Origin: Tropicibacter sp. R16_0
Lineage (GTDB): Bacteria; Pseudomonadota; Alphaproteobacteria; Rhodobacterales; Rhodobacteraceae
NCBI RefSeq assembly: GCF_017743935.1
Contig: NZ_JAGHRE010000002.1
Span: 310,001 to 374,000 of the forward strand
DNA: 64,000 nucleotides
Direction of reading: 5' to 3'
The translations under genes and the position numbers were made by a program. The notes beneath the pieces are model-generated. The model worked only from the letters and a program-made list of their open reading frames with translations, was not told the origin of the DNA and did not search any database. The first letter of the stretch is position 1, and each line of letters opens with the position of its first letter. Below, piece by piece: positions 1-64,000 of this stretch.

Positions 1-1009
1 TCTTGAGCCAGCGGCCATAGATCCCCATGGGTTCAAACAGGATAAAGGCGATCAGGATCATGCCGAAGATGCCAAACTCAAGGCCGGGAATGGCCACGGT
101 GGATCCGCCAAAGACGGCACCGACGTATTCCTTGGCGATCGACAGGAACTGCGGCAGGAAGCCAATGACGATGGCGCCAAAGAACGCTCCGTGGATCGAG
201 CCAAGACCGCCGATCACGATCATCATCAACAGCTGGATCGAGATCACGACGCTGAACGTCTCGTTGTTGAAGGCACCCGCATAAAGCCCCATCAGGGCGC
301 CCGCCCATCCGGTGACCATGCAGCTGAGGCCAAACGAGATCGTCTTGGTGCGCGAGATGTCCACGCCCATGGCTTGCGCTGACACTTCGCTGTCACGGAC
401 GGCGATGAACGACCGGCCCAACGGCGCGCGCAGCAGGTTGATGTAGCCAAGCGTGACCAGAACCACGACGCCAAGCGTCAGCCAGTAGAACTCGTTCGGG
501 GTGCCCCAGCGATCCACCATGAAGCCAAAGACACCCACGGGCGGCGCGTATTTGCCTGCAACGCCGCCGGTGATCGGCTCGGCCAGAACGATGATGTCGT
601 CCATCAGGATGGACATCGCCAGCGTGAAGATCGCCAGATAGATGCCGTGCAGACGCAGGGCAGGGACGGCGACTGTTGCGCCGATGATGCCCGTGATCAG
701 ACCAGCGACCGGAAAGGCGATCATGAAGGGTACGCCCGCCTCGACCAGGATGATGTTGGCATAACACCCGATGGCCAGGAACGCGGCGTGGCCCAGGCTG
801 GCCTGGCCGGTGTGCCCCGTTAGAACCATCAGCCCCAGGCCGGCAATGGCCCAGATCAACACATTGGTCAGCTCGCCCAGATAGAAGTCATCCAACCACC
901 AGGGCGCGGCAATCGCCACCACCAGAAGCAGCAGGTAAAGGCTCAGCTGATATCCGTCCTTCCAGGGGCGGATGTCTTGCATGTAGTCGGTTTTGAATAC
1001 GATCCGCAT
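1..1009 (-). CDS. livM: Branched-chain amino acid ABC transporter permease LivM (C-terminus outside window)
   Basis: Inner-membrane permease of a Liv/HAAT-type amino acid ABC transporter. The frame is open for 336 codons from an ATG at 1009 to the window edge, so the C-terminus is missing. Several hydrophobic segments are visible. The permease EAA-like loop reads RAPLGRSFIAVRDSEVSAQA, and the protein ends in a typical LivM tail with FEPMGIYGRW. livH lies directly upstream with a 4-nt gap, so the two are co-transcribed; the ATPase genes are presumably beyond the window. Substrate cannot be told from sequence: Liv-type systems also carry amides, urea and aromatic acids. Confidence 0.93.
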   Translation of the reverse strand, partial: MRIVFKTDYMQDIRPWKDGYQLSLYLLLLVVAIAAPWWLDDFYLGELTNVLIWAIAGLGLMVLTGHTGQASLGHAAFLAIGCYANIILVEAGVPFMIAFPVAGLITGIIGATVAVPALRLHGIYLAIFTLAMSILMDDIIVLAEPITGGVAGKYAPPVGVFGFMVDRWGTPNEFYWLTLGVVVLVTLGYINLLRAPLGRSFIAVRDSEVSAQAMGVDISRTKTISFGLSCMVTGWAGALMGLYAGAFNNETFSVVISIQLLMMIVIGGLGSIHGAFFGAIVIGFLPQFLSIAKEYVGAVFGGSTVAIPGLEFGIFGMILIAFILFEPMGIYGRWLK

Positions 1010-1013
1010 GAGC

Positions 1014-1889
1014 TTATACCTTCTTAGTGCGCACTTGGCTGAACAGCCCGTGCGGACGGAAGATCAACACGGCAAGCAGCAGTGCGTAGGGCGCGATCTG
1101 GCTGTATCCGGCAGCGATATATCGGCTGGCAAAGGGTTCGATCACACCCACGATCAGTCCACCTGCTAGGGCACCGGGCAACGAGCCGAAGCCACCGATG
1201 ACCGCCGCGGCAAACGCTTTGATCCCAATGAGGCCAGTGGCCGGATCAACAGACCCCTTGGCGGCAAACAGGATCCCCGCAACACAGGCGACAACACCGC
1301 CCAATGCCCAGATCAGCCCCTGCACCTGCTTGACCGGCACGCCCATGTAATAGGCGGCCAACTGGTTTTGCGAGGCCCCTTGCATCGCCAAGCCCATCTT
1401 GGTTCTGGAAAAGAAGACATACAGGGACCATGTCAGCAGCACTGTGACCACGATGACGGCCACGTCTTCCATGCCCAAAACAAGTCCGCCAAGGGCGAGC
1501 TCTTTGCCGGCCAACGGGTTTTGCAAGGTTTGCGGTTCGTGACCCCAGATCAACCCGGCTACAAAGCGGATGACAAAGCCAAGCGCGATGGTCAGAATCA
1601 CGACCGAAGTCTGGCTTTCACCGAACATCTTGCGGATCAGGAAGCGATCCAGAAGATACCCGAGAACGGCCATCAACCCCAGTGAGATTGGCAAGGCCAT
1701 CCAGAAGGGCAGCCCCATATATTCTGTGTTGGTAAGCCCAATGGTAATAAATGCGCCCAGCATCATGAGATCGCCTTGCGCGAAATTCACGGCCTCGGTC
1801 GCCTTGTAGATCAGAACAAAGCCAAGCGCGATCAGGCCGTATACACAGCCATTCGCCAGCCCGCTGATCAGCAGCTGCAAATTGTCCAA
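1014..1889 (-). CDS. livH: Branched-chain amino acid ABC transporter permease LivH
   Basis: Second inner-membrane permease of the same Liv-type importer, about 291 residues with eight or so hydrophobic segments and the family signature NFAQGDLMMLGAF near the N-terminus. I prefer a TTG start at 1889 because a GGGAGG ribosome-binding site sits a few bases upstream. An in-frame ATG at 1925 would add twelve polar residues (NKPVNRRREENL) not typical of LivH and has no clear ribosome-binding site. Pairs with livM immediately downstream. Confidence 0.9.
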   Translation of the reverse strand: MDNLQLLISGLANGCVYGLIALGFVLIYKATEAVNFAQGDLMMLGAFITIGLTNTEYMGLPFWMALPISLGLMAVLGYLLDRFLIRKMFGESQTSVVILTIALGFVIRFVAGLIWGHEPQTLQNPLAGKELALGGLVLGMEDVAVIVVTVLLTWSLYVFFSRTKMGLAMQGASQNQLAAYYMGVPVKQVQGLIWALGGVVACVAGILFAAKGSVDPATGLIGIKAFAAAVIGGFGSLPGALAGGLIVGVIEPFASRYIAAGYSQIAPYALLLAVLIFRPHGLFSQVRTKKV

Positions 1890-1970
1890 ATTTTCCTCCC
1901 TGCGCCGGTTGACCGGCTTGTTCAACTGCCCCCCTTGATCCTCCTCATCATCGGGGGGCGGTCACTCGTA

Positions 1971-2999
1971 CTATGGCGTGATCATGACCTTTCCGTCAGT
2001 CTTTTTGAGCGCATCCGCCAAACCTGACACAACGTCACGAAGGGGTAGGTGCGCTGAGACGTCGGTTTTCCAACGTCCATCTGCAAATCGTGCCTGAACT
2101 TCGCCGACAACCCGCGCCTGATCTGCTGGCGGCGTGGTCATCATCCAGCTTGTCAGCCAGAAGCCTTCGATCTGCTTGCCCATAAAGATGAGCTGCCCCA
2201 TTTGCGACAGGCTGGGCAACTCGGCGTCCAGCTTGCCATAGCTGACCCAACGGGCGCGGTTGGGCATGGCAGCAAAGATCTGCTCGGATTGCTGGTTGCT
2301 GACAGCATCCAGGAACACGCGCGGTTTCAGCTCTGCACTGATTTTCGCGAATTTCTTGAACATATCGGGGTCACTGGTCACAAGAACTTCGGCAGCGCCC
2401 AACTCTTTCAGGGGTTCAACGGCTTCGGCTCGGCGCACAAGTGCGATGGGTTTCAAACCCAGATCGCGCCCCAGTGTACACATCAGTTTGCCCAGCTGGC
2501 TTGTTGCGGCAGAGATCACAAAGGCGTCGCCTTCGGACTTGGCAATATCCACCATTGCCATGGCGGTCAGAGGGTTGACGATCTGGGCCGCGCCGTCCTC
2601 GTCCGAGATATCGGGACGCAGTGGAATGCACATCTGGGCTTGCGTCACGACATAATCTGCCCAAGCGCCCGATCCCGCGGCAACAAAGGCCACGCGTTGT
2701 CCTGCCAGGCCCTCGGCACCTTTGCCCGTGGCCACGACATCGCCGCATCCCTCGAACCCTGCTGGGTGTCCTTTGACCCGCGGCTGACCGTATTCCCCTT
2801 TGATGAAATGCAAATCCGATGGGTTGACCGAGGCCACCCGCAGTTTGACCAGAACCTGACCGGGGCCGGGCGTGGGGACAGCAATTTCACCGTTTTCCAG
2901 ATAATCTGTTGCATCGGCTATGGCCGGGCCGGTCGCCTGGCCCGAGTATCCGTCGCCGGTCTGCAAGACAGCGAACATGGTTTCGGGGATCTGTGTCAT
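1971..2999 (-). CDS. MDR-superfamily oxidoreductase, enoyl reductase (ETR)-like
   Basis: Medium-chain dehydrogenase/reductase of 342 residues with an N-terminal GroES-like domain (VNPSDLHFIKGEYG, GFEGCGDVVATG) and a Rossmann domain (ISAATSQLGK near residue 165). The usual zinc ligands are absent. The NPSD and GFWLTSW motifs recall mitochondrial-type 2-enoyl thioester reductases more than quinone reductases, but the substrate is not known. Its ATG overlaps the stop of the upstream TetR gene by 4 nt (ATGA), so the two are translationally coupled. The TetR protein probably controls this oxidoreductase and possibly the liv genes downstream. Confidence 0.85.
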   Translation of the reverse strand: MTQIPETMFAVLQTGDGYSGQATGPAIADATDYLENGEIAVPTPGPGQVLVKLRVASVNPSDLHFIKGEYGQPRVKGHPAGFEGCGDVVATGKGAEGLAGQRVAFVAAGSGAWADYVVTQAQMCIPLRPDISDEDGAAQIVNPLTAMAMVDIAKSEGDAFVISAATSQLGKLMCTLGRDLGLKPIALVRRAEAVEPLKELGAAEVLVTSDPDMFKKFAKISAELKPRVFLDAVSNQQSEQIFAAMPNRARWVSYGKLDAELPSLSQMGQLIFMGKQIEGFWLTSWMMTTPPADQARVVGEVQARFADGRWKTDVSAHLPLRDVVSGLADALKKTDGKVMITP

Positions 3000-3673
3000 G
3001 CGAAAACCTTTTGTGATTGGTTTGAATGCTGTGTGATGTTGTCTGCGTTCAGCCCAAGGCCTGACATTGCAAAGCGCACCACGTCATCAACGATGGCCTG
3101 ACGGCTCTCTGGCGTGTCCTCGCCACGGGGGCGATACCAGAATACCGGGCCGTTCAACGTGCTCATGAAGCTCTGGATCGTGATCGACAGTTGCGGGCCG
3201 ATATGAAACTGCCCATCGGCTACGCCTTGCAGGACAACCTCGCGAAAGCGCTGCTCATATAGATCACGACGCGTCAGATGCGCCTCCATCGCTTCGCGCT
3301 GAAACTGGGTGGTGGTGGAATACCGAAGCATCTGAAGCCCATCCAACAGGACGTGCATATAGGGCAGGTCGTCGATCATCGACCGCGCATGACCTGCTGA
3401 CATGACGCTGAGCCGCGCCGCTGGCGTGCCCTGCATGTGATAGCCGTCATCGGAGGCCGCAAATACCAGATCCATGGCGCGGTCGCGAACTGCGTTGAAC
3501 AAATCCATCTTGGACGGGAAATAGTGATAGACGCGCCCCTTGGTGGCTCCCAGATGCCGGGCGACGGTGTCGATCGACGTGGCGGCAAATCCGCGGCTTT
3601 GAAAACACTCGGCCGCCGCGCGCAGCAACTCTTCGTAGCGTTCAGATCGCGCTTCGGCGGTGGACTGTGACAT
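2996..3673 (-). CDS. TetR/AcrR family transcriptional regulator
   Basis: About 225 residues. The N-terminal helix-turn-helix is clear (GFAATSIDTVARHLGATKGRVYHYF, residues about 28-52) and is followed by a variable ligand-binding domain. Start chosen at 3673, with GGGAGGG about 10 nt upstream; an upstream in-frame ATG at 3730 would add residues lying over the promoter and operator. The gene overlaps the downstream MDR gene by 4 nt. It probably represses its own operon through the dyad at 3707-3727. The inducer is unknown; an acyl-CoA is a guess from the neighbouring reductase. Confidence 0.9.
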   Translation of the reverse strand: MSQSTAEARSERYEELLRAAAECFQSRGFAATSIDTVARHLGATKGRVYHYFPSKMDLFNAVRDRAMDLVFAASDDGYHMQGTPAARLSVMSAGHARSMIDDLPYMHVLLDGLQMLRYSTTTQFQREAMEAHLTRRDLYEQRFREVVLQGVADGQFHIGPQLSITIQSFMSTLNGPVFWYRPRGEDTPESRQAIVDDVVRFAMSGLGLNADNITQHSNQSQKVFA

Positions 3674-3706
3674 TTGTGCGTTCCCTCCCGAATTTGGCCA
3701 AGGGGA

Positions 3707-3727
3707 ACATACTACTTGGTATGTAGT
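3707..3727. promoter_or_regulatory. Candidate TetR operator (two interleaved dyads)
   Basis: ACATAC at 3707-3712 and GTATGT at 3719-3724 form a perfect 6-bp inverted repeat with a 6-bp spacer. ACTAC at 3711-3715 and GTAGT at 3723-3727 form a second, interleaved one. The element lies 34-54 bp upstream of the TetR start codon, as expected for an autoregulatory operator. Confidence 0.55.
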
Positions 3728-3876
3728 CAATCTGGGGTACGTTGTGACGTAGGGGAATGATCACTTAACGCTTTGGAAAAAAGGAAAACTTTGGATCTGA
3801 AGTGAATTGGCAAAAGAAAACCCCCGCAGCGAATGCTCGGGGGTTTGCAACGGAACCGTGAGAGATCGGGTGGGTG

Positions 3877-4446
3877 TCAGCCACCCCAGGTGCGCACGAC
3901 GCCGCAATCCATGTGTACGAAGTTCGACCGCGAGTAACGGCCAACGCCACCCGCCCGGCATGACGCGGCGGCACGTGCCATCTGACCAACCGAGCGCGAC
4001 GACAAACGAAGGTCTGCGGCCTGGCCTTTCATGTGAAGAGAGTTCTTGGCAACGCCGCGCGACCGACGGCGCAGCATGGCGTTTGTCTGAGGGCTGCGAT
4101 AGCCCGACAACAGCATGTAGGGTTCGTTGACATCCATCAGGTTGTGCGCGGCTGCCATGATGTCGACAGTGCGCAGGTCCATGGTTTTGACCTGATCGGT
4201 CCGCCAGTCGCGCATGAAGTGGTTCACTTCCTTGACCGCATCCTTGATGTAGTCGCCATCGATCCAGTAGATCATGTCGATGCGCTCACCAGTGCGCCCC
4301 GAGTACATTCGGATACGGCGAATGTCGCCGCCGCCACGAAGGAACCCTGCTGCCTTGGAGAAGGTCGGTGCCGCTGTGATAGTTGTTGCTGCGAACGCAC
4401 CCAATAGGGCGCGCCGAGTCAAGCCCGAAGAGCTGGAATCTGCCAT
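3877..4446 (-). CDS. DUF882 / YcbK-like M15-family peptidase, Tat-type signal
   Basis: About 189 residues from the ATG at 4446. A twin-arginine-like leader (TRRALLGAFAATT, residues 10-22) suggests export in folded form. The body matches the DUF882 (YcbK) family related to M15 D,D/L,D-carboxypeptidases. The zinc-site pattern is present: SGYRSPQTN at 114-122, H138 and D145 in SLHMKGQAAD, and H178 in FVHMDCG. Probable role: cleavage of cell-wall peptide cross-links in the periplasm. It is divergent from an L,D-transpeptidase gene, and in many proteobacteria these two families are neighbours, which supports a shared wall-remodelling role. Confidence 0.88.
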   Translation of the reverse strand: MADSSSSGLTRRALLGAFAATTITAAPTFSKAAGFLRGGGDIRRIRMYSGRTGERIDMIYWIDGDYIKDAVKEVNHFMRDWRTDQVKTMDLRTVDIMAAAHNLMDVNEPYMLLSGYRSPQTNAMLRRRSRGVAKNSLHMKGQAADLRLSSRSVGQMARAAASCRAGGVGRYSRSNFVHMDCGVVRTWGG

Positions 4447-4804
4447 TTCCTGTGTCGTCCCGTACGTATCCTGCCTGCGCACGATGTTACGTGCACTGTG
4501 TTAATATCCATCCCCAGATGGCAACTGTATGACACAGACAGATTCGCGAGCCAACAATTGAATGCCGCAAGTTTTACTTACGGGGAATTTTCGGCGAGTT
4601 TTTGCGCAAACCTGTGCAAATGCCTTATCTTTGCCGCATTTGCGAGCATGCAAACCCGAAAGTTTGGGGGCGATGCATGCATGCATCAGGTCTGTTCGCA
4701 ATTTGTCCTGTGAACGAAATGTGAATGGACTTCTGCAATGTAACTTTTGAAACTCGACCAACACACGTTGATTTGACCATTACCAAGACCCCAAGGACCA
4801 TCCC
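4447..4804. promoter_or_regulatory. Divergent promoter region between DUF882 gene and L,D-transpeptidase
   Basis: A 358-bp gene-free stretch, AT-richer than its flanks, must hold both divergent promoters. It contains a perfect 16-bp palindrome at 4672-4687 and repeated GCAAA/TTTGC elements between 4600 and 4655. I could not identify convincing -35/-10 pairs or a known regulator site. Short open frames inside it overlap each other and lack ribosome-binding sites. Confidence 0.5.
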
Positions 4805-6415
4805 ATGCTGCGTTTGACTCGGCGTTCGTCTGCCAGAACCGTGTTTCACCTGCTGGGTACCGCCGGATTGCTCGCTTTGCTCAGCGCACCCGTGTCGGCC
4901 CAGGTAACCGCATTCAAACAGGCCATTGCCGAGGCCGCATCCAAAAGCGATGCGGTGGCAAAGTTCTACCGCGAGAACAACTATCAACCGATCTGGACAG
5001 GCGAAGGTGAAGAACACCGCGCGCGCCGCGCCGCTTTGGTGCAGGCGCTTTCTACGGCGGACGTTCATGGTTTGCCGGTGGACCGCTACCGTCTGGACCT
5101 GTTGATGGACAAGATGCGCAACGCGGAAACCACCCGTGATCTGGGCATGGTCGAAGTGGCGCTCAGCAGAGCCTTTGTGACCTACGCACGCGACATTCAA
5201 ACAGGCGTCCTGCGTCCGTCGACCATTGATGACGGTATGGTGCGCAAAGTCGAACGTCGCGAGGGTGACGCTTATTTGCGCGAGCTCGAAACAAGCGCGC
5301 CGGGCGCGTTTATGCGAACCTTGGCACCGACCTCTCCGCAATATCGTGCGTTGCTCAAGGAAAAACTGCGACTGGAACATCTGTTGGCTACGGGCGGGTG
5401 GGGTCCGACTGTGCCGGTCCGCAAGTATGAACCCGGTGACAGTGGCAGCGGGGTCGTCAGCCTGCGCAATCGTCTGATCGACATGGGCTACATGAGCCGC
5501 AGCGCCAGCAAGTCTTATGACACATCCCTTCAAAACGCGGTCCAGGCGTTTCAATCCTCACATGGGCTTGAGGCGGATGGCGTCGCGGGCAAAAGCACCA
5601 TTACCGAAATCAACAAAAGCGTAGGGGATCGGCTCAAGTCTGTCATCGTGGCGCTGGAACGTGAGCGCTGGTTGAAACGCGACCGGGGCGCGCGGCACAT
5701 TCTGGTAAATCAGACCGATTTTTCGGCCAAGATCATCGATGATGGTCATGTGACGTTTCAAACACGTTCGGTCATTGGCAAGAACACCAGCGACCGACGC
5801 ACGCCCGAGTTTTCGGATGTAATGGAACATATGGTCATCAATCCCAGCTGGTATGTTCCGCGTTCGATCATCACCAAGGAATACCTGCCCAAGCTGCGCG
5901 CCAATCCGGGCGCCGTTGGGCATCTGGAAATCACCGACAGCCGGGGACGCCGCGTGAGCCGCAGCCACAACTTTGCACAATACTCTGCCCGCAGCTTCCC
6001 CTTTGCCATGCGCCAGCCCCCGGGCAAGAAGAATGCACTGGGCCTAGTCAAATTCATGTTCCCGAACAAGTACAACATCTACTTGCACGACACGCCGCAG
6101 AAGCATCTCTTCGCTCGTGAAGTGCGCGCTTACTCGCACGGCTGCGTGCGGTTGGCCCAACCGTTCGAATTTGCTTATGCGTTGCTGGCCAAGCAAAGTG
6201 AATCGCCAAAGGAGTTCTTTCACCGGGTTCTCGACTCCGGCAAGGAAACCAAGGTCGAGCTGGAAGAGCATGTACCGGTGCACATCATCTATCGCACAGC
6301 CGTGATTTCACCTAAGGGACAAGCGGAATATCGTCGCGACATCTATGGCCGGGATGCCAAGATCTGGAGCGCGCTTTCCAACGCAGGGGTGGCCCTGTCC
6401 GCCGTTCGGGGGTAA
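4805..6415 (+). CDS. Secreted L,D-transpeptidase (YkuD domain) with peptidoglycan-binding domain
   Basis: 536 residues. A signal peptide ends near residue 33 (ALLSAPVSAQ). An N-terminal scaffold region is followed by a peptidoglycan_binding_1 domain (about 212-270, LRNRLIDMGYM...AVQAFQSSHGLEADGVAGKST) and a YkuD catalytic domain (about 290-470). The catalytic motif SHGCVRL is intact, with H445 and C447. The architecture resembles E. coli LdtD (YcbB): periplasmic formation of 3-3 cross-links between meso-diaminopimelate residues. It lies divergent from a DUF882 peptidase and just upstream of lpxD, so the local theme is envelope assembly. Confidence 0.93.
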   Translation: MLRLTRRSSARTVFHLLGTAGLLALLSAPVSAQVTAFKQAIAEAASKSDAVAKFYRENNYQPIWTGEGEEHRARRAALVQALSTADVHGLPVDRYRLDLLMDKMRNAETTRDLGMVEVALSRAFVTYARDIQTGVLRPSTIDDGMVRKVERREGDAYLRELETSAPGAFMRTLAPTSPQYRALLKEKLRLEHLLATGGWGPTVPVRKYEPGDSGSGVVSLRNRLIDMGYMSRSASKSYDTSLQNAVQAFQSSHGLEADGVAGKSTITEINKSVGDRLKSVIVALERERWLKRDRGARHILVNQTDFSAKIIDDGHVTFQTRSVIGKNTSDRRTPEFSDVMEHMVINPSWYVPRSIITKEYLPKLRANPGAVGHLEITDSRGRRVSRSHNFAQYSARSFPFAMRQPPGKKNALGLVKFMFPNKYNIYLHDTPQKHLFAREVRAYSHGCVRLAQPFEFAYALLAKQSESPKEFFHRVLDSGKETKVELEEHVPVHIIYRTAVISPKGQAEYRRDIYGRDAKIWSALSNAGVALSAVRG

Positions 6416-6452
6416 GCAACGGGGACCAAAGCGAATTAGACGGGGTCCCACC

Positions 6453-7544
6453 ATGCGCTTTACCATCCAGCAGATTGCCCAATCCCTTGGCGCCGACGCG
6501 GCCGGGGACCTTGAGCTGACGGTCACGCGGGCCTCGGAGCCCGCAGATGCCACTGCGGATGCACTGGCACTTGCGATGTCACCAAAATACGCCGAAGAGC
6601 TGAGCGCCGGGAAAGCCGAGGCCGCGATCGTCTGGCCGGATGCGGATTGGCAGGCCATGGGATTGAAGGCGGCCATCTTTGCGCCGCGCCCGCGAATGGC
6701 CATGGCGGGCGTCACCGTCATGATGGACAAGGGCCAAGGCGAAGGGCAGGGGATTCACCCCTCGGCCATTGTGGATCCGACGGCCAGTATTGGTGAGAAT
6801 GTCTCGATCGGGCCGCTGTGCGTGGTTGGGGCCAATGCGGTCATTGGCAACGGCTCGGTCATCGGGCCCCACTGTGTCATCGGTATTGACGTGCGTTTGG
6901 GTGAAAACGCCCACCTGCGCGAGATGGTCAGCATTGGCGCCCGCGCCACCATTGGGAACAGATTCCGCGCACAGCCCGGCGTTCGCATCGGCTCGGACGG
7001 GTTCAGCTTTGTTACCCCCGAAGTGTCCGGCGTTGAAAACGCACGCAAGTCGATGGGCGATTCAGGTGATGCCAAAGCGCAGAGCTGGATGCGCATCCAC
7101 TCTATCGGTGCTGTCGAAATTGGTGATGACGTGGAAATCGGTGCGAACTCGACCATTGACAACGGCACCATCCGCAACACGGTCATCGGCTCTGGCACCA
7201 AGCTCGACAATCTGGTCCATGTTGGTCACAACACCCGCGTCGGACAAGACTGTCTGCTCTGCGGGCAGGTCGGTCTCTCGGGCTCGGTCGATGTTGGCAA
7301 CAACACGGTATTGGGTGGCCAGGTCGGCGTCGCCGACAACCTGTTCATTGGTGCGGGTGTTATTGCCGCAGGGGCCACAAAAATCCTGTCAAATGTGCCA
7401 GCCGGTCGCGTGATGATGGGCTATCCAGCGATAAAAATGGAAACGCATACAGACATTTACAAAGCACAGCGCCGTCTTCCGCGCATCCTACGTGACGTCG
7501 ATGCGCTGAAAAAGGCGGTTTCCAAACTGACCTCGAGTGATTAA
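6453..7544 (+). CDS. lpxD: UDP-3-O-acylglucosamine N-acyltransferase LpxD
   Basis: 363 residues from the ATG at 6453. The N-terminal uridine-binding domain (about 1-95) is followed by a left-handed beta-helix of hexapeptide repeats ([20 protein letters not shown] onward). The catalytic His lies in the [10 protein letters not shown] motif. LpxD transfers a 3-hydroxyacyl chain from ACP to UDP-3-O-acylglucosamine in lipid A synthesis. In E. coli lpxD sits with bamA/fabZ/lpxA, whereas here it is followed by an acyl carrier protein and a ketoacyl-ACP synthase in the same direction (34-nt gap), suggesting a local acyl supply. An in-frame ATG at 6345 lies inside the upstream gene and is unlikely. 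Confidence 0.93.
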
Positions 7545-7578
7545 ATCGGCCTCAGACATTCTAGTCAGAGGACTGATT

Positions 7579-7836
7579 ATGAGCATCAACGACCGTGTTA
7601 TCGCGATCATCGCAGAACAGGCCGTTCTGGACCCGTCCGATGTAACCCCCGAAAGCACTCTGGAAGATCTGGGCATCGACAGCCTCGGCCTGGTCGAAAG
7701 CATCTTTGCTATCGAAGAGGAATTCGACATCTCGATCCCCTTCAATGCCAACGAACCCTCGCAAAGCGATTTTGACATTTCGAATGTGGCGGCCATCGTC
7801 GCCGGTATCGAAAAACTCATGTCCGAGAAGGCATAG
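7579..7836 (+). CDS. Acyl carrier protein (non-housekeeping)
   Basis: 85 residues from the ATG at 7579. The phosphopantetheine attachment motif GIDSLGLVE places the modified serine at residue 35. The [12 protein letters not shown] segment matches the conserved ACP helix III region. Located between lpxD and a KAS gene, it resembles specialised ACPs such as rhizobial AcpXL in gene context more than housekeeping AcpP, which usually sits between fabG and fabF. A role in carrying an acyl chain destined for lipid A or another envelope lipid is an inference. Confidence 0.9.
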
Positions 7837-7856
7837 CGGGCGAGCGGGAAAACACG

Positions 7857-9065
7857 ATGAAACGCGTTGTCATCACCGGGGCCGGAACCATCAACTCTCT
7901 GGGCCATTCGGTGCCTGAGACGCTCGAGGCCATGCGCGAAGGGCGCTGCGGCATTGGCGAGTTGGAGTTTCGCGACGTCGAGCGCCTTGCCATCAAGATC
8001 GGTGGCCAGGTTCGCGGGTTTGAGGCTGAAGGCCGGTTCAATCGCCAACAAATGTCGCTGTATGACCGGTTCACCCAGTTTACTCTGGCCGCCGCAAAAG
8101 AAGCGATCACCCAATCGGGCCTGACCTTCAACGGCGAGTTGTCTGCCCGGTCCGGCGTTGTTCTGGGCACCGCCGGGGGCGGGGTCAGCACGTGGGACGA
8201 CAACTATCGCTCGGTCTATGAGGACGGAAAGAACCGGGTGCATCCTTTTGTTGTGCCGAAACTCATGAACAACGCGGCGGCCAGCCATCTGTCGATGGAA
8301 CATAACCTCAAAGGTCCGTCGTTCACCGTCTCGACCGCCTGCGCCTCGTCCAACCATGCTATGGCACAAGCTCTGGCCATGGTTCGCAGCGGTATGGCGC
8401 CGGTCATGATCACTGGTGGGTCGGAATCCATGCTGTGTTTTGGCGGGGTCAAAGCCTGGGAAGGGCTGCGGGTCATGTCCAAGGACGCGTGCCGCCCATT
8501 TAGCGCAAACCGCAACGGCATGGTTCAGGGCGAAGGTGCCGGCGTTTTCGTGTTCGAAGAATATGAGCACGCCAAGGCGCGCGGTGCCGACATCCTGTGC
8601 GAGGTCATCGGCTCGGCCATGTCGTCCGACGCCGCAGACATCGTGATGCCGTCAAAACAAGGGGCGGCCCGGGCCATTTCGGGCGCCTTGGCGGATGCTC
8701 GACTGAACCCCGAAGATGTGGCTTATATCAACGCGCATGGCACCGGCACGGCCGCCAACGACAAGACGGAATGTGCCGCCGTGGCGGATGTGTTTGGAAA
8801 GCACGCCGACAATCTGATGATCAGCTCAACCAAATCCATGCACGGCCACCTGATCGGCGGTACGGGCGCGGTCGAGCTTTTGGCCTGCATCATGGCTCTG
8901 CGAGATGGGGTTATCGCACCGACCATCGGGTACGAAGAACCGGATCCAGAATGCGCCTTGGACGTGGTCCCGAACGAGGCGCGCGAGGTCAACGTGAACG
9001 TGGCCCTGTCCAATGCCTTTGCCTTTGGCGGGCTCAACGCGGTTCTGGCCCTGCGCAAGGTCTGA
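7857..9065 (+). CDS. Beta-ketoacyl-ACP synthase (KAS II/FabF-like)
   Basis: 402 residues, the usual length for FabF-type condensing enzymes. The catalytic triad is intact: C162 in VSTACASSNHA, H294 in NAHGTGTAAND and H331 in SMHGHLIGGTG. It would condense acyl-ACP with malonyl-ACP. The gene starts 20 nt after the adjacent ACP stop, so it probably works with that carrier. A bidirectional terminator follows. It differs from housekeeping FabF in context (no fabG/acpP), so a specialised lipid role is likely; the product chain is unknown. Confidence 0.9.
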   Translation: MKRVVITGAGTINSLGHSVPETLEAMREGRCGIGELEFRDVERLAIKIGGQVRGFEAEGRFNRQQMSLYDRFTQFTLAAAKEAITQSGLTFNGELSARSGVVLGTAGGGVSTWDDNYRSVYEDGKNRVHPFVVPKLMNNAAASHLSMEHNLKGPSFTVSTACASSNHAMAQALAMVRSGMAPVMITGGSESMLCFGGVKAWEGLRVMSKDACRPFSANRNGMVQGEGAGVFVFEEYEHAKARGADILCEVIGSAMSSDAADIVMPSKQGAARAISGALADARLNPEDVAYINAHGTGTAANDKTECAAVADVFGKHADNLMISSTKSMHGHLIGGTGAVELLACIMALRDGVIAPTIGYEEPDPECALDVVPNEAREVNVNVALSNAFAFGGLNAVLALRKV

Positions 9066-9070
9066 CAAAA

Positions 9071-9097
9071 AACGCCGCCCTCCTGGGGCGGCGTTTT
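9071..9097. terminator. Bidirectional rho-independent terminator
   Basis: Perfect 10-bp stem AACGCCGCCC/GGGCGGCGTT (9071-9080 and 9086-9095) with a 5-nt loop. A-rich sequence precedes it and a T-run follows, between the convergent KAS and IalB-family genes. Confidence 0.88.
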
Positions 9098-9117
9098 CAG
9101 TTCAAACTGTCGATTGA

Positions 9118-9741
9118 TCAGTTCGTGACAACGTCGACCACTTCAAAGCCGGCGGTGAAACCGGTCAGTGAAAGATCCAGGCTGATGGTTTGATCCGGCG
9201 CCGGAGCAGGCACCAGCGAGACGGTCGCCTTGGCACCCTTTTTCATGGCATCGATGTCCGGCTGCGTCAGGCCGATCTGGGCCACACAGCCGATCGGGTT
9301 GCAGAAGGAATAGTTGTAGCGCTTGCCCGGAGCCCCATCCACCGAGATGGTCAGCTGTGCCGGCAGAAGCGTTTCCAGCGGCACAACGATGGTCGCACCC
9401 GCCACAGCCGCCTGGTTGCCCGCCAACCGGAACAACGAGATTTCTGCCATCGGGTTGTTCTGCGGGTCAGTCATCACCTGCAACAGCGAGCAGGGATCCT
9501 GCTCTTCTTCGGTCCTGATGCACGCCAGGTCCCAATCGCCGAACTTCTCTTTAGAGTAGCGCTCGCCCAGCTTGGGCCCTGCGTCCACGGGTTCACCCAG
9601 GTCCAACACCTCAGAGCCTTCGACGGCCCCGGTCTGTTCAGTTTCGGGTGTTGTGTCTTCGGTGGTGGTTTCCTGAGCGGTCGCGGCGCTTGCAATCAAA
9701 AGTGCAGTCGCAGCGCTCAGGCCGATAATGGATTTGAACAT
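9118..9741 (-). CDS. IalB (invasion-associated locus B) family periplasmic protein
   Basis: About 207 residues from the ATG at 9741, which has GAGG just upstream. A signal peptide ends near residue 23 (LLIASAATAQ). An acidic Thr/Glu-rich linker follows, then the IalB core with the conserved pattern FGDWDLAC, DPCSLLQV and NPIGCVAQIG, in which cysteines are likely paired. The family is named after a Bartonella invasion protein, but it is widespread in non-pathogenic alphaproteobacteria and its biochemical role is unknown. Monocistronic, ending at the shared terminator. Confidence 0.85.
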   Translation of the reverse strand: MFKSIIGLSAATALLIASAATAQETTTEDTTPETEQTGAVEGSEVLDLGEPVDAGPKLGERYSKEKFGDWDLACIRTEEEQDPCSLLQVMTDPQNNPMAEISLFRLAGNQAAVAGATIVVPLETLLPAQLTISVDGAPGKRYNYSFCNPIGCVAQIGLTQPDIDAMKKGAKATVSLVPAPAPDQTISLDLSLTGFTAGFEVVDVVTN

Positions 9742-10201
9742 GGTCGCCTCATACATTCGGTACTGCTTTGGCCACGATCTAGCATGCCCAGACCCGGCTG
9801 TCAGTGCCAATCGCACACATTGGATGGATTGATGGACGAGGTCACCGTTGGCAGCTCCAGACGCAAGGACCAGACATAAGAAAAGGAGACCACAAAAAGG
9901 GTCTCCTTTTCATATTTTGCTCCCCGTCGGACTGGCCGACTTAGTTATGAGCCAGACGTTACGAATTGGGATCGCATCGGTCAACAGCTAAGACCAGTTT
10001 TTTTGGGCCATATCCGCGCCATAGGCAGAATAAGTTCCATTCAAAGAAAAATGCCGTGCCCGAAGGCACGGCCAGTCTAACAGGGAGGAAGGTGTCCAAC
10101 CCCCAGAGAAAGTTCCGGGGTCCGGACAAGAAAGAACTATGGCAGCGAAAGGTTAACTTTGTATGCTTGCAGCGAAACGATGCAAAACGAGGCATAACTT
10201 T
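9742..10201. other. 460-bp gene-free region with orphan terminator and several hairpins
   Basis: The region holds the promoter of the IalB-family gene (reading left) and of the ATPase gene (reading right), but also a terminator-like hairpin at 9881-9910 that neither gene explains. Further hairpins are at 9926-9940 (GTCGG/CCGAC), 10053-10072 (8-bp stem GCCGTGCC/GGCACGGC with CGAA loop) and the palindrome GTCCGGAC at 10120-10127. A short frame of 19 codons (ATG about 9823) ends just before the terminator. The region may encode a small RNA on either strand; I match it to no known family. Confidence 0.4.
9881..9910. terminator. Terminator-like hairpin without an assigned gene
   Basis: AAAAGGAGACC (9881-9891) pairs perfectly over 11 bp with GGTCTCCTTTT (9900-9910) around an 8-nt A-rich loop. 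T-rich sequence follows on the plus strand and TTTTCTTA on the minus strand. No recognised gene reads into it from either side. Confidence 0.65.
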
Positions 10202-11743
10202 ATGGATGGCAAGGTTTTTCTGGGCGGCGGTGGCGAGAATTATGGCGACCCGCAGGGGCTGTCGTTGAAATATGCCAATCGGCACGGGTTGATTGCCGGG
10301 GCCACCGGGACCGGGAAAACCGTGACGTTGCAGATCCTGGCCGAGGGCTTCTCGGAGGCCGGCGTGCCGGTGTTTCTGGCCGACGTCAAAGGCGATTTGT
10401 CGGGGTTGGCCAAGTCCGGTACGCCCGAGCACAAGCTTCACAATCCGTTTACCGAGAGGGCAACAACCATCGGCTTTACTGATTTTGCCTATCGCGCCAG
10501 CCCGGTGACCTTTTGGGATCTGTTTGGGGAGCAAGGCCATCCGGTGCGCACCACGGTGACCGAGATGGGGCCGCTGCTGCTGTCACGTTTGCTTGAGTTG
10601 AGCGAGGCCCAAGAAGGTATCCTGAACATTGCCTTCCGGCTGGCCGATGAAGAAGGCTTGCCGCTGTTGGACCTCAAGGACCTGCAGGCGCTGCTGGTTT
10701 GGATTGGCGAAAACCGCGCCCAGTTGTCGCTGCGGTATGGCAACGTCTCAACCGCCTCGATCGGGGCGATCCAGCGCCGTTTGCTGGTGATCGAAAACCA
10801 GGGCGCGTCCAAGCTTTTTGGTGAACCTGCGCTGGAGCTGAAGGATCTCATGCGCACCGATGACCAAGGGCGTGGGATGGTGAACATTCTGGCCTCGGAC
10901 AAACTGATGGCGGCGCCTGGTCTTTATGCGACTTTCCTGCTCTGGCTGCTCAGCGAACTGTTCGAGGAATTGCCCGAGGTGGGTGATCCGGACAAACCCA
11001 AGCTGGTGTTCTTCTTTGACGAAGCGCACCTGCTCTTTGATGATGCGCCAAAGGTGCTGGTCGACAAGGTCGAACAGGTTGCGCGTCTGATCCGGTCCAA
11101 GGGCGTTGGCGTCTATTTCATCACGCAGAACCCCGCCGATGTGCCCGAAGATATCCTGGGCCAGCTGGGCAACCGCATCCAACACGCCTTGCGCGCGTTC
11201 ACCGCCAAGGACCGCAAGAACCTGCGACTGGCGGCAGAGACCTATCGCGAAAACCCCGCGTTCGATACAGAAGAAGCCATTCGTGAGGTTGGCGTGGGCG
11301 AGGCCGTTACTTCGATGCTGCAGAAAAAGGGTGTGCCGGGGATCGTGGAACGCACCCTGATCCGGCCACCATCCTCACAACTTGGCCCGATCACGAGGGC
11401 CGAGCGAAAGGCGCATCTCTCCGCCTCGGATCTGGGGGGCAAATACGACACCCTCCTGGATCGAAAATCGGCTTTTGAGATCCTCTCCAAACGCGCTGAG
11501 CAGGCAGCGAAAGAGGCCGAAGCTGCCGAGGCCGAGGAAGAAGAACAACCGATGATGCAACGCGAATACTCCGCCGCCCGCCGGTATTCAGGGTCACGTG
11601 TGAGCCGGTCGTCTTCACGCTACACCCGCAAGAAAGACACCTTCGCCAGCGCCATGGGAGAGGCTGTGATCAAGGAACTCAAGGGCACAACCGGTCGCCG
11701 CATCGTTCGGGGTATTTTGGGAAGCTTCTTCAAGGGCCGATAA
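10202..11743 (+). CDS. HerA-like / DUF853 (YjgR) family P-loop ATPase
   Basis: 513 residues from the ATG at 10202. Walker A is GATGTGKT at residues 33-40 and Walker B is FFFDEAH near residue 270. The [27 protein letters not shown] stretch is typical of DUF853 proteins related to the HerA/VirB4/FtsK ATPase clade. A charged Glu/Ala-rich linker (about 430-450) leads to a basic C-terminal tail. YjgR proteins are common in proteobacteria, usually cytoplasmic, and function is not established; a nucleic-acid motor is the family-level guess. Upstream in-frame ATG at 10163 is less likely. It stands alone, followed by the structured repeat. Confidence 0.85.
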
Positions 11744-11767
11744 GGCAGGGGATTTGGGTGAAAGGCA

Positions 11768-11958
11768 GCACTCCCGCCCGTCGGCTGTGCATCAAAGATG
11801 CCCGCCTCCCGTTGGGCCGGGCCTCGCTACGCTCGGCGGTCTGTGATTTAAGCGATACAGCTGCCTGGTTCGAGACCGCGCCGAGCCGCAGGCGAGGCGC
11901 CCGGCCCAAGGCCGCTAGCGGGGCTGACGCAGTCAGGTCTGCTCGGGTGCGGGAGCGC
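11768..11958. repeat. 191-bp structured palindromic repeat, copy 1
   Basis: An imperfect palindrome with terminal arms GCACTCCCGC / GCGGGAGCGC and inner arms TTGGGCC (11812-11818) / GGCCCAA (11903-11909). It holds small hairpins GCATC-AAA-GATGC (11789-11801) and CTGAC-GCA-GTCAG (11924-11936). A second copy of exactly the same length lies at 44027-44217, with identical arms but changed and still paired hairpin bases. Located between convergent genes. Confidence 0.85.
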
Positions 11959-11999
11959 TTCTGAGACCGGAGACAGCCTTTAAGTGAACCCGAAATGCA

Positions 12000-12028
12000 A
12001 AACGCCGCCCGGTAGGGCGGCGTTTCTT
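12000..12028. terminator. Rho-independent terminator
   Basis: Perfect 11-bp stem AAACGCCGCCC/GGGCGGCGTTT (12000-12010, 12015-12025) with GGTA loop, followed by CTTGTT on the plus strand and preceded by A-rich sequence. It sits just past the end of the minus-strand livM and can serve both converging genes. Confidence 0.8.
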
Positions 12029-12044
12029 GTTCAAAACATTTCGA

Positions 12045-13349
12045 CTACTTTTCCGGGATCAATCCGCGTGGGCTGAACCTGAGGACCAGAAGCAGGATGA
12101 CACCCATGGTCAGCAATCGCATGTGCGCTGCACTGTCCAATAGATGGTCGCGCAAAGCACTGTCTTCGGCCATGCCCGATGTCAGCAACTCCATGACCCA
12201 AATGCCAAGCGGTTCGACCTGAACCCAGAGGAACCAGATCAACATCGCGCCCAAAACGGCGCCAAAGTTGTTGCCGGACCCACCAACGATCACCATGACC
12301 CAGACCAGGAAGGTGAATCGCAGCGGGTTGTATGTGCCGGGTGTCAACTGACCGTCCAGCGTGGTCATCATCGCACCCGCAATGCCGCAGACAGCAGAGC
12401 CCAATACAAAGATCTGCAGGTGACGACGGGTGACGTCTTTGCCCATCGCCTCGGCCGCGACTTCGTTGTCGCGGATCGCGCGCATCATCCGACCCCAGGG
12501 GCTTTTCAGTGCCATCTGTGCCATCCAGAGCAGGACCAGCAGGACCACCATGAACAACACGGAATAACCCAACTTGACGTAAAGCGTCGATGCCATCACC
12601 GGGTCCAGACCCATTCCTGCAGCCCGTTCCACAAAGGCCGGATCGTTTTGCAGGTCGATCTCGTAAGGAACCGGACGGGGCAGGCCGATGACGTTCTTCA
12701 CACCGCGCGCCAGCCAGTCCTCGTTCTTGAGCACGGCAATGATGATCTCGGCGATCCCCAGCGTCGCGATCGCCAGATAGTCCGAGCGCAGACCAAGCGC
12801 GGTCTTGCCAATCAGCCAGGCCGCACCTGCCGCCAGCAAACCGCCTGCAGGCCAGGCCAACAGCACCGGCAGACCAAGACCGCCGATGTTGCCCGCAGCC
12901 GCTGGATTGATCGCTTCGACCGCAGCCACATTGGGATCAAAGACCGCGCGATAGAGGACAAAGCCACCGATCAGTACCGCCAACATGGCAATTGTCCGGG
13001 CGCGCCCCTTGGCCATCTTCTTTGAGATCATGACCGCCGCTGTCACCGTGGCTGCCCCAAGCAAAAGGGCCAGAACGATGCCGAACCCGCCGGCACTCCA
13101 GGCCTCGGGGCTGTAATCCCCGGCGATCAGCACCACGGCCAGACCGCCAAGGGCCACAAAGCCCATGACACCCACGTTAAAGAGGCCAGCAAACCCCCAT
13201 TGCAGGTTCACACCAATGGCCATGATGGCCGAGATCAGACCCATGTTGATGATCAGGATCGCCGAGTTCCAGCTTTGCATAAAGCCAGTGAGCAGGATCA
13301 AACCGCCAACAATGGCAAAGAGGCCGGTATTTTTGAGTGTCTCGTTCAT
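12045..13349 (-). CDS. livM: Branched-chain amino acid ABC transporter permease LivM
   Basis: 434 residues with multiple membrane segments. The permease loop SPWGRMMRAIRDNEVAAEAMGKD and the LivM-like end LRFSPRGLIPEK are present. The protein is longer than the E. coli type because of an extra hydrophobic region (about 85-190), as in many alphaproteobacterial LivM proteins. It overlaps livH by 4 nt (ATGA at 13346-13349) and closes the five-gene liv operon reading from 17603. It imports amino acids or related amides together with LivH, LivF, LivG and the binding protein. Confidence 0.93.
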   Translation of the reverse strand: MNETLKNTGLFAIVGGLILLTGFMQSWNSAILIINMGLISAIMAIGVNLQWGFAGLFNVGVMGFVALGGLAVVLIAGDYSPEAWSAGGFGIVLALLLGAATVTAAVMISKKMAKGRARTIAMLAVLIGGFVLYRAVFDPNVAAVEAINPAAAGNIGGLGLPVLLAWPAGGLLAAGAAWLIGKTALGLRSDYLAIATLGIAEIIIAVLKNEDWLARGVKNVIGLPRPVPYEIDLQNDPAFVERAAGMGLDPVMASTLYVKLGYSVLFMVVLLVLLWMAQMALKSPWGRMMRAIRDNEVAAEAMGKDVTRRHLQIFVLGSAVCGIAGAMMTTLDGQLTPGTYNPLRFTFLVWVMVIVGGSGNNFGAVLGAMLIWFLWVQVEPLGIWVMELLTSGMAEDSALRDHLLDSAAHMRLLTMGVILLLVLRFSPRGLIPEK

Positions 13350-14356
13350 ACCGCTTTCCCCTTGAACAGACCGGTTGGCTTGAAGAGCAGCACGATAAGC
13401 AGGATCACGAAACTGACCGCGAACTTGTAATCGGTGCTGAGCAGTTGGGCGAGGCCCGAGGGCTCCAGGCTTTCAGGCAGCATGTATTTCGCGACCTTCT
13501 TCCAGGCATAGGTGATCGTCACCTCGGAAAAGGCGATGACAAAGCCCCCCGCAATGGCCCCCAGAGGGTTGCCCAGACCACCCACGATGGCCGAGGCAAA
13601 GATGGGCAGAAGCAGCTGGAAGTAGACGAACGGCTTGAACGACTTGTCGAGGCCATAGAGCACGCCCGCCGTTGCAGCCAGTGCCGCCACAATCAGCCAT
13701 GTGTACATGACCACACGCTCGGGGTTGATGCCCGACAAAAGCGCCAGATCCTCATTGTCCGAATAGGCCCGCATCGACTTGCCGGTACGGGTGCGGTTGA
13801 GGAACCAGAACAAAGCAACCACACAGATCACCGCAACCACTACCGTGATCCCTTGGGTAGTCTTGATCGCCAGACCTTCGCGCAGGCCGGTCATCTGTTT
13901 GAAGTCGCGTGCCGAGATGATGAAGCGTTCGCCATCTGCAAAGCGTTGATCACCGGGGCCGATGACGAAGCGCACGAGGCCGTTCATGATGAACATGACG
14001 CCCATCGACACGATCACCAGGATCACCGGTTTGGCCTTTTGCTCGCGATAGAATTTATACACCACCCGGTCGGTGAACAGCACCAGCAACATGGTGCCCA
14101 ATATTCCAAAGGGCAGGGCGAGCAGGGCGGTCGGCAACGGACCAAAGCTGATCCCGATGCTTTGCATCCACCAGGTTACCAGAACGGTGATCATCGCGCC
14201 AAAAGCCATAGTGTCGCCATGGGCAAAGTTCGAAAACCGCAAGATGCCATAGATCAGCGTGACCCCAAGCGCACCCAGAGCCAATTGGCTACCATAGGCG
14301 ATCGCAGGGACCAGCACAAAGTTGGAAAGCGCCACGAGGGCGTTGAGGAAATCCAT
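13346..14356 (-). CDS. livH: Branched-chain amino acid ABC transporter permease LivH
   Basis: 336 residues, polytopic, with the family motif RFSNFAHGDTMAFGAMITV near residue 40 and the loop RTRTGKSMRAYSDNEDLALLSGI. It forms the membrane channel with LivM, whose start it overlaps by 4 nt. Its own ATG follows directly on the stop codon of a small secreted-protein gene (14357-14767) that separates it from livF. Otherwise the gene order matches a standard liv operon. Confidence 0.93.
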   Translation of the reverse strand: MDFLNALVALSNFVLVPAIAYGSQLALGALGVTLIYGILRFSNFAHGDTMAFGAMITVLVTWWMQSIGISFGPLPTALLALPFGILGTMLLVLFTDRVVYKFYREQKAKPVILVIVSMGVMFIMNGLVRFVIGPGDQRFADGERFIISARDFKQMTGLREGLAIKTTQGITVVVAVICVVALFWFLNRTRTGKSMRAYSDNEDLALLSGINPERVVMYTWLIVAALAATAGVLYGLDKSFKPFVYFQLLLPIFASAIVGGLGNPLGAIAGGFVIAFSEVTITYAWKKVAKYMLPESLEPSGLAQLLSTDYKFAVSFVILLIVLLFKPTGLFKGKAV

Positions 14357-14767
14357 TTACCAGCCCCCTACACAAGTTCCGAGAGATTCAATGTGAGCAA
14401 TGCGCTCGCCTTCTTTGTCATAGTCGGTCAACGTTAGGTGGTACGCGCCATTTCCCGATTTCAACACACCATAGTGGAACCTAAATCTCGCATCAGATGA
14501 GCTGGTGGAATACATAAACATCGCTCGGCCTACCGGCTCAAAGATGGTTTCCAGGTGCTTTCCCTGACGCATTAGGATCTTTTCGCCATCCAAAGACACG
14601 AACTGAAATGTTTTCCGTTCGTCGGGCGCATCTCCGCAACTCGGTTCAGTGCCTTCAACAGAACACTCTGTTTCGGCCGTACACTTAAAGAGAACTCCAC
14701 CTGACGCCGAAAGAGGAATGGTCATCATAGCGACAATTGTCGTTGCCAGAGTAATGTTTGGCTTCAT
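14357..14767 (-). CDS. Small secreted Cys-containing protein of unknown function, inserted in the liv operon
   Basis: 136 residues from the ATG at 14767, which has a good GGGAGG site overlapping the end of livF. A signal peptide (about 1-22, ATTIVAMMTIPLSASG) precedes a mature part with four cysteines, including the FKCTAETECSVEG segment and a C-terminal GTCVGGW. I recognise no domain. Base composition is clearly lower in GC than the flanking transporter genes (the 60 bases from 14461 are about 42 percent GC), which suggests later insertion between livF and livH. A link to transport is not supported beyond position; it may simply use the operon promoter. Confidence 0.75.
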   Translation of the reverse strand: MKPNITLATTIVAMMTIPLSASGGVLFKCTAETECSVEGTEPSCGDAPDERKTFQFVSLDGEKILMRQGKHLETIFEPVGRAMFMYSTSSSDARFRFHYGVLKSGNGAYHLTLTDYDKEGERIAHIESLGTCVGGW

Positions 14768-14771
14768 TGCA

Positions 14772-15485
14772 TCACCCTCCCAAGAACGACTTGCGGACTT
14801 CGGGATCGGCCAGCAGCTCTTTCCCGGTGCCGGTGTAGGCGTTGCGGCCCTGGACCAGCACATATCCCTTGTCAGCGATTTCAAGCGCCTGGCGGGCGTT
14901 CTGTTCCACCATCAGGATCGGAATGCCGGTGCGGCTGACCTCGATGATGCGGTCGAACAGCTCGTCCATGACAATGGGCGAGACACCGGCGGTGGGTTCA
15001 TCCAGCATCAACACCTTGGGTTGGGTCATCAGCGCACGACCCACGGCGACCTGCTGACGTTGACCGCCCGACAGCTCTCCGGCGGCCTGATGGCGCTTGT
15101 CGCGCAGGATCGGGAAGAGGGTATAGACTTGTTCCATCGTGTCCGAGATGTCATCGGTGCGGATGAAGGCGCCCATTTCAAGGTTCTCTTCGACCGTCAT
15201 CGAGGTGAAGATGTTTGAGGTCTGCGGCACAAAGCCCATGCCCTTGACCACGCGGTCCTGCGGGCTGAGCTTGGTGATGTCCTCGCCGTCCAGACGCACC
15301 GCGCCCTGACGGACGTCGAGCATACCGAAAACGGCCTTCATCGCCGTTGATTTGCCGGCGCCATTGGGGCCGACGATGACGGCGATCTCGCCTGGGTTCA
15401 CCGCGATGGTGCATTCATGCAGGATGTCGGGACCCTTGCCATAGCCGCCGGTCATCGTGTCACCGATCAGAAAGGGTTCAGCCAT
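14772..15485 (-). CDS. livF: Branched-chain amino acid ABC transporter ATP-binding protein LivF
   Basis: 237 residues. Walker A GPNGAGKS at 39-46, Q-loop FVPQTSNIF about 85-93, signature LSGGQ at 138-142 and Walker B LMLDEP ending at 164, all intact. The length and the VEQNARQALEIADKGYVLVQG segment identify the LivF type rather than LivG. It overlaps livG by 8 nt. It powers import as a heterodimer with LivG at the cytoplasmic face. Confidence 0.94.
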   Translation of the reverse strand: MAEPFLIGDTMTGGYGKGPDILHECTIAVNPGEIAVIVGPNGAGKSTAMKAVFGMLDVRQGAVRLDGEDITKLSPQDRVVKGMGFVPQTSNIFTSMTVEENLEMGAFIRTDDISDTMEQVYTLFPILRDKRHQAAGELSGGQRQQVAVGRALMTQPKVLMLDEPTAGVSPIVMDELFDRIIEVSRTGIPILMVEQNARQALEIADKGYVLVQGRNAYTGTGKELLADPEVRKSFLGG

Positions 15486-16269
15486 CTGCGTTCTCCAACT
15501 GATCCTTGTTCTTCAAGCCGGTGCCCAGATAGGCCTCGATCACCTGCTCGTTGGCCTTGATCTCGTCCAGTGAGCCTTCGGCCAGGACCTTGCCTTCGGC
15601 CATACAGATGACCGGGCCGCAGATCTTGCCGATGAAATCCATGTCGTGCTCGATGACGACGAAAGTGTATCCGCGTTCCTTGTTCAGGCGCAGGATGGTG
15701 TCGCCGATGGTCATCAAGAGCGTGCGGTTCACGCCGGCGCCGACCTCGTCCAGGAACACGATCTTGGCATCCACCATCATGGTCCGGCCGAGTTCCAGCA
15801 GTTTCTTTTGACCGCCCGAGACCTGACCCGCCTTGTGATCGGCCAGATGTTCGATGGTCAGGAACTCCAGCACCTCATCGGCCTTGGCCCGCAATGCGCG
15901 CTCTTCGTCCGCGATGCGTTTGCGGCCGAACCAGGTGTTCCATAGCTGTTCACCCGATTGGGCGCCCGGAACCATCATCAGGTTCTCGCGGCACGACATC
16001 GAGCTGAACTCATGTGCGATCTGGAAGGTCCGCAGCAGCCCCTTGTGAAACAGCTCATGCGGCGGCAGGCCGGTGATGTCCTCACCCGCCATGGTCACCT
16101 TGCCGCTTGTGGGCGGCAGGACACCTGCGATTACGTTGAACAGTGTGGTCTTTCCGGCCCCGTTCGGGCCAATGAGCCCAGTGATGGAGCCCTCGGCGAT
16201 TTCAAGCGATGCACCATCCACCGCCCGGAATCCGCCAAAGTGCTTATGCACGTCTTCGACGACGATCAT
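15478..16269 (-). CDS. livG: Branched-chain amino acid ABC transporter ATP-binding protein LivG
   Basis: About 263 residues from the ATG at 16269. Walker A GPNGAGKTT, signature VSGGQKKLLELGRTMM and Walker B IVFLDEVGAGVN are present, with the unusual EV in place of the common EP after the catalytic Glu pair. An in-frame ATG at 16350 would add 27 basic residues (TSKSDEANKKGVRAKKQRTG) but has no ribosome-binding site and abuts the hairpin at 16356-16380, so I take the shorter start, with GGGGGAA upstream. Located 8 nt overlapping livF. Confidence 0.92.
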   Translation of the reverse strand: MIVVEDVHKHFGGFRAVDGASLEIAEGSITGLIGPNGAGKTTLFNVIAGVLPPTSGKVTMAGEDITGLPPHELFHKGLLRTFQIAHEFSSMSCRENLMMVPGAQSGEQLWNTWFGRKRIADEERALRAKADEVLEFLTIEHLADHKAGQVSGGQKKLLELGRTMMVDAKIVFLDEVGAGVNRTLLMTIGDTILRLNKERGYTFVVIEHDMDFIGKICGPVICMAEGKVLAEGSLDEIKANEQVIEAYLGTGLKNKDQLENADG

Positions 16270-16355
16270 GTTTTCCCCCGTCCGCTGTTTTTTGGCGCGG
16301 ACCCCTTTTTTGTTGGCCTCATCCGATTTTGAGGTGCGGCCTTCTGTCATTGAAA

Positions 16356-16380
16356 CAGCCCGGACACAAGGTCCGGGCTG
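16356..16380 (-). terminator. Intra-operon hairpin (attenuator) between binding-protein gene and livG
   Basis: Perfect 10-bp stem CAGCCCGGAC/GTCCGGGCTG (16356-16365, 16371-16380) with a 5-nt loop and a short T-run on the minus strand. This position, just after a highly expressed binding-protein gene, commonly gives partial termination or protects the upstream mRNA. Confidence 0.7.
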
Positions 16381-16406
16381 GTCAATTTTATCAAGTCATT
16401 GCCGCA

Positions 16407-17603
16407 TCAGCGGAACTTGACGGTGGTGATTTTGCCGTCCTTGATTTCGTACTGGCGATAGTTGCCTGCCGACTCGCCTGGGCCGATCAGTTCAACTGCG
16501 GTTGCGCCGACATAGTCGACCTCGCCACCGTCTTTCAGGATCTGCAGGGCCTTGGCCAGTTCACCCGGATAGATCTTTTCGCCCGGTGCGTTTGCCACAT
16601 CCATCACCTTGCCAGCATAATCGCCCGGTGCGCTGGAGTTTGCAGCCTGCATGGCCAGCATGATCAGGGCAGCGGCGTCATAGCTCTCACCCACAAACGA
16701 CGAGGTGCCGTCGAAACCGGCGGCTTCGCCCATTTCAACCATGGTGCCTGCGCCAGGGCTGTCGGTGCCCGGCAGCTGACCGGTCGAACCGTCGATTTCC
16801 GAGCCAAAGTTCTCTTCCAGCTTGGCGCCATACATGCCATCGGGGAAGTGGAAGCTGTCAAACGCGCCCGAGTCCAGTGCTGCGCGCATCACGCCCGAAC
16901 CACCCTGGTCAACGTAACCGGCGATCACCAGCTTTTCACCACCAGCGGCTGCCAGTGCGCCAACTTCGGCCGAGTAGTCGGCTTTGCCGTCTTCATGCGC
17001 GGCCGAGATGGTCACGGTGCCGCCTGCGGCTTCAAACGCGCTCTGGAAGCTGTCTGCCAGGCCCTTGCCGTAGTCGTTGTTGGTGTAGGTCAGCGCGACC
17101 TCTTTGACGCCTTGCTCCATCAGAACTTCGGTCATCACAACACCCTGACGGGCATCCGAGGGCGCGGTGCGGAAGAACAGGCCATTGTCTTCGGCAGTCG
17201 ACAGCGCGGGCGAGGTCGCCGACGGCGAGATCATGACCATGCCGTTGGGCAGGGCAACGTTCGACAGGATCGCGCCGGTCACGCCCGAGCAGTCGCCGCC
17301 CACGATGCCGTTCACGCCATCGGATGTGATCAGACGCTCGGCTGCCGCGGTGGCTGCGCCCGAGTCGATGCAGGTCGAGTCTGCGCGGATTGGTGTGACC
17401 TTGGCCGCATCCAGCAGCAGGCCGCTGTCGGTGGCTTCTTTCATCGCCAATTCGGCAGCAGCAGCCATCGGCGGGGTCAGCGATTCAATCGGGCCGGTAA
17501 AGCCGAAGATGATACCCAGTTTGACTTCTTTGGCGTGACCGCCTGCCATTGCAGTGGTTGCCATCAGCGCCGTTGCCGCAGTTGCGGTGAGCAGCTTTTT
17601 CAT
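16407..17603 (-). CDS. Periplasmic substrate-binding protein of the Liv-type ABC transporter
   Basis: 398 residues with a clear signal peptide (ATALMATTAMAGG, cleavage near residue 20) and a peripla_BP_6 fold (KLGIIFGFTGPIE at the mature N-terminus). First gene of the liv operon, in the periplasm, where it captures the ligand for LivHM-FG. A hairpin at 16356-16380 separates it from livG, consistent with higher expression of the binding protein. The ligand cannot be assigned: members bind branched-chain amino acids, other amino acids or amides. Confidence 0.92.
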   Translation of the reverse strand: MKKLLTATAATALMATTAMAGGHAKEVKLGIIFGFTGPIESLTPPMAAAAELAMKEATDSGLLLDAAKVTPIRADSTCIDSGAATAAAERLITSDGVNGIVGGDCSGVTGAILSNVALPNGMVMISPSATSPALSTAEDNGLFFRTAPSDARQGVVMTEVLMEQGVKEVALTYTNNDYGKGLADSFQSAFEAAGGTVTISAAHEDGKADYSAEVGALAAAGGEKLVIAGYVDQGGSGVMRAALDSGAFDSFHFPDGMYGAKLEENFGSEIDGSTGQLPGTDSPGAGTMVEMGEAAGFDGTSSFVGESYDAAALIMLAMQAANSSAPGDYAGKVMDVANAPGEKIYPGELAKALQILKDGGEVDYVGATAVELIGPGESAGNYRQYEIKDGKITTVKFR

Positions 17604-17622
17604 ATGGTTAACTCCCTAGTTG

Positions 17623-17644
17623 GAACGTGATCGTTCTGTGATCG
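17623..17644. promoter_or_regulatory. Candidate operator upstream of the liv operon
   Basis: GAACG/CGTTC inverted repeat (17623-17627, 17632-17636, 4-bp spacer) overlaps a direct repeat GTGATCG spaced by 11 bp (17627-17633, 17638-17644). It lies about 20-40 bp upstream of the binding-protein start codon. No regulator is assigned. Confidence 0.35.
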
Positions 17645-17772
17645 ACCCTAGGCAAGCTCTGCAAAAAAGAAAAGTCCTAACGATAACGTGTTTTTGCGTG
17701 GCGATCCTGTTTGGTTTCGATATTTTTTGCACCAGATTGAGAGGTGTGTTCGCCAAAACGGAGGTGCCGGGC

Positions 17773-18870
17773 ATGTGGGGAAGGATTGCGATTCTGCTGA
17801 TCATGGGTTTGGCGCAGCCCTTGGTCGCGCAGACGTTGAACACGCGGGCGGGTGCCGTGCAGCTGACCCAGATGATTGGCGGGCTGGACACACCCTGGGC
17901 CATCGGGGTTTTGCCAACGGGTGGTTTTCTGGTCACCGAACGCGATGGCGATCTGCTGTTTGTTCAAGACGGACAAACCACCAAACTCGCGGGTGTGCCC
18001 AAGGTTCATGCCCGTGGGCAGGGTGGGTTGCTGGACGTCACAGTCGCGCGCGATTTTGCCCGCTCGCGCGAGATATTTCTGACCTATTCCAAACGTCAAC
18101 GGGGTGGTGCTGGCACCGCACTCGCGGTGGCCAAGCTGGACAAAAACGGGCGCAGGTTGACCAACGTGCGCACGATCTTTGAGGCGGCACCCGGCGGCTC
18201 GGGCGGGCGTCATTTCGGGAGCCGCGTGGTTGAGGGGCGCGATGGCACGCTGTTTGTCACAATCGGTGATCGGGGTGACCGGCCATCAGCGCAAGACAGA
18301 TCGAACCACAACGGCACCATCGTGCGCATCAACCGCAATGGCACAGTGCCCGGCGATAACCCTTTTGTCGGACAGGCAGGCATCCGGCCCGAGATCTGGT
18401 CCTATGGCCACCGCAACCCGCAAGGCGCAGGCTTGGACGGGAGCGGGCGGCTGTGGACGTCCGAACATGGGGCAAAGGGCGGTGACGAAGTAAATGCGAT
18501 ACGCAAAGGCGCAAACTATGGCTGGCCGGTTATCTCTTACGGTGTGCATTATTCCGGCGGCAAGATCGGCGAGGGGACGTCGAAGCCGGGTATGGAGCAG
18601 CCCGAACACTATTGGGACCCGTCCATCGCACCATCGGGCCTTATGGTTTATTCCGGCACGCTTTGGCCGCAGTGGCGCGGCGACTTGTTCGTGGGCTCAC
18701 TCAAGTTCGACTACATCTCGCGGCTGGAGGGCGGCAATGTGCGCGAGGTTGAACAGATCAAGGGCCCAGAAACCGAGCGGGTCCGCGACATCGTTGAAGC
18801 ACCGGACGGGTCGATCTGGTTCATCTCGGTTGGGCAGGGGGCCGTTTACCGGATGACACCGGCGGGGTAG
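17773..18870 (+). CDS. Periplasmic PQQ-dependent aldose sugar dehydrogenase (YliI/Asd-like)
   Basis: About 365 residues from the ATG at 17773, which has GGAGG 8 nt upstream. A signal peptide ends near residue 20 (GLAQPLVAQ). The protein matches the glucose/sorbosone dehydrogenase beta-propeller family, with LDTPWAIGVLPTGGFLVTERDG, GGRHFGSRVV, YGHRNPQGAGLD and SEHGAKGGDEVN. Such soluble quinoproteins oxidise aldoses with PQQ in the periplasm. No PQQ synthesis genes are in this window. An upstream in-frame ATG at 17620 would give an extra hydrophobic stretch and overlap the liv promoter, so it is rejected. Confidence 0.9.
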   Translation: MWGRIAILLIMGLAQPLVAQTLNTRAGAVQLTQMIGGLDTPWAIGVLPTGGFLVTERDGDLLFVQDGQTTKLAGVPKVHARGQGGLLDVTVARDFARSREIFLTYSKRQRGGAGTALAVAKLDKNGRRLTNVRTIFEAAPGGSGGRHFGSRVVEGRDGTLFVTIGDRGDRPSAQDRSNHNGTIVRINRNGTVPGDNPFVGQAGIRPEIWSYGHRNPQGAGLDGSGRLWTSEHGAKGGDEVNAIRKGANYGWPVISYGVHYSGGKIGEGTSKPGMEQPEHYWDPSIAPSGLMVYSGTLWPQWRGDLFVGSLKFDYISRLEGGNVREVEQIKGPETERVRDIVEAPDGSIWFISVGQGAVYRMTPAG

Positions 18871-18892
18871 GATACCCTTGGGGGCTATTTCC

Positions 18893-19306
18893 ATGAAACT
18901 CATTTCTTTTGTGCTGGCACTAATCTTTCTGCCGTTTGTCGCTTTGGCCGAAGACAGCCGGTTCGACAGCTATGACGCCTATGAGCGCTTTATCGACGAC
19001 AAGATCATGAGCCGCGATTTCATCCCGCTGATCACCAACATGGGGGGCAAGGATGAATACACACCCGAGCAGATGCGTGGGGTTAACGCCCAACTTCTGA
19101 ATGCTATGCCATTTGATTTCACGGACACCGCGCTGATCAAACGGGTCGATCTTGGCAATGGGTTCAGCCAGGAAATGCGAACCTATTGGAACAAACGCAC
19201 CAGCTATGTCTATTTCTATGCCTTCCTGCATCAGACCGAGGATGATCTGATCGTGCTCAAGTTCAATCTGAACACAAACTCGGAAAAGATCTTTAGCAAG
19301 TTCTGA
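18893..19306 (+). CDS. Small secreted protein of unknown function
   Basis: 137 residues from the ATG at 18893. A clear signal peptide (VLALIFLPFVALAED, cleavage near residue 19) precedes an acidic/aromatic mature domain with no cysteines and no motif I recognise. It begins 22 nt after the sugar dehydrogenase stop, so the two are probably co-transcribed. An accessory or inhibitor role is possible but unsupported. It converges with the frameshifted lipoprotein locus. Confidence 0.75.
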   Translation: MKLISFVLALIFLPFVALAEDSRFDSYDAYERFIDDKIMSRDFIPLITNMGGKDEYTPEQMRGVNAQLLNAMPFDFTDTALIKRVDLGNGFSQEMRTYWNKRTSYVYFYAFLHQTEDDLIVLKFNLNTNSEKIFSKF

Positions 19307-19324
19307 GCCGCTTCCGATCAGGTG

Positions 19325-19737
19325 TCAGCTGGTGTGCGGCCACTCCAGCAGATCGGGTGACCAGTGGTTGCGTCGTACCGTTTGAGCGGTTCCGGTGCAA
19401 TCGACTGTTGCGTCGTAGAACCGCCCGCCATTGACCTTGTCATCATAGACGCGCGTCACCACAATCTCTTGTCCCGCCATCGAGCACAGCAACCGGGTTC
19501 CATTGACGCTGAGATCAAATGCCAGAAACATCGTGCCGCTGCTGAACTGTCTCAGCGCATACCGGCTTTCTGTGGGTACGCTCAGGGTTTGACCGACCAA
19601 TCGGCCCTCTGTCTCTCGCTTGCGACGTCGACGTTGTCTTGTCCAAGCAAGGCCGCCCCGGCGACCGGGGTGTAGACCGCGATGCCGCACCCTGGCGGCA
19701 CCGCGAGCAATGTCGTTAGCAGCAGTCCTCTGATCAA
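19325..19737 (-). pseudogene. Small lipoprotein-like gene split by an apparent frameshift
   Basis: Two overlapping frames together make one plausible exported protein. The first starts at a TTG (19737) overlapping the AraC stop and encodes a leader (RGLLLTTLLAVPPGCG, a non-canonical lipobox) and AVYTPVAGAALLGQDNVDVASER before a stop at 19582. The second frame continues from about 19620 with KRETEGRLVGQTLSVPTE and ends at 19325 after a domain with CSMAGQEIVVTRVYDD and TVDCTGTA. A one-base indel between about 19600 and 19625 would join them into about 137 residues. It could be a real decay event, a sequencing error, or two separate frames; function unknown. Confidence 0.5.
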
Positions 19738-20738
19738 ACGGACAGACGCGAGGCCTGCGCTCCGCGCTCTCGATATGGCGTGGTGTTGTAATGCGCCCGG
19801 TAGCATTTCGAGAAATGGCTGGGCGAGGCAAAGCCACAGGCCAATGCCACGTTGATCACGCTCATGTCCGTCTGCATCAGCAGGTTGCGGGCCTTTTGCA
19901 GGCGCAGCTCCATGTAATAGCGTTTGGGCGAGCGGTTCAGATAGCGCCGGAACAGACGCTCCAGCTGCCGGGTCGACATGCCCACATCCTTGGCCAGGAT
20001 CGAGGGGCTGATCGGTTCTTCGATGTTCTTTTCCATCATCTGGATGACCTGACTCAGCTTTGGGTGACGCACACCGATTCGCGTTGGCGTCGACAGGCGC
20101 TGCGTGTCCTGATCGGTCCGGATCGAAGAGTAGATCATCTGATCCGCCACGGCATTTGCCAGCTCTTCGCCGTGATCTTCGGCGATCACCTTGAGCAACA
20201 AATCGATGGACGAGGTACCACCCGCGGTGGTCATCCGGTTGCCCTCAAGCAGGAAGACCGATTTCGTCAGCTCGACCTCATCGAATTCTTCGGCAAAGCT
20301 GTCGGCGTTTTCCCAATGGATCGTCGCCTTCTTACCATCCAGCAGACCGGCCTTTGCCATCGTATAGGCCCCGGTGCACAGCCCCGCGATCTTGAGCCCC
20401 TTGCGGGCCTCGCGGCGCAGCCAGTTCAATACCTTCTTGGTGGTGGAGATCTGCACATCGACGCCACCGCATAGGAGAATAACGTCGTCGCGCGCCAATT
20501 CGATCAGATCGTCGTCCAGCTTGAACGTGGTCCCCGCAGAGCAATTGACCACATCTCCGCCTTCGCCCAGCAGGATCCAGCTGTACAGCTCTTTGTTCGA
20601 CATTCGGTTTGCGATCCGAAGACTGTCCAACGCCGAGGCGAAGGACAGCATCGAAAACTTGTCCAAAAGGACAAACACGAACCGTTTTGGCTTGGTCTGA
20701 TCGGTGTCCACATCGACAACTTGGCGTTGCTCTTGCAT
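19734..20738 (-). CDS. GlxA/CdhR-type AraC family regulator (DJ-1/PfpI domain plus HTH)
   Basis: 334 residues. An N-terminal class I amidotransferase-like (DJ-1/PfpI) domain (about 18-185, with CTGAYTMAKAGLLDGKKATIHWE) precedes a C-terminal AraC double helix-turn-helix (about 230-325, DVGMSTRQLERLFRRYL and ALACGFASPSHFSKCYR). Homologues such as GbdR, CdhR and ArgR in Pseudomonas sense quaternary amines or amino acids and usually activate catabolic genes. No such genes are adjacent here, so the target is unknown. Its stop overlaps the TTG of the small lipoprotein frame. Confidence 0.9.
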   Translation of the reverse strand: MQEQRQVVDVDTDQTKPKRFVFVLLDKFSMLSFASALDSLRIANRMSNKELYSWILLGEGGDVVNCSAGTTFKLDDDLIELARDDVILLCGGVDVQISTTKKVLNWLRREARKGLKIAGLCTGAYTMAKAGLLDGKKATIHWENADSFAEEFDEVELTKSVFLLEGNRMTTAGGTSSIDLLLKVIAEDHGEELANAVADQMIYSSIRTDQDTQRLSTPTRIGVRHPKLSQVIQMMEKNIEEPISPSILAKDVGMSTRQLERLFRRYLNRSPKRYYMELRLQKARNLLMQTDMSVINVALACGFASPSHFSKCYRAHYNTTPYRERGAQASRLSV

Positions 20739-20846
20739 GGCTCAGCATTCCTTATTCGCGGGCGTCGATGGGTGGATGTATTTTGCGACGCATTAGGCAC
20801 CATGCTCAGAGCTTAATTCTCCCGTCAAGAGCCGCAAATCGCATAT

Positions 20847-20878
20847 GGCCTCTCATCCCCGCTTTTTGTATAGAGGCC
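20847..20878. promoter_or_regulatory. Dyad upstream of DAHP synthase gene
   Basis: GGCCTCT (20847-20853) and AGAGGCC (20872-20878) form a 7-bp inverted repeat with an 18-nt spacer, about 32-63 bp before the DAHP synthase ATG. It could be an operator or an mRNA leader hairpin. No trp/tyr-type leader peptide is evident. Confidence 0.3.
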
Positions 20879-20909
20879 CCCTGAGAATACCTTAGCGGAG
20901 ATTAGAGCT

Positions 20910-22280
20910 ATGAGTGAGTGGCAAAAACAGAACTGGCGCACCAAACCGCGGGTTCAGATGCCCGACTATACCGATGCCGCGGCCCTGGCCGCCGTCGAAG
21001 CGCAGCTTTCGAACTATCCGCCGCTGGTGTTTGCAGGAGAGGCCCGGACCCTCAAGCAGCAACTGGGTGCTGCCGCGCGCGGCGAGGCCTTTCTGCTGCA
21101 AGGCGGCGATTGCGCCGAGAGCTTTGAACAATTCAGCGCGGATGCGATCCGTGACACCTTCAAGGTGATGCTGCAAATGGCGATGGTGCTGACCTATGGT
21201 GCCAAGGTTCCGGTCGTCAAAGTCGGCCGTATGGCAGGCCAATTCGCGAAACCGCGTTCGGCCCCGACCGAAATTGTGGATGGCGTGGAGCTGCCCAGCT
21301 ACCGCGGCGACATCATCAACGAGCTTGCCTTCACGCCCGAAGCGCGCATTCCCGATCCCAAGAAGATGCTGCAAGCCTACACCCAGGCTGCCGCGACGCT
21401 GAACCTGCTTAGGGCTTTTTCGACCGGTGGTTTCGCCGATATGAAGCGCGTGCACTCGTGGACATTGGGCTTTACCGATGATCAGGAAGTGCAGAAGTAC
21501 TCCGAGATCGCCAGCCGTATCCAGGACAGCATCGATTTCATGGCGGCTGCCGGCATCAATTCGGACACCACGCACGAGTTCTCGACGGTGGAGTTCTACA
21601 CCAGCCACGAAAGCCTGCTGCTGGAATATGAAGAGGCTCTGACCCGTCTTGATTCGACATCAGGCAACTGGCTGGCCGGGTCCGGCCACATGATCTGGAT
21701 CGGCGACCGAACCCGTCAGCCCGACGGCGCGCATGTGGAATTCTGCCGAGGCGTGTTGAACCCGATCGGGCTCAAGACCGGACCGTCCACAACCGCCGAA
21801 GACCTCAAGGTGCTGATGTCCAAGCTAAACCCCGAAAACGAAGAGGGTCGTCTGACCCTGATCGCGCGCTTTGGGGCGGGCAATGTGGGCGAGCATCTGC
21901 CGCGCCTGATCAAGGCGGTCAAGGAAGAGGGTGCCAACGTCACTTGGGTCTGTGACCCGATGCACGGCAACACCATCAAATCCTCGACCGGCTACAAGAC
22001 ACGGCCGTTTGAGTCGGTTCTGCGTGAGGTGCGCGACTTCTTTGGCGTTCATGCCGCAGAAAACACCATCCCCGGTGGTGTTCATTTCGAAATGACCGGC
22101 CAGGACGTCACCGAATGCACCGGCGGCATCCGTGCCGTGACTGACGAGGACTTGAGCGACCGCTATCATACTGCATGTGACCCGCGCCTCAATGCCAGCC
22201 AGTCGCTGGAACTGGCCTTCCTGGTGGCCGAAGAACTGACCAAGCTGCGTTCGGATCGCGGTGCGCGCGCCGCGGGCTGA
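20910..22280 (+). CDS. Class II 3-deoxy-7-phosphoheptulonate (DAHP) synthase
   Basis: 456 residues, the typical plant/actinobacterial-type AroG_II length. Landmark segments are [11 protein letters not shown] (about 72), the metal-site [37 protein letters not shown] and [11 protein letters not shown]. It catalyses condensation of phosphoenolpyruvate and erythrose 4-phosphate, the entry step of the shikimate pathway. Monocistronic, with its own terminator. Feedback regulation cannot be read from sequence. Class II enzymes are common as the sole DAHP synthase in Rhodobacterales. Confidence 0.95.
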
Positions 22281-22303
22281 AGCTAGGACATAACCCAAAA
22301 GAC

Positions 22304-22337
22304 AAAGGGCAGAGCCGTGGCTCTGCCCTTTCCTGTT
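22304..22337. terminator. Bidirectional terminator between DAHP synthase and RTX genes
   Basis: AAAGGGCAGAGCC (22304-22316) pairs with GGCTCTGCCCTTT (22319-22331) around a minimal loop, with CCTGTTTT following on the plus strand. Confidence 0.85.
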
Positions 22338-24080
22338 TTAACTGTACTCATCATAGTTGTGATAGACGAGCATCTGAACGTTGAGGCTGTCGCGGGCCAC
22401 AACATTTCCCTCTAGGTCCAACCAGGTCTCGTCTCCAACTTCGTCAACATAAAGGAACCCGGCCGAGACATCCGCCGCGTCAGTCTCTTCAAGTCTCAGG
22501 GTTTCAATACCGTCCAGGTGAATGGCGCTGGCGCCGTCTTCGGTTTGGACAATCGAAACGCGACCGCGCAAGTCATAGCTGGGACCGTTGGGTAAATCCC
22601 CTTCGTGGGTGTACGCCCCGTTGGCAAACCAGACATCGACGACTTCGCTCTCTGGCTCGAAATCGGTGATCACCGCCGCACCCAGGTCATCGTCAGGATG
22701 CAGAACCGCCCTGAAATCGTCTGTGCCCGTGCCGCCAGTCACCAGATCACCGTTAGCAAGGTACATATGATCATCGCCGGTACCGCCATCCAGCGTGTCG
22801 GCTGCATCATCCAAGAACTTTCTCGCATAATCACTGTGATTTCCGTGGAAACCATACGCCTGGCTGCCGTGGATGATATCGTTGCCGGCGCCGCCAGAAA
22901 GTGTTTGCGCCCCATCCCGGCCGAGCAGCGCTTCGTTGCCGGACCCGCCGTTCACCGTGCTCTCACCTGTGGCCCAGACGGTCATGCTGTTTGCACTGCC
23001 CTCGACCACGCCGGCGCCGTCAACCGCAACGTACATATGTTCGGCTCCGTCGGTCCCGATCACCGTGTCATTTTCACCGGCGTGAACCACCACATCCCGG
23101 GCGGCATCGATCCGAACCAGGTCTGCCGAGGCGTCCCCAAAGGTATCGATATAGCCATGGCTTTCAGCGGCCGAGAAGATGATCGTGTCGTTGCCGTCGC
23201 CACCATAAAGATTGTGCTGGATGACCTCATTGTCGTGCGGCAGGCTCCAATAACGCGGGTCTTCGTCTCCGCGGTCCTGCACGATGCTGTCGGGCAGGGC
23301 GGTTTCGCCATCGCCCGTGACAATGATCACATCGTTCCCTGCACCGCCATTCACGATAGAGGCGTCTGACAACACCTCGATCCTGTTGTCACCTTCTCCG
23401 GCCAGCAGGAATTGATAGGGATCTCCTTGCTCTGGCTCCGTTACCTCAATTTCGTTGTCGTCAGCCATTCGCAACTCAAAGTCGTGCGGCTGCTGCCCAA
23501 AGGAGGCATCATCATCGCGGATCTCGGCTTCGAAGGTCACCGAACCCTCTGGCAACTCGGTCACGCCAGGAAGGGTGAGCAACAATTCACCATTCCGCGA
23601 AACAAGTCCCAACCCGTCTTCATCCGTCAGCGGAACCACCTGAATATCAGTGTCGAAACCTTCCAGAACCAACTGATCCCGGGTTGGATCAAAATCGGTT
23701 ATCCGGCTGACCGGGGTTTCATCGTTGAAGCGGTGCAAAACATCCAGGGCAAACCGGTCAGCCCCTTCACCGCCTGTTGCGGAGTTGCCATGCGACATAT
23801 CCAATAGGTCGTCGCCCGAACCCCCAATCAGGATGTCATTTTCGCCGGGATTGCCGCTCAGCGTGTCATCGCCACTCCCGCCGCTTAGCGTGTCGTTCTC
23901 GCCCCGATTGCCAATAAGGGTGAGCGGGTCGTCCTTGGGCAAAGCATCTGTCGGGTCGTCAGGTGCATCAGGTTCTGCGCGCAGCGGATCCTCGTCGTCG
24001 AGCATGACCGTACTCGCCGCGCCCAAGCCCAAGCCCAACACAGATAACAACAAAATCAATTCCAATGGAATCTCCGTCAA
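22338..24080 (-). CDS. RTX (haemolysin-type calcium-binding repeat) protein
   Basis: 580 residues, strongly acidic. A hydrophobic N-terminal segment (residues about 5-26, LELILLLSVLGLGLG) may anchor it, which is atypical for type I-secreted RTX proteins that lack an N-terminal signal. At least nine glycine/aspartate nonapeptide-type repeats of GGxGxD form are spread through the protein, for example GGSGDDTLSG, GGAGNDVI, GGDGNDTI and GGTGDDHM. They would fold into a Ca2+-binding beta-roll. No enzymatic domain is recognised, and no type I secretion genes are nearby. The AT-rich region upstream (24120-24210) probably holds the promoter. Confidence 0.85.
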   Translation of the reverse strand: MTEIPLELILLLSVLGLGLGAASTVMLDDEDPLRAEPDAPDDPTDALPKDDPLTLIGNRGENDTLSGGSGDDTLSGNPGENDILIGGSGDDLLDMSHGNSATGGEGADRFALDVLHRFNDETPVSRITDFDPTRDQLVLEGFDTDIQVVPLTDEDGLGLVSRNGELLLTLPGVTELPEGSVTFEAEIRDDDASFGQQPHDFELRMADDNEIEVTEPEQGDPYQFLLAGEGDNRIEVLSDASIVNGGAGNDVIIVTGDGETALPDSIVQDRGDEDPRYWSLPHDNEVIQHNLYGGDGNDTIIFSAAESHGYIDTFGDASADLVRIDAARDVVVHAGENDTVIGTDGAEHMYVAVDGAGVVEGSANSMTVWATGESTVNGGSGNEALLGRDGAQTLSGGAGNDIIHGSQAYGFHGNHSDYARKFLDDAADTLDGGTGDDHMYLANGDLVTGGTGTDDFRAVLHPDDDLGAAVITDFEPESEVVDVWFANGAYTHEGDLPNGPSYDLRGRVSIVQTEDGASAIHLDGIETLRLEETDAADVSAGFLYVDEVGDETWLDLEGNVVARDSLNVQMLVYHNYDEYS

Positions 24081-24351
24081 AAGCAGCTTTTGCGAATACG
24101 ACCATCCCCCGGCCTGAATCGCATCGCGTACAAGTAATCTCCCTTAAATTTATCAAAAATGAAATATTATCAACTATTAATAGTTTTTAATCTCTCAAAA
24201 TGAGGGCCGAGTAGGCAATGCACACGGCTTCGGAAGCCTGAGATGTAGAGGAAAATTGGGGCTGCACCCCATAAATGGAATGCGTGAAGTCCTCAATAAC
24301 TCCCGCGCATTCCTTTGCCGCTTCTTCAGAGATAACCGGGCTTCAGACTGC
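24081..24351. other. AT-rich spacer upstream of the RTX gene
   Basis: A 271-bp gene-free stretch. The part at 24130-24205 is much AT-richer than its surroundings and contains TATTATCAACTATTAATAG, plausible promoter DNA for the RTX gene or a binding site for a nucleoid protein. No gene or known site is seen in it. Confidence 0.4.
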
Positions 24352-25029
24352 TCACGCCTCGTCGCGCGAGACCACCAGCCGCAGATGAGGTGCGCCGTCA
24401 AAACTGGCTGGCTCTTCTGCCAGACCTGGTACCTCTTCGATCACGGCAGGCGGCACCGTGTGCTCACCGTTCAGGTCGCGCAGCTGGGACCGAGCCACGT
24501 CAAAGCTGTGCGAAGTGCGTTTTCCCAACTCTCCTTCGGCGACAATGACACCCAATGCACGGCTGGTGTCACCGAAATCGCTTTTGAGCGGCAGCAGAAC
24601 CATCCTCGCCTCTAAAGGGCTAAGCGCAAAGCGGCGTTCAGCAATCAGGTCAAGTTCGGCCACGGCAGGGGTGTCGAACATATGTTCCAGAACAGCACCG
24701 ACTTCGGCGCGCGCGGCACCGGTGAACATGGCGGTCAGGGGCATGCCGCGCACTTCCATCCCGGTCAGTTCGGTCAGATGCTGACCGGCCAACCGGAACC
24801 GGGCCACGCCTGGCGCAATGCGTTCCAGGATGAAGGCATAGGGCAGGATGTTTTCCAAGCCACGCGGATCAATGGCAGAGCGCAGCGGCACACCGTCATC
24901 GGTGCGCAGCGCAGACCAATAAGCCTCGGCTTGACGGAGGGGAGACAGGCTGCGTCCACTGCGAAACCGGTCCATCGAAACCACCTTCTCCAATTTGTCA
25001 CTCAACGTATCACCCAAAAAGCGCCGCAT
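24352..25029 (-). CDS. PAS_5-family PAS domain protein
   Basis: About 225 residues from the ATG at 25029, with AAGGA 8 nt upstream. The PAS_5 (DUF1457) core is recognisable: LSPLRQAEAYWSALRTDDGVPLRSAIDPRGLENILPYAFILERIAPGVARFRLAGQHL, followed by LTGMEVRGMPLTAMF. No output domain is attached. These soluble single-PAS proteins are frequent in alphaproteobacteria and are thought to act as small sensory or inhibitory partners. A perfect CtrA-type site lies 111 bp upstream, pointing to cell-cycle or CtrA-regulon control. A start at 25083 is in frame but lies over leader sequence. Confidence 0.82.
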   Translation of the reverse strand: MRRFLGDTLSDKLEKVVSMDRFRSGRSLSPLRQAEAYWSALRTDDGVPLRSAIDPRGLENILPYAFILERIAPGVARFRLAGQHLTELTGMEVRGMPLTAMFTGAARAEVGAVLEHMFDTPAVAELDLIAERRFALSPLEARMVLLPLKSDFGDTSRALGVIVAEGELGKRTSHSFDVARSQLRDLNGEHTVPPAVIEEVPGLAEEPASFDGAPHLRLVVSRDEA

Positions 25030-25300
25030 GCCATTGTTCCTTTTCGTGTCGGCTGGGGCGATTTGGACTTCGCACAGCAGCACAACAGGTTACCCAAAAG
25101 TTAATCTGGCATGGGTTTAGTCAATTTTGGAGCAAATCTTTAACGAATGGTTAACATCCCCAAAGTTGTCCTTAACAAGCGGGAGATCGCCTTGGTTTTG
25201 CGGCCTTGGCGCCCCCGCGCGCGCCGCCAGGTCTTGCCCTGACACCCCCTATGGCATTAGGTGCGACCACGCATAGGGACCGCTGCGAGGTAGAACACGT
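25030..25300. other. Divergent promoter region of PAS_5 gene and yicC operon
   Basis: A 271-bp spacer. The half near the PAS gene is AT-rich and carries the CtrA-type motif. The half near yicC is GC-rich without visible structure. No gene is seen. Confidence 0.4.
25140..25155. promoter_or_regulatory. CtrA-type binding site
   Basis: TTAACGAATGGTTAAC matches the alphaproteobacterial CtrA consensus TTAA-N7-TTAAC exactly. Further half sites GTTAA (25092-25096) and TTAAC (about 25172) flank it. It lies 111 bp upstream of the PAS_5 gene start and about 150 bp upstream of yicC. Confidence 0.65.
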
Positions 25301-26191
25301 ATGATCAGATCGATGACAGGCTTTGCATCCGCACGTGGAGAGCGTGGCCCCCACAGTTGGGCCTGGGAACTGCGCAGCGTGAACTCCAAGGGGTTGGATC
25401 TGCGGATCCGGGTGCCGGACTGGCTCGAAGGGTTGGAAGCGGCGCTGCGTGCCGATCTGCCAAAATCGGTCGCGCGTGGAAGTGTGACTGTGTCACTGCG
25501 TGTGAGCCGCGCCGAGGAAACCGGCGGGTTGCAGTTGAACTCTGCCGCGTTGGACACCGCATTGGCGGCCCTGTCCGAGATCGAGGATCGCGCGATGCAG
25601 CGTGGTGTCACCTTGGCCCCGTCCAAGGCATCCGACCTGCTGGCCCTGCGCGGCATGCTCGAGGTCAGCACTGGCGACGATGATCCCGCGCCGCTTGTTG
25701 CGCAAATGAAATCCGAGTTTTCCGACCTGATTGCGGCATTTCTGCAAATGCGCAGCACCGAAGGTCAGGCGCTTAACAAGATCCTGAACGGCCAGCTGGA
25801 CACCGTTGAAACCCTGACGGCGCAGGCTGCGGAACTGGCCGAGGCGCGCACTGCGCAGGTGGCCGAGACACTCAAGGCCAATCTGGCACGCGTGCTGGAC
25901 AATTCCGACGGGGCCGATGCCGACCGCGTGGCGCAAGAATTGGCCCTGATCGCCGTCAAATCCGACGTCACGGAAGAGATAGATCGCCTGAAAGCTCATG
26001 TCGCTGCCGCGCGGGATCTGCTGGCGCAGGACGGGGCGGTGGGCCGCAAGCTGGATTTTCTGATGCAGGAATTCAATCGCGAAGCCAACACGCTCTGCTC
26101 AAAGGCGCAAAACACCGAGCTGACCGCCGTGGGGCTGGAGCTGAAAGCCGTGATCGACCAAATGCGCGAGCAGGTTCAAAATGTCGAATAA
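25301..26191 (+). CDS. yicC: YicC family endoribonuclease-type protein
   Basis: 296 residues matching YicC_N plus the DUF1732 C-terminal domain: it starts with [11 protein letters not shown], has the conserved [12 protein letters not shown], and ends with [20 protein letters not shown]. coli YicC has been described as an RNase acting on small RNA. Its 3' end overlaps gmk by about 11 nt, a conserved yicC-gmk arrangement in alphaproteobacteria, so it is the first gene of a yicC-gmk-gamma-CA operon. Confidence 0.93.
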
Positions 26192-26852
26192 CGAAACGAA
26201 AGAGAACACCATGCAAGATCGCCGGGGCCTCTTGATCATACTGTCGTCGCCTTCGGGGGCCGGCAAATCCACACTTGCCCGTCGCCTGATGACCTGGGAC
26301 GAAAGCCTGAAGTTCTCGGTTTCGGCCACGACCCGGGCACCGCGTCCGGGCGAGGAGCATGGGCGCGAGTATTTCTTTCAGACCGAGGATGAATTCAAAC
26401 AGCAGGTCATGGATGGCGAGATGCTGGAACATGCCCACGTGTTTGGTAACTTCTATGGCTCGCCAGCGGGTCCGGTGCGCGACACCATCGTGTCGGGGCA
26501 GGACGTGCTGTTTGACGTCGATTGGCAGGGCGAGATCCAGATCCGCAATTCGGATCTGGGAAAGCACGCGCTGTCGATTTTCATTCTGCCGCCGTCGATC
26601 CGAGAGTTGCGCCGCCGCCTGGAAACACGGGCACAGGACAGTGACGACGTGATCAGCAAGCGGATGCTCAAAAGCTGGGACGAGATCAGCCACTGGGGCT
26701 ATTACGACTATGTCCTGATCAACGACGATCTGGACGACACCGAAGCCAAGTTGAAAACCATCATCGAGGCAGAGCGCATGCGGCGCATCCAGCAGCCCGC
26801 GCTGCAACGCCATGTGCGCACCCTGCAAACCGAGTTCGAGGAGCTGTCATGA
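26181..26852 (+). CDS. gmk: Guanylate kinase
   Basis: 223 residues from the ATG at 26181, or about 213 from the internal ATG at 26211, which directly precedes the conserved domain. The P-loop is [10 protein letters not shown], the GMP-binding region is [19 protein letters not shown], and the later [13 protein letters not shown] is typical. It phosphorylates GMP/dGMP to the diphosphate. The overlap with yicC suggests translational coupling. The next gene overlaps by 4 nt (ATGA at 26849). Confidence 0.96.
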
Positions 26853-27373
26853 CCATCTATGCCCTGGGCGATCACACGCCGGACATCCACGAAGACACCT
26901 GGGTCGCCCCGGACGCCAACCTAATCGGCAAGGTTGTGCTTGAGGCCGCATCGAGCGTCTGGTTCGGCTGCACCATTCGCGCCGATCATGAAGAGATCCG
27001 TGTGGGCGAAGGGTCCAACGTGCAGGAAAACTGCGTCATGCACATTGACGCTGGATACCCGCTGACCATCGGCAAGAACTGCACCATCGGGCACAAGGTC
27101 ATGCTGCATGGCTGCACGATTGGCGACAACACCCTGATCGGCATGGGTGCAACCATTCTGAACGGTGCAAAGATCGGCAAGAACTGCCTGATCGGTGCCG
27201 GTGCGCTCATCACCGAAAACAAGGAAATCCCCGACAACTCACTGGTCATGGGCGCGCCGGGTAAGGTCGTGCGCGAGATTGATGAGGCCAACGCGCAACG
27301 TATCACCATGAGTGCTCTGCACTACCAAGAGAACATGCGCCGGTTCCGTGACACCATGACGCCCGTGGGTTGA
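26849..27373 (+). CDS. Gamma-class carbonic anhydrase-like hexapeptide protein
   Basis: 174 residues, a left-handed beta-helix with hexapeptide repeats. The gamma-CA signature is present: [22 protein letters not shown] and GHKVMLHGC, giving three histidines for a metal site (in DHEE-, MHID- and GHKVMLHG contexts). It belongs to the YrdA/PaaY group, where carbonic anhydrase activity is proven for few members. Third gene of the yicC-gmk operon, 4-nt overlap. Confidence 0.88.
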
Positions 27374-27446
27374 GGGCAAAGCCGGGCCGATGCCGCATAG
27401 GTGTTACAGTTGAGATGTAGGGACAGGCAAAGGCCCATTAGACGTT

Positions 27447-28505
27447 ATGAGTAATTTCATGTCAGACGAATTTATCCCTGACTTTGTCGAAGCGATCCCC
27501 TTGCCGGCCGTGCTGGTCGATCAATCCGAGCGTCTGATCGGCGCCAACGGCGTGGCGCGCGCCATGTTCGGACAGAACATCGTTGGCCGCCACTTTGCCA
27601 CGCTGCTGCGCCAGCCGCAGATCATCGAGGCCATCGAAAAAAGCCTGGATACCAAAAACCCGACCGAAACCCGGTATCTGTCCAACGATGGAGCACAAGA
27701 CACGACATTCATCGTGAATTGCCGCTATGTCCGCGGTGTGGGCGCTGTTCAAGGTGGGGCAGTGATGGTCAGTTTCACTGATGTGACCCACTTGGAGCAA
27801 GCCAACCAGATGCGTCGTGATTTCGTCGCGAATGTCAGCCACGAGCTGCGCACGCCGCTGACCGCATTGATGGGGTTCATCGAAACCTTGCGCGGCCCAG
27901 CCAAGGACGACGCAGGTGCCCGCGAACGGTTTTTGGAGATCATGGACGGGGAAGCCAGCCGAATGAACCGGTTGGTGGGCGATCTGCTGTCTCTGAACCG
28001 TGTGGAAAGCGAAGAGCGTGTGCGGCCAAGGGAAGAGTTGGATCTGACGGCGCAGATCACCTCGACCATTCATTCCATTCGCCCCCTGGCGCAGGACGCG
28101 GGCGTAAAGCTGAACCTCGAAGCACCAGACGCGCCGGTCCTGGCGATGGGGGATGCTGATCAGCTGCGCCAAGTCTTCACCAACCTGATCGAGAACGCGA
28201 TCAAATACGGTGGCAGTGGCGGGCGTGTCGACATCAAGCTGATCGAGATGGAGCGCGACGTCGCAGTCCGCGGACCGTCCGCTCGGGTGCAGGTGATTGA
28301 CCATGGTCCGGGGATCGACCCCGTGCACCTGCCACGCCTGACCGAACGGTTCTACCGCGCCGACAGCCATCGCTCGCGCGAGTTGGGTGGCACCGGCCTT
28401 GGCCTCGCCATCGTCAAACACATCGTCAACCGCCACCGCGGGCGGCTGCGCGTGGAAAGCGAATTGGGGCAGGGGACAACCTTTACCGTCATTCTACCGC
28501 GTTAA
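27447..28505 (+). CDS. phoR: Phosphate-regulon sensor histidine kinase PhoR, apparently soluble
   Basis: 352 residues: PAS domain (about 12-115), HisKA with phospho-acceptor H132 in NVSHELRTPLTAL, and HATPase_c with N box NLIENAIKYGG, G1 DHGPGID and G2 GGTGLGLAIVKH. Unlike E. coli PhoR, no transmembrane segment is visible: the PAS domain begins almost at the N-terminus. It would phosphorylate PhoB (encoded at 35057) under phosphate limitation, with PhoU/PstB as the signalling complex. It lies upstream of, but is separated from, the pst operon by one gene. Confidence 0.9.
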   Translation: MSNFMSDEFIPDFVEAIPLPAVLVDQSERLIGANGVARAMFGQNIVGRHFATLLRQPQIIEAIEKSLDTKNPTETRYLSNDGAQDTTFIVNCRYVRGVGAVQGGAVMVSFTDVTHLEQANQMRRDFVANVSHELRTPLTALMGFIETLRGPAKDDAGARERFLEIMDGEASRMNRLVGDLLSLNRVESEERVRPREELDLTAQITSTIHSIRPLAQDAGVKLNLEAPDAPVLAMGDADQLRQVFTNLIENAIKYGGSGGRVDIKLIEMERDVAVRGPSARVQVIDHGPGIDPVHLPRLTERFYRADSHRSRELGGTGLGLAIVKHIVNRHRGRLRVESELGQGTTFTVILPR

Positions 28506-28571
28506 GTGCGTTGCCATTTTGTTCTCGCGCCGACAAACTCCGGTCATCGGGTTTTGAGTGAGAGCAAGAAC

Positions 28572-29411
28572 ATGGATACGCACCACAAGTTTCAGACATT
28601 TCAAAAACTCCATGAGGCGCCGAGCGCCTTTGTGGTGGCCAATGCCTGGGATGGCGGTACGGCCCGGCTGCTGACGGATATCGGGTTTCCTGCGCTTGCC
28701 ACCACCAGTGCGGGCTATGCCTTTTCGCGGGGTCAGGTCGATGGGATCTGCGGATTGAGCCGCGCCGAGGTCTTGGACAACGCGCGCGAAATCGTGGAGG
28801 CGAGTGATCTGCCTGTGACTGCGGACCTGGAGGATGGGTTTGGCCGTGATCCGGCAGATTGTGCCGAGACCATTCGACAAGCCGCAGCTATCGGCTTGGT
28901 GGGTGGTTCCATCGAAGATGCCACTGGTGATCCCGACGATCCGATCTTTGACTTTGAACTCGCCATTGATCGTGTGCGCGCGGCGGCCGAGACGTCTCGG
29001 GATTTGCCGTTTCTGCTGACGGCGCGGGCCGAGGGGCATTTGTGGGACCGTCCCGACATGGGCGAAACCATCAAGCGGTTGCAGGCCTTTGCCGAAGCCG
29101 GAGCTGATGTTCTTTACGCCCCGGGTCTGCCGGATCTGGATGCTATCCGCACCGTTTGTAACGAAGTGGACAAGCCCGTTAACGTTGTCATGGGACTGAG
29201 GCCGCCGTTTTTTTCAGTGCAAGAACTGGCCGATGCCGGGGTGCGCCGGGTCAGTGTAGGTGGGTCATTTGCCCGGGCTGCCTTGGGGGCAATTCAGCGT
29301 GCTGGCAAGGAAGTTCTTGAAACAGGTACGTTTTCTTACACCTCCCAGGCCATGCCGGGGGTAGAAATTGCGGCCGTGATGGCCTCGGATCAGAAAAACG
29401 ACCGCAGCTGA
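28572..29411 (+). CDS. Isocitrate lyase / PEP mutase family protein
   Basis: About 279 residues from the ATG at 28572. A TIM-barrel of the ICL/PEPM superfamily, with NAWDGGTARLLTDIGFPALATTSAGYAFSRG at the N-terminus, the metal-site region ADLEDGFG and GGSIEDATGD. The isocitrate-lyase active-site KKCGH loop is absent, as is the PEP-mutase EDKxxxxKNS loop, so neither activity is assigned; many such proteins are carbon-carbon lyases of unknown substrate. It sits between phoR and the Pho boxes of pstS, but those boxes lie downstream of it and would not control it. Confidence 0.82.
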   Translation: MDTHHKFQTFQKLHEAPSAFVVANAWDGGTARLLTDIGFPALATTSAGYAFSRGQVDGICGLSRAEVLDNAREIVEASDLPVTADLEDGFGRDPADCAETIRQAAAIGLVGGSIEDATGDPDDPIFDFELAIDRVRAAAETSRDLPFLLTARAEGHLWDRPDMGETIKRLQAFAEAGADVLYAPGLPDLDAIRTVCNEVDKPVNVVMGLRPPFFSVQELADAGVRRVSVGGSFARAALGAIQRAGKEVLETGTFSYTSQAMPGVEIAAVMASDQKNDRS

Positions 29412-29436
29412 CGCCATTCTGCGCCGCAGAAAAAAT

Positions 29437-29486
29437 CCGTCATAAAACTGCCATTGTCATATAGCTGTTACATACCTGTCACAAAA
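29437..29486 (+). promoter_or_regulatory. Overlapping Pho boxes upstream of pstS
   Basis: Three 18-bp units of the 7+4+7 Pho-box form are seen: CCGTCAT-AAAA-CTGCCAT (29437-29454), TTGTCAT-ATAG-CTGTTAC (29454-29471) and CTGTTAC-ATAC-CTGTCAC (29465-29482). The last three heptamers are phased at exactly 11 bp (29454, 29465, 29476). The array ends 86 bp before the pstS ATG, placing it where PhoB-P recruits polymerase. Confidence 0.9.
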
Positions 29487-29568
29487 GCCTCACTTAAGCC
29501 GCTTACGAGTCGCGCCAAGATCATCATGGGGGTGATCGACCCAAGTTTTGTCCATCAGGAGACATAAA

Positions 29569-30612
29569 ATGTCCTTTGTGAAACTCTCTGCATCGGCGAT
29601 TGCCATTGCTGCTGTTTCTGCCACCACCGCATACGCACGTGACAACGTTCAGGTTGCAGGCTCGTCCACCGTTCTGCCTTACGCGTCGATCGTGGCCGAA
29701 GCTTTCGGCGAAAACTTTGACTTCCCGACACCGGTTGTCGAAGGTGGCGGTTCGGGTGCCGGCCGCAAGAAAATGTGTGAAGGCGTTGGTCCCAACACCA
29801 TCGACATCGCCAACTCGTCGTCGCGCATCAAACAGTCGGACATCGACCTGTGTGCCTCGAACGGCGTGACCGAGATCATCGAAGTGCGCTTTGGCTATGA
29901 CGGCATCGTCTTCGCATCGGACATCAACGGTCCCTCGTTTGCCTTTACCCCGGCTGACTGGTTCAACGCCATTGCCAAGCAGGTTGTGGTTGACGGCAAG
30001 CTGGTCGACAACCCGAACGCCCAGTGGTCGGACGTGAACGGCGACCTGCCGGCACAGAACATCCTGGCCTTCATCCCGGGCACCAAGCACGGCACCCGCG
30101 AAGTGTTCGACAAGAAAGTTCTGGAAGCAGGCTGTAAAGCAACCGGCGCCATGGACATTTTCAAAGAAGCCAACGGCGGCGACAAGAAAGCAGCCAAGAA
30201 AGCCTGTCACGCTCTGCGCACCGACGGCGTTTCGGTTGACATCGACGGCGACTACACCGAGACCCTGTCGCGTCTGGCGGCCAACCCCGAAGCCATCGGC
30301 GTCTTTGGTCTGTCGTTCTATCAGAACAACACCGACAAGCTGATCGTTGCAACCATGGACGACGTGACCCCGTCGACCGAGACCGTTGCATCGGGTGAGT
30401 ATCCGGTTTCGCGCCCGCTGTACTTCTACATCAAGAAAGCCCACCTGGGTGTGACCCCCGGCCTGCAGGAATATGTCGACTTCTTCGTGAGCGACGACAT
30501 GGCTGGCCCCGACGGCCCGCTGGCTGAGTACGGCCTGGTTTCGGACCCCGAGTTGGCCAAAACCCAGGAAATGGTTACCAACGGTACCCCGATGGCTCCG
30601 CTGTCGAACTAA
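29569..30612 (+). CDS. pstS: Periplasmic phosphate-binding protein PstS
   Basis: 347 residues from the ATG at 29569 (GGAG 7 nt upstream). The signal peptide ends near residue 24 (ATTAYARD). The phosphate-site pattern is VAGSSTVLPYA, GGSGAGRKKMCEG, SSRIKQSD and PGTKHGTREVF. It captures phosphate for PstCAB. It follows the Pho boxes directly and is followed by a strong hairpin before pstC, fitting the usual excess of binding protein. Gene order pstS-pstC-pstA-pstB-phoU-phoB is complete. Confidence 0.96.
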   Translation: MSFVKLSASAIAIAAVSATTAYARDNVQVAGSSTVLPYASIVAEAFGENFDFPTPVVEGGGSGAGRKKMCEGVGPNTIDIANSSSRIKQSDIDLCASNGVTEIIEVRFGYDGIVFASDINGPSFAFTPADWFNAIAKQVVVDGKLVDNPNAQWSDVNGDLPAQNILAFIPGTKHGTREVFDKKVLEAGCKATGAMDIFKEANGGDKKAAKKACHALRTDGVSVDIDGDYTETLSRLAANPEAIGVFGLSFYQNNTDKLIVATMDDVTPSTETVASGEYPVSRPLYFYIKKAHLGVTPGLQEYVDFFVSDDMAGPDGPLAEYGLVSDPELAKTQEMVTNGTPMAPLSN

Positions 30613-30631
30613 TCGGCGCTTGATCTGTAAG

Positions 30632-30662
30632 GTGGCGCCGTTTTCACGGCGCCACTTTTTTC
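30632..30662 (+). terminator. Hairpin with T-run between pstS and pstC (partial terminator)
   Basis: Perfect 9-bp stem GTGGCGCCG/CGGCGCCAC (30632-30640, 30647-30655) with a 6-nt loop and seven T residues. Inside the operon it should cause partial termination, favouring pstS mRNA. Confidence 0.85.
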
Positions 30663-30695
30663 GCTTTTTCCTTTGACTTCCGCGTTGGAGCACCC

Positions 30696-32156
30696 ATGAA
30701 CGCCGGTCTTGTCCTTCTTGTCGTTGTGGCGCTTGCTGCAATTGGCTATGTCATCGGTCGCTCTCGGGCGATCAGCACCGCAGGCGGAGACGCACGCGGG
30801 CTTCATTCGCTTCCAGGGTACTACGGTCAAACCGTCTTTCTGTTTACGGCGGTTCCGGCCTTGCTGGTGATGACGGGCTGGTTGCTGCTGCAACCGCTCT
30901 ACATCGAAGGTCAGATTTCCGGCATGATCAGCGATGCCGACATCGCCGAGGGCAGCTCGCGCAGCCTTGTGCTGTCGGACGTGCGTCGTGTGGCCTCCGG
31001 TCTGAACACAGCCGTTGAACAGGGCATCGTGTCCGAGACGCAGATCAGCTCGATGACAACCGACAACACCGATGTGCGCGCCATGTTGGGCGAAGCTGGT
31101 ATTGCGCTGGCTTCGGCTGTTGAGCAGAACATCCTAACGGCCGCGAAAGAATACCGCGAGATCAAGAACACCCTCGGCCTTATGATGGCCGGTCTGGTTC
31201 TGGCCATTGCGGTTGGGGGCTTTGCCGTATCGATCAAACGGATCCACCCCGATTATCGCGCACGCAACGTGTCAGAGCGCGCGATCAAGGCGCTGTTGAT
31301 CGTTGCAAGCCTCGTGGCGATCCTGACAACGGTTGGCATCATCTTCTCGCTGGTGTTCGAAACCGTGCGGTTCTTTGGTCTCTATCCGGCCAAGGATTTC
31401 TTTCTCAGCCTGACCTGGAACCCGCAGTTCAGCGGTGGTTCGGATCTGGGCATCTTCCCGCTGCTTTGGGGGACACTTTACGTATCCTTCGTGGCTTTGC
31501 TTTTCGCCGTGCCAATCGGCCTGATGGTTGCGATCTACCTGTCGGAATATGCCAGCAACCGGGTGCGGTCGATCATCAAGCCCATGGTCGAGGTTCTGGC
31601 CGGCATCCCCACCATCGTTTACGGTCTGTTTGCCCTGATCACTGTTGGACCGTTGCTGCGTGACTACTTCGCTCAGCCCTTGGGTCTTGGGACATCCTCG
31701 TCTTCGGTCCTGACGGCTGGCCTTGTCATGGGCATCATGCTGATCCCGTTTGTGTCGTCGCTTTCTGACGACGTGATCAACGCTGTGCCGCAATCCATGC
31801 GCGACGGCTCTTACGGTCTGGGTGCAACCCAGTCCGAGACGGTCAAACAGGTGATCCTGCCCGCCGCCCTGCCGGGTGTTGTTGGCGCCATCCTGCTGGC
31901 AGCCTCGCGCGCCATTGGTGAGACGATGATCGTGGTCATGGGGGCAGGGGCCGCGGCCAAGCTGTCACTCAATCCGTTCGAAGCCATGACAACCATCACG
32001 GTCAAGATCGTCAGCCAGCTGACCGGGGACACCGAGTTCGAAAGCCCCGAAACCCTGGTGGCCTTTGCCCTTGGCCTGTCCCTCTTTGTCATCACGTTGG
32101 GGCTGAACGTCCTGGCGCTTTACATCGTCCGTAAGTACCGGGAGCAGTACGAATGA
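30696..32156 (+). CDS. pstC: Phosphate ABC transporter permease PstC
   Basis: 486 residues, much longer than E. coli PstC (319). The extra N-terminal part (about 1-190) has three hydrophobic helices around a periplasmic loop and is seen in many alphaproteobacterial PstC proteins. The BPD permease domain is at the C-terminal half (LVLAGIPTIVYGLFAL; ASRAIGETMIVVMGAG, about 405-420). Forms the membrane channel with PstA, whose start it overlaps by 4 nt. Confidence 0.94.
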   Translation: MNAGLVLLVVVALAAIGYVIGRSRAISTAGGDARGLHSLPGYYGQTVFLFTAVPALLVMTGWLLLQPLYIEGQISGMISDADIAEGSSRSLVLSDVRRVASGLNTAVEQGIVSETQISSMTTDNTDVRAMLGEAGIALASAVEQNILTAAKEYREIKNTLGLMMAGLVLAIAVGGFAVSIKRIHPDYRARNVSERAIKALLIVASLVAILTTVGIIFSLVFETVRFFGLYPAKDFFLSLTWNPQFSGGSDLGIFPLLWGTLYVSFVALLFAVPIGLMVAIYLSEYASNRVRSIIKPMVEVLAGIPTIVYGLFALITVGPLLRDYFAQPLGLGTSSSSVLTAGLVMGIMLIPFVSSLSDDVINAVPQSMRDGSYGLGATQSETVKQVILPAALPGVVGAILLAASRAIGETMIVVMGAGAAAKLSLNPFEAMTTITVKIVSQLTGDTEFESPETLVAFALGLSLFVITLGLNVLALYIVRKYREQYE

Positions 32157-33508
32157 CCGACGCAACCTCGTCCGGCGCATCGCCCACGACCAAGCACGCC
32201 ACATCGCTGCTGACCGCTGACGACAGAACCCGCCGCCGCAACGCGGCCGAGGCCCGCTTCCGGGGCTACGGCATCGCCGCCATCGTTGTCGCCATCATGG
32301 CGCTGGTGGGGCTGGTCAGCTCGATCCTCTACAACGGCTCTTCGGCGTTCTTTCAGACGTTCATCACGCTCGAGGTCTATCTAGACCCCGCCAAGCTGGA
32401 CAAGAAAGGCACCGGCGATCCTGAAGAGATCCGCAAGGTCACCACATTCGGCTACGCGCCCCTGATCGTCGCCTCGTTCGAGAAACTGGCCGAGGAAAAC
32501 GGCATTCAGGTTGAAGGTCTGACCGCGAAAAAGGCGGCTGCGCTGATCTCGAAAGAGGGTGCGGCGGACCTGCGCCGTTATGTTCGCGAAGACGTCAACC
32601 GCGTAGGCGAAACAGTGACGTTCAAGTTCCTCGCCTCAGGCCGGGTCGACGGCTATTACAAGGGCCGGGTGACTATGGAATCCGCCGAGATCGACAAAAA
32701 CATCTCTCCCGAGCAGCTGCAACTTGCCGATCAGCTGAAAGAGGCGGGCCTGCTGAAAACCTCGTGGAACTGGGGTTTCCTGACCATGGCGGACGCGTCC
32801 GAGAACCGTCCCGAAGCCGCTGGTCTGGGCGTGGCGATCCTGGGATCGTTCTACATGATGATCATCGTGCTGTGTCTGACGCTGCCCATCGGCGTCGCGG
32901 CTTCGATCTATCTGGAAGAATTTGCGCCCAAGAACCGGTTCACGGATCTGGTCGAAGTCAACATCGCCAACCTCGCCGCTGTCCCGTCGATCGTGTTCGG
33001 TATTCTGGGTCTGTCGATCTTCATCAACTTTGCCGGCCTGCCGCAGTCAGCCCCGATCGTGGGTGGCCTGGTGCTGACGCTGATGACGCTGCCAACCATC
33101 ATCATCGCCACGCGCGCCTCGCTCAAGGCGGTTCCGCCGTCGATACGGGATGCTGCACTGGGTGTTGGCGCCTCGAGAATGCAGGCCGTGTTCCACCACG
33201 TTCTGCCGCTGGCCATGCCGGGTATCCTGACCGGGACCATCATCGGTCTGGCGCAGGCGCTTGGCGAAACCGCACCACTGATGCTGATCGGCATGGTCGC
33301 CTTTGTGCGCGAATACCCCAGTGCCCCGCCCGAGGGGTTCTTTGAACCCGCCGCTGCGTTGCCGGTTCAGGTCTACAACTGGACCCAACGCGCCGACCCT
33401 GCGTTTGTTGAGCGCGCATCCGGTGCGATCATCGTTCTGCTGGTGTTCCTGCTGATCATGAACGCCGTCGCCATCATTCTGCGTCGCCGCTTTGAGCGCC
33501 GCTGGTAA
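32153..33508 (+). CDS. pstA: Phosphate ABC transporter permease PstA
   Basis: 451 residues, also longer than the E. coli type (296) owing to a periplasmic insertion between the first and second membrane helices (about 65-200). The permease domain follows, with NIANLAAVPSIVFGILGLSIF and GLAQALGETAPLMLIGMVAFV. The N-terminal tail (about 1-38) is Ser/Thr-rich and polar. Partner of PstC, powered by PstB downstream (18-nt gap). Confidence 0.94.
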   Translation: MTDATSSGASPTTKHATSLLTADDRTRRRNAAEARFRGYGIAAIVVAIMALVGLVSSILYNGSSAFFQTFITLEVYLDPAKLDKKGTGDPEEIRKVTTFGYAPLIVASFEKLAEENGIQVEGLTAKKAAALISKEGAADLRRYVREDVNRVGETVTFKFLASGRVDGYYKGRVTMESAEIDKNISPEQLQLADQLKEAGLLKTSWNWGFLTMADASENRPEAAGLGVAILGSFYMMIIVLCLTLPIGVAASIYLEEFAPKNRFTDLVEVNIANLAAVPSIVFGILGLSIFINFAGLPQSAPIVGGLVLTLMTLPTIIIATRASLKAVPPSIRDAALGVGASRMQAVFHHVLPLAMPGILTGTIIGLAQALGETAPLMLIGMVAFVREYPSAPPEGFFEPAAALPVQVYNWTQRADPAFVERASGAIIVLLVFLLIMNAVAIILRRRFERRW

Positions 33509-33526
33509 AAAGTTAGGATCGAACCC

Positions 33527-34327
33527 ATGTTTGATACGCAGACACACAAGGACAATGCCGTGGAAAGCAAAGCTACCAAGATCGAATGCCGCGATTGCCA
33601 AGTCTACTACGGCGACACCCACGCCATCAAAGACGTTAACGTCGACATCGAAGACAAGACCGTCACCGCTTTCATCGGCCCGTCGGGCTGCGGCAAGTCC
33701 ACCTTCCTGCGCTGCCTGAACCGCATGAATGACACCATCGACATCGCCCGTGTCATGGGGTCTTTCAAGCTAGACGGCGAAGAGATCTATGACAAACGCG
33801 TCGACCCGGTGCAGCTGCGCGCCAAGGTGGGCATGGTGTTCCAGAAACCGAACCCGTTCCCCAAGTCGATCTATGACAACGTGGCCTATGGCCCCAAGAT
33901 CCACGGTCTGGCCAAAAACAAGGCCGAGCTGGATGAGATCGTCGAAAAGGCCCTGCGCCGCGGCGCCATCTGGGATGAGGTCAAAGACCGACTGGACGCC
34001 CCCGGCACCGGCCTGTCGGGTGGTCAGCAACAGCGTCTGTGCATCGCGCGCGCTGTGGCGACCGAGCCCGAAGTCCTGCTGATGGACGAGCCGTGCTCGG
34101 CCCTCGACCCGATTGCAACCGCGCAGGTCGAAGAGCTGATCGACGAACTGCGTCAGCGCTACTCGGTGGTCATCGTGACCCACTCGATGCAGCAGGCCGC
34201 GCGCGTCAGCCAAAAGACCGCCTTTTTCCACCTGGGCAACCTGGTGGAGTTTGGCGAAACAGGCCAGATCTTTACCAACCCCGAAGATCCGCGCACTGAA
34301 AGCTACATCACCGGACGGATCGGCTGA
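33527..34327 (+). CDS. pstB: Phosphate ABC transporter ATP-binding protein PstB
   Basis: 266 residues. Walker [11 protein letters not shown]-loop [20 protein letters not shown] (the PstB hallmark), signature [14 protein letters not shown] and Walker [14 protein letters not shown]. Energises phosphate import and, with PhoU, reports transport state to PhoR. The next gene phoU starts 11 nt after the stop. Confidence 0.96.
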
Positions 34328-34337
34328 GGACACCTTC

Positions 34338-35051
34338 ATGAACACGACCGAACAACATATCGCTTCCGCGTTCGACCGCGACCTGGAGGCCATCCAGGCC
34401 AACATCATGAAGATGGGTGGGCTGGTCGAAGCCGCCATCATGAGCTCGGCCCGTTCGCTGGAAACCCGCGACGAAGAGTTGGCCCAAGAGGTGCGCGCCG
34501 GTGACAAGGCCATCGACGCGCTCGAAGAGCTGATCAACGAAGAAACCGCACGCCTGATCGCTTTGCGGGCCCCAACTGCCGGCGACCTGCGTTTGGTGCT
34601 GTCGGTGCTCAAGGTGTCGGGCAACCTGGAACGCATCGGCGACTATTCCAAGAACATCGCCAAGCGCACCGGTGTTTTGGTGCAGTCCCCGCCGGTGAAC
34701 GACAGCGCCGCTGCCCTGCGCCGCATGGCCCGCGAGGTCGAACTGATGCTCAAGGACGCGCTTGACGCCTATATCCAGCGCGACGCCGAACTGGCCCTGG
34801 ACGTGATCAACCGCGACCACGAGGTTGACCAGATGTACAACGCGCTGTTCCGCGAATTCCTGACCTTCATGGCCGAAGATCCGCGCAACATCACCTCGTG
34901 CATGCATCTGCATTTCATCGCCAAGAACATCGAGCGGATGGGCGACCATGTTACCTCGATCGCCGAGCAGGTGGTTTATCTGGTAACCGGTGCTCGCCCC
35001 GAAGAGGCGCGCCCGAAAGCGGATACCACATCCGTCGTGACAGAGGGGTAG
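34338..35051 (+). CDS. phoU: Phosphate signalling regulator PhoU
   Basis: 237 residues from the ATG at 34338, all-helical with two PhoU repeats, each with a metal-binding-type motif (ARSLETRDEELAQEV; INRDHEVDQMYNALFRE). It inhibits PhoR kinase output when phosphate is plentiful, in complex with PstSCAB. The polar N-terminal MNTTEQHIASAFDRDLE matches other PhoU starts. An in-frame ATG at 34251 inside pstB is rejected. Confidence 0.95.
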   Translation: MNTTEQHIASAFDRDLEAIQANIMKMGGLVEAAIMSSARSLETRDEELAQEVRAGDKAIDALEELINEETARLIALRAPTAGDLRLVLSVLKVSGNLERIGDYSKNIAKRTGVLVQSPPVNDSAAALRRMAREVELMLKDALDAYIQRDAELALDVINRDHEVDQMYNALFREFLTFMAEDPRNITSCMHLHFIAKNIERMGDHVTSIAEQVVYLVTGARPEEARPKADTTSVVTEG

Positions 35052-35056
35052 GGACC

Positions 35057-35746
35057 ATGTCTGCCGATCAACCCACTGTTCTGGTTGTCGAAGACGAGTT
35101 GGCGCAGCGCGAAGTGCTGGCCTACAACCTCGAAGCCGAAGGGTTTCGCGTCTCCAAGGCCGAAAACGGCGACGAGGCGCTGCTGTTGGTGGATGAAGAC
35201 AGCCCGGACATCATCGTGCTGGACTGGATGATGCCGAACCTGAGCGGCATCGAGGTTTGTCGGAGGCTGAAAACCCGGCCCGAAACACGCTCGATCCCGA
35301 TCATCATGCTGTCCGCCCGATCCGAAGAGGTCGACAAGGTGCGCGGTCTGGAAACGGGTGCCGATGATTATGTGGTCAAACCCTATTCCGTGGTCGAACT
35401 GATGGCGCGTGTGCGCACGCAATTGCGTCGCGTCCGTCCGGCCACCGTAGGCATCCGGCTGGAGTTCGATGACATCATCCTCGACGCCGAGACCCACAAG
35501 GTCAGCCGCGATGAAAAACCGTTGAAACTGGGCCCGACCGAGTTTCGCCTGCTGTCGACCTTCATGGAAAAGCCGGGCCGTGTCTGGAGCCGCGAGCAAC
35601 TTTTGGATCGCGTCTGGGGGCGGGACATCTATGTCGACACCCGCACGGTGGACGTCCACATCGGACGTTTGCGCAAGGCGCTGACCCAGCATGGCGGCTC
35701 GGACCCGGTGCGCACAGTGCGTGGCGCAGGCTACGCACTCGGTTAA
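35057..35746 (+). CDS. phoB: Phosphate-regulon response regulator PhoB
   Basis: 229 residues: receiver domain with phospho-acceptor D56 (IIVLDWMMPNLSG), switch T/S and K positions in LSARSEE and VVKPYS, and an OmpR-type winged helix (KLGPTEFRLLSTFMEKPGRVWSREQLLDRVWG...DVHIGRLRKAL). It binds the Pho boxes upstream of pstS. Last gene of the pst operon, 5 nt after phoU. Its stop overlaps the convergent LysR gene by 4 nt with no terminator between, so the 3' ends of the two mRNAs would be antisense. Confidence 0.95.
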   Translation: MSADQPTVLVVEDELAQREVLAYNLEAEGFRVSKAENGDEALLLVDEDSPDIIVLDWMMPNLSGIEVCRRLKTRPETRSIPIIMLSARSEEVDKVRGLETGADDYVVKPYSVVELMARVRTQLRRVRPATVGIRLEFDDIILDAETHKVSRDEKPLKLGPTEFRLLSTFMEKPGRVWSREQLLDRVWGRDIYVDTRTVDVHIGRLRKALTQHGGSDPVRTVRGAGYALG

Positions 35747-36654
35747 CGAGGCAGATCGTCCTCGGGCTGCGCCTTGGAGGCCAGCCAATGGCGAAACTCC
35801 ATCAAGGACTGGTCGCGTGATTTCGTGCGCGGCCAGACCAGATAATAGGCGCCCTTGGTTTCAATCGCATGAGGGTGCAACGCCACCAATCGCCCTGTCG
35901 CCAAGTCCTGCTCGGCCAGATAATCCGGGATCAAAGCGACCCCAAGCCCATGCAGTGCTGCCTGGGTGATCGTTGAAAACTGATCATACATGGTGCCGGG
36001 CAGAGGCGCGCTGAGCGTCACACCGTTCTGTTCCAGCCAGTCCTGCCAAGCGTTTGGTCGGGTCTGAATGTGCAAAAGCGGCAGACGCAGCAGATCTTTG
36101 GGCGATTGTGGGGTTTTGGCTTGGATCAGTGAGGGTGCGCACACCGGCAGAACGCGTTCGGTACGTAGCAACAAGTTGTCCGTATCCGGCCAATCGCCAA
36201 CACCAAAATGTATCGCTGCGTCAAAGGGTTCTTGGGCAAAGTTGAAAGCTTCGAGACGAGTGGCCATGTTGATTGTGATCTCGGGACGAAGCCGCGCAAA
36301 TTCCGGCAGGCGCGGCATCAACCACCGCATTCCAAACGTCGGCAATATCGCAAGGTTCAACGTTCCCCCCACCGGTGCCACCTGCAACCGTAGCGAGGCT
36401 TGGGCGATCTGGTTCAACGCCTGCCTGACCTCGGTCACATAATCCTGCGCAGCAGGAGCAATCGACAGACGCTTGCGATCCCGCTGGATCAACTCGACCC
36501 CCAGATGCTGTTCCAACCCCTGTAGTTGGCGACTGACGGCGCCCTGGGTCAACGCCATCTCATCCGCGACGGCGGATGCGGATCCCAACCGGTCCAACGC
36601 TTCCAACGCGCGCAAGGAGGAAATAGAGGGGAGAAATCGATGCGAGATGCTCAT
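35743..36654 (-). CDS. LysR family regulator (GcvA-like), divergent from gcdH
   Basis: 303 residues from the ATG at 36654. N-terminal winged HTH ([36 protein letters not shown], about 12-48) and LysR substrate domain. The closest recognisable type is the GcvA group. It is transcribed divergently from glutaryl-CoA dehydrogenase with a 95-bp gap, the classical arrangement for a LysR activator and its target, so it probably controls gcdH in response to a lysine- or tryptophan-breakdown metabolite. An in-frame ATG at 36795 lies inside gcdH and is rejected. Confidence 0.9.
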
Positions 36655-36749
36655 GTATGCGGTTTTGTCATGAAACAATGCGAAAGTCTCGCTGTTTTTT
36701 GAGCTTTTCTCAGGGTAAAGTACGCGCAATTCCAAACTGGAGATGCGCC
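36655..36749. promoter_or_regulatory. LysR-gcdH divergent promoter region
   Basis: A 95-bp spacer between divergent starts, expected to hold overlapping promoters and LysR sites of T-N11-A form. I could not single out one convincing motif. Confidence 0.4.
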
Positions 36750-37979
36750 ATGAACGCCCCACTGACCAAACCGACCCTTCGCGCCAAAGATGCACCTGAT
36801 CTGGGCAAATTCGATTGGGAAGACCCGTTCCGCCTGAACGATCAACTGAGCGAAGACGAACGCATGATCGCCGCCAGTGCTCGTGCCTATGCGCAGGAGA
36901 AACTGCAACCGCGCGTCACCGATGCATTCCAGACCGAGCAAACAGATCCAGAGATCTTCCGCGAAATGGGCGAAATGGGCCTGCTGGGTGTGACGGTGCC
37001 GGAACAATACGGTGGCCTGGGTTCGGGCTATGTCAGCTATGGTCTGGTTGCGCGCGAAGTTGAGCGTGTCGACAGCGGCTATCGTTCGATGATGTCGGTG
37101 CAAAGCTCGCTGGTGATGTACCCGATCTATGCCTATGGCAGCGAAGAGCAGCGCAACAAATACCTGCCGAAACTGTCCAGCGGCGAGTTCATCGGCTGCT
37201 TTGGCCTGACCGAACCTGATGCGGGCTCGGACCCGGCAGGCATGAAAACCCGCGCAGAAAAGATCGACGGCGGCTATCGTCTGACTGGCTCCAAAATGTG
37301 GATCTCGAACGCACCGATCGCGGACGTCTTTGTCGTCTGGGCCAAATCCGACGCCCATGATGGCAAGATCCGTGGCTTTATCCTGGACAAGGGCACCAAG
37401 GGCCTGAGCGCCCCCAAGATCCAAAACAAGATGAGCCTGCGCGCTTCGATCACCGGCGAGATTGTGATGGATGGCGTCGAAGTGGGCGAAGATGCGCTGC
37501 TGCCGCATGTACAGGGCTTGAAAGGCCCGTTCGGCTGTCTGAACCGCGCACGTTACGGCATCAGCTGGGGCGTGATGGGCGCGGCCGAGGCTTGCTGGCA
37601 CGGCGCACGCCAGTACGGTCTGGACCGGCAGCAATTCAACCGTCCGCTGGCACAGACGCAGCTGTTCCAGCGCAAGCTGGCCGACATGCAGACCGAGATT
37701 GCTCTTGGCCTGCAAGCCAGCCTTCGCGTGGGTCGCCTGATGGACGAAGCAAACGCAGCGCCGGAAATGATCTCGATCGTCAAGCGCAACAACTGTGGCA
37801 AGGCTTTGGACATCGCGCGCCAGAGCCGCGATATGCACGGCGGCAACGGCATCAGCCTGGAATTTCAGGTCATCCGCCACATGGTGAACCTTGAAACGGT
37901 CAACACCTACGAAGGGACCCACGATGTGCACGCGCTGATCCTGGGTCGCGCCCAGACCGGATTGCAAGCGTTCTACTGA
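36750..37979 (+). CDS. gcdH: Glutaryl-CoA dehydrogenase
   Basis: 409 residues from the ATG at 36750 (GGAG 6 nt upstream). Acyl-CoA dehydrogenase fold with FAD/substrate segments [20 protein letters not shown] and [20 protein letters not shown]. The catalytic base Glu is in [18 protein letters not shown] near the C-terminus. The N-terminal [20 protein letters not shown] is characteristic of GcdH. It converts glutaryl-CoA to crotonyl-CoA plus CO2 in lysine/tryptophan degradation. Monocistronic with its own terminator. Confidence 0.94.
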
Positions 37980-37993
37980 TATCTATCAACCAC

Positions 37994-38022
37994 AAGCCCG
38001 GGAGAGATCCCGGGCTTTGTCT
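37994..38022 (+). terminator. Rho-independent terminator of gcdH
   Basis: Perfect 10-bp stem AAGCCCGGGA/TCCCGGGCTT (37994-38003, 38008-38017) with a GAGA tetraloop, then TGTCTTT. Confidence 0.88.
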
Positions 38023-38471
38023 TTGCAAGCCTTTGAAAACTGCCAAACCGATATTGACGAACCAAGCCGAATGATTTGCGCGGCTTTGGGGCAGGGGACA
38101 GGCCAAAGAGATAGGCGCAAAAATGGCGAGTGTTTCCTAGTTGTCTCAAGTCTATCGAATGATGTCGTGATCACATCACCATCGCGCTTTGCTACAGAAG
38201 ACACCCAGCTTTCATTCACGGCAGAAACCTGCACACGTCACTTACAATTTCATAAGTTTCCAACTGACAATCACCGAGGGCTCTGGCATAAAAATTCCAG
38301 CGACTGCGCAACAAGTTGATGCCCCGAGTGCGATGAATTCGTACGGTTGATCAATGGTTGTCTGCACGGACGCGCGCGAAACGGAGGGTCACGTCATTAC
38401 CGACAATAGTGCTCAAACCTTTGGCGTTGGACGCGTTTCTCCAACGCTCGAATTGCGGACACTGTTCTGAA
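38023..38471. other. Long gene-free spacer before the ABC module
   Basis: About 450 bases of AT-richer DNA between the gcdH terminator and the ABC ATPase. I see no gene with a ribosome-binding site. The open frame of the ATPase extends upstream to an ATG at 38358, but the extra residues are not ABC-like. The promoter of the ABC module should lie here. No operator is recognised. Confidence 0.35.
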
Positions 38472-39167
38472 GTGGAGTCTTCAGTCCTAGAACTCTCGGA
38501 AGTCAGCTTTCATTGGCCCGGACGGGCAAAGTTCACCCTGTCGCTGCGCGAGTTTGCTCTTGAACGGGGTGAGACAGTTCTGCTCCTTGGTGAAAGCGGT
38601 TCTGGCAAATCCACGCTCTTGTCGTTGATCTGTGGCACCATCCTGCCAAACAGGGGTACGATCCGGATCGCCGGTAAAGATATCACCAGGCTGTCAGGCG
38701 GGGCGCGTGACAGGTTCCGTGCCGAAAACATCGGCGTGATCTTTCAGCAATTCAATCTTCTGCCTTTTGGGACGGTTGCGGACAATATTCTGCTGCCTCT
38801 TCAGTTCGCGCCGGGGCGTCGCAAACGGGCAGGCAATGCAAAGGCCGCAGCGGCGGGGTTGTGCTCGGATCTTGGTCTGCCAAAGGACGTGTTCACCGCA
38901 AAGGCGAACACTCTCAGCGTCGGCCAGCAACAGAGGGTCGCCGTGGCCCGCGCCCTGATCGGTCACCCACATCTGATCATTGCAGATGAACCGACGTCAG
39001 CCCTTGATGCAAACAGCCAGGCAGCTTTCCTGGATCTTCTTTTCCAACAAACCTCAGCCCATGAAACCGCGCTTTTGATGGTCAGCCACGACCCGAGGTT
39101 GGCCGAGCGTTTCGATCGCGTCGTACGCATGGAAGAGATCGCACAGATCGAGCGGGCCGTCGCATGA
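38472..39167 (+). CDS. ABC transporter ATP-binding protein (LolD/MacB type)
   Basis: About 231 residues if it starts at GTG 38472, which places ELSEVSFHW at the usual distance from the N-terminus; ATG at 38358 is the alternative (269 residues). Walker A GESGSGKST, Q-loop VIFQQFNLLPFGTV, Walker B LIIADEPTSALD. The signature is LSVGQQQ instead of LSGGQ, a tolerated variant. It overlaps the permease by 4 nt. Type VII (MacB/LolCDE-like) exporters extract or efflux substrates from the periplasmic leaflet. Confidence 0.87.
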   Translation: MESSVLELSEVSFHWPGRAKFTLSLREFALERGETVLLLGESGSGKSTLLSLICGTILPNRGTIRIAGKDITRLSGGARDRFRAENIGVIFQQFNLLPFGTVADNILLPLQFAPGRRKRAGNAKAAAAGLCSDLGLPKDVFTAKANTLSVGQQQRVAVARALIGHPHLIIADEPTSALDANSQAAFLDLLFQQTSAHETALLMVSHDPRLAERFDRVVRMEEIAQIERAVA

Positions 39168-40414
39168 TCCTTCGCCTTGCCATCGCCTCTCTTTCTGCCC
39201 GTGCGTTGACGGTCGGGATGACCGTTCTTGCCATTGCCCTGTCTGTCGCGCTTTATCTTGGCGTTGAAAAGGTGCGCACCGGCGCGAAAGCGAGTTTCAC
39301 CGATACGATCTCGGGCACAGATCTGATTGTCGGTGCCAGGTCAGGCTCGGTGCAGCTTTTGCTGTATTCGGTGTTTCGCATTGGCAACGCCACGAACAAT
39401 GTCACTTGGGACAGCTATCAAGAAATAGCTGGGCACCCGGCCGCTGAATGGATCGTTCCGATTTCCCTGGGCGACAGCCACAGGCAATTCCGGGTCATGG
39501 GCACGACCAAAGACTTCTTTGAACACTACAAGTACCGAAAAGGTCAGCCCCTTGAGATGTCTGACGGTGTCATCATGGATGATCTCTTTGACGCGGTGAT
39601 CGGGGCTGATGTGGCCAAATCGCTGGGTTACACGGTCGATAGTCCCATTGTCGTGGCGCATGGTTTGGCATCTTTTGTTGAACACAAGGACCAACCTTTT
39701 CGCGTTTCGGGCATCCTGGCCAAGACGGGAACTCCGGTGGACCGAACGGTTATTGTCAGCCTCGAGGCGATGGAGGCGATCCATGTGGATTGGAAAACCG
39801 GTGCGCGTACGCCTGGGCAATCGACACCTGCCGACGTGATCCGCAAGATGGATCTGACACCTAAAACCGTGACAGCAGCTCTTGTTGGTGTGGACAGCCC
39901 GCTCCGCACGTTTGCCCTGCAGCGCTATGTGAACGAATACCCCAAGGAACCCTTGCTTGCGATCTTGCCGGGTGTTGCCCTGCAAGAGCTCTGGGGTATT
40001 GTCGGGATCGCTGAAACAGCGCTGTTGGCCGTGTCCGCGATGGTTGTTGTCACCGCGTTGATCGGCATGATGGCAACGATCTTTTCCAGCCTGAATGAGC
40101 GACGCCGTGAAATGGCGATCTTTCGTGCCATGGGCGCGCGGCCGGTGACAATCCTTGGCCTTTTGGTCATTGAGGCGACGATGATCGCGACGGCCGGGGC
40201 AGGGCTTGGCCTGGGTCTGCTGTATTGCGGCCTTGTTGTCGCGCAACCAATTGTCGACAGTGCATTTGGCATCTGGCTTGACATCGACGCGCCCACCTTG
40301 CGCGAAGCGGTTGTCATACTAGCTGTTGTAGGGGCTGGCGTAATTGTGAGCCTTGTGCCCGCCATCAGGGCTTACAGAATGTCTGTGGCAGATGGTATGA
40401 TGGTCAAAACGTAG
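39164..40414 (+). CDS. FtsX/MacB-type ABC transporter permease
   Basis: 416 residues. An N-terminal membrane helix (residues about 10-32), a large periplasmic MacB_PCD-like domain (about 35-275) and a C-terminal FtsX domain with three helices (about 280-305, 330-360, 375-400) containing the conserved SSLNERRREMAIFRAMGA. The topology is that of a type VII mechanotransmission transporter rather than an importer. With the preceding ATPase and the following DUF3299 protein it forms a three-gene unit (21-nt gap to the latter). Substrate unknown. Confidence 0.87.
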   Translation: MILRLAIASLSARALTVGMTVLAIALSVALYLGVEKVRTGAKASFTDTISGTDLIVGARSGSVQLLLYSVFRIGNATNNVTWDSYQEIAGHPAAEWIVPISLGDSHRQFRVMGTTKDFFEHYKYRKGQPLEMSDGVIMDDLFDAVIGADVAKSLGYTVDSPIVVAHGLASFVEHKDQPFRVSGILAKTGTPVDRTVIVSLEAMEAIHVDWKTGARTPGQSTPADVIRKMDLTPKTVTAALVGVDSPLRTFALQRYVNEYPKEPLLAILPGVALQELWGIVGIAETALLAVSAMVVVTALIGMMATIFSSLNERRREMAIFRAMGARPVTILGLLVIEATMIATAGAGLGLGLLYCGLVVAQPIVDSAFGIWLDIDAPTLREAVVILAVVGAGVIVSLVPAIRAYRMSVADGMMVKT

Positions 40415-40434
40415 CGTTCAGAACGAGATGCGCA

Positions 40435-40935
40435 ATGGTGAACAGAAGGTCTTTTGTATCGATACTGGCTGCAGCCGCTACGCTTCCGCGAGCAGCATCT
40501 GCCGAGCTGCCCCGGCAAATCATGTGGGACGACCTCATCCCGCCTGGAGTTCCTTATTCCGAGATCGTCGGTGAGGGCGAGATGGACATCGCCAATGATA
40601 CATGGGTCCCGATCTACGACGCCAATGGCACAAAACTGAACGAAGCTCTCGACGGCGCTTACATAAAGATGCCTGGTTATGTGCTTCCATTCGACATCAG
40701 CGCCGATGGCGTGACGGATTTCATGTTGGTGCCATATGTTGGCGCCTGTGTTCACACTCCGCCACCTCCGGCCAACCAACTTGTCGTGGTGACCACCAAG
40801 AAACCTTGGCCAATGGAACAACTCTGGGAACCGGTTTGGGTGACCGGTACGATGCGGACGCAACTGTCATCCACCAATCTAGGACAAACAGGCTACGCGC
40901 TTTCAGCCGATGTGATGGAAGTGTACGTCTGGTAA
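40435..40935 (+). CDS. DUF3299 domain periplasmic protein
   Basis: 166 residues. The N-terminus RRSFVSILAAAATLPRAASAE looks like a Sec or weak Tat leader with cleavage near residue 23. The mature part matches DUF3299: WDDLIPPG, IKMPGYVLPFD and the conserved YVGACVHTPPPPANQ with a single cysteine that could bind a metal or lipid. Genes of this family are often next to MacB/FtsX-type ABC pairs, including the Vibrio zrg zinc-uptake locus, so a role with the adjacent transporter is plausible. Its function is not known. Confidence 0.82.
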   Translation: MVNRRSFVSILAAAATLPRAASAELPRQIMWDDLIPPGVPYSEIVGEGEMDIANDTWVPIYDANGTKLNEALDGAYIKMPGYVLPFDISADGVTDFMLVPYVGACVHTPPPPANQLVVVTTKKPWPMEQLWEPVWVTGTMRTQLSSTNLGQTGYALSADVMEVYVW

Positions 40936-41487
40936 CATGTGCCGCGCTGCTTGTTGGTCCGAGTAGGGTGGCTGGCCAAGCCGTGCGCTAATGTTCGTTA
41001 AAAGGTATCTTTCAGTCAACGATCATACGTGACGGATCGGTTCGAGAACAATGGCAAGGCGCTAGTCGCGTCTAGCTTCACAGGAACGAGGCATGATCCC
41101 GAGGACGGACTGCTTCAATTCAGGTACTGGGCTCGACCTCTCAGACGATCGTTGAAGGTGCGCAACTTGGCAACATGATCGCAGATGAGTGTTTCCAGTT
41201 ATATTCGTTCTAACGGAAACGTGGCTCATCATCCACGTTAACACGATGCGCTCTTTGACAATTAACCTGTTGGATTTTAACGGGATAAACACCTAGGGGT
41301 CACTCATCAACTCTAGCAGTCATATTTCTTATAACCTGAATTATGTTATATTTACAACACGCCAGTTTGCTCAAGATACCAAGCTACAACGTTCCGTCAC
41401 GGGATATTGGCACAACAGGATTTCCCGACTACGCTTTTCTGCGAATACGCAAAGACCCAACGGCTCTAGCATGACTTCTGGGGAGGA
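40936..41487. other. 552-bp gene-free region
   Basis: No credible gene. Candidate frames of up to 76 codons lack ribosome-binding sites and domain signs. The stretch 41180-41400 is AT-rich and carries a dyad TATAAC/GTTATA (41330-41335, 41345-41350; 9-bp spacer), a TTGACA hexamer near 41257, and probably the promoter of the acyl-CoA ligase operon. Confidence 0.4.
41330..41350. promoter_or_regulatory. Operator-like dyad upstream of the acyl-CoA ligase
   Basis: TATAAC and GTTATA form a perfect 6-bp inverted repeat around a 9-bp AT-rich spacer, about 140-190 bp before the ligase start. No regulator gene is adjacent. Confidence 0.3.
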
Positions 41488-41520
41488 ATGTCAAATGACT
41501 TACGTGTCGGTGGCCGGGAC

Positions 41521-43221
41521 ATGACGGGACTGACATATGAGGACGCCGTCACACACATCCTGAGCACGGAAGCAATTTTTGAAACCACATCCGCCCAGAT
41601 CGACGGAGTAAACTTTCGGGTTTTCAAGAACATCCCCACCGACCTGCGTGCACTGCTCCAAGCCAGCCGCGAGCCTCAGGACCACGGCCAGGCTGAATTC
41701 CTGGTGTTTCAAGACCAACGCTTTACCTACGATGCATTTTGCAATGACATCAATAAGATGGCTCATGTTCTGCAAGATCAGTTTGCGGTAAAATCAGGCG
41801 ACAGAGTTGCCGTGGCTATGAGCAATTGCCCTGAGTTGCTGGTCTTGATGATGGCGATCAGCTCGATCGGAGCAACTTGTGTCTTTCTCAACGCTTGGTG
41901 GACAACGGACGAGTTGCGCTATGCGCTGCAAGATACTGATGCAAAAATCATTTTCGCTGATCAGATACGGCGCGAGCGACTGCAGCCCTTGCAGGATGCG
42001 CTTGGGCTGACACTGATCGCAACCGGACACGCGCAACAAACCCCGAGTTTCGACGGTCTCATACAGGCCGAAACCCGCACAGATTGGCCAACTATCGACA
42101 TAGAACCCGACAGCGATTTTGCGATCATGTATTCGTCGGGCACAACCAGTGATCCCAAAGGTGTGGCGTTGACCCACCGCGGCGCAGTGAACGCCGTTTT
42201 CACATGGCTCGTCCAAGCCGCGATCGCGCCTTTGATCAACCCTCCCGACGATCCTGACGCGGAAAAAACCCGCCCCGTGACCATGATCACAACGCCATTG
42301 TTTCATGTCACGGCCACCCATCCCGGGTTCCTCCTCAGCCTCCCGGCTGGGGCAAAGGTTGTGTTGATGGACAAATGGGACGCCGACACCGCCGTCGATC
42401 TGATCGAAACCGAGGGCGTGACCCGATTTGTTGGCGTTCCCACCCAGTCTGCCGACATTCAGCTGGCGGCGCAAAAGTCCGGGAAACGCCTTGAAACCCT
42501 GGCACAAGTTGTCGCCGGCGGAGCAAAACGCCCGGCCGCTCAGGTTGACGATCTGGCGCAGTCCTTTCCCCAAGCTGAGATCGCCACCGGCTGGGGCATG
42601 ACCGAGACCAACGCAATTGGGATCGGACTGTCAGGCGCAGATTATCTTGCACAACCTGGCGCTGCCGGACGTCTGTTTCCGCCATTGCAGGAGATGCGTT
42701 TTCTGGACGACAACGGACAGCCTGTTGCGCCCGGCGAAGTCGGCGAAATGACGGTAAAAAGCCCCTGTAACATGCGGTGTTACATCAACAAACCTGACGA
42801 GACTTCTCAGGCCATGCAGGACGGTTGGTTCAAGACCGGCGATCTTGGGTACATAGATTCCGATGGCATCATCACCATCGTGGACCGAAAAAAGAACATC
42901 ATCATTCGAGGTGGCGAAAACATCGCTTGCCTAGATGTCGAAGGCGCATTGCATCAGCATCCCGCTATCCTTGAATCATGTGCATTTCCCGTACCGCATG
43001 AGCGTCTGGGTGAAGTCGTGGGCGCTGCCGTGCAAACCCGACCCGGAATGACGATCACACATGAGGACTTGTCAGAGTTCCTCTCAACTCGCATTGCCCG
43101 GTTCAAGACACCTGAACACTTGTGGGTTCAAACCACACCCCTGCCCCGTGGCGCCACTGACAAGATCGATCGCCGCGCTTTGCGCTCTCAGTGCGTTGCG
43201 GAACTCGGTCAGAACACCTGA
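41521..43221 (+). CDS. AMP-dependent acyl-CoA synthetase (long-chain or aromatic acyl-CoA ligase type)
   Basis: 566 residues from ATG 41521, or 577 from ATG 41488. The ATG at 41488 lies almost on top of the GGGGAGG ribosome-binding site, which instead suits an ATG at 41497 in another frame (see findings). The AMP-binding motif is YSSGTTSDPKGV. Later motifs are GWGMTETNA, WFKTGDLGYIDSDG and IIRGGENIACLDVEGAL, with the catalytic Lys in RGATDKIDRR. It activates a carboxylic acid to its CoA ester; chain specificity is not predictable. An SDR gene follows after 23 nt. Confidence 0.9.
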   Translation: MTGLTYEDAVTHILSTEAIFETTSAQIDGVNFRVFKNIPTDLRALLQASREPQDHGQAEFLVFQDQRFTYDAFCNDINKMAHVLQDQFAVKSGDRVAVAMSNCPELLVLMMAISSIGATCVFLNAWWTTDELRYALQDTDAKIIFADQIRRERLQPLQDALGLTLIATGHAQQTPSFDGLIQAETRTDWPTIDIEPDSDFAIMYSSGTTSDPKGVALTHRGAVNAVFTWLVQAAIAPLINPPDDPDAEKTRPVTMITTPLFHVTATHPGFLLSLPAGAKVVLMDKWDADTAVDLIETEGVTRFVGVPTQSADIQLAAQKSGKRLETLAQVVAGGAKRPAAQVDDLAQSFPQAEIATGWGMTETNAIGIGLSGADYLAQPGAAGRLFPPLQEMRFLDDNGQPVAPGEVGEMTVKSPCNMRCYINKPDETSQAMQDGWFKTGDLGYIDSDGIITIVDRKKNIIIRGGENIACLDVEGALHQHPAILESCAFPVPHERLGEVVGAAVQTRPGMTITHEDLSEFLSTRIARFKTPEHLWVQTTPLPRGATDKIDRRALRSQCVAELGQNT

Positions 43222-43244
43222 AAACCTCATGAGAAGATATTGAA

Positions 43245-44018
43245 ATGGATGTAGAAAACAAGATCGTCGTCGTGACAGGCGCTGCCAGTGGTATCGGGCG
43301 CGCTTTGGCACAGCGATTTGCTGCCAACGGGGCCAAGAAAGTCGTCTGCTCCGACCTGAACCTTACTGGCGCGCAAGAGGTTGCCTCCGAGATCGACGGT
43401 GTTGCAATTGCAACCAATGTTGGTGTCGAAGAGGACATCAAGGCGCTGATCGAACAGGTCGAGGCAGAAATCGGCCCCATCGACATCTTTTGCTCGAACG
43501 CCGGCATTCTGACCTTGGGCGGTATGGAAGCGAGCAATGAAGAGTGGCAAAAGATATGGGATATCAATGTGATGTCACAGGTTTGGGCCGCGCGGCACGT
43601 CATCCCGCGCATGATCGAACGCGGCGGCGGGTACCTTTTGAACACCGCATCGGCAGCTGGCCTTCTCAATCAGGTGGGCGCGGCGCCCTATGGGGTCACC
43701 AAACACGCTTCCGTCGGGTTGTCCGAATGGCTTGCAATGAGCCACGCCGACGATGGCATCGGTGTTTCGGTCCTGTGTCCTCAGGCTGTGCGCTCGGAAA
43801 TGACCCGCGGGCACGAGGAATCCGTGGCCGCCTTGGATGGGATGCTGGAACCCGAAGACGTGGCTGATGCCTGTATCGAGGCGATCCGCAAGGGCACATT
43901 CCTGGTGCTGCCGCATCCCCAGGTTCTGGACTATATCCGAATGAAAACAGCGGACTACGACCGGTGGTTGGGTGGTATGCGCAAGCTGAACCGTCAGTTC
44001 GGCGGCAAGTTGGACTAA
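43245..44018 (+). CDS. Short-chain dehydrogenase/reductase
   Basis: 257 residues, classical SDR: cofactor motif TGAASGIGRA at 13-22, NAG motif CSNAGIL, catalytic Ser in NTASAAGL and YGVTKH giving the Tyr/Lys pair. The acidic residue after beta-2 (CSDLN) suggests NAD rather than NADP. Downstream of an acyl-CoA ligase in the same operon, it may act on a hydroxyacyl or alcohol intermediate. It ends just before repeat copy 2. Confidence 0.88.
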   Translation: MDVENKIVVVTGAASGIGRALAQRFAANGAKKVVCSDLNLTGAQEVASEIDGVAIATNVGVEEDIKALIEQVEAEIGPIDIFCSNAGILTLGGMEASNEEWQKIWDINVMSQVWAARHVIPRMIERGGGYLLNTASAAGLLNQVGAAPYGVTKHASVGLSEWLAMSHADDGIGVSVLCPQAVRSEMTRGHEESVAALDGMLEPEDVADACIEAIRKGTFLVLPHPQVLDYIRMKTADYDRWLGGMRKLNRQFGGKLD

Positions 44019-44026
44019 GGGGCAAA

Positions 44027-44217
44027 GCGCTCCCGCCCGTCGTCCGTGTCCCTTGTGGGACACCTCCTCCCGTTGGGCCCAGCCTCGCTGCGCTCGGCGG
44101 TTGGCGCCTGTGGCGAACCATATGCCCCAAGCGGGACCGCGCCGCGCGATGCGCGGCGCTCGGCCCAAAGCCGTTAGCGGGGCTGGCGCAGCCAGGATCG
44201 CTCGGGTGCGGGAGTGC
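44027..44217. repeat. 191-bp structured palindromic repeat, copy 2
   Basis: The same length and arm layout as copy 1 (11768-11958): terminal arms GCGCTCCCGC / GCGGGAGTGC and inner arms TTGGGCC (44073-44079) / GGCCCAA (44162-44168). Hairpins occupy the same relative positions with different bases: GTGTCCC-TTGT-GGGACAC (44046-44063) and CTGGC-GCA-GCCAG (44083-44095). A 9-bp hairpin GCGCCGCGC/GCGCGGCGC sits at 44139-44159. It fills the whole space between two convergent genes. Confidence 0.85.
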
Positions 44218-44226
44218 CCCCGTCTC

Positions 44227-45099
44227 TCAAGACGTACGTTTGCGGTTTGGGCGCATCAGGCCCTCTTGCGCGACGCTTGCGACCAACGTGCCGTCCTTGT
44301 TGAAGATAGAGCCACGGTTAAAGCTCCGACCGCGTCCGGAAAACGGCGCGTCCATCGAATACAGGTGCCAGTCCTGAAACTGGATCGGCGCGTGGAACCA
44401 CATGGCGTGATCCAGACTTGCACCGTTCACTTCTCCCTTCAGCCAGCTCAACCCATGCGGACGCAGCGCCGAACCGAGCAGCCCCATGTCCGAGGCATAG
44501 GCCAGCAAAATATGCTGCATTTGCGGGTCCGCTTCGGCCGCGGCCGCCATCCGGAACCACAGGTGGTGCACATCATCTGCGGGTTCGGGATCAAACATGT
44601 CACGCGGGGCAACCTCGCGAATTTCGATGGGACGCGGGCGCAGGAACTCGGCCCGATGCTGTTCCGGGATACGGTCAATATAGCGATCTCGATAGGCCTC
44701 TCGCGTTTCCAGATCGTCCGGCCCGTCAACCTCGGGCATAGGATGCTGATAATCCCACCCTTCGTCTTCGACATGAAACGACGCCGACAGGTTGAGTATC
44801 TGTTTGCCATGTTGGATGGCGACCACGCGCCGCGTGGTAAAGCTCCCGCCGTCACGCGCCCGATCCACCGCGTAGATCACCGGAATGGACGGATCACCCG
44901 GGCGGATGAAATAGGCATGAAGCGAATGACACAGGCGATCCGGCACGGTGCGATATGCCGCCGCCAGGGCTTGGGCAATCACTTGCCCGCCATAGATCCG
45001 CGTCGGTGTCTCACCCCCCGAACCGACACCGCGAAACATATCGACCTCCAAGCGCTCGATGTTCAGCAGGTCCAACAGTTTGGTTTCAGCGTCGGTCAT
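44227..45099 (-). CDS. tesB: Acyl-CoA thioesterase II (TesB)
   Basis: 290 residues forming a double hotdog. The N-terminal hotdog has FRGVGSGGETPTRIYGGQVIAQALAAA. The C-terminal one has the catalytic Asp in LDHAMWFHAPIQFQDWHLY. It hydrolyses medium/long acyl-CoA to free acid and CoA. Last gene of a minus-strand operon that begins with an HxlR regulator at 50344. It starts 13 nt after the acetoacetyl-CoA synthetase stop. Confidence 0.93.
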   Translation of the reverse strand: MTDAETKLLDLLNIERLEVDMFRGVGSGGETPTRIYGGQVIAQALAAAYRTVPDRLCHSLHAYFIRPGDPSIPVIYAVDRARDGGSFTTRRVVAIQHGKQILNLSASFHVEDEGWDYQHPMPEVDGPDDLETREAYRDRYIDRIPEQHRAEFLRPRPIEIREVAPRDMFDPEPADDVHHLWFRMAAAAEADPQMQHILLAYASDMGLLGSALRPHGLSWLKGEVNGASLDHAMWFHAPIQFQDWHLYSMDAPFSGRGRSFNRGSIFNKDGTLVASVAQEGLMRPNRKRTS

Positions 45100-45112
45100 T
45101 GGGGGCCTCGTC

Positions 45113-47074
45113 TCAGCTCAAGTTCCGGGATGCGGCATAGTCGATGAAAACATCGAAACTGTCGGGGTTCACCATCGAATCCCGATTGACCACCTTCGCC
45201 GGATCACCGCCGAGTAGCAGCTTTTTCACGGGAACTTCCAGCTTCTTCCCCGACAATGTGCGCGGCACTTCGGCAATCTGGATAATCTCATTCGGAACAA
45301 ACCGCGCCGAGACTGACGCTCGGATGGACCCATTGATCTTGTCTTTCACCGCATCGGTCAATTCGACACCCTCGGCCACAACCACAAACAACGGCATGAA
45401 GCTGTCGCGGCCCAGAAACTCCAGATCGACAACAAGGCTATCCATGACCTCATCTAGGCCCTCGACCGCCTGATAGATCTCGGACGAGCCCATGCGCAGG
45501 CCTTTGCGGTTTATGGTAGCGTCAGAGCGGCCATAGATGACAGACCCACCTTCCGGCGTGATCTCGATCCAATCCCCGTGCCTCCAGATCCCCGGGTAGG
45601 TGTCGAAGTAGCTGTCATGCAGCCGCGTTCCGTCATCATCGCCCCAGAAGAACAACGGCATCGACGGCAGCGGCTCGGTGCAGACCAATTCGCCGACCTC
45701 ACCAAACAGCTCTTTGCCAAAGGGGTCATAGCTGCGCACGGCATTGCCCAGCAGGCGGCATTGCATCTCTCCGGCACGCACCGGCAGCATCGGATTGCCG
45801 CCGACAAAGGCGCCGCAGAAATCGGTGCCGCCCGAAATGGGCGCCAGCCAGATGTCTGCGCCGATCGCATCATAGATCCAGGCATAGCCGTCTGACGTCA
45901 AAGGCGATCCCGTGGTGCCCACGGAAACAAGCGCCCCCAGGTCCAGCTCATCACACGGACGAATACCCGATTTTGCGCAGACCGTGACATAGGCCGCACC
46001 GACGCCCAGATAGGTGATCCGCTCCTCTGCGACCGAGCGCCAAACCGCCAGCATGTCAGGGTGGTTGGGCGCACCGTCATAAGCGAGCACGCAAGCCCCC
46101 TGCCCCAAGGCCACAAACTGAGCATTCCACATGACCCAGCCCGAACTGGTCAGCCAGCAGAACCGATCATCCGGTCCGATGTCCTGATGCAGCGATTGCT
46201 TTGCTCCCTCTAGCAGGATGCCACCATGCCCATGCACGATGGGTTTTGGGTTGCCGGTGGTGCCCGAGGAATAGACCACCCAGATCGGATGATCGAAATC
46301 CACCATTTCGATTGCCAACTCGGCCAGTGTATTTGTCAGTGCGTCCCATGCCAAGGCATCGCCCGCAACCTCACCCACAACCGGCACTATGATCGTGGTC
46401 TCGACGGTTGGGAGGCCTTGCCGGATTTCCGCCAGAATATCCCGCTTGTCATGCGTCACGCCCGCGTGGACATAGCCATCCTGTGCAATCAGCACCTTTG
46501 GTTCGATCTGTTTGAACCGGTCCAAGATCGCCACATGCCCCATGTCCGGCGCGCACAAAGACCAGATCGCACCGATGCTGACCGTGGCCAGGCAGGCGAT
46601 GATCGACACCTCGGTATTGGGCAGGATCGCCACCACGCGGTCGCCTTTGGTCACGCCCTGAGCGCGTAGATTAGCGGCAACGCTGGCCACCTGAGCTGCA
46701 AGCTGGCCCCAGGTCATTTCGCTCCGACCAAAGGTTTCGGATTGCACGATCAACGCTGTCGCATCCGGTTTCGTGAACGCATGGCGCAGCATCTGATCGG
46801 CAAAATTCACCTGCGTACCCGGGAACCATTCGGCACCCGGCATCTTTCGTTCGGTCAAAACGGTTGTGGGGGCCACATCAGAGCGGATGTCGAAGTAGTC
46901 CCAGATCGCCAGCCAAAAGGCATCAAGGTCGGTGACGCTCCATTCCCACAGACCGTTGTACTGGGCGAACTTGCGCCCTGTTCGACGCTCCACCCAAGCT
47001 GTGAAGTCGGCCATCCGGCTCTGTTCGGAGCGGTCTTGGGTCGGGGTCCACAGGATCTCTCGTGCCTCGGTCAT
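45113..47074 (-). CDS. Acetoacetyl-CoA synthetase
   Basis: 653 residues, the expected length for AacS. The N-terminal ACAS domain carries YNGLWEWSVTDLDAFWLAIWDYF. The AMP-binding motif is VVYSSGTTGNPKPIVH. Also present: SGGTDFCGAF and YGRSDATINRKGLRMGSSEIY, and the C-terminal LSGKKLEVPVKKLLLG that contains the catalytic lysine. It activates acetoacetate (ketone body or polyhydroxybutyrate breakdown product). It overlaps the serine hydrolase gene by 4 nt. Confidence 0.93.
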   Translation of the reverse strand: MTEAREILWTPTQDRSEQSRMADFTAWVERRTGRKFAQYNGLWEWSVTDLDAFWLAIWDYFDIRSDVAPTTVLTERKMPGAEWFPGTQVNFADQMLRHAFTKPDATALIVQSETFGRSEMTWGQLAAQVASVAANLRAQGVTKGDRVVAILPNTEVSIIACLATVSIGAIWSLCAPDMGHVAILDRFKQIEPKVLIAQDGYVHAGVTHDKRDILAEIRQGLPTVETTIIVPVVGEVAGDALAWDALTNTLAELAIEMVDFDHPIWVVYSSGTTGNPKPIVHGHGGILLEGAKQSLHQDIGPDDRFCWLTSSGWVMWNAQFVALGQGACVLAYDGAPNHPDMLAVWRSVAEERITYLGVGAAYVTVCAKSGIRPCDELDLGALVSVGTTGSPLTSDGYAWIYDAIGADIWLAPISGGTDFCGAFVGGNPMLPVRAGEMQCRLLGNAVRSYDPFGKELFGEVGELVCTEPLPSMPLFFWGDDDGTRLHDSYFDTYPGIWRHGDWIEITPEGGSVIYGRSDATINRKGLRMGSSEIYQAVEGLDEVMDSLVVDLEFLGRDSFMPLFVVVAEGVELTDAVKDKINGSIRASVSARFVPNEIIQIAEVPRTLSGKKLEVPVKKLLLGGDPAKVVNRDSMVNPDSFDVFIDYAASRNLS

Positions 47075-48300
47075 GCGATCATTGCTCCATGCACCAGCGC
47101 CTTAAGTTCTGCGCGCGACGGGTATGAGCTCGACGGCGAAAGCTGCGTGAAAAAGACGACGGACACATCCGCCACCGGATCCATCCAGAAGAACGTCGAC
47201 GCCATGCCGCCCCAGCTGAAATCACCCACATGACCGGGGCAACGCGCGCGTCCCGGATCCAACACAACTGCACCGCCAAGGCCAAAGCCCATGCCCTCCA
47301 TCGGTTGTTCGGCAAAGCTCTGTGGGCCCATCGAGGCGATGTCGCCCGGCAGATGGTTGCGCATCATGAACTTCAGCGTTTCGGGGCCGAGCAATCGGCC
47401 ACCGTCGCACGTTCCACCACGGCGCAGCATGTCAACAAACGCCATATAGTCGTCGATGGTCCCAACCAAGCCACCGCCACCGGAATACATGTCTGCGTTC
47501 TGGAACGGCGATTTCCCAGGCTCATCGACCAGGCGCAGGCTGTCGCTGCCAGTGCTCGCCTCGTTCAGCGCCATGGCGTCCCCTGCAAGCGGCGTATAGA
47601 GGGACGCAAACCGGTCAACTTGCCCTGGTGCTGCAGAAAACGCGGTTTCGGTCATGCCAACGGGCGAGAAGATCTCTTCGGCAAAGAATTCCGCCAAGGA
47701 TTTGCCCGATACCACCTCAACCACACGGCCCAGGATGTCTATGCTGACCGAATATTCCCACCGTGTGCCCGGTTGAAAGGCCAGCGGTAAACCGGCAACC
47801 CGGTCGGCCATGTCCGCCAGCGCGCCCTGATTGGGTTTGAACAAAATATCCTGTTCGTCCATGGCCTGGGGCAGCACACCGGGATTGAAGGGATAGCTGA
47901 GCCCGCTGGTATGGGTCAAAAGCTGATGCAGCGTTGGGGCCTGGCTCGGCTCGACCTGATCAATGCGCTCAGCCCCCGGAACAAGTGCCTGTATGTCATT
48001 GAAAGCAGGTATGAAATTGGACACAGGCGCATCCAGGTGGAACAACCCGCGTTCCGCCAGCATCATGATTGCGACCGAGGTGATCGGCTTGGTCATGGAA
48101 TAGATGCGGGCCACGGTGTCGCGTTCAAACGGCAGGTCATGTTCCAAGCTGCGCAGACCGGTGGCGTTAAAATACACCTCCTCGCCGCCGCGCTGGATCA
48201 AGACGGAACTTCCTGCGTATTTCCGGTCACTTACATAGCGATCCATCCATGTCGCGATACGGTTCAATCGGGTTGGGTCAAATCCAAACTGCAACGTCAA
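47071..48300 (-). CDS. Serine hydrolase of the beta-lactamase/esterase (class C fold) family
   Basis: 409 residues, no signal peptide. The SxxK motif is SMTK (in ARIYSMTKPITSVAIMM, near residue 70). A YSVS tetrad near residue 184 is the likely second motif Tyr. This is the EstB-type carboxylesterase/transesterase group, cytoplasmic here, and not an antibiotic-resistance enzyme by any visible sign. Placed between a crotonase and acetoacetyl-CoA synthetase, it could hydrolyse a short hydroxyacid ester or oligomer such as a hydroxybutyrate oligomer; that is an inference. Confidence 0.85.
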   Translation of the reverse strand: MTLQFGFDPTRLNRIATWMDRYVSDRKYAGSSVLIQRGGEEVYFNATGLRSLEHDLPFERDTVARIYSMTKPITSVAIMMLAERGLFHLDAPVSNFIPAFNDIQALVPGAERIDQVEPSQAPTLHQLLTHTSGLSYPFNPGVLPQAMDEQDILFKPNQGALADMADRVAGLPLAFQPGTRWEYSVSIDILGRVVEVVSGKSLAEFFAEEIFSPVGMTETAFSAAPGQVDRFASLYTPLAGDAMALNEASTGSDSLRLVDEPGKSPFQNADMYSGGGGLVGTIDDYMAFVDMLRRGGTCDGGRLLGPETLKFMMRNHLPGDIASMGPQSFAEQPMEGMGFGLGGAVVLDPGRARCPGHVGDFSWGGMASTFFWMDPVADVSVVFFTQLSPSSSYPSRAELKALVHGAMIA

Positions 48301-48302
48301 AA

Positions 48303-49100
48303 TCAGTCCTTTCCGTTCCCGTCTGCCATTTGACGGCCACGTGTTGTTGCACGCTCTTGTCCGGCGGCAACATCTGCCGCGGACACTTGAGAAATATGCA
48401 TGTCAAATACCTGCGCCTCCAGCGCCATTGCATCGCTGAGCGGCAAATCGGTCCCGTCTGCAATCAGGCGGCGGATACGCCCCATCGTGATCGGATCGGT
48501 CGACGCAATGTGTTCTCCCAACTCCAACGCACGGTCGAGCAACCTATCTGCGGCAACCACCTCGTTCACAAGACCCCACTGCAACGCCTTGTCTGCACTT
48601 ACAAATTCGCAAGTTAGGCTCATCTGCCTGGCTCGGTTGATCCCGATCAAACGCGGAAGGATCTGCGTCATGCCCCAGCTTGGCGTGATACCAACGCGCG
48701 CATGCGTATCGGCAAAAACCGCAGTGTCCGCCGCGATCAGGAAATCCCCCAGCAGCGCCAATTCTAGCCCGCCGGTTATTGCATAGCCGTTTACGGCGGA
48801 AATGATCGGCTTTGTACAGGCACCGGCAATGGCAAACAGGCTGTTGGGTCCGTGCCATTCGAACTGGATCATGGCATCGTCCGTTTGTGACATCTCCTTG
48901 AGGTCAACGCCAACACTGAAGGCGCGCCCCTTGCCGGTCAGGACGATGGCCCGGACCTTAGGGATTTCGGACAATGATTTGATAATGTTCGTTAATTCCT
49001 CAACCAAGGCACGGGACAAGGCGTTCAACGCATCAGGTCGGTTCAACGTGACAATCGCCACTGCCCCGTCGTGATCGACTTGGATAAAACCCTCTGACAT
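48303..49100 (-). CDS. Enoyl-CoA hydratase/crotonase family protein (retains first catalytic Glu only)
   Basis: 265 residues, crotonase fold. The oxyanion-hole segments are AFSVGVDLKEM and NGYAITGGLELALLGDF. The first catalytic Glu (equivalent to rat hydratase E144) is present in GGLELA. The second (E164) is replaced: the loop reads DTHARVGITPSWG with Ala at that position. The same DTHARVGI variant is seen in other annotated hydratases, so it is a subfamily trait. It starts 1 nt after the neighbouring isomerase-like gene stop. Confidence 0.88.
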   Translation of the reverse strand: MSEGFIQVDHDGAVAIVTLNRPDALNALSRALVEELTNIIKSLSEIPKVRAIVLTGKGRAFSVGVDLKEMSQTDDAMIQFEWHGPNSLFAIAGACTKPIISAVNGYAITGGLELALLGDFLIAADTAVFADTHARVGITPSWGMTQILPRLIGINRARQMSLTCEFVSADKALQWGLVNEVVAADRLLDRALELGEHIASTDPITMGRIRRLIADGTDLPLSDAMALEAQVFDMHISQVSAADVAAGQERATTRGRQMADGNGKD

Positions 49101-49101
49101 A

Positions 49102-49854
49102 TCAGCCGATCATCCGCTGCATGGCCGGTTTTGTCTCATCACTGAACCACCCCGTTTCTGACCGGTTCGCGCCGTCGCGCATCGCCTGTTCGATAATCTC
49201 GATCGCGCCGCCCCTGATTTGTTGTTTGATCGAGGCATAGGTTTTGGGCGGCAACTGGGCCAGCGCCTGGGCCTCAGCCATGGCTCGGTCGCGCGAACTG
49301 CCTTCGGTCAACGCGTCGACTATGCCATAGCGGTGCGCCTCTTCCGCGTCCAGGGGCTGTCCGGTCAGCATCAAGCGGCGCAAGGCATCAGGTGCCAATG
49401 TGGCGCGCGCGATCTCAAGCGGTCCGACGGGAAAATTGGCACCGACCCGAACCTCGGCCAGCCCCAATTTCGCGCGTGGGCTTGCCACGCGAATGTCGCT
49501 GCCCAAAACAAAGAACAGCCCACCAGCGATCGCGGCCCCGTCGACTGAACAGACAACCGGCTTGGGATTGGCGAACAGGCTCAGGAAACCAACGTTCAAA
49601 CCTTCGACAATGGCATTCTGTTGACCCAGGTCGAATTCTTGCGCTTCTTTCAGGTCAAGGCCTGCGGAAAACACTTTGAAAGGGCTGGTCAACACAATGG
49701 CACGCACCTCGGACTCAATTGCAAGACCATCTAACAGATCCTTGAAGTCGAACAGAAATTCCGGGCTGAGCGCATTGACCGGCGCACGGTTCAGACCGAT
49801 TTCAACGATGCCGCCGTCGTGATTTATTCTGTTCAGATGCTGTGTCGCGCTCAT
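49102..49854 (-). CDS. Crotonase family protein, enoyl-CoA isomerase-like (retains second Glu only)
   Basis: 250 residues from the ATG at 49854. The active-site pattern is the reverse of its neighbour. The first Glu position is hydrophobic (AIAGGLFFVLGSDIRVA), but the second Glu is kept in LGLAEVRVGANFPVG. Retaining only that Glu is the pattern of delta3,delta2-enoyl-CoA isomerases. It overlaps the end of the HxlR gene by 53 nt. Its GGGAGAGGGA ribosome-binding site, inside HxlR, supports this start. Confidence 0.85.
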   Translation of the reverse strand: MSATQHLNRINHDGGIVEIGLNRAPVNALSPEFLFDFKDLLDGLAIESEVRAIVLTSPFKVFSAGLDLKEAQEFDLGQQNAIVEGLNVGFLSLFANPKPVVCSVDGAAIAGGLFFVLGSDIRVASPRAKLGLAEVRVGANFPVGPLEIARATLAPDALRRLMLTGQPLDAEEAHRYGIVDALTEGSSRDRAMAEAQALAQLPPKTYASIKQQIRGGAIEIIEQAMRDGANRSETGWFSDETKPAMQRMIG

Positions 49855-50344
49855 GTCCCTCTCCCTGCAAGTCTTTTGCGCGACGTGCCCGATTTTCGGC
49901 CAGTAACGCAGGGTCAATATCAACCGAGATCTGCCGCGCGTCGAGGGGTTCCGCGCATTCCGGACAAGTGACCTTGGGTATTATGCGGTTTCCACAGGAT
50001 TTATGCTGCAATTCAACCATTCCTTGGGTGCCAAGCCACTTGTCGCTCCAGGATTTGAGCATGATGATCACCGGCCACAGGTCCCGGCCTTTTTCGGTCA
50101 GGTGATATTCATAGCGCACGGGCCGTTCGCTATAGGCCCGCTTTTCCAGGATCCCATCGGCGCACATGCGCTTCAAGCGTTGGCTCAAGATGTGCGGAGA
50201 GGCCCCGGTCAAACGCTGCATATCGTCGAACCGACGGCGGCCCATGAACATCTCGCGCAGGATCATCAGCACCCATGGATCGCCCACTCGCTCGATCGCG
50301 CGGGACACCGGACAATGCGTATCCGCAAGGTCACTTCGGCTCAT
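49802..50344 (-). CDS. HxlR family regulator with C-terminal Cys-containing tail
   Basis: 180 residues from ATG 50344 (AAGGG 9 nt upstream; GTG at 50353 is possible). Winged HTH of HxlR type: CPVSRAIERVGDPWVLMILREMFMGRRRFDDMQRLTGASPHILSQRLKRM. After the domain a segment HKSCGNRIIPKVTCPECAEPL resembles a zinc ribbon, as in several HxlR proteins. It is the first gene of the six-gene crotonase/acetoacetyl-CoA operon and is divergent from a GST gene, so it probably regulates both directions. Confidence 0.88.
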   Translation of the reverse strand: MSRSDLADTHCPVSRAIERVGDPWVLMILREMFMGRRRFDDMQRLTGASPHILSQRLKRMCADGILEKRAYSERPVRYEYHLTEKGRDLWPVIIMLKSWSDKWLGTQGMVELQHKSCGNRIIPKVTCPECAEPLDARQISVDIDPALLAENRARRAKDLQGEGHERDTASEQNKSRRRHR

Positions 50345-50426
50345 CGTTGACACCCTTCACTTTTTGTAGTCACCTTTCCCACAGGCCGGACGATCTGTCA
50401 AATTCCGGTCAAATTGGGGAGGTTTA

Positions 50427-51032
50427 ATGAAACTCTATTACGCACAGAACACCCGCGCCGTGCGCATCGCATGGCTGCTCGAAGAGCTGGGGCTGGACTA
50501 TGAGATCGAAAAGTTCACGCTCGGCGACCGCGCCATGCGCGAGCCGGATTACCTGAAAGTGCATCCCATGGGCCGGGTGCCCGCGCTTGAAGACAAAGGT
50601 GTGACCATCTTTGAATCAGGTGCCATCGTTCAATATGTTCTGGCGCTTTATGGCGAGGGCCGCCTGCAGCCTGCAGTTGGCACGCAAGAGTTCGCCAACT
50701 ATTTGCAGTGGCTGCATTATTGCGAGGGCATGATCATGCCTCCGATCAATACAATCGTTGTTGAAACCATCCTCTTGCCTCCTGAACGACGCACTGAATT
50801 GAACGTGAAACGTGCGACCAAGCTGTTGAACCAGATGCTGATGGCCGTGAACAACCACCTTGAGGGGGCGGAATATCTGGCCGGTGAATTCACCGCTGCT
50901 GACATCATGACCGGACATTCGATCATCATGTCGGGTCGCTTGGGGGCCGACTTCTCGGACAAACCCAATCTGCAACCTTATGCCGACCGGCTGATGGCGC
51001 GGCCTGCCCTGCAAAAGGCGTGGTCGCTATGA
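50427..51032 (+). CDS. Glutathione S-transferase family protein
   Basis: 201 residues: thioredoxin-like N-terminal domain (KLYYAQNTRAVRIAWLLEELGLDYE, then the cis-Pro segment GRVPALEDKGVTIFESGAIVQY) and an all-helical C-terminal domain. The N-terminal catalytic residue is not obvious (Asn/Thr at the usual Ser/Tyr site). It overlaps the next SDR by 4 nt. With the HCCA-isomerase-like gene two positions on, this makes a glutathione-linked trio, possibly for an electrophilic or aromatic intermediate. Confidence 0.9.
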   Translation: MKLYYAQNTRAVRIAWLLEELGLDYEIEKFTLGDRAMREPDYLKVHPMGRVPALEDKGVTIFESGAIVQYVLALYGEGRLQPAVGTQEFANYLQWLHYCEGMIMPPINTIVVETILLPPERRTELNVKRATKLLNQMLMAVNNHLEGAEYLAGEFTAADIMTGHSIIMSGRLGADFSDKPNLQPYADRLMARPALQKAWSL

Positions 51033-51763
51033 GTAAGCCGATTGTTCTGATCGTCGGCGCCGGGGACTACATCGGCGCCGCCATCGCAAAACGCTTTGCT
51101 CGTGGCGGGTTCACCGTCTGCATGGGTCGGCGCAATGGCGACAAGCTCGCCCCGCTTGTGGCCGAGATCGAGGCCGACGGTGGCACCGCCATCGGCTACA
51201 CCCTGGATGCGCGCGACGAAGACAGCGTCATGGCCGTGTTCAAACAGATCGAGGATGAGGTTGGCCCGATCGAAACCGTGATCTACAACGTCGGCGGCAA
51301 CGTGCGGTTCCCAATCCTGGACACCACGGCACGGGTCTTTCGTAAGGTCTGGGAAATGGCCTGCTTTGCGGGCTTCCTGTCGGGGCGCGAGGCGGCGCGG
51401 TACATGGTGCCCCGTGGACGCGGCAACATCTTCTTTACCGGCGCCTCCGCCTCGATGCGGGGCAACAGCGGTTATGCGGCGTTCTCGGCTGGCAAGTCGG
51501 GGCTGCGGGCATTGGCGCAAAGCCTGGCCAAGGAACTGGGCCCCAAGAACATTCATGTTGCCCATCTGGTGATCGATGCCGGCGTTGACACGGCCTTTGT
51601 GCGGGATCGCATCGCGCAATCCGGTCACGATCCTGATACACTGCCCGAAGATACTCTGATGAACCCTGCGTCCGTGGCCGAGGCCTATTGGACGTTGCAA
51701 CATCAGACCCGAGACGCTTGGACCTTTGAACTGGACCTGCGCCCATTTGGAGAAAGATGGTGA
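51029..51763 (+). CDS. SDR-fold protein with Phe at the catalytic Tyr position
   Basis: 244 residues from ATG 51029. The Rossmann start is VGAGDYIGAAIAKRF rather than TGxxxGxG. Where classical SDRs have Y-x-x-x-K, this one has F-S-A-G-K in GYAAFSAGKSGLRALAQSLA. The Asn-Ala-Gly motif is NVGGN. The end HVAHLVIDAGVDT places it in a non-classical SDR group in which reductase chemistry is uncertain. It overlaps the GST gene by 4 nt and the next gene by 7 nt. Confidence 0.85.
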   Translation: MSKPIVLIVGAGDYIGAAIAKRFARGGFTVCMGRRNGDKLAPLVAEIEADGGTAIGYTLDARDEDSVMAVFKQIEDEVGPIETVIYNVGGNVRFPILDTTARVFRKVWEMACFAGFLSGREAARYMVPRGRGNIFFTGASASMRGNSGYAAFSAGKSGLRALAQSLAKELGPKNIHVAHLVIDAGVDTAFVRDRIAQSGHDPDTLPEDTLMNPASVAEAYWTLQHQTRDAWTFELDLRPFGERW

Positions 51764-52359
51764 CGAAAGTAGTTGATTTCTTTTATGATTTCGGATCTCC
51801 GAACGCTTACCTGGTGCACAAGGTGTTGCCCGATCTGGCGGCAAGATTTGGCGCGACAGTAACGCATCAGCCGATCTTGTTGGGGGGCGTGTTCAAAGCC
51901 ACGAACAATCAAAGTCCGATGCAGGCCTTTGGCGGCGTGCGCAACAAACTGCAGTACCAGGCCCGTGAAACTCAACGTTTCATCAAACGTCATGATCTGA
52001 CGTTTCACATGAACCCGCATTTTCCGGTGATGACCATCGGGGTAATGCGTGGAGCGATCTTTGCCCAAGGTAAAGAGTGGGAAAACAAATACATATCAGC
52101 CATATTTGATGCGATGTGGGTGCATGGTCAAAAAATGGACGATCCGTCCGTGATCCATGATGTGCTTCGTGAAAACGATTTGCCTGCACAAAAGATCATC
52201 GAAGCCACGCAGGATCAATCGATCAAACAGGGGCTGATCGATGCCACGTCTGCGGCTGTGGATCGGGGCGTTTTCGGCTCACCAACCATGTTTGTCGGGG
52301 ATGAGATGTTTTTTGGAAAAGAAACGCTGCCCGAGATCGAAGAAGCTTTGACAGCATAA
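51757..52359 (+). CDS. 2-hydroxychromene-2-carboxylate isomerase / DsbA-like GST kappa family
   Basis: 200 residues. The FYDFGSPNAYL motif near the N-terminus is the signature of HCCA isomerases and kappa GSTs (the Ser of SPNAYL is the glutathione-activating residue). C-terminal VFGSPTMFVGDEMFFGKE is also conserved. The family performs glutathione-dependent isomerisation in naphthalene degradation, but many members act on other substrates. Third gene of the GST-SDR-isomerase operon, ended by a strong hairpin. Confidence 0.88.
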   Translation: MVTKVVDFFYDFGSPNAYLVHKVLPDLAARFGATVTHQPILLGGVFKATNNQSPMQAFGGVRNKLQYQARETQRFIKRHDLTFHMNPHFPVMTIGVMRGAIFAQGKEWENKYISAIFDAMWVHGQKMDDPSVIHDVLRENDLPAQKIIEATQDQSIKQGLIDATSAAVDRGVFGSPTMFVGDEMFFGKETLPEIEEALTA

Positions 52360-52365
52360 CTTGAT

Positions 52366-52392
52366 GGCCCCGCCCGAAGCCCGGGCGGGGCC
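52366..52392. terminator. Bidirectional terminator-like hairpin
   Basis: GGCCCCGCCC (52366-52375) pairs with GGGCGGGGCC (52383-52392) over 10 bp with a 7-nt loop. It lies between the convergent isomerase gene and binding-protein gene. There is no strong T-run on the plus strand. Confidence 0.65.
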
Positions 52393-52401
52393 TAAGGCCC
52401 A

Positions 52402-53643
52402 TCAGGGACGCTTCATCTTGCATGTGGTCGGTGCATCGGCCGAGGCCATTTCGACCGAGTTTTCGGTCAACAGACCAAAGCCCGAGTTGTCGAAATCATG
52501 CGCCACATCAGGAGAATGCGCCTGGACGTGAACGGCCTGGATCGCCTGGTGATCGGATTCCCGCATCAGAACCTTGGTCCCCCAGATCGAGTCATGCTCC
52601 ATCCCTTCGAGCGCATTTGCAACGGCGACCATGTCGGTCGCGGTGCCAGCCTCGTTGATCGCACGCGCCAGCATCTCGATCACGTTGGCAATGCGCGGCT
52701 GTCCCAGATCATCATCGGGGTACTTTTCCTTGAACGCTTTTGCATACGCGTCTGCGCGATCCGAAACCGGTGGGTTCAACTGCCCTTCGCCAACCAGCTT
52801 GAGCGAGCCAACACCGGATTCACCAAAGGCTGCGGTGATCCCGGTGGACGCGGCGTAGTAGGTGTAGATCGGACCATCAAAGCCGTTCTGCAAGATCGAT
52901 TTACCCAGCCCCAGCATGTCGGCGCCCCAATTGCCGGTGATCACAGCATCCGCCTCGGCGGCCATGATCTTACGACCGTAGGGTGTGAAATCCTTGATCT
53001 TGCCGATGGGATGCAACTCGTTGCCGACAATCTCGATATCCGGGCGCTTTTCACCCAGGAACCGAACTGCTGCAGCCGCAACAGCCTTACCAAACGAGTA
53101 GTCCTGGCCGATGATATAGACCTTCTTGATCTCATCATTGCCCGCGATCACATCTGTCAGCGCATCCATCTTGATGTCGGCGTTGGCGTCAAAGCGGAAG
53201 TGCCAGAAATTGCACTTGTCGTTGGTCAGCGCCGGGTCCACCGCCGAATAGTTCAGGAACAACACACGCTTGTCCGGGTTGCGTTTGTTGTGCTTGTTGA
53301 TGGCATCTGTCAGCGCGTTTGCCACGCCGGACGAGTTGCCCTGGGCAATGAACCGGATCCCCTGGTCGATGGCGACCTGCAACTGGATCAGGGATTCCTT
53401 GGCGCTGATCTTGTTGTCAAACGGCACGATTTCGAACATCTGACCGTCCAGGACACCGCCCTTTTGGTTCACAAGCATGTCCGCCGCAAATTCGTACTGG
53501 TGCAACCCATCCTCACCCGTGGCCGCAAACGGCCCCGACAGCGGGTCAATGAAAGCAATTTTGATATTTTCCGCGTAACCGGCTGCGGCGCTCAACGTCA
53601 GAGCCAAAGCAGTGGTCAATCCTAACAGTTTCTTGTTGCGCAT
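52402..53643 (-). CDS. Liv-type ABC transporter substrate-binding protein (orphan)
   Basis: 413 residues, signal peptide ending near residue 24 (LSAAAGYAE), peripla_BP_6 fold (KIAFIDPLSGPFAATGEDGLHQYEFAADMLV). The protein differs strongly from the binding protein at 16407. No permease or ATPase gene is adjacent in the window. It might serve the incomplete Liv system at 1-1889 or one elsewhere. It follows an IclR gene by 102 nt on the same strand, suggesting uptake of the compound degraded by the upstream operon. Confidence 0.9.
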   Translation of the reverse strand: MRNKKLLGLTTALALTLSAAAGYAENIKIAFIDPLSGPFAATGEDGLHQYEFAADMLVNQKGGVLDGQMFEIVPFDNKISAKESLIQLQVAIDQGIRFIAQGNSSGVANALTDAINKHNKRNPDKRVLFLNYSAVDPALTNDKCNFWHFRFDANADIKMDALTDVIAGNDEIKKVYIIGQDYSFGKAVAAAAVRFLGEKRPDIEIVGNELHPIGKIKDFTPYGRKIMAAEADAVITGNWGADMLGLGKSILQNGFDGPIYTYYAASTGITAAFGESGVGSLKLVGEGQLNPPVSDRADAYAKAFKEKYPDDDLGQPRIANVIEMLARAINEAGTATDMVAVANALEGMEHDSIWGTKVLMRESDHQAIQAVHVQAHSPDVAHDFDNSGFGLLTENSVEMASADAPTTCKMKRP

Positions 53644-53745
53644 ATTGGATCTCTCCTCCCTAATCCAAGCCCCGGTCTATTCTTGTTCCGTGGGCTTGAT
53701 CAGGGTTGCACAGTACAGCACAAAGTCAACAAAATGATTTGTTTT

Positions 53746-54543
53746 TCAGGGTTTGAAGCTTAGAAAAGCCGCCGCTTCGGTCAGCAACCCCGAGTACTCG
53801 CGCTCCAGTTCATCCGGAGAGACATGAAATGCGGGTCCGCCAACATTGAGGCCAAAGACACGCGCACCGTCCAGCGAAAAAACCGGCACGGCTAAGCCGT
53901 TCACATCTGCGCGCCACTCGCCATATCCGGTGCAATACCCTTTGGCATCAAACTCTTCACTGGCCGCATGCGCAGCGCGGCTCAGCTCGGCCTCGCTCCC
54001 GGCTCCGTCCTGCACCCCATGTGCGATGGCCGCTTGACGGGCTTCATCAGACAGGCCCGCCAAAATGGCGCGCCCGATGGCCGAACGAAAAAGCGGAAGG
54101 CGCGCACCCACATGCATCGACAGCGAAACATCTTCGCGCGATCGGTGGACCGCAACATAGATCACCTCGGCCCGGTGCATTTCTGCCAGGGCGGCGGTGA
54201 TGTATGAGTTTGGCCCGTTGCGCAGCGTCCGCAACACATCCGCCGCCCGATCGCAGATGTCCATGCCAGCCAGAACGCCAAACCCCAGTTGCAAGACGCC
54301 AACACCCAAACGATAGGTGCCGTTGCCCGGTTCATGAACAAGATAGCCGAGCTGACACAGCGTATGTGTCAAACGCGAGATCGTGGGTTTTGGCAACCCG
54401 GTGCGTTCGGACAGGTCCAGATTGCTCAGGCTGACCTCGCCGGGGCGAAAACAGCGCAAGACATCCAGCCCCCGCGCCAGGGCGGTGACAAAATTCCTGT
54501 CCTTGCCCTCGTCGGGGCTCGTGCCGAACTCCGTTTGCGCCAT
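53746..54543 (-). CDS. IclR family transcriptional regulator
   Basis: 265 residues: N-terminal winged HTH (FVTALARGLDVLRCF, LSERTGLPKPTISRLTHTLCQLGYL, about 18-75) and a C-terminal GAF-like effector domain. It ends the eight-gene acyl-CoA operon, 13 nt after the phosphotransferase gene, so it probably regulates its own operon. IclR regulators commonly sense small acids or aromatic metabolites. Confidence 0.9.
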   Translation of the reverse strand: MAQTEFGTSPDEGKDRNFVTALARGLDVLRCFRPGEVSLSNLDLSERTGLPKPTISRLTHTLCQLGYLVHEPGNGTYRLGVGVLQLGFGVLAGMDICDRAADVLRTLRNGPNSYITAALAEMHRAEVIYVAVHRSREDVSLSMHVGARLPLFRSAIGRAILAGLSDEARQAAIAHGVQDGAGSEAELSRAAHAASEEFDAKGYCTGYGEWRADVNGLAVPVFSLDGARVFGLNVGGPAFHVSPDELEREYSGLLTEAAAFLSFKP

Positions 54544-54556
54544 CGCCTTCCCCGTA

Positions 54557-55585
54557 TCAGGATTTCAGGGCGGTCAGCCCATGTTCTGCAAAGACTTTGA
54601 CGAAACCACCCAACCGCATTGCGCGTTCAGGGTTCGATGCATTGCCATCCAGCGCCCGCTTGTACACGCCCTGAATGATCGAGGCCATACGGAAAAAGTT
54701 GAACGACAGGTAGAAGCCAAAGTTTTCGATGCCCGCCAAACCGCGCCGTTCACAGTACTTGGCGATGAACTCCTGATCTGTCGGCAGCCCAAGCGACGCC
54801 CGATCCAGACCAGCCATCCCGCGCCCCTCTTTGCCCGGAGGCATCTGCCATTGCATGATCACGGCGGCCAGATCGGCATAGGGGTGGCCGATGGTCGAAA
54901 GCTCCCAATCCAGCACGCCCAGGCACCGGGCGCCGTCCTTTTCGAACATCATGTTGTCGATACGGTAATCGCCATGCACCAGTGTGCGCTGCCCGTCATC
55001 TTCCGGGATGCTGGTCTGCAGCGCCTCGATCAGCGCATCCATTTGTGGGATGCTGTCCGTCTCAGACGCGCGGTATTGCTTGGTCCAACGCCCGATCTGC
55101 CGCTCAAAATAGTTGCCTGGCGGGCCATAGTCCGACAGGCCAACCGCCTCGATATCAACCGAATGCAGTGCGGCCAGAACCCGGTTCATCTCGTCAATGA
55201 CGGCTGTGCGAGTCTCGTTGCTTTCGCCCTCCATCGTGGGCTGGTAAAAGTTCCGCCCGTTCAGATGCTCCATCACATAAAACGCGGATCCGATTACGTC
55301 GTCATCCTCACACAGCAGATGCATCCGGGCGACAGGCACATCCGTATCCGCCAGCGCGCTTTGAACCCGAAACTCGCGATCCACCGCATGGGCGGACTTC
55401 AGCAGCACCCCGGGTGGTTTGCGTCGCAGGACGTAGTTCTGTTTCGGCGTCTTCAGCAGGAAGGTCGGGTTCGACTGGCCGGTTTCGAACTTGTCGGCCT
55501 CCAGCGGCCCTTCATATCCCGGCAGGTTGTCACGCAGATAGGCGTCCACAACATCCAGGTCGAGCGTTTGAGCGGTGTTGGTCAT
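54557..55585 (-). CDS. APH-family phosphotransferase (ACAD10/11 kinase domain-like)
   Basis: 342 residues. Kinase landmarks are intact: VLRRKPPG (ATP lysine region), catalytic loop HGDYRIDN and the metal-site Asp in LGVLDWELSTIGHPYADLA. This subfamily, related to the N-terminal domain of animal ACAD10/ACAD11 and to LvaA of Pseudomonas levulinate catabolism, is linked to hydroxyacyl-CoA phosphorylation rather than drug resistance. Its location in an operon with two acyl-CoA dehydrogenases and two SDRs supports that role; the substrate is not known. Confidence 0.87.
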   Translation of the reverse strand: MTNTAQTLDLDVVDAYLRDNLPGYEGPLEADKFETGQSNPTFLLKTPKQNYVLRRKPPGVLLKSAHAVDREFRVQSALADTDVPVARMHLLCEDDDVIGSAFYVMEHLNGRNFYQPTMEGESNETRTAVIDEMNRVLAALHSVDIEAVGLSDYGPPGNYFERQIGRWTKQYRASETDSIPQMDALIEALQTSIPEDDGQRTLVHGDYRIDNMMFEKDGARCLGVLDWELSTIGHPYADLAAVIMQWQMPPGKEGRGMAGLDRASLGLPTDQEFIAKYCERRGLAGIENFGFYLSFNFFRMASIIQGVYKRALDGNASNPERAMRLGGFVKVFAEHGLTALKS

Positions 55586-55595
55586 GATCTGCTCC

Positions 55596-56246
55596 TTAGC
55601 TGTAGGTCAGCATATCTGCGCGCGCCTTTGGGGCAAAATGCGGCGTCGCGTTGAATTCATGCAAAAAGAAGGCGCGGGACGAAAAGATGAACCGCGTCAT
55701 CGAGGTGTTCTTGACCTGCAGGTTCAGCGCGATCATCTGCTCTGGCGGTGCGCTCATTGCACTTGCCACCAACTGCCCGATGGCACCTCCGGAACTGATC
55801 ACCAGAACCTTTTGCGCGTCTGTCTCGGTCGAAAACTGGCGCGCGGCCTGAATGCGGGCCTTGAAATCGGCCCAACTTTCCGCCGCCCCTTGCAGCCCAT
55901 CATCCTGCCATTCACGCAAAGTCTCGCGCAGCGTGCGAAAGTGGGTTTTGCGGTCATGCTGAACCAGATCCGGGATCGCACCGCCGTGTTTCACGCGCAG
56001 CAGGTCGTGGAAGTCATATTCATTCCAACCTGCGTGCTCTTCGGGCGCATCCGCGAACCCCATCGAATGCAGGGTTTCCTTTTGCCGGGTCAGGGTGCCG
56101 GTAACCAGCCGGTCCGGCACCCATCCCATCTCGCGCAAGGTTTCACCTGCCAAAGCGGACTGGCGATGCCCAAGTTCACTGAGTTGGTCATAGTTGTCCG
56201 CCCCGAACGAGGCTTGCGCGTGGCGGACGACCATCAATTCAGGCAT
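55596..56246 (-). CDS. Histidine phosphatase (phosphoglycerate mutase-like) family protein
   Basis: 216 residues. The phosphohistidine motif is VVRHAQASFG, with RHA in place of the commoner RHG, an accepted variant. The second His is likely in VISSGGAIGQL, where the usual THG is replaced by SGG, so phosphatase competence needs testing. It lies 10 nt before the phosphotransferase gene in the same operon, suggesting metabolic pairing of kinase and phosphatase. Confidence 0.82.
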   Translation of the reverse strand: MPELMVVRHAQASFGADNYDQLSELGHRQSALAGETLREMGWVPDRLVTGTLTRQKETLHSMGFADAPEEHAGWNEYDFHDLLRVKHGGAIPDLVQHDRKTHFRTLRETLREWQDDGLQGAAESWADFKARIQAARQFSTETDAQKVLVISSGGAIGQLVASAMSAPPEQMIALNLQVKNTSMTRFIFSSRAFFLHEFNATPHFAPKARADMLTYS

Positions 56247-56249
56247 GAA

Positions 56250-57251
56250 TTACTCCGCAAACTCGGCCGCCAGGCGCTTGCCTGCCGCCGTGTATTCAGC
56301 AGCCACGCGGTCCACCAACTCACCCGCACCGACGATATCTGTGACATCGCCAATGCCCTGCCCCGATCCCCAGATCTCTTTCCAGGCTTTGGGTTTGGAG
56401 GAGCCCGAACCGAAATTCATCGAAGACGCATCGGCCGAGGGTAGGTTGTCCGGATCCATGCCCGCGCGCACCACTGATTTCTTCAGATAGTTGCCATGTA
56501 CCCCAGTGAAGAGCGAGGAATAGACGATATCTTCGGCCGTGCTGTCGACGATCATCTGCTTGTATTCGTCCTGCGCGTGGGCCTCGTGCGTGGCAATGAA
56601 TGGCGAACCCATATAGCCAAAGTCAGCGCCCATAGCGCGTGCAGCCAACAGGCTTTCGCCACAGGCAATCGCACCCGACAACGCAAGGGGTCCGTCAAAC
56701 CAAGAGCGGATTTCGCGGATCAGCGCGAGTGGCGATTGCTGGCCTGCATGCCCGCCTGCCCCAGCCGCCACAGCAATCAGGCCATCAGCGCCCTTGTCGA
56801 TCGCTTTCTTGGCAAAGGTGTTGTTGATGATGTCATGTAGGACCACGCCCCCACAGGAATGCGCGGCCTCGTTGACCTCGACCCGCGCGCCCAACGAGGT
56901 GATCCACACCGGTACCTCCCATTTGGCGCAGATCTCTAGATCCCGTTCCAACCGTCCGTTAGAGCGGTGCACGATCTGGTTGACCGCATAAGGGGCCGCC
57001 GGATTGTCGGGGTTTTCCTGGTTGTGGCGGTCCAGTTCTTCGGTGATCCGCTTCAGCCAGGCCTCAAGCAGTGGCGGCTCGCCATCGGCTTCACGTGCGT
57101 TCAGGGCCGGAAACGAGCCGATGATACCCGCCTTGCACTGTGCGATCACCAGATCGGGGTTCGAAATGATGAAAAGCGGCGACCCGATCAGCGGGATGCG
57201 CAGCCCCTGCAGGTTCGGATGTAGGTCGGGTTTGGTCGCGGTGTCTTTCAC
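56250..57251 (-). CDS. Nitronate monooxygenase family flavoprotein
   Basis: 333 residues, FMN TIM-barrel. Recognisable segments: LRIPLIGSPLFIISNPDLVIAQCKAG at the N-terminus, the motif AVAAGAGGHAGQ with the conserved His, and GAIACGESLLAARAMGADFGYMGSPF. Class I enzymes detoxify propionate-3-nitronate, but many family members are uncharacterised flavin oxidases or enoyl reductases. It starts 27 nt after the SDR stop and ends 3 nt before the phosphatase start. In an acyl-CoA operon its function may differ from nitronate oxidation. Confidence 0.87.
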   Translation of the reverse strand: MKDTATKPDLHPNLQGLRIPLIGSPLFIISNPDLVIAQCKAGIIGSFPALNAREADGEPPLLEAWLKRITEELDRHNQENPDNPAAPYAVNQIVHRSNGRLERDLEICAKWEVPVWITSLGARVEVNEAAHSCGGVVLHDIINNTFAKKAIDKGADGLIAVAAGAGGHAGQQSPLALIREIRSWFDGPLALSGAIACGESLLAARAMGADFGYMGSPFIATHEAHAQDEYKQMIVDSTAEDIVYSSLFTGVHGNYLKKSVVRAGMDPDNLPSADASSMNFGSGSSKPKAWKEIWGSGQGIGDVTDIVGAGELVDRVAAEYTAAGKRLAAEFAE

Positions 57252-57278
57252 GTCATGTTTCCTTGTCGTTTCCAGAGC

Positions 57279-58202
57279 CTACCACGGGAGCGTGAGACCT
57301 GCGGCCTCGGCTGCCTTGCGGGCATATTTCTTGGTTTGGGCAAAAGCGTCGGTCAGTTCCTCTTGGCCTTCACCATTGTTAAGTTGGTCGAATTGCGCTG
57401 CCACGTTTTCGGGCGTGATTTCCTCGCCTTCAAGCAGGATGCCGGGCGTCTCATACACGCGGGTTTGCGCAAAACAGCCTGCGCCGGCGGACATGATCAC
57501 CCGCGATGGCGCATCCTCGCTGACCAGATACAGCAGGCCCGGCGTGATGGTTTCGGGTTTCAGCAGTTCCAGCGCTTCCGGCGGCATCAGGCTTTCGGTC
57601 ATGCGGGTGGCCGCTGTCGGGGCAAGGCAGTTGACGCGGATGTCGTCGCGCGCACCCTCAAGATGCAGCACGTTCATCATGCCCATCATCGCCGCCTTGG
57701 CCGCGCCGTAGTTGGACTGGCCAAAATTGCCGTAAAGACCAGAGGCAGACGAGGTCAGCACAACGCGGCCATAGCCCTGCTCGCGCATGATGGGCCAACA
57801 GGCGTGGGTGACATTGGCGCTGCCGATCAGATGGACATCAACCACCTTTCGGAAATCGGCCATGGTCATCTTGGAAAAGGTCTTGTCCCGCAGGATGCCT
57901 GCGTTGTTGACCACGATGTCGATCCGGCCAAAGGCCTCCATCGTCTTGGCGACCATATCGGCCACTTGCTCTTCGTTCGAGACATCGGCCCCATGGGCAA
58001 TCGCATCGCCCCCCATGGCCTTGATCTCGGCCACAACAGCTTCGGCCGCCTCGGACGAGGCACCCTGCCCGTCGGTCGACACGCCCAGGTCATTGATGAC
58101 AAGCTTGGCGCCGCGCTCGGCCAACCCAAGCGCGTGGCTGCGGCCCAAACCGATGCCCGATCCGGTGACAATGGCGACGCGACCGTCAAATCGAATGTCC
58201 AT
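57279..58202 (-). CDS. SDR, (R)-3-hydroxyacyl-CoA dehydrogenase (HSD17B4/FOX2)-like
   Basis: 307 residues from ATG 58202. SDR motifs: TGSGIGLGRSHALGLAERGAKLVINDLG, NNAG, catalytic SSASGLYGNFGQSNYGAAK. The N-terminal FDGRVAIVTG and the NDLGVSTDGQG loop are typical of the peroxisomal multifunctional enzyme 2 dehydrogenase domain, which acts on (3R)-hydroxyacyl-CoA, including branched and steroid side-chain substrates. The extra C-terminal region (about 240-307) is also as in that group. An upstream ATG at 58229 would overlap the preceding gene and lacks support. Confidence 0.88.
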   Translation of the reverse strand: MDIRFDGRVAIVTGSGIGLGRSHALGLAERGAKLVINDLGVSTDGQGASSEAAEAVVAEIKAMGGDAIAHGADVSNEEQVADMVAKTMEAFGRIDIVVNNAGILRDKTFSKMTMADFRKVVDVHLIGSANVTHACWPIMREQGYGRVVLTSSASGLYGNFGQSNYGAAKAAMMGMMNVLHLEGARDDIRVNCLAPTAATRMTESLMPPEALELLKPETITPGLLYLVSEDAPSRVIMSAGAGCFAQTRVYETPGILLEGEEITPENVAAQFDQLNNGEGQEELTDAFAQTKKYARKAAEAAGLTLPW

Positions 58203-58212
58203 CGCGGCCCCC

Positions 58213-59031
58213 TTACAGCGCTTTTTCAAAGATGTTGTGGCCCGACATCACGTTGATGCCGCCCGACACGGGGATAATTGCTCCGGTGACATAGGCCCCA
58301 CCGCGCCCGCACAAGAACAACATGCAGCCAGCAATATCCTCATCCCGACCAACTCGGCCAAGCGGCACGTCGCTGCCGACCTTGGCGCGTTTTTCCTCGT
58401 CTGCCGTCGCAAAAGCAGTCATGCGCGACACAAACGGCCCCGGAGCCAAGGAATTCACGGTGACGTTGTAACCCGCAAGCTCTTTGGCCATGATCTTGGA
58501 CAGGTGCATGACAGCGGCCTTGGACGCCGAATAGCTGTATGCGCCGTCGCCCATCGGGATCTCGCCCATGACCGAACCCACGTTGATCACCCGCGCCGGA
58601 TCGCCATCCTTGGCCGAGTCCATCAGCATCGGGAGCAGTTTTTGGGTCAAGTCGAAGACACCCGCCACGTTCACATTCATCACCTTTTCCCAGGCTTCAT
58701 GCGGGAACTGCCCCATCGGCGCGCCCCATGTCACGCCTGAGTTATTCATCAAGATATCAAGGGTTTCCGTGCGGCTTTTAACCTCGGCAACCATGGCATC
58801 GATACCTTCGGCGGAACCGACATCGCCTGCAAACCCCTCGGCTGATCCGGGCGCGTCCAACTCGTTCAGCTGCGCGGCCACCGCCTCGCATGCATCACCC
58901 TTGCGTGAGGCGATCAGGACACGGGCGCCGGCACGAACCAAAGCCTCGGCCGCCATGCGTCCGATCCCGGTGGCCCCACCTGTGACCAATGCGGTCTTGC
59001 CGTGAAGCGAAAATAGTGTTTCTGGTGTCAT
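58213..59031 (-). CDS. Short-chain dehydrogenase/reductase
   Basis: 272 residues, classical SDR: TGGATGIGRMAAEAL cofactor loop, SRKGD after beta-2 (arginine suggests NADP), NNSGV, INVGSVMGEIPMGDGAYSYSASKAA with the Ser/Tyr/Lys triad. It follows the ACAD gene by 9 nt and precedes the FOX2-like SDR by 10 nt. It could reduce a ketoacyl-CoA such as a 4-keto acid derivative, by analogy with LvaD; this is an inference from context. Confidence 0.88.
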   Translation of the reverse strand: MTPETLFSLHGKTALVTGGATGIGRMAAEALVRAGARVLIASRKGDACEAVAAQLNELDAPGSAEGFAGDVGSAEGIDAMVAEVKSRTETLDILMNNSGVTWGAPMGQFPHEAWEKVMNVNVAGVFDLTQKLLPMLMDSAKDGDPARVINVGSVMGEIPMGDGAYSYSASKAAVMHLSKIMAKELAGYNVTVNSLAPGPFVSRMTAFATADEEKRAKVGSDVPLGRVGRDEDIAGCMLFLCGRGGAYVTGAIIPVSGGINVMSGHNIFEKAL

Positions 59032-59040
59032 GATAAATCC

Positions 59041-60156
59041 TTAAAATCCGCGTGCTTGCGCGACGATGTTCGCGTGATAGCCATAGTCGCCCAGCCATTC
59101 GGCGCCGACCCGGGCCCGTTTCATGTAGAACCCCATGTCAAAGGCGTCGGTCATGCCGATCCCGCCGTGCATCTGCACGCCTTCCTGGACCGCCAATTGC
59201 ACGGTATCCGTTGCACGGGCCTTGGCCAGCGACACAGCCAATGCCGCATTTTCGGGGTCTTCGTCCAATTTGCGGCCGGCATTCAGGATGGCCGAGGCCG
59301 TCACCTCGCATTCGCACCACAGATGCGCCGCGCGATGCTGCAAGGCTTGAAATGCGCCGATGGGCACGCCGAACTGCTTGCGCTCTTTCAGGTATTCAAC
59401 GGTCATGCCAAAGGCACCAGCGGCAACACCCGCCATTTCCGCCGCCAAGGCCGCCTGCCCGGCCTCGATTGCCGGCTTCAGAACCGTCATGGCGTCATCA
59501 ACCTGACCCAGAACATCCTCGCCTGTTGCCTCAACCTCGTCGAATTGAACCGTCGCCGCATCGCGGCTGTCGATCATCGGTTTGGCCTCGCGCGTGATCC
59601 CGTCACGATCCGCGGGCAGATCGAACAAGGTCAGCGCCTCGCCGGTGCGGGCCAGAACCAAAAGACGGTCGGCGTTGCCGCCGTCCACAACAAACCCTTT
59701 CGAACCATTCAGGCGAAAGCCGTTCCCCTCGCGCCGCGCCTCCAACTGCGTGGCTTCCGGGTTGAATTTGGCGCTTTCATCAACCGCCAAGGCATAGGTC
59801 ACGTCGCCAGAGGCAATCCGTCCCAAGGCTGCATTCGCCCTACCGTCTGCAACCTGACGCAAGGCCGTGGCCGCGATCACCGCAGTCGAAATGAACGGGC
59901 TGGTCGCCAGCGTTTTGCCCATCTCTGTGGCCAGAACACAGGCTGCTGCATGGCCCATGTCCGATCCTCCGGCACTTTCAGGCACCAGAATACCGGCCCA
60001 GCCCATATCGGCCATGGATTTCCACAAAGCCTTGTCTTCTGTCTGGCCCCCGTCCCGCAATCCGCGCAGATGCGACACGGGGGCGGCCTCGTCCAGGAAC
60101 CCACGCGCAGCGTCGGCCAGCATGACCTCTTCTTCACTTGCAACAAGTTTTGCCAT
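59041..60156 (-). CDS. Acyl-CoA dehydrogenase family protein, probable non-catalytic partner subunit
   Basis: 371 residues with the ACAD fold (EYLKERKQFGVPIGAFQALQHRAAHLW; QMHGGIGMTDAFDMGFYMKRARVGAEWLGD). The C-terminal catalytic EGGT/YEGT motif of normal ACADs is absent; the loop reads GAEWLGDYGYHAN. Paired ACADs such as FadE28/FadE29 or ChsE1/ChsE2 form alpha2beta2 heterotetramers in which only one subunit supplies the base. The next gene upstream encodes an EGGT-containing ACAD 6 nt away, so a heteromer is likely. Confidence 0.88.
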   Translation of the reverse strand: MAKLVASEEEVMLADAARGFLDEAAPVSHLRGLRDGGQTEDKALWKSMADMGWAGILVPESAGGSDMGHAAACVLATEMGKTLATSPFISTAVIAATALRQVADGRANAALGRIASGDVTYALAVDESAKFNPEATQLEARREGNGFRLNGSKGFVVDGGNADRLLVLARTGEALTLFDLPADRDGITREAKPMIDSRDAATVQFDEVEATGEDVLGQVDDAMTVLKPAIEAGQAALAAEMAGVAAGAFGMTVEYLKERKQFGVPIGAFQALQHRAAHLWCECEVTASAILNAGRKLDEDPENAALAVSLAKARATDTVQLAVQEGVQMHGGIGMTDAFDMGFYMKRARVGAEWLGDYGYHANIVAQARGF

Positions 60157-60162
60157 GATACC

Positions 60163-61326
60163 TTACCCCGGAAGTCCCAAAACACGTTTCGACAGGATCG
60201 AGAGCATCACCTCGGATGTGCCCCCCTCGATCGAATTGGCCTTGGTGCGCAGCCAGTTGGGCGCGCGCCCGTCGTCCCATTCGAGAGCATCCGAGCCGCC
60301 AGCGGACATCAAAAGTTCAAGCCGCCGCTTGTTCAGCTCGGTCCCCATGTATTTGAGCATCGCAGAGGCATCGCCAACACTGCCGCCGGCCTCGGCCTGG
60401 TCCTTGTAACGCTCCAGCGTGAGTTCAACGGCCAATGTGTCCACCTCGGCCCGCATTGCGTCCCCTCGCAGAACTGGATCGGTCGTACCGGTTTCGCAAT
60501 CAGCAATCACCGCACCCAGAGGGCGCCCCGTGCCCATCGACCCACCTGCGGCCGAGATCATTTCACGTTCATGAGTCAGCAGGTATTTGGCCACGTCCCA
60601 ACCACGGTTGACGGTACCGACAACCTGTTCCTTGGGGAATTTCACGTCATCAAAGAAGGTCTCGCAGAACGGCGACACGCCAGAAATCAGCTTGATGGGC
60701 CGGGTCGAAACACCCTCGGTCTCCATGTCGATCAACACGAAAGAGATGCCCTTGTGCTTGGGCGCGTCCTTATCCGTGCGCACCAGCACAAAAATCCAGT
60801 CCGCCTTGTCCGCGTATGAGGTCCAGATCTTTTGACCGTTGACCAGCCAATGATCTCCTTTGTCCTCGCACTTGGTCTGCACATTGGCCAAGTCCGAGCC
60901 CGCGCCCGGTTCCGAATACCCCTGACACCAGCGCACCTCGCCCCGCGCAATGGGCGGCAAATAGTGGAGCTTCTGCTCATGCGTCCCAAAGTGCAGAAGC
61001 GCCGGGCCAAGCATCCAGATGCCAAAGCTTTGCAACGGATAACGCGCATTGATCCGCGCCATTTCGGCGTGAAACACCTTCTCTTCGTCCCGGGTCAGAC
61101 CCGCTCCGCCATACTCCACCGGCCAGGTCGGCACCGTATACCCTTTGGTGACGCAGCGTTGCAGCCAGGTACGTTGGGCTTCTGACGTAAAGTTCCAGTT
61201 CTTTCCGCCCCAGCAGATGGTAGTCTCATCATTGCGACCATCGCGCATCTCTTGGGGGCAGTTTTCTTCAAGCCACGCACGCAATTCGGCCTGAAAGGTG
61301 CTTAGTTGCTCGGCTGTCTCTGACAT
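60163..61326 (-). CDS. Acyl-CoA dehydrogenase family protein, catalytic subunit
   Basis: 387 residues from ATG 61326 (GGGAGGAACC upstream). FAD/substrate segments: GEVRWCQGYSEPGAGSDLANVQTKCEDKGDHWLVNGQKIWTSYADKADWIFVLVRTD. The catalytic base is in SIEGGTSEVMLSILSKRVLGLPG at the C-terminus. First gene of an eight-gene operon that runs to 53746. The N-terminal acidic helix region suits the FadE-like heteromeric class that acts on bulky acyl chains. Divergent from an MDR gene. Confidence 0.9.
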   Translation of the reverse strand: MSETAEQLSTFQAELRAWLEENCPQEMRDGRNDETTICWGGKNWNFTSEAQRTWLQRCVTKGYTVPTWPVEYGGAGLTRDEEKVFHAEMARINARYPLQSFGIWMLGPALLHFGTHEQKLHYLPPIARGEVRWCQGYSEPGAGSDLANVQTKCEDKGDHWLVNGQKIWTSYADKADWIFVLVRTDKDAPKHKGISFVLIDMETEGVSTRPIKLISGVSPFCETFFDDVKFPKEQVVGTVNRGWDVAKYLLTHEREMISAAGGSMGTGRPLGAVIADCETGTTDPVLRGDAMRAEVDTLAVELTLERYKDQAEAGGSVGDASAMLKYMGTELNKRRLELLMSAGGSDALEWDDGRAPNWLRTKANSIEGGTSEVMLSILSKRVLGLPG

Positions 61327-61383
61327 GGTTCCTCCCACACGCAGATACCTGTTTTTCATCCCTGTTTCGCTATGCAGAATTGC

Positions 61384-61403
61384 ATTTCGAAATTCGATTG
61401 ACA
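61384..61403. promoter_or_regulatory. Palindrome in the ACAD-MDR divergent promoter
   Basis: Perfect 10-bp palindrome ATTTCGAAAT (61384-61393), next to TGCA-GAAT-TGCA (61373-61384) and a TTGACA hexamer (61398-61403), within the 151-bp divergent spacer. It is a reasonable site for the IclR protein or another regulator. Confidence 0.4.
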
Positions 61404-61477
61404 ACATGGGAACCGGGGGAAAGACTTCACGTCAAATAGCAGTACGACATGCCCGCAAGGGTCAGGGAGACATCCAG

Positions 61478-62473
61478 ATGAAAGCCATGCTCAGCACCGC
61501 CGTTGGCGGCCCCGAAACATTGGAATTGACCGAATTGCCGGACCCAGAGCCCAAGAAAGGCGAGCTGATCGTCCGGGTTCGGGCGGCGGGTGTGAACTTC
61601 CCTGACACGCTGATGATCCGCGACCTGTACCAGATGAAACCCCCCCGCCCCTTTGCACCGGGTGGAGAGATCGCGGGTGAGGTTGTAGCCCTTGGCGAAG
61701 GTGTGTCGGGCTTTGAAGTCGGAGACCGTGTTCTTGCCCTGACCGGTCACGGAGGGTTCTCCACGCATCTGGCGCTCAAGGCCGCAAGCGCGATCAAGAT
61801 CCCTGACGCGATGCCGTATGAGGATGCAGCCTGTTTCATCTTTACCTACGGCACCTCGCACCATGCCCTAAAGGACCGCGCGCAGATCAAGCCGGGTGAA
61901 AGCCTTTTGATCCTGGGCGCGGCCGGCGGCGTGGGCGTTGCCGCGATCGAGCTGGGCAAGGCCGCAGGTGCCAAAGTGATTGCGGCTGTATCGTCCGAGG
62001 AGAAGGGCGAATTCTGCCGTCAGGTCGGCGCGGACGAGGTGATCGTTTACCCCCGAGAACTGGACCGCGACGCGCAAAAGGCCCTGTCGGGTGAAATCAA
62101 GAAACTGGCAGGCCCGGATGGCGTCGACGTGGTCTACGACGCCGTTGGAGGCGACTATGCCGAGCCCGCCTTGCGCGCCTTGGCCTGGAAGGGTCGGTTC
62201 CTCGTGGTCGGCTTCCCGGCCGGCATTCCGAGCATCCCGTTGAACCTGACCCTGCTCAAGGGCAGTCAGATCGTTGGTGTGTTCTGGGGCGCGTCCGTGT
62301 TCCGTGAACCGCAGGGGCATGCGGAAAACATGGCCGAGCTTTTCCAGCTCTATGCCGAGGGTAAGGTCAAACCGCAGATCAGCGCGCGCTTCCCGCTCGC
62401 AGAGGCCCCCGCGGCCCTGGAAATGATGCAGGACCGCAAGGTGATGGGCAAAGTCGTCATCACGCTGGACTAA
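61478..62473 (+). CDS. NADPH:quinone oxidoreductase-type MDR protein
   Basis: 331 residues from ATG 61478 (AGGGAG 8 nt upstream). GroES-like N-terminal domain (VRAAGVNFPDTLMIRDLYQMKPPRPFAPGGEIAGEV) and NADPH-binding Rossmann LLILGAAGGVGVAAIELGKAAGAKVIAAVSS. No zinc ligands. Similar to quinone reductase / acryloyl-CoA reductase type proteins. It is divergent from the ACAD operon with a shared promoter region, suggesting co-regulation and a possible enoyl-CoA or enone reduction role. Confidence 0.88.
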   Translation: MKAMLSTAVGGPETLELTELPDPEPKKGELIVRVRAAGVNFPDTLMIRDLYQMKPPRPFAPGGEIAGEVVALGEGVSGFEVGDRVLALTGHGGFSTHLALKAASAIKIPDAMPYEDAACFIFTYGTSHHALKDRAQIKPGESLLILGAAGGVGVAAIELGKAAGAKVIAAVSSEEKGEFCRQVGADEVIVYPRELDRDAQKALSGEIKKLAGPDGVDVVYDAVGGDYAEPALRALAWKGRFLVVGFPAGIPSIPLNLTLLKGSQIVGVFWGASVFREPQGHAENMAELFQLYAEGKVKPQISARFPLAEAPAALEMMQDRKVMGKVVITLD

Positions 62474-62488
62474 CGGGGTTTACCGGGA

Positions 62489-63145
62489 TCAGGGCAGATG
62501 CGTGCAGTCGTTAAACCCACGGACAACCATCGTGTCGCCCTTGATCACAAGGCGACTGATCGAACCGTTTGCAGCCCCGTTGAACGCAAAGGGCGCGGAC
62601 CCGCTGGCAATCGCCATCGCCGCGCCGATCACACCGCCATGGACAAAAGCCGCGACGCGCTGATCCGCGTGGTTGGCCGCGATCCGCAGCAGCCCTGCCC
62701 GCACCCGCGCGTGCAGCTGCGCCGTGGTCTCAGCTCCCGGGATCTCTCCCCATTCCTGATTGGCCTTGGCGCGGGCGAACTCGGGCGCGCCCTCGGCCGC
62801 TTTGATCCGGTAGAGGCCGCCGTCCCAATCGCCCAAGGACACCTCGCGCAGATCCGCCTCGACAGCTGGCGTCATGCCCAGATGCGCGGCCAACGGCGCC
62901 GCCGTCTGATGCGTTCGCACCAACGTCGTGACATAGATCGCATCCAGCGGCTCAGACTTCATACGGTGACCGACTGCCACCGCCTGCGCCTCGCCATTGG
63001 GGTGCAGCGCCGGGTCGCCGTGTCCGTCTTTCATCGGAAAGCTCTGCCCCGGAATCGCCGCCTGGCTTTCGCCGTGGCGGATCAGGAACAGGTCCACGGC
63101 CCCTTTGGGCGGTTGGTAAACGCTTTGGCGATATTCACGGGCCAT
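62489..63145 (-). CDS. Histidine phosphatase family protein
   Basis: 218 residues from ATG 63145. Phosphohistidine motif FLIRHGESQAA, then TTLVRTHQTAAPL, acid residue in REVSLGDWDGGLY, and the second His in VAAFVHGGVIGA. All four catalytic positions look intact, unlike the RHA-type phosphatase at 55596. The substrate is unknown. It is divergent from the truncated crotonase gene at 63214 with a 68-nt gap and convergent with the MDR gene. Confidence 0.88.
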   Translation of the reverse strand: MAREYRQSVYQPPKGAVDLFLIRHGESQAAIPGQSFPMKDGHGDPALHPNGEAQAVAVGHRMKSEPLDAIYVTTLVRTHQTAAPLAAHLGMTPAVEADLREVSLGDWDGGLYRIKAAEGAPEFARAKANQEWGEIPGAETTAQLHARVRAGLLRIAANHADQRVAAFVHGGVIGAAMAIASGSAPFAFNGAANGSISRLVIKGDTMVVRGFNDCTHLP

Positions 63146-63213
63146 TTCAAACTCTCTCAATCTGTCGGGCATCCAATCCCGCGCAGATTGAGCGCAACGA
63201 CAAAGGAATTGCA

Positions 63214-64000
63214 ATGACCACGCGCACTTTGGACACCGGAACGGACAAGCTGTTGGGTTCTGTTACCGACGGCGTCGCGACACTGACCTTGAACAACCCC
63301 ACCAAACGCAACGCTCTGGGGGATGAAATGACCCCAGCCCTGCGCCGGATGCTGCTCGAGACCGAGACTGACCCGGATGTGCGCGTTCTGGTCCTGACCG
63401 GGGCCGAGGGTGCCTTCTGCGCCGGCGGTGATATTGGCGGGATGGGTGACACATTGGCTGGCGGCAAGGCCCCCAACACCGATGACATGATCAGCCGTCT
63501 GCGCGAGGCCCAGAATACGGCTTCGCTGCGCCTTTACGAGTACTCCAAACCCACAATTGCTGCCCTACCGGGTGCTGCGGCGGGCGCGGGCATGTCCATC
63601 GCTCTGGCTTGCGATCTGCGGATCACCGGCCAAAGCGGTTTTCTCTATCCGGCCTTTGGCGCCATCGGCTTGAGTGGCGATTTTGGCGGCAGTTGGCTGC
63701 TGAGTCACTACATCGGCCCGGCGCGCGCCAAAGAGGTCTATTTCACCAACCATCGGATCCTGCCGGAAGAGGGGCTGGCACTTGGCCTGTTCAACCGCGT
63801 TGTTGCAGATGAGGATTTGCAGACAGAAACCAATGCACTGGCGCAGCAGATCGCAGGCTTTGCACCGATGGCGCTGCGCTACATGAAGGAAAACCACAAT
63901 CGCGCGCGCTCGACCGACCTGCGCACCGCCATGAACATGGAAGCAGACCGAATGATCCGCACCTTGCTGAGCGACGATCACAAGGAAGGCGCGCGCGCCT
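63214..64000 (+). CDS. Crotonase family protein (PaaG-like active site), cut by window end
   Basis: 262 codons are visible from ATG 63214 (AAAGGAATTGCA upstream); the C-terminus continues past the window. Crotonase fold with NNPTKRNALGDEM and GAFCAGGDIGGMG. Both hydratase glutamates are replaced (GAAAGAGMSIALACD; PAFGAIGLSGDFGG). An Asp lies in the GLSGDFGG loop, where PaaG-type isomerases carry their catalytic Asp. Hydratase activity is therefore unlikely; isomerase activity is possible. Confidence 0.88.
   Translation, partial: MTTRTLDTGTDKLLGSVTDGVATLTLNNPTKRNALGDEMTPALRRMLLETETDPDVRVLVLTGAEGAFCAGGDIGGMGDTLAGGKAPNTDDMISRLREAQNTASLRLYEYSKPTIAALPGAAAGAGMSIALACDLRITGQSGFLYPAFGAIGLSGDFGGSWLLSHYIGPARAKEVYFTNHRILPEEGLALGLFNRVVADEDLQTETNALAQQIAGFAPMALRYMKENHNRARSTDLRTAMNMEADRMIRTLLSDDHKEGARA

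Follow-up and report, generated by a model that had tools for sequence, protein, structure and literature searches.

Two stretches of a 64,000-nucleotide piece of the Tropicibacter sp. R16_0 genome (contig NZ_JAGHRE010000002.1, positions 310,001 to 374,000; hereafter the window) have equal length and common arms, and raise the question of what kind of element they are and whether their folding is under selection. The original prediction described both as exactly 191 bp, and this was borne out at 11768-11958 (copy 1) and 44027-44217 (copy 2). The ends said to be shared (GCACTCCCGC/GCGGGAGCGC and GCGCTCCCGC/GCGGGAGTGC) and the TTGGGCC/GGCCCAA inner arms were found. Both hairpins singled out there were confirmed: the first differs in letters with pairing kept (GCATC-AAA-GATGC versus GTGTCCC-TTGT-GGGACAC), and the one at offset 162 carries a double change (CTGAC-GCA-GTCAG versus CTGGC-GCA-GCCAG). 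The equal length itself is a coincidence, with compensating indels in the alignment of the two copies.

A full element is built of two inverted half-units flanking a variable spacer. Copy 1 (left or L unit, spacer, inverted right or R unit; + strand) has its head block CTCCCGCCCGTCG at 11771-11783 (+ strand), hairpin A (GCATC-AAA-GATGC) at 11789-11801 (- strand, on which mismatches of the family are wobbles) and a second near-invariant block, CTCCCGTTGGGC, at 11806-11817 (+ strand). The position of hairpin A between the two blocks was read from the copies. These blocks, of 12-13 nt, were exact in 157/193 and 167/193 parsed copies, respectively, and the hairpin that they flank is almost free in sequence. 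The TTGGGC of the second block pairs with GCCCAA at 11904-11909, within the GGCCCAA (11903-11909, + strand) that partners the TTGGGCC arm. This long arm encloses two inner imperfect palindromes and the variable spacer. In copy 1 the palindromes were read from the sequence as inner arm B1, CCTCGCTACGCTCGG (11822-11836, - strand, with G.A/A.G on that strand), and inner arm B2, CCGAGCCGCAGGCGAGG (11881-11897, + strand). Arm C (CCG..AGCG..CTGAC-GCA-GTCAG..CGCT..CGGG) has its hairpin at 11924-11936, with family wobbles on the + strand. The end block of the R unit, CTCGGGTGCGGGAG (11942-11955, + strand), supplies the GCGGGAG that forms the terminal, outer stem with CTCCCGC. Copy 2 (+ strand) has the head block at 44030-44042, hairpin A (GTGTCCC-TTGT-GGGACAC) at 44046-44063 on the - strand, and, on the + strand, the second block at 44067-44078, the GGCCCAA arm at 44162-44168, the arm C hairpin (CTGGC-GCA-GCCAG) at 44183-44195 and the end block at 44201-44214.

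Both copies lie between convergent genes. The stop of a HerA-like helicase gene (PF05872; 10163-11743, + strand) is 24 bp ahead of copy 1, and beyond the copy is a BPD_transp_2 permease gene (PF02653; 12045-13349, - strand). A short-chain dehydrogenase gene (PF00106; 43245-44018, + strand) stops 8 bp ahead of copy 2, and an acyl-CoA thioesterase gene (PF02551; 44227-45099, - strand) ends 9 bp beyond it. In folding on the given strand, both copies beat 200/200 dinucleotide shuffles (z -3.65 for copy 1 and -4.17 for copy 2); on the other strand, copy 1 beat 199/200 (z -3.42) and copy 2 198/200 (z -2.84).

The window's own genome (G000) was compared with three further genomes of the genus (G001, G002 and G003). 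Elements orthologous to copy 1 are present in all three, and the site of copy 2 holds a full element in G003 and shortened ones in G001 and G002. A separate hairpin beyond copy 1 (AAACGCCGCCC-GGTA-GGGCGGCGTTT, 12000-12025) is kept in all four species, with between-species changes within and beside its loop. Judged by its sequence it is probably a bidirectional terminator, and copy 1 would then belong to the 3' UTR of the helicase gene.

BLASTN with copy 1 as query hit 52 pieces of G000. R1, a covariance model derived from 30 copies, had 67, 66, 72 and 71 matches at E<=1e-9 in G000, G002, G003 and G001, respectively, some being second-strand reports of one palindromic copy; the listed copies number 66, 61, 67 and 69. 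Match length in the genus was 107 to 256 bp. The covariance-model count proposed in the original prediction thus stands at 66 copies in the window's own genome. What it had named as speaking against its reading was a family of two copies only, or one lacking covariation; the outcome was the opposite, 66 copies with covariation across a 120-sequence alignment.

The strict left-unit pattern (CTCCCGCCCGTCG-N14..28-CTCCCGTTGGGC) had 111 exact matches in G000 and 0 for the reversed control, so that many half-elements exist besides the full copies. Twenty G000 regions picked from weak R1 hits (27-50 bits) contained a left unit in every case, and in 10 of the 20 it is joined to a right unit of another type (CTGCCGTCCGCAGGACGCAAGGCCGATAGGCCGCGCAG and close variants). 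In Tropicimonas (L223) and in two G000 copies an inverted left unit takes the place of the right unit (L-L), and at G000 C2:40427 an inverted right unit takes that of the left unit (R-R). Further arrangements were seen. A second composite form, in which a left unit is joined to a hairpin (GGCCAGGCTCA..TGAGCCTGGCC) and to a third unit resembling CTGCCGTCCGCAGGACGCAAGGCCGATAGGCCGCGCAG, is carried by loci L324, L327, L329, L331, L333, L336, L337, L340, L341 and L343. The element at L096 (G000 C36:122525-122981) has as its arm C a long hairpin that is near-perfect and unrelated in sequence; this form is the same in G002, truncated in G003 and absent in G001. Copies are also clustered in places, with four in 19 kb at G000 C11:126078-144996, a near-equal spacing in G003 and a counterpart in G001.

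R1 found no strong match in 37 relatives from other genera, with weak hits in three. The model misses half-units, since genome G010 gave 4 weak R1 hits yet holds 16 exact left units. Of 390 genomes drawn from the order, 47 contained the left unit, covering 20 of 140 genera; the reversed-pattern control was 0 in 8 genomes and 0 in the 390. An exact variant of the left unit occurred in 64 stretches of a species-level genome collection. Related units are also present in a Ruegeria pomeroyi strain other than the laboratory model DSS-3. Forty-nine of these lay outside the genus, under the titles Ruegeria, Leisingera, Phaeobacter, Pseudophaeobacter, Tritonibacter, Aliiruegeria, Tropicimonas, Rhabdonatronobacter, Roseobacter, Halocynthiibacter, or unnamed Rhodobacteraceae/Rhodobacterales. 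Half-units outnumber full elements in other genera (54 versus 23), by a simple rule under which diverged right units can be missed. Phage carriage was not detected (0 matches in 50,697 phage records, and no gapped pattern in viral contigs), and 72,556 plasmid records yielded 3 partial matches. Two of these were inspected and proved to be half-units, one on a megaplasmid from Ruegeria sp. TM1040 and one on a megaplasmid from Tritonibacter mobilis. The two megaplasmid half-units (L218 2001-2067 and L219 2001-2068) precede apparently the same downstream gene, annotated as aspartate carbamoyltransferase in L218 and carrying no annotation in L219.

Genes around the copies were called with our own codon-usage script. 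In G000, 48/66 copies were between convergent genes and 18 in tandem gaps, with 0 in divergent gaps. The corresponding numbers were 46, 21 and 0 for the 67 copies of G003, and 41, 25 and 1 for the 69 copies of G001, where two more were of undetermined type. As a baseline, 9/60 gene gaps of the window are convergent, and two of these 9 hold the elements. Flanking gene 3' ends were within 40 bp of the element in 73/114 cases in G000, and 6/66 copies overlapped a called gene. For other genera, to which the caller is less suited, 11/23 full elements were placed between convergent and 4/23 between divergent genes, and 3/54 half-units between divergent genes. A gene 3' end lay within 60 bp of the head in 29 of these half-units and within 60 bp of the tail in 8. 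Among G000 half-unit regions the head faced a gene end in 14/21, and no start codon was within 60 bp of a head. Full elements in tandem gaps had no orientation bias relative to transcription (29 versus 35, three genomes).

Other terminators were not depleted where an element is present (24/122 convergent gaps, versus 3/26 without one), by a scan insensitive enough to miss the obvious hairpin at 12000-12025. The units are followed by CGGGAG and often CCCC, and inspection by eye revealed no U-tract behind them, which argues that they are not ordinary intrinsic terminators. For the terminator module that the original prediction had offered as one identity, the position agrees; terminator activity of the element is putative.

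Selection on folding was assessed in two ways. In a 120-copy alignment, which was fitted to the structure of the model and so favours covariation, 97.2% of cells pair, 16/42 pairs changed on both sides (7.1 in shuffles; 0/500 shuffles as high) and both-side-changed cells numbered 171 versus 50.1 expected; a slid-partner control on the same alignment gave 5-8 pairs changed on both sides. Tests on hairpin A are independent of that alignment. From 209 copies, 171 were parsed for the module-diversity count, 193 for the block-identity count and 203 hairpins A for the strand count, and the parsed copies of G000 had 47 different modules of hairpin A. Counted as distinct modules, which are not independent evolutionary events, hairpin A had at least 5 Watson-Crick pairs in 138/146 modules in the genus (shuffled 17%), in 82/85 from eight other genomes (shuffled 20%) and in 126/132 from the draw of the order (shuffled 17%). 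This last set refers to the matches listed, with G000, repeats and two G191 modules left out. Some of the hairpins are AU-rich (TTTTTC/GAAAAA).

Among 42 orthologous hairpins retained between G000 and G003, 5 compensated changes were counted versus 22 one-sided ones, the latter including 14 A.C and 2 G.T on the + strand. The 14 hairpins retained between G000 and G001 had 8 compensated and 9 one-sided changes. Taken together, the comparisons point to a folding capacity that is kept while the folding letters change almost freely, and to a possible role at message ends.

Since a G.U pair corresponds to an A.C mismatch in the complementary strand, wobbles can indicate the strand that folds. Single mismatches in hairpin A stems that are Watson-Crick elsewhere, read on the + strand, were A.C versus G.T at 56:1 in the genus, 19:3 in the eight genomes and 18:2 in the draw of the order (among the matches listed), whereas arm C had 20 G.T versus 3 A.C on that strand. 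One-sided binomial probabilities, which ignore shared ancestry, were 4e-16, 4e-4, 2e-4 and, for arm C, 2e-4. With wobble allowed, hairpin A gave 36 G.T and 57 A.C on the + strand, and 144 G.T and 3 A.C on the - strand. The fitted alignment had 168 G.T versus 3 A.C in arm C (+ strand), and ratios of G.T to A.C were less one-sided elsewhere, at 7:1 for the outer stem, 9:6 for the long arm and 53:23 for the inner arms. Selection on arms A and C thus acts on single, opposite strands, in each unit the strand reading from inner arm to end block. This bias argues for selection on a single strand, RNA or single-stranded DNA, and against a symmetric function of double-stranded DNA; the selected strand is most likely RNA. 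Selection on a folded single strand, the simplest reading in the original prediction, is upheld by covariation over many copies, a pairing hairpin of nearly free sequence and mismatch wobbles that are mostly one-stranded per arm.

The orthologous sites of the 66 G000 copies held an element in 62 cases in G003 and 51 in G001. Both flanks matched at 49 of the 51 G000-G001 sites, and 2 were inverted. For the four G000 copies without a match in G003, that genome has truncated or diverged versions. Conversely, 5 of the 67 G003 copies had no G000 partner: one of them has a truncated counterpart in G000, the site of another surrounds a partial G000 copy, a third has only one flank in G000 and a fourth has no G000 match. 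There were 15 G000 copies without a partner in G001 and 18 G001 copies without one in G000. The one examined among the 15, at G000 C36:122677, has no element in G001 and no visible target duplication. For G002, the sample was 7 of the 61 copies listed. The original prediction had asked whether insertion sites are empty in relatives; 5 sites were aligned, none was empty with a target duplication, and most sites are common between species. The positions are old, 62/66 being common with the sister species G003.

Sequence turns over at these positions. At the copy 1 site two of the four species have GCATCAAAGATGC as hairpin A; another has TTTTTC-TGAC-GAAAAA and the last has GTTTC-TGAC-GAAAC, and the inner arm also varies. 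For 40 orthologous G000-G001 pairs, identity of the flanking 21 bp was.52/.53 versus.47/.48 in non-orthologous pairs (near random), and that of hairpin A was.64 versus.62. Block identity was.973 and.974 in orthologues and.98 in non-orthologous copies; since the blocks are equally alike in non-orthologous copies, conversion as well as selection could preserve their likeness. Hairpin A identity was below 70% in 6/60 G000-G003 pairs and in 29/46 G000-G001 pairs; one of three replaced G000-G003 hairpins shown differs in its left flank too. Within G001 hairpin A is homogenised (identity.78 within the species versus.63-.65 between species). A homogeneous 143-bp match was observed in 32/69 G001 copies, including sites that have 180-255-bp forms in other species. 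This is concerted evolution at shared positions, for which ectopic gene conversion between copies would be the natural mechanism.

The reading that we favour, at a little short of an even chance, is a family of structured 3'-end modules that would act as RNA and be bidirectional between convergent genes. Position, heads turned to gene ends, pairing in hairpin A, one-strand wobbles, constrained blocks and retained sites all speak for it. On the selected strand a half-unit reads GCCCAACGGGAG - hairpin - CGACGGGCGGGAG, with G-rich fixed blocks, and its head usually faces the stop codon of the neighbouring gene. An inverted doublet between convergent genes would be a bidirectional element: the transcript of each gene would cross both units, and its 3'-most unit would lie in the strand where pairing is selected. 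That unit may form, trim or guard the mRNA end, by ending trailing polymerase or stopping 3' exonucleases, ahead of any antisense reading of the neighbour, and a putative trans-acting factor may read the fixed blocks together with the hairpin shape. The AU-rich hairpins (TTTTTC/GAAAAA) count against an mRNA role in that they would be weak roadblocks; they suggest that shape is recognised and that the hairpin is more than a roadblock. The excess of one-sided over compensated changes (22 versus 5) in closely related orthologous hairpins also stands against the 3'-end reading, as do the lack of orientation bias in tandem gaps and the divergent placements in other genera. An mRNA role accounts poorly for lone L units behind a tandem gene, whose selected strand is antisense to both genes.

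Such antisense lone units keep a single-strand DNA reading alive. The elements could be immobile or rarely mobile relatives in kind of REP/REPIN sequences, with hairpin and blocks as the site of a putative or lost strand-specific nuclease or transposase, the inverted doublets as REPIN analogues and the 3'-end positions as the least harmful insertion spots. We consider this unlikely, though to be taken seriously: the inverted doublet with its variable spacer, the L-R, L-L, R-R and L-R2 mosaics, the strand-specific hairpins and the species-specific 143-bp form in G001 all fit, and G.T wobble is tolerated in DNA hairpins too. Against it, PF01797 (Y1/RAYT), the sole transposase class searched, was found in 0/4 genomes of the genus and in 5/14 control genomes, and all but 4 of the 66 G000 sites are common with G003, those 4 being truncated or diverged there. 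A currently active mobile element is not supported, given the shared sites, the lack of RAYT and the truncated or diverged partners at aligned sites. Of the three identities in the original prediction, a non-coding RNA element fits best, and a mobile palindrome has little present-day support. Mutation might instead maintain the palindromes with no selected function, template switching keeping the arms complementary and gene conversion spreading variants. Whole-hairpin replacement at the same site (the pairs below 70% identity above) and homogenisation within G001 would be expected, but the one-strand wobble bias, opposite in arms A and C, is not predicted, nor are near-invariant blocks beside free hairpins and near absence from divergent gaps in the genus; this makes the explanation improbable. 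A DNA-level chromosome element is judged equally improbable. Convergent gaps are where supercoils collide, and sites for gyrase or a nucleoid protein have been proposed for the BIMEs of E. coli; a nearly symmetric element in such gaps could be a cruciform or protein site of that kind, absorbing positive supercoils. A double-stranded or cruciform function should however constrain both strands alike, and arms A and C wobble on one strand.

The ways in which converging genes in bacteria end transcription before it enters the partner gene are only partly understood, and this repeat family is seemingly dedicated to the ends of convergent genes in several roseobacter genera. Rather short of an even chance, but quite conceivably, it represents a novel class of bacterial 3'-end elements that are recognised by shape. 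The fixed blocks would accept any hairpin of about 5-8 pairs between them, selected on one strand at more than 100 sites per genome, often in inverted doublets serving both convergent transcripts; the sites would be strongly constrained, exchange hairpin letters among themselves and be read by a putative trans-acting factor. G000 holds more than 100 natural variants of one structural module, so that requirements for structure and for sequence are separable by comparison. The family also exemplifies, in bacteria, a concerted turnover of sequence at positions that are shared, and counting its wobbles indicates the working strand with genome sequence as the only input.

Known systems were compared. 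Rfam gave 0 matches at gathering score in the window. In 12 loci of the genus Falsiruegeria no hit at E<=1 fell on an element, and 8 loci covering other forms and genera gave two weak hits, both far under the gathering score. The element was not identified with an Rfam RNA gene: the sole strong hit, at L020, is a neighbouring RNase P RNA gene, about 65 bp from an element copy (L020 1783-2183; G000 C11:687477). A literature search, judged by titles and abstract beginnings and with subscription papers mostly outside its scope, found no description of the family, and papers containing a block string were unrelated by title.

Like bidirectional intrinsic terminators, the family lies close behind both stop codons; it differs in being multi-arm and about 200 bp long, with no U-tract seen. 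The CcsR or 'cuckoo' RNAs of Rhodobacter and rhizobia have hairpins exposing a CUYCUCCC motif, and many family copies carry CTCCTCCCG on the + strand; there is no Rfam match, however, and hairpin A is selected on the other strand. ERIC/IRU, NEMIS and similar sequences are likewise intergenic palindromic repeats, co-transcribed with neighbours in published cases (PMC1590033). A free hairpin between fixed blocks is not described in the available part of that source, and sequence comparison with them was at the level of Rfam. REP, BIME and REPIN sequences are extragenic many-copy palindromes with inverted doublets, mosaics and compensating changes (partly PMC2817692, otherwise general background). 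The present family is similarly extragenic, numerous, palindromic and arranged in inverted doublets. It differs in having no GT[AG]G head beside the palindrome, where the two blocks stand instead, no RAYT/Y1 gene in the four genomes and positions mostly common between species, and in its longer unit, where a free hairpin is framed by the two fixed blocks of 12-13 nt.
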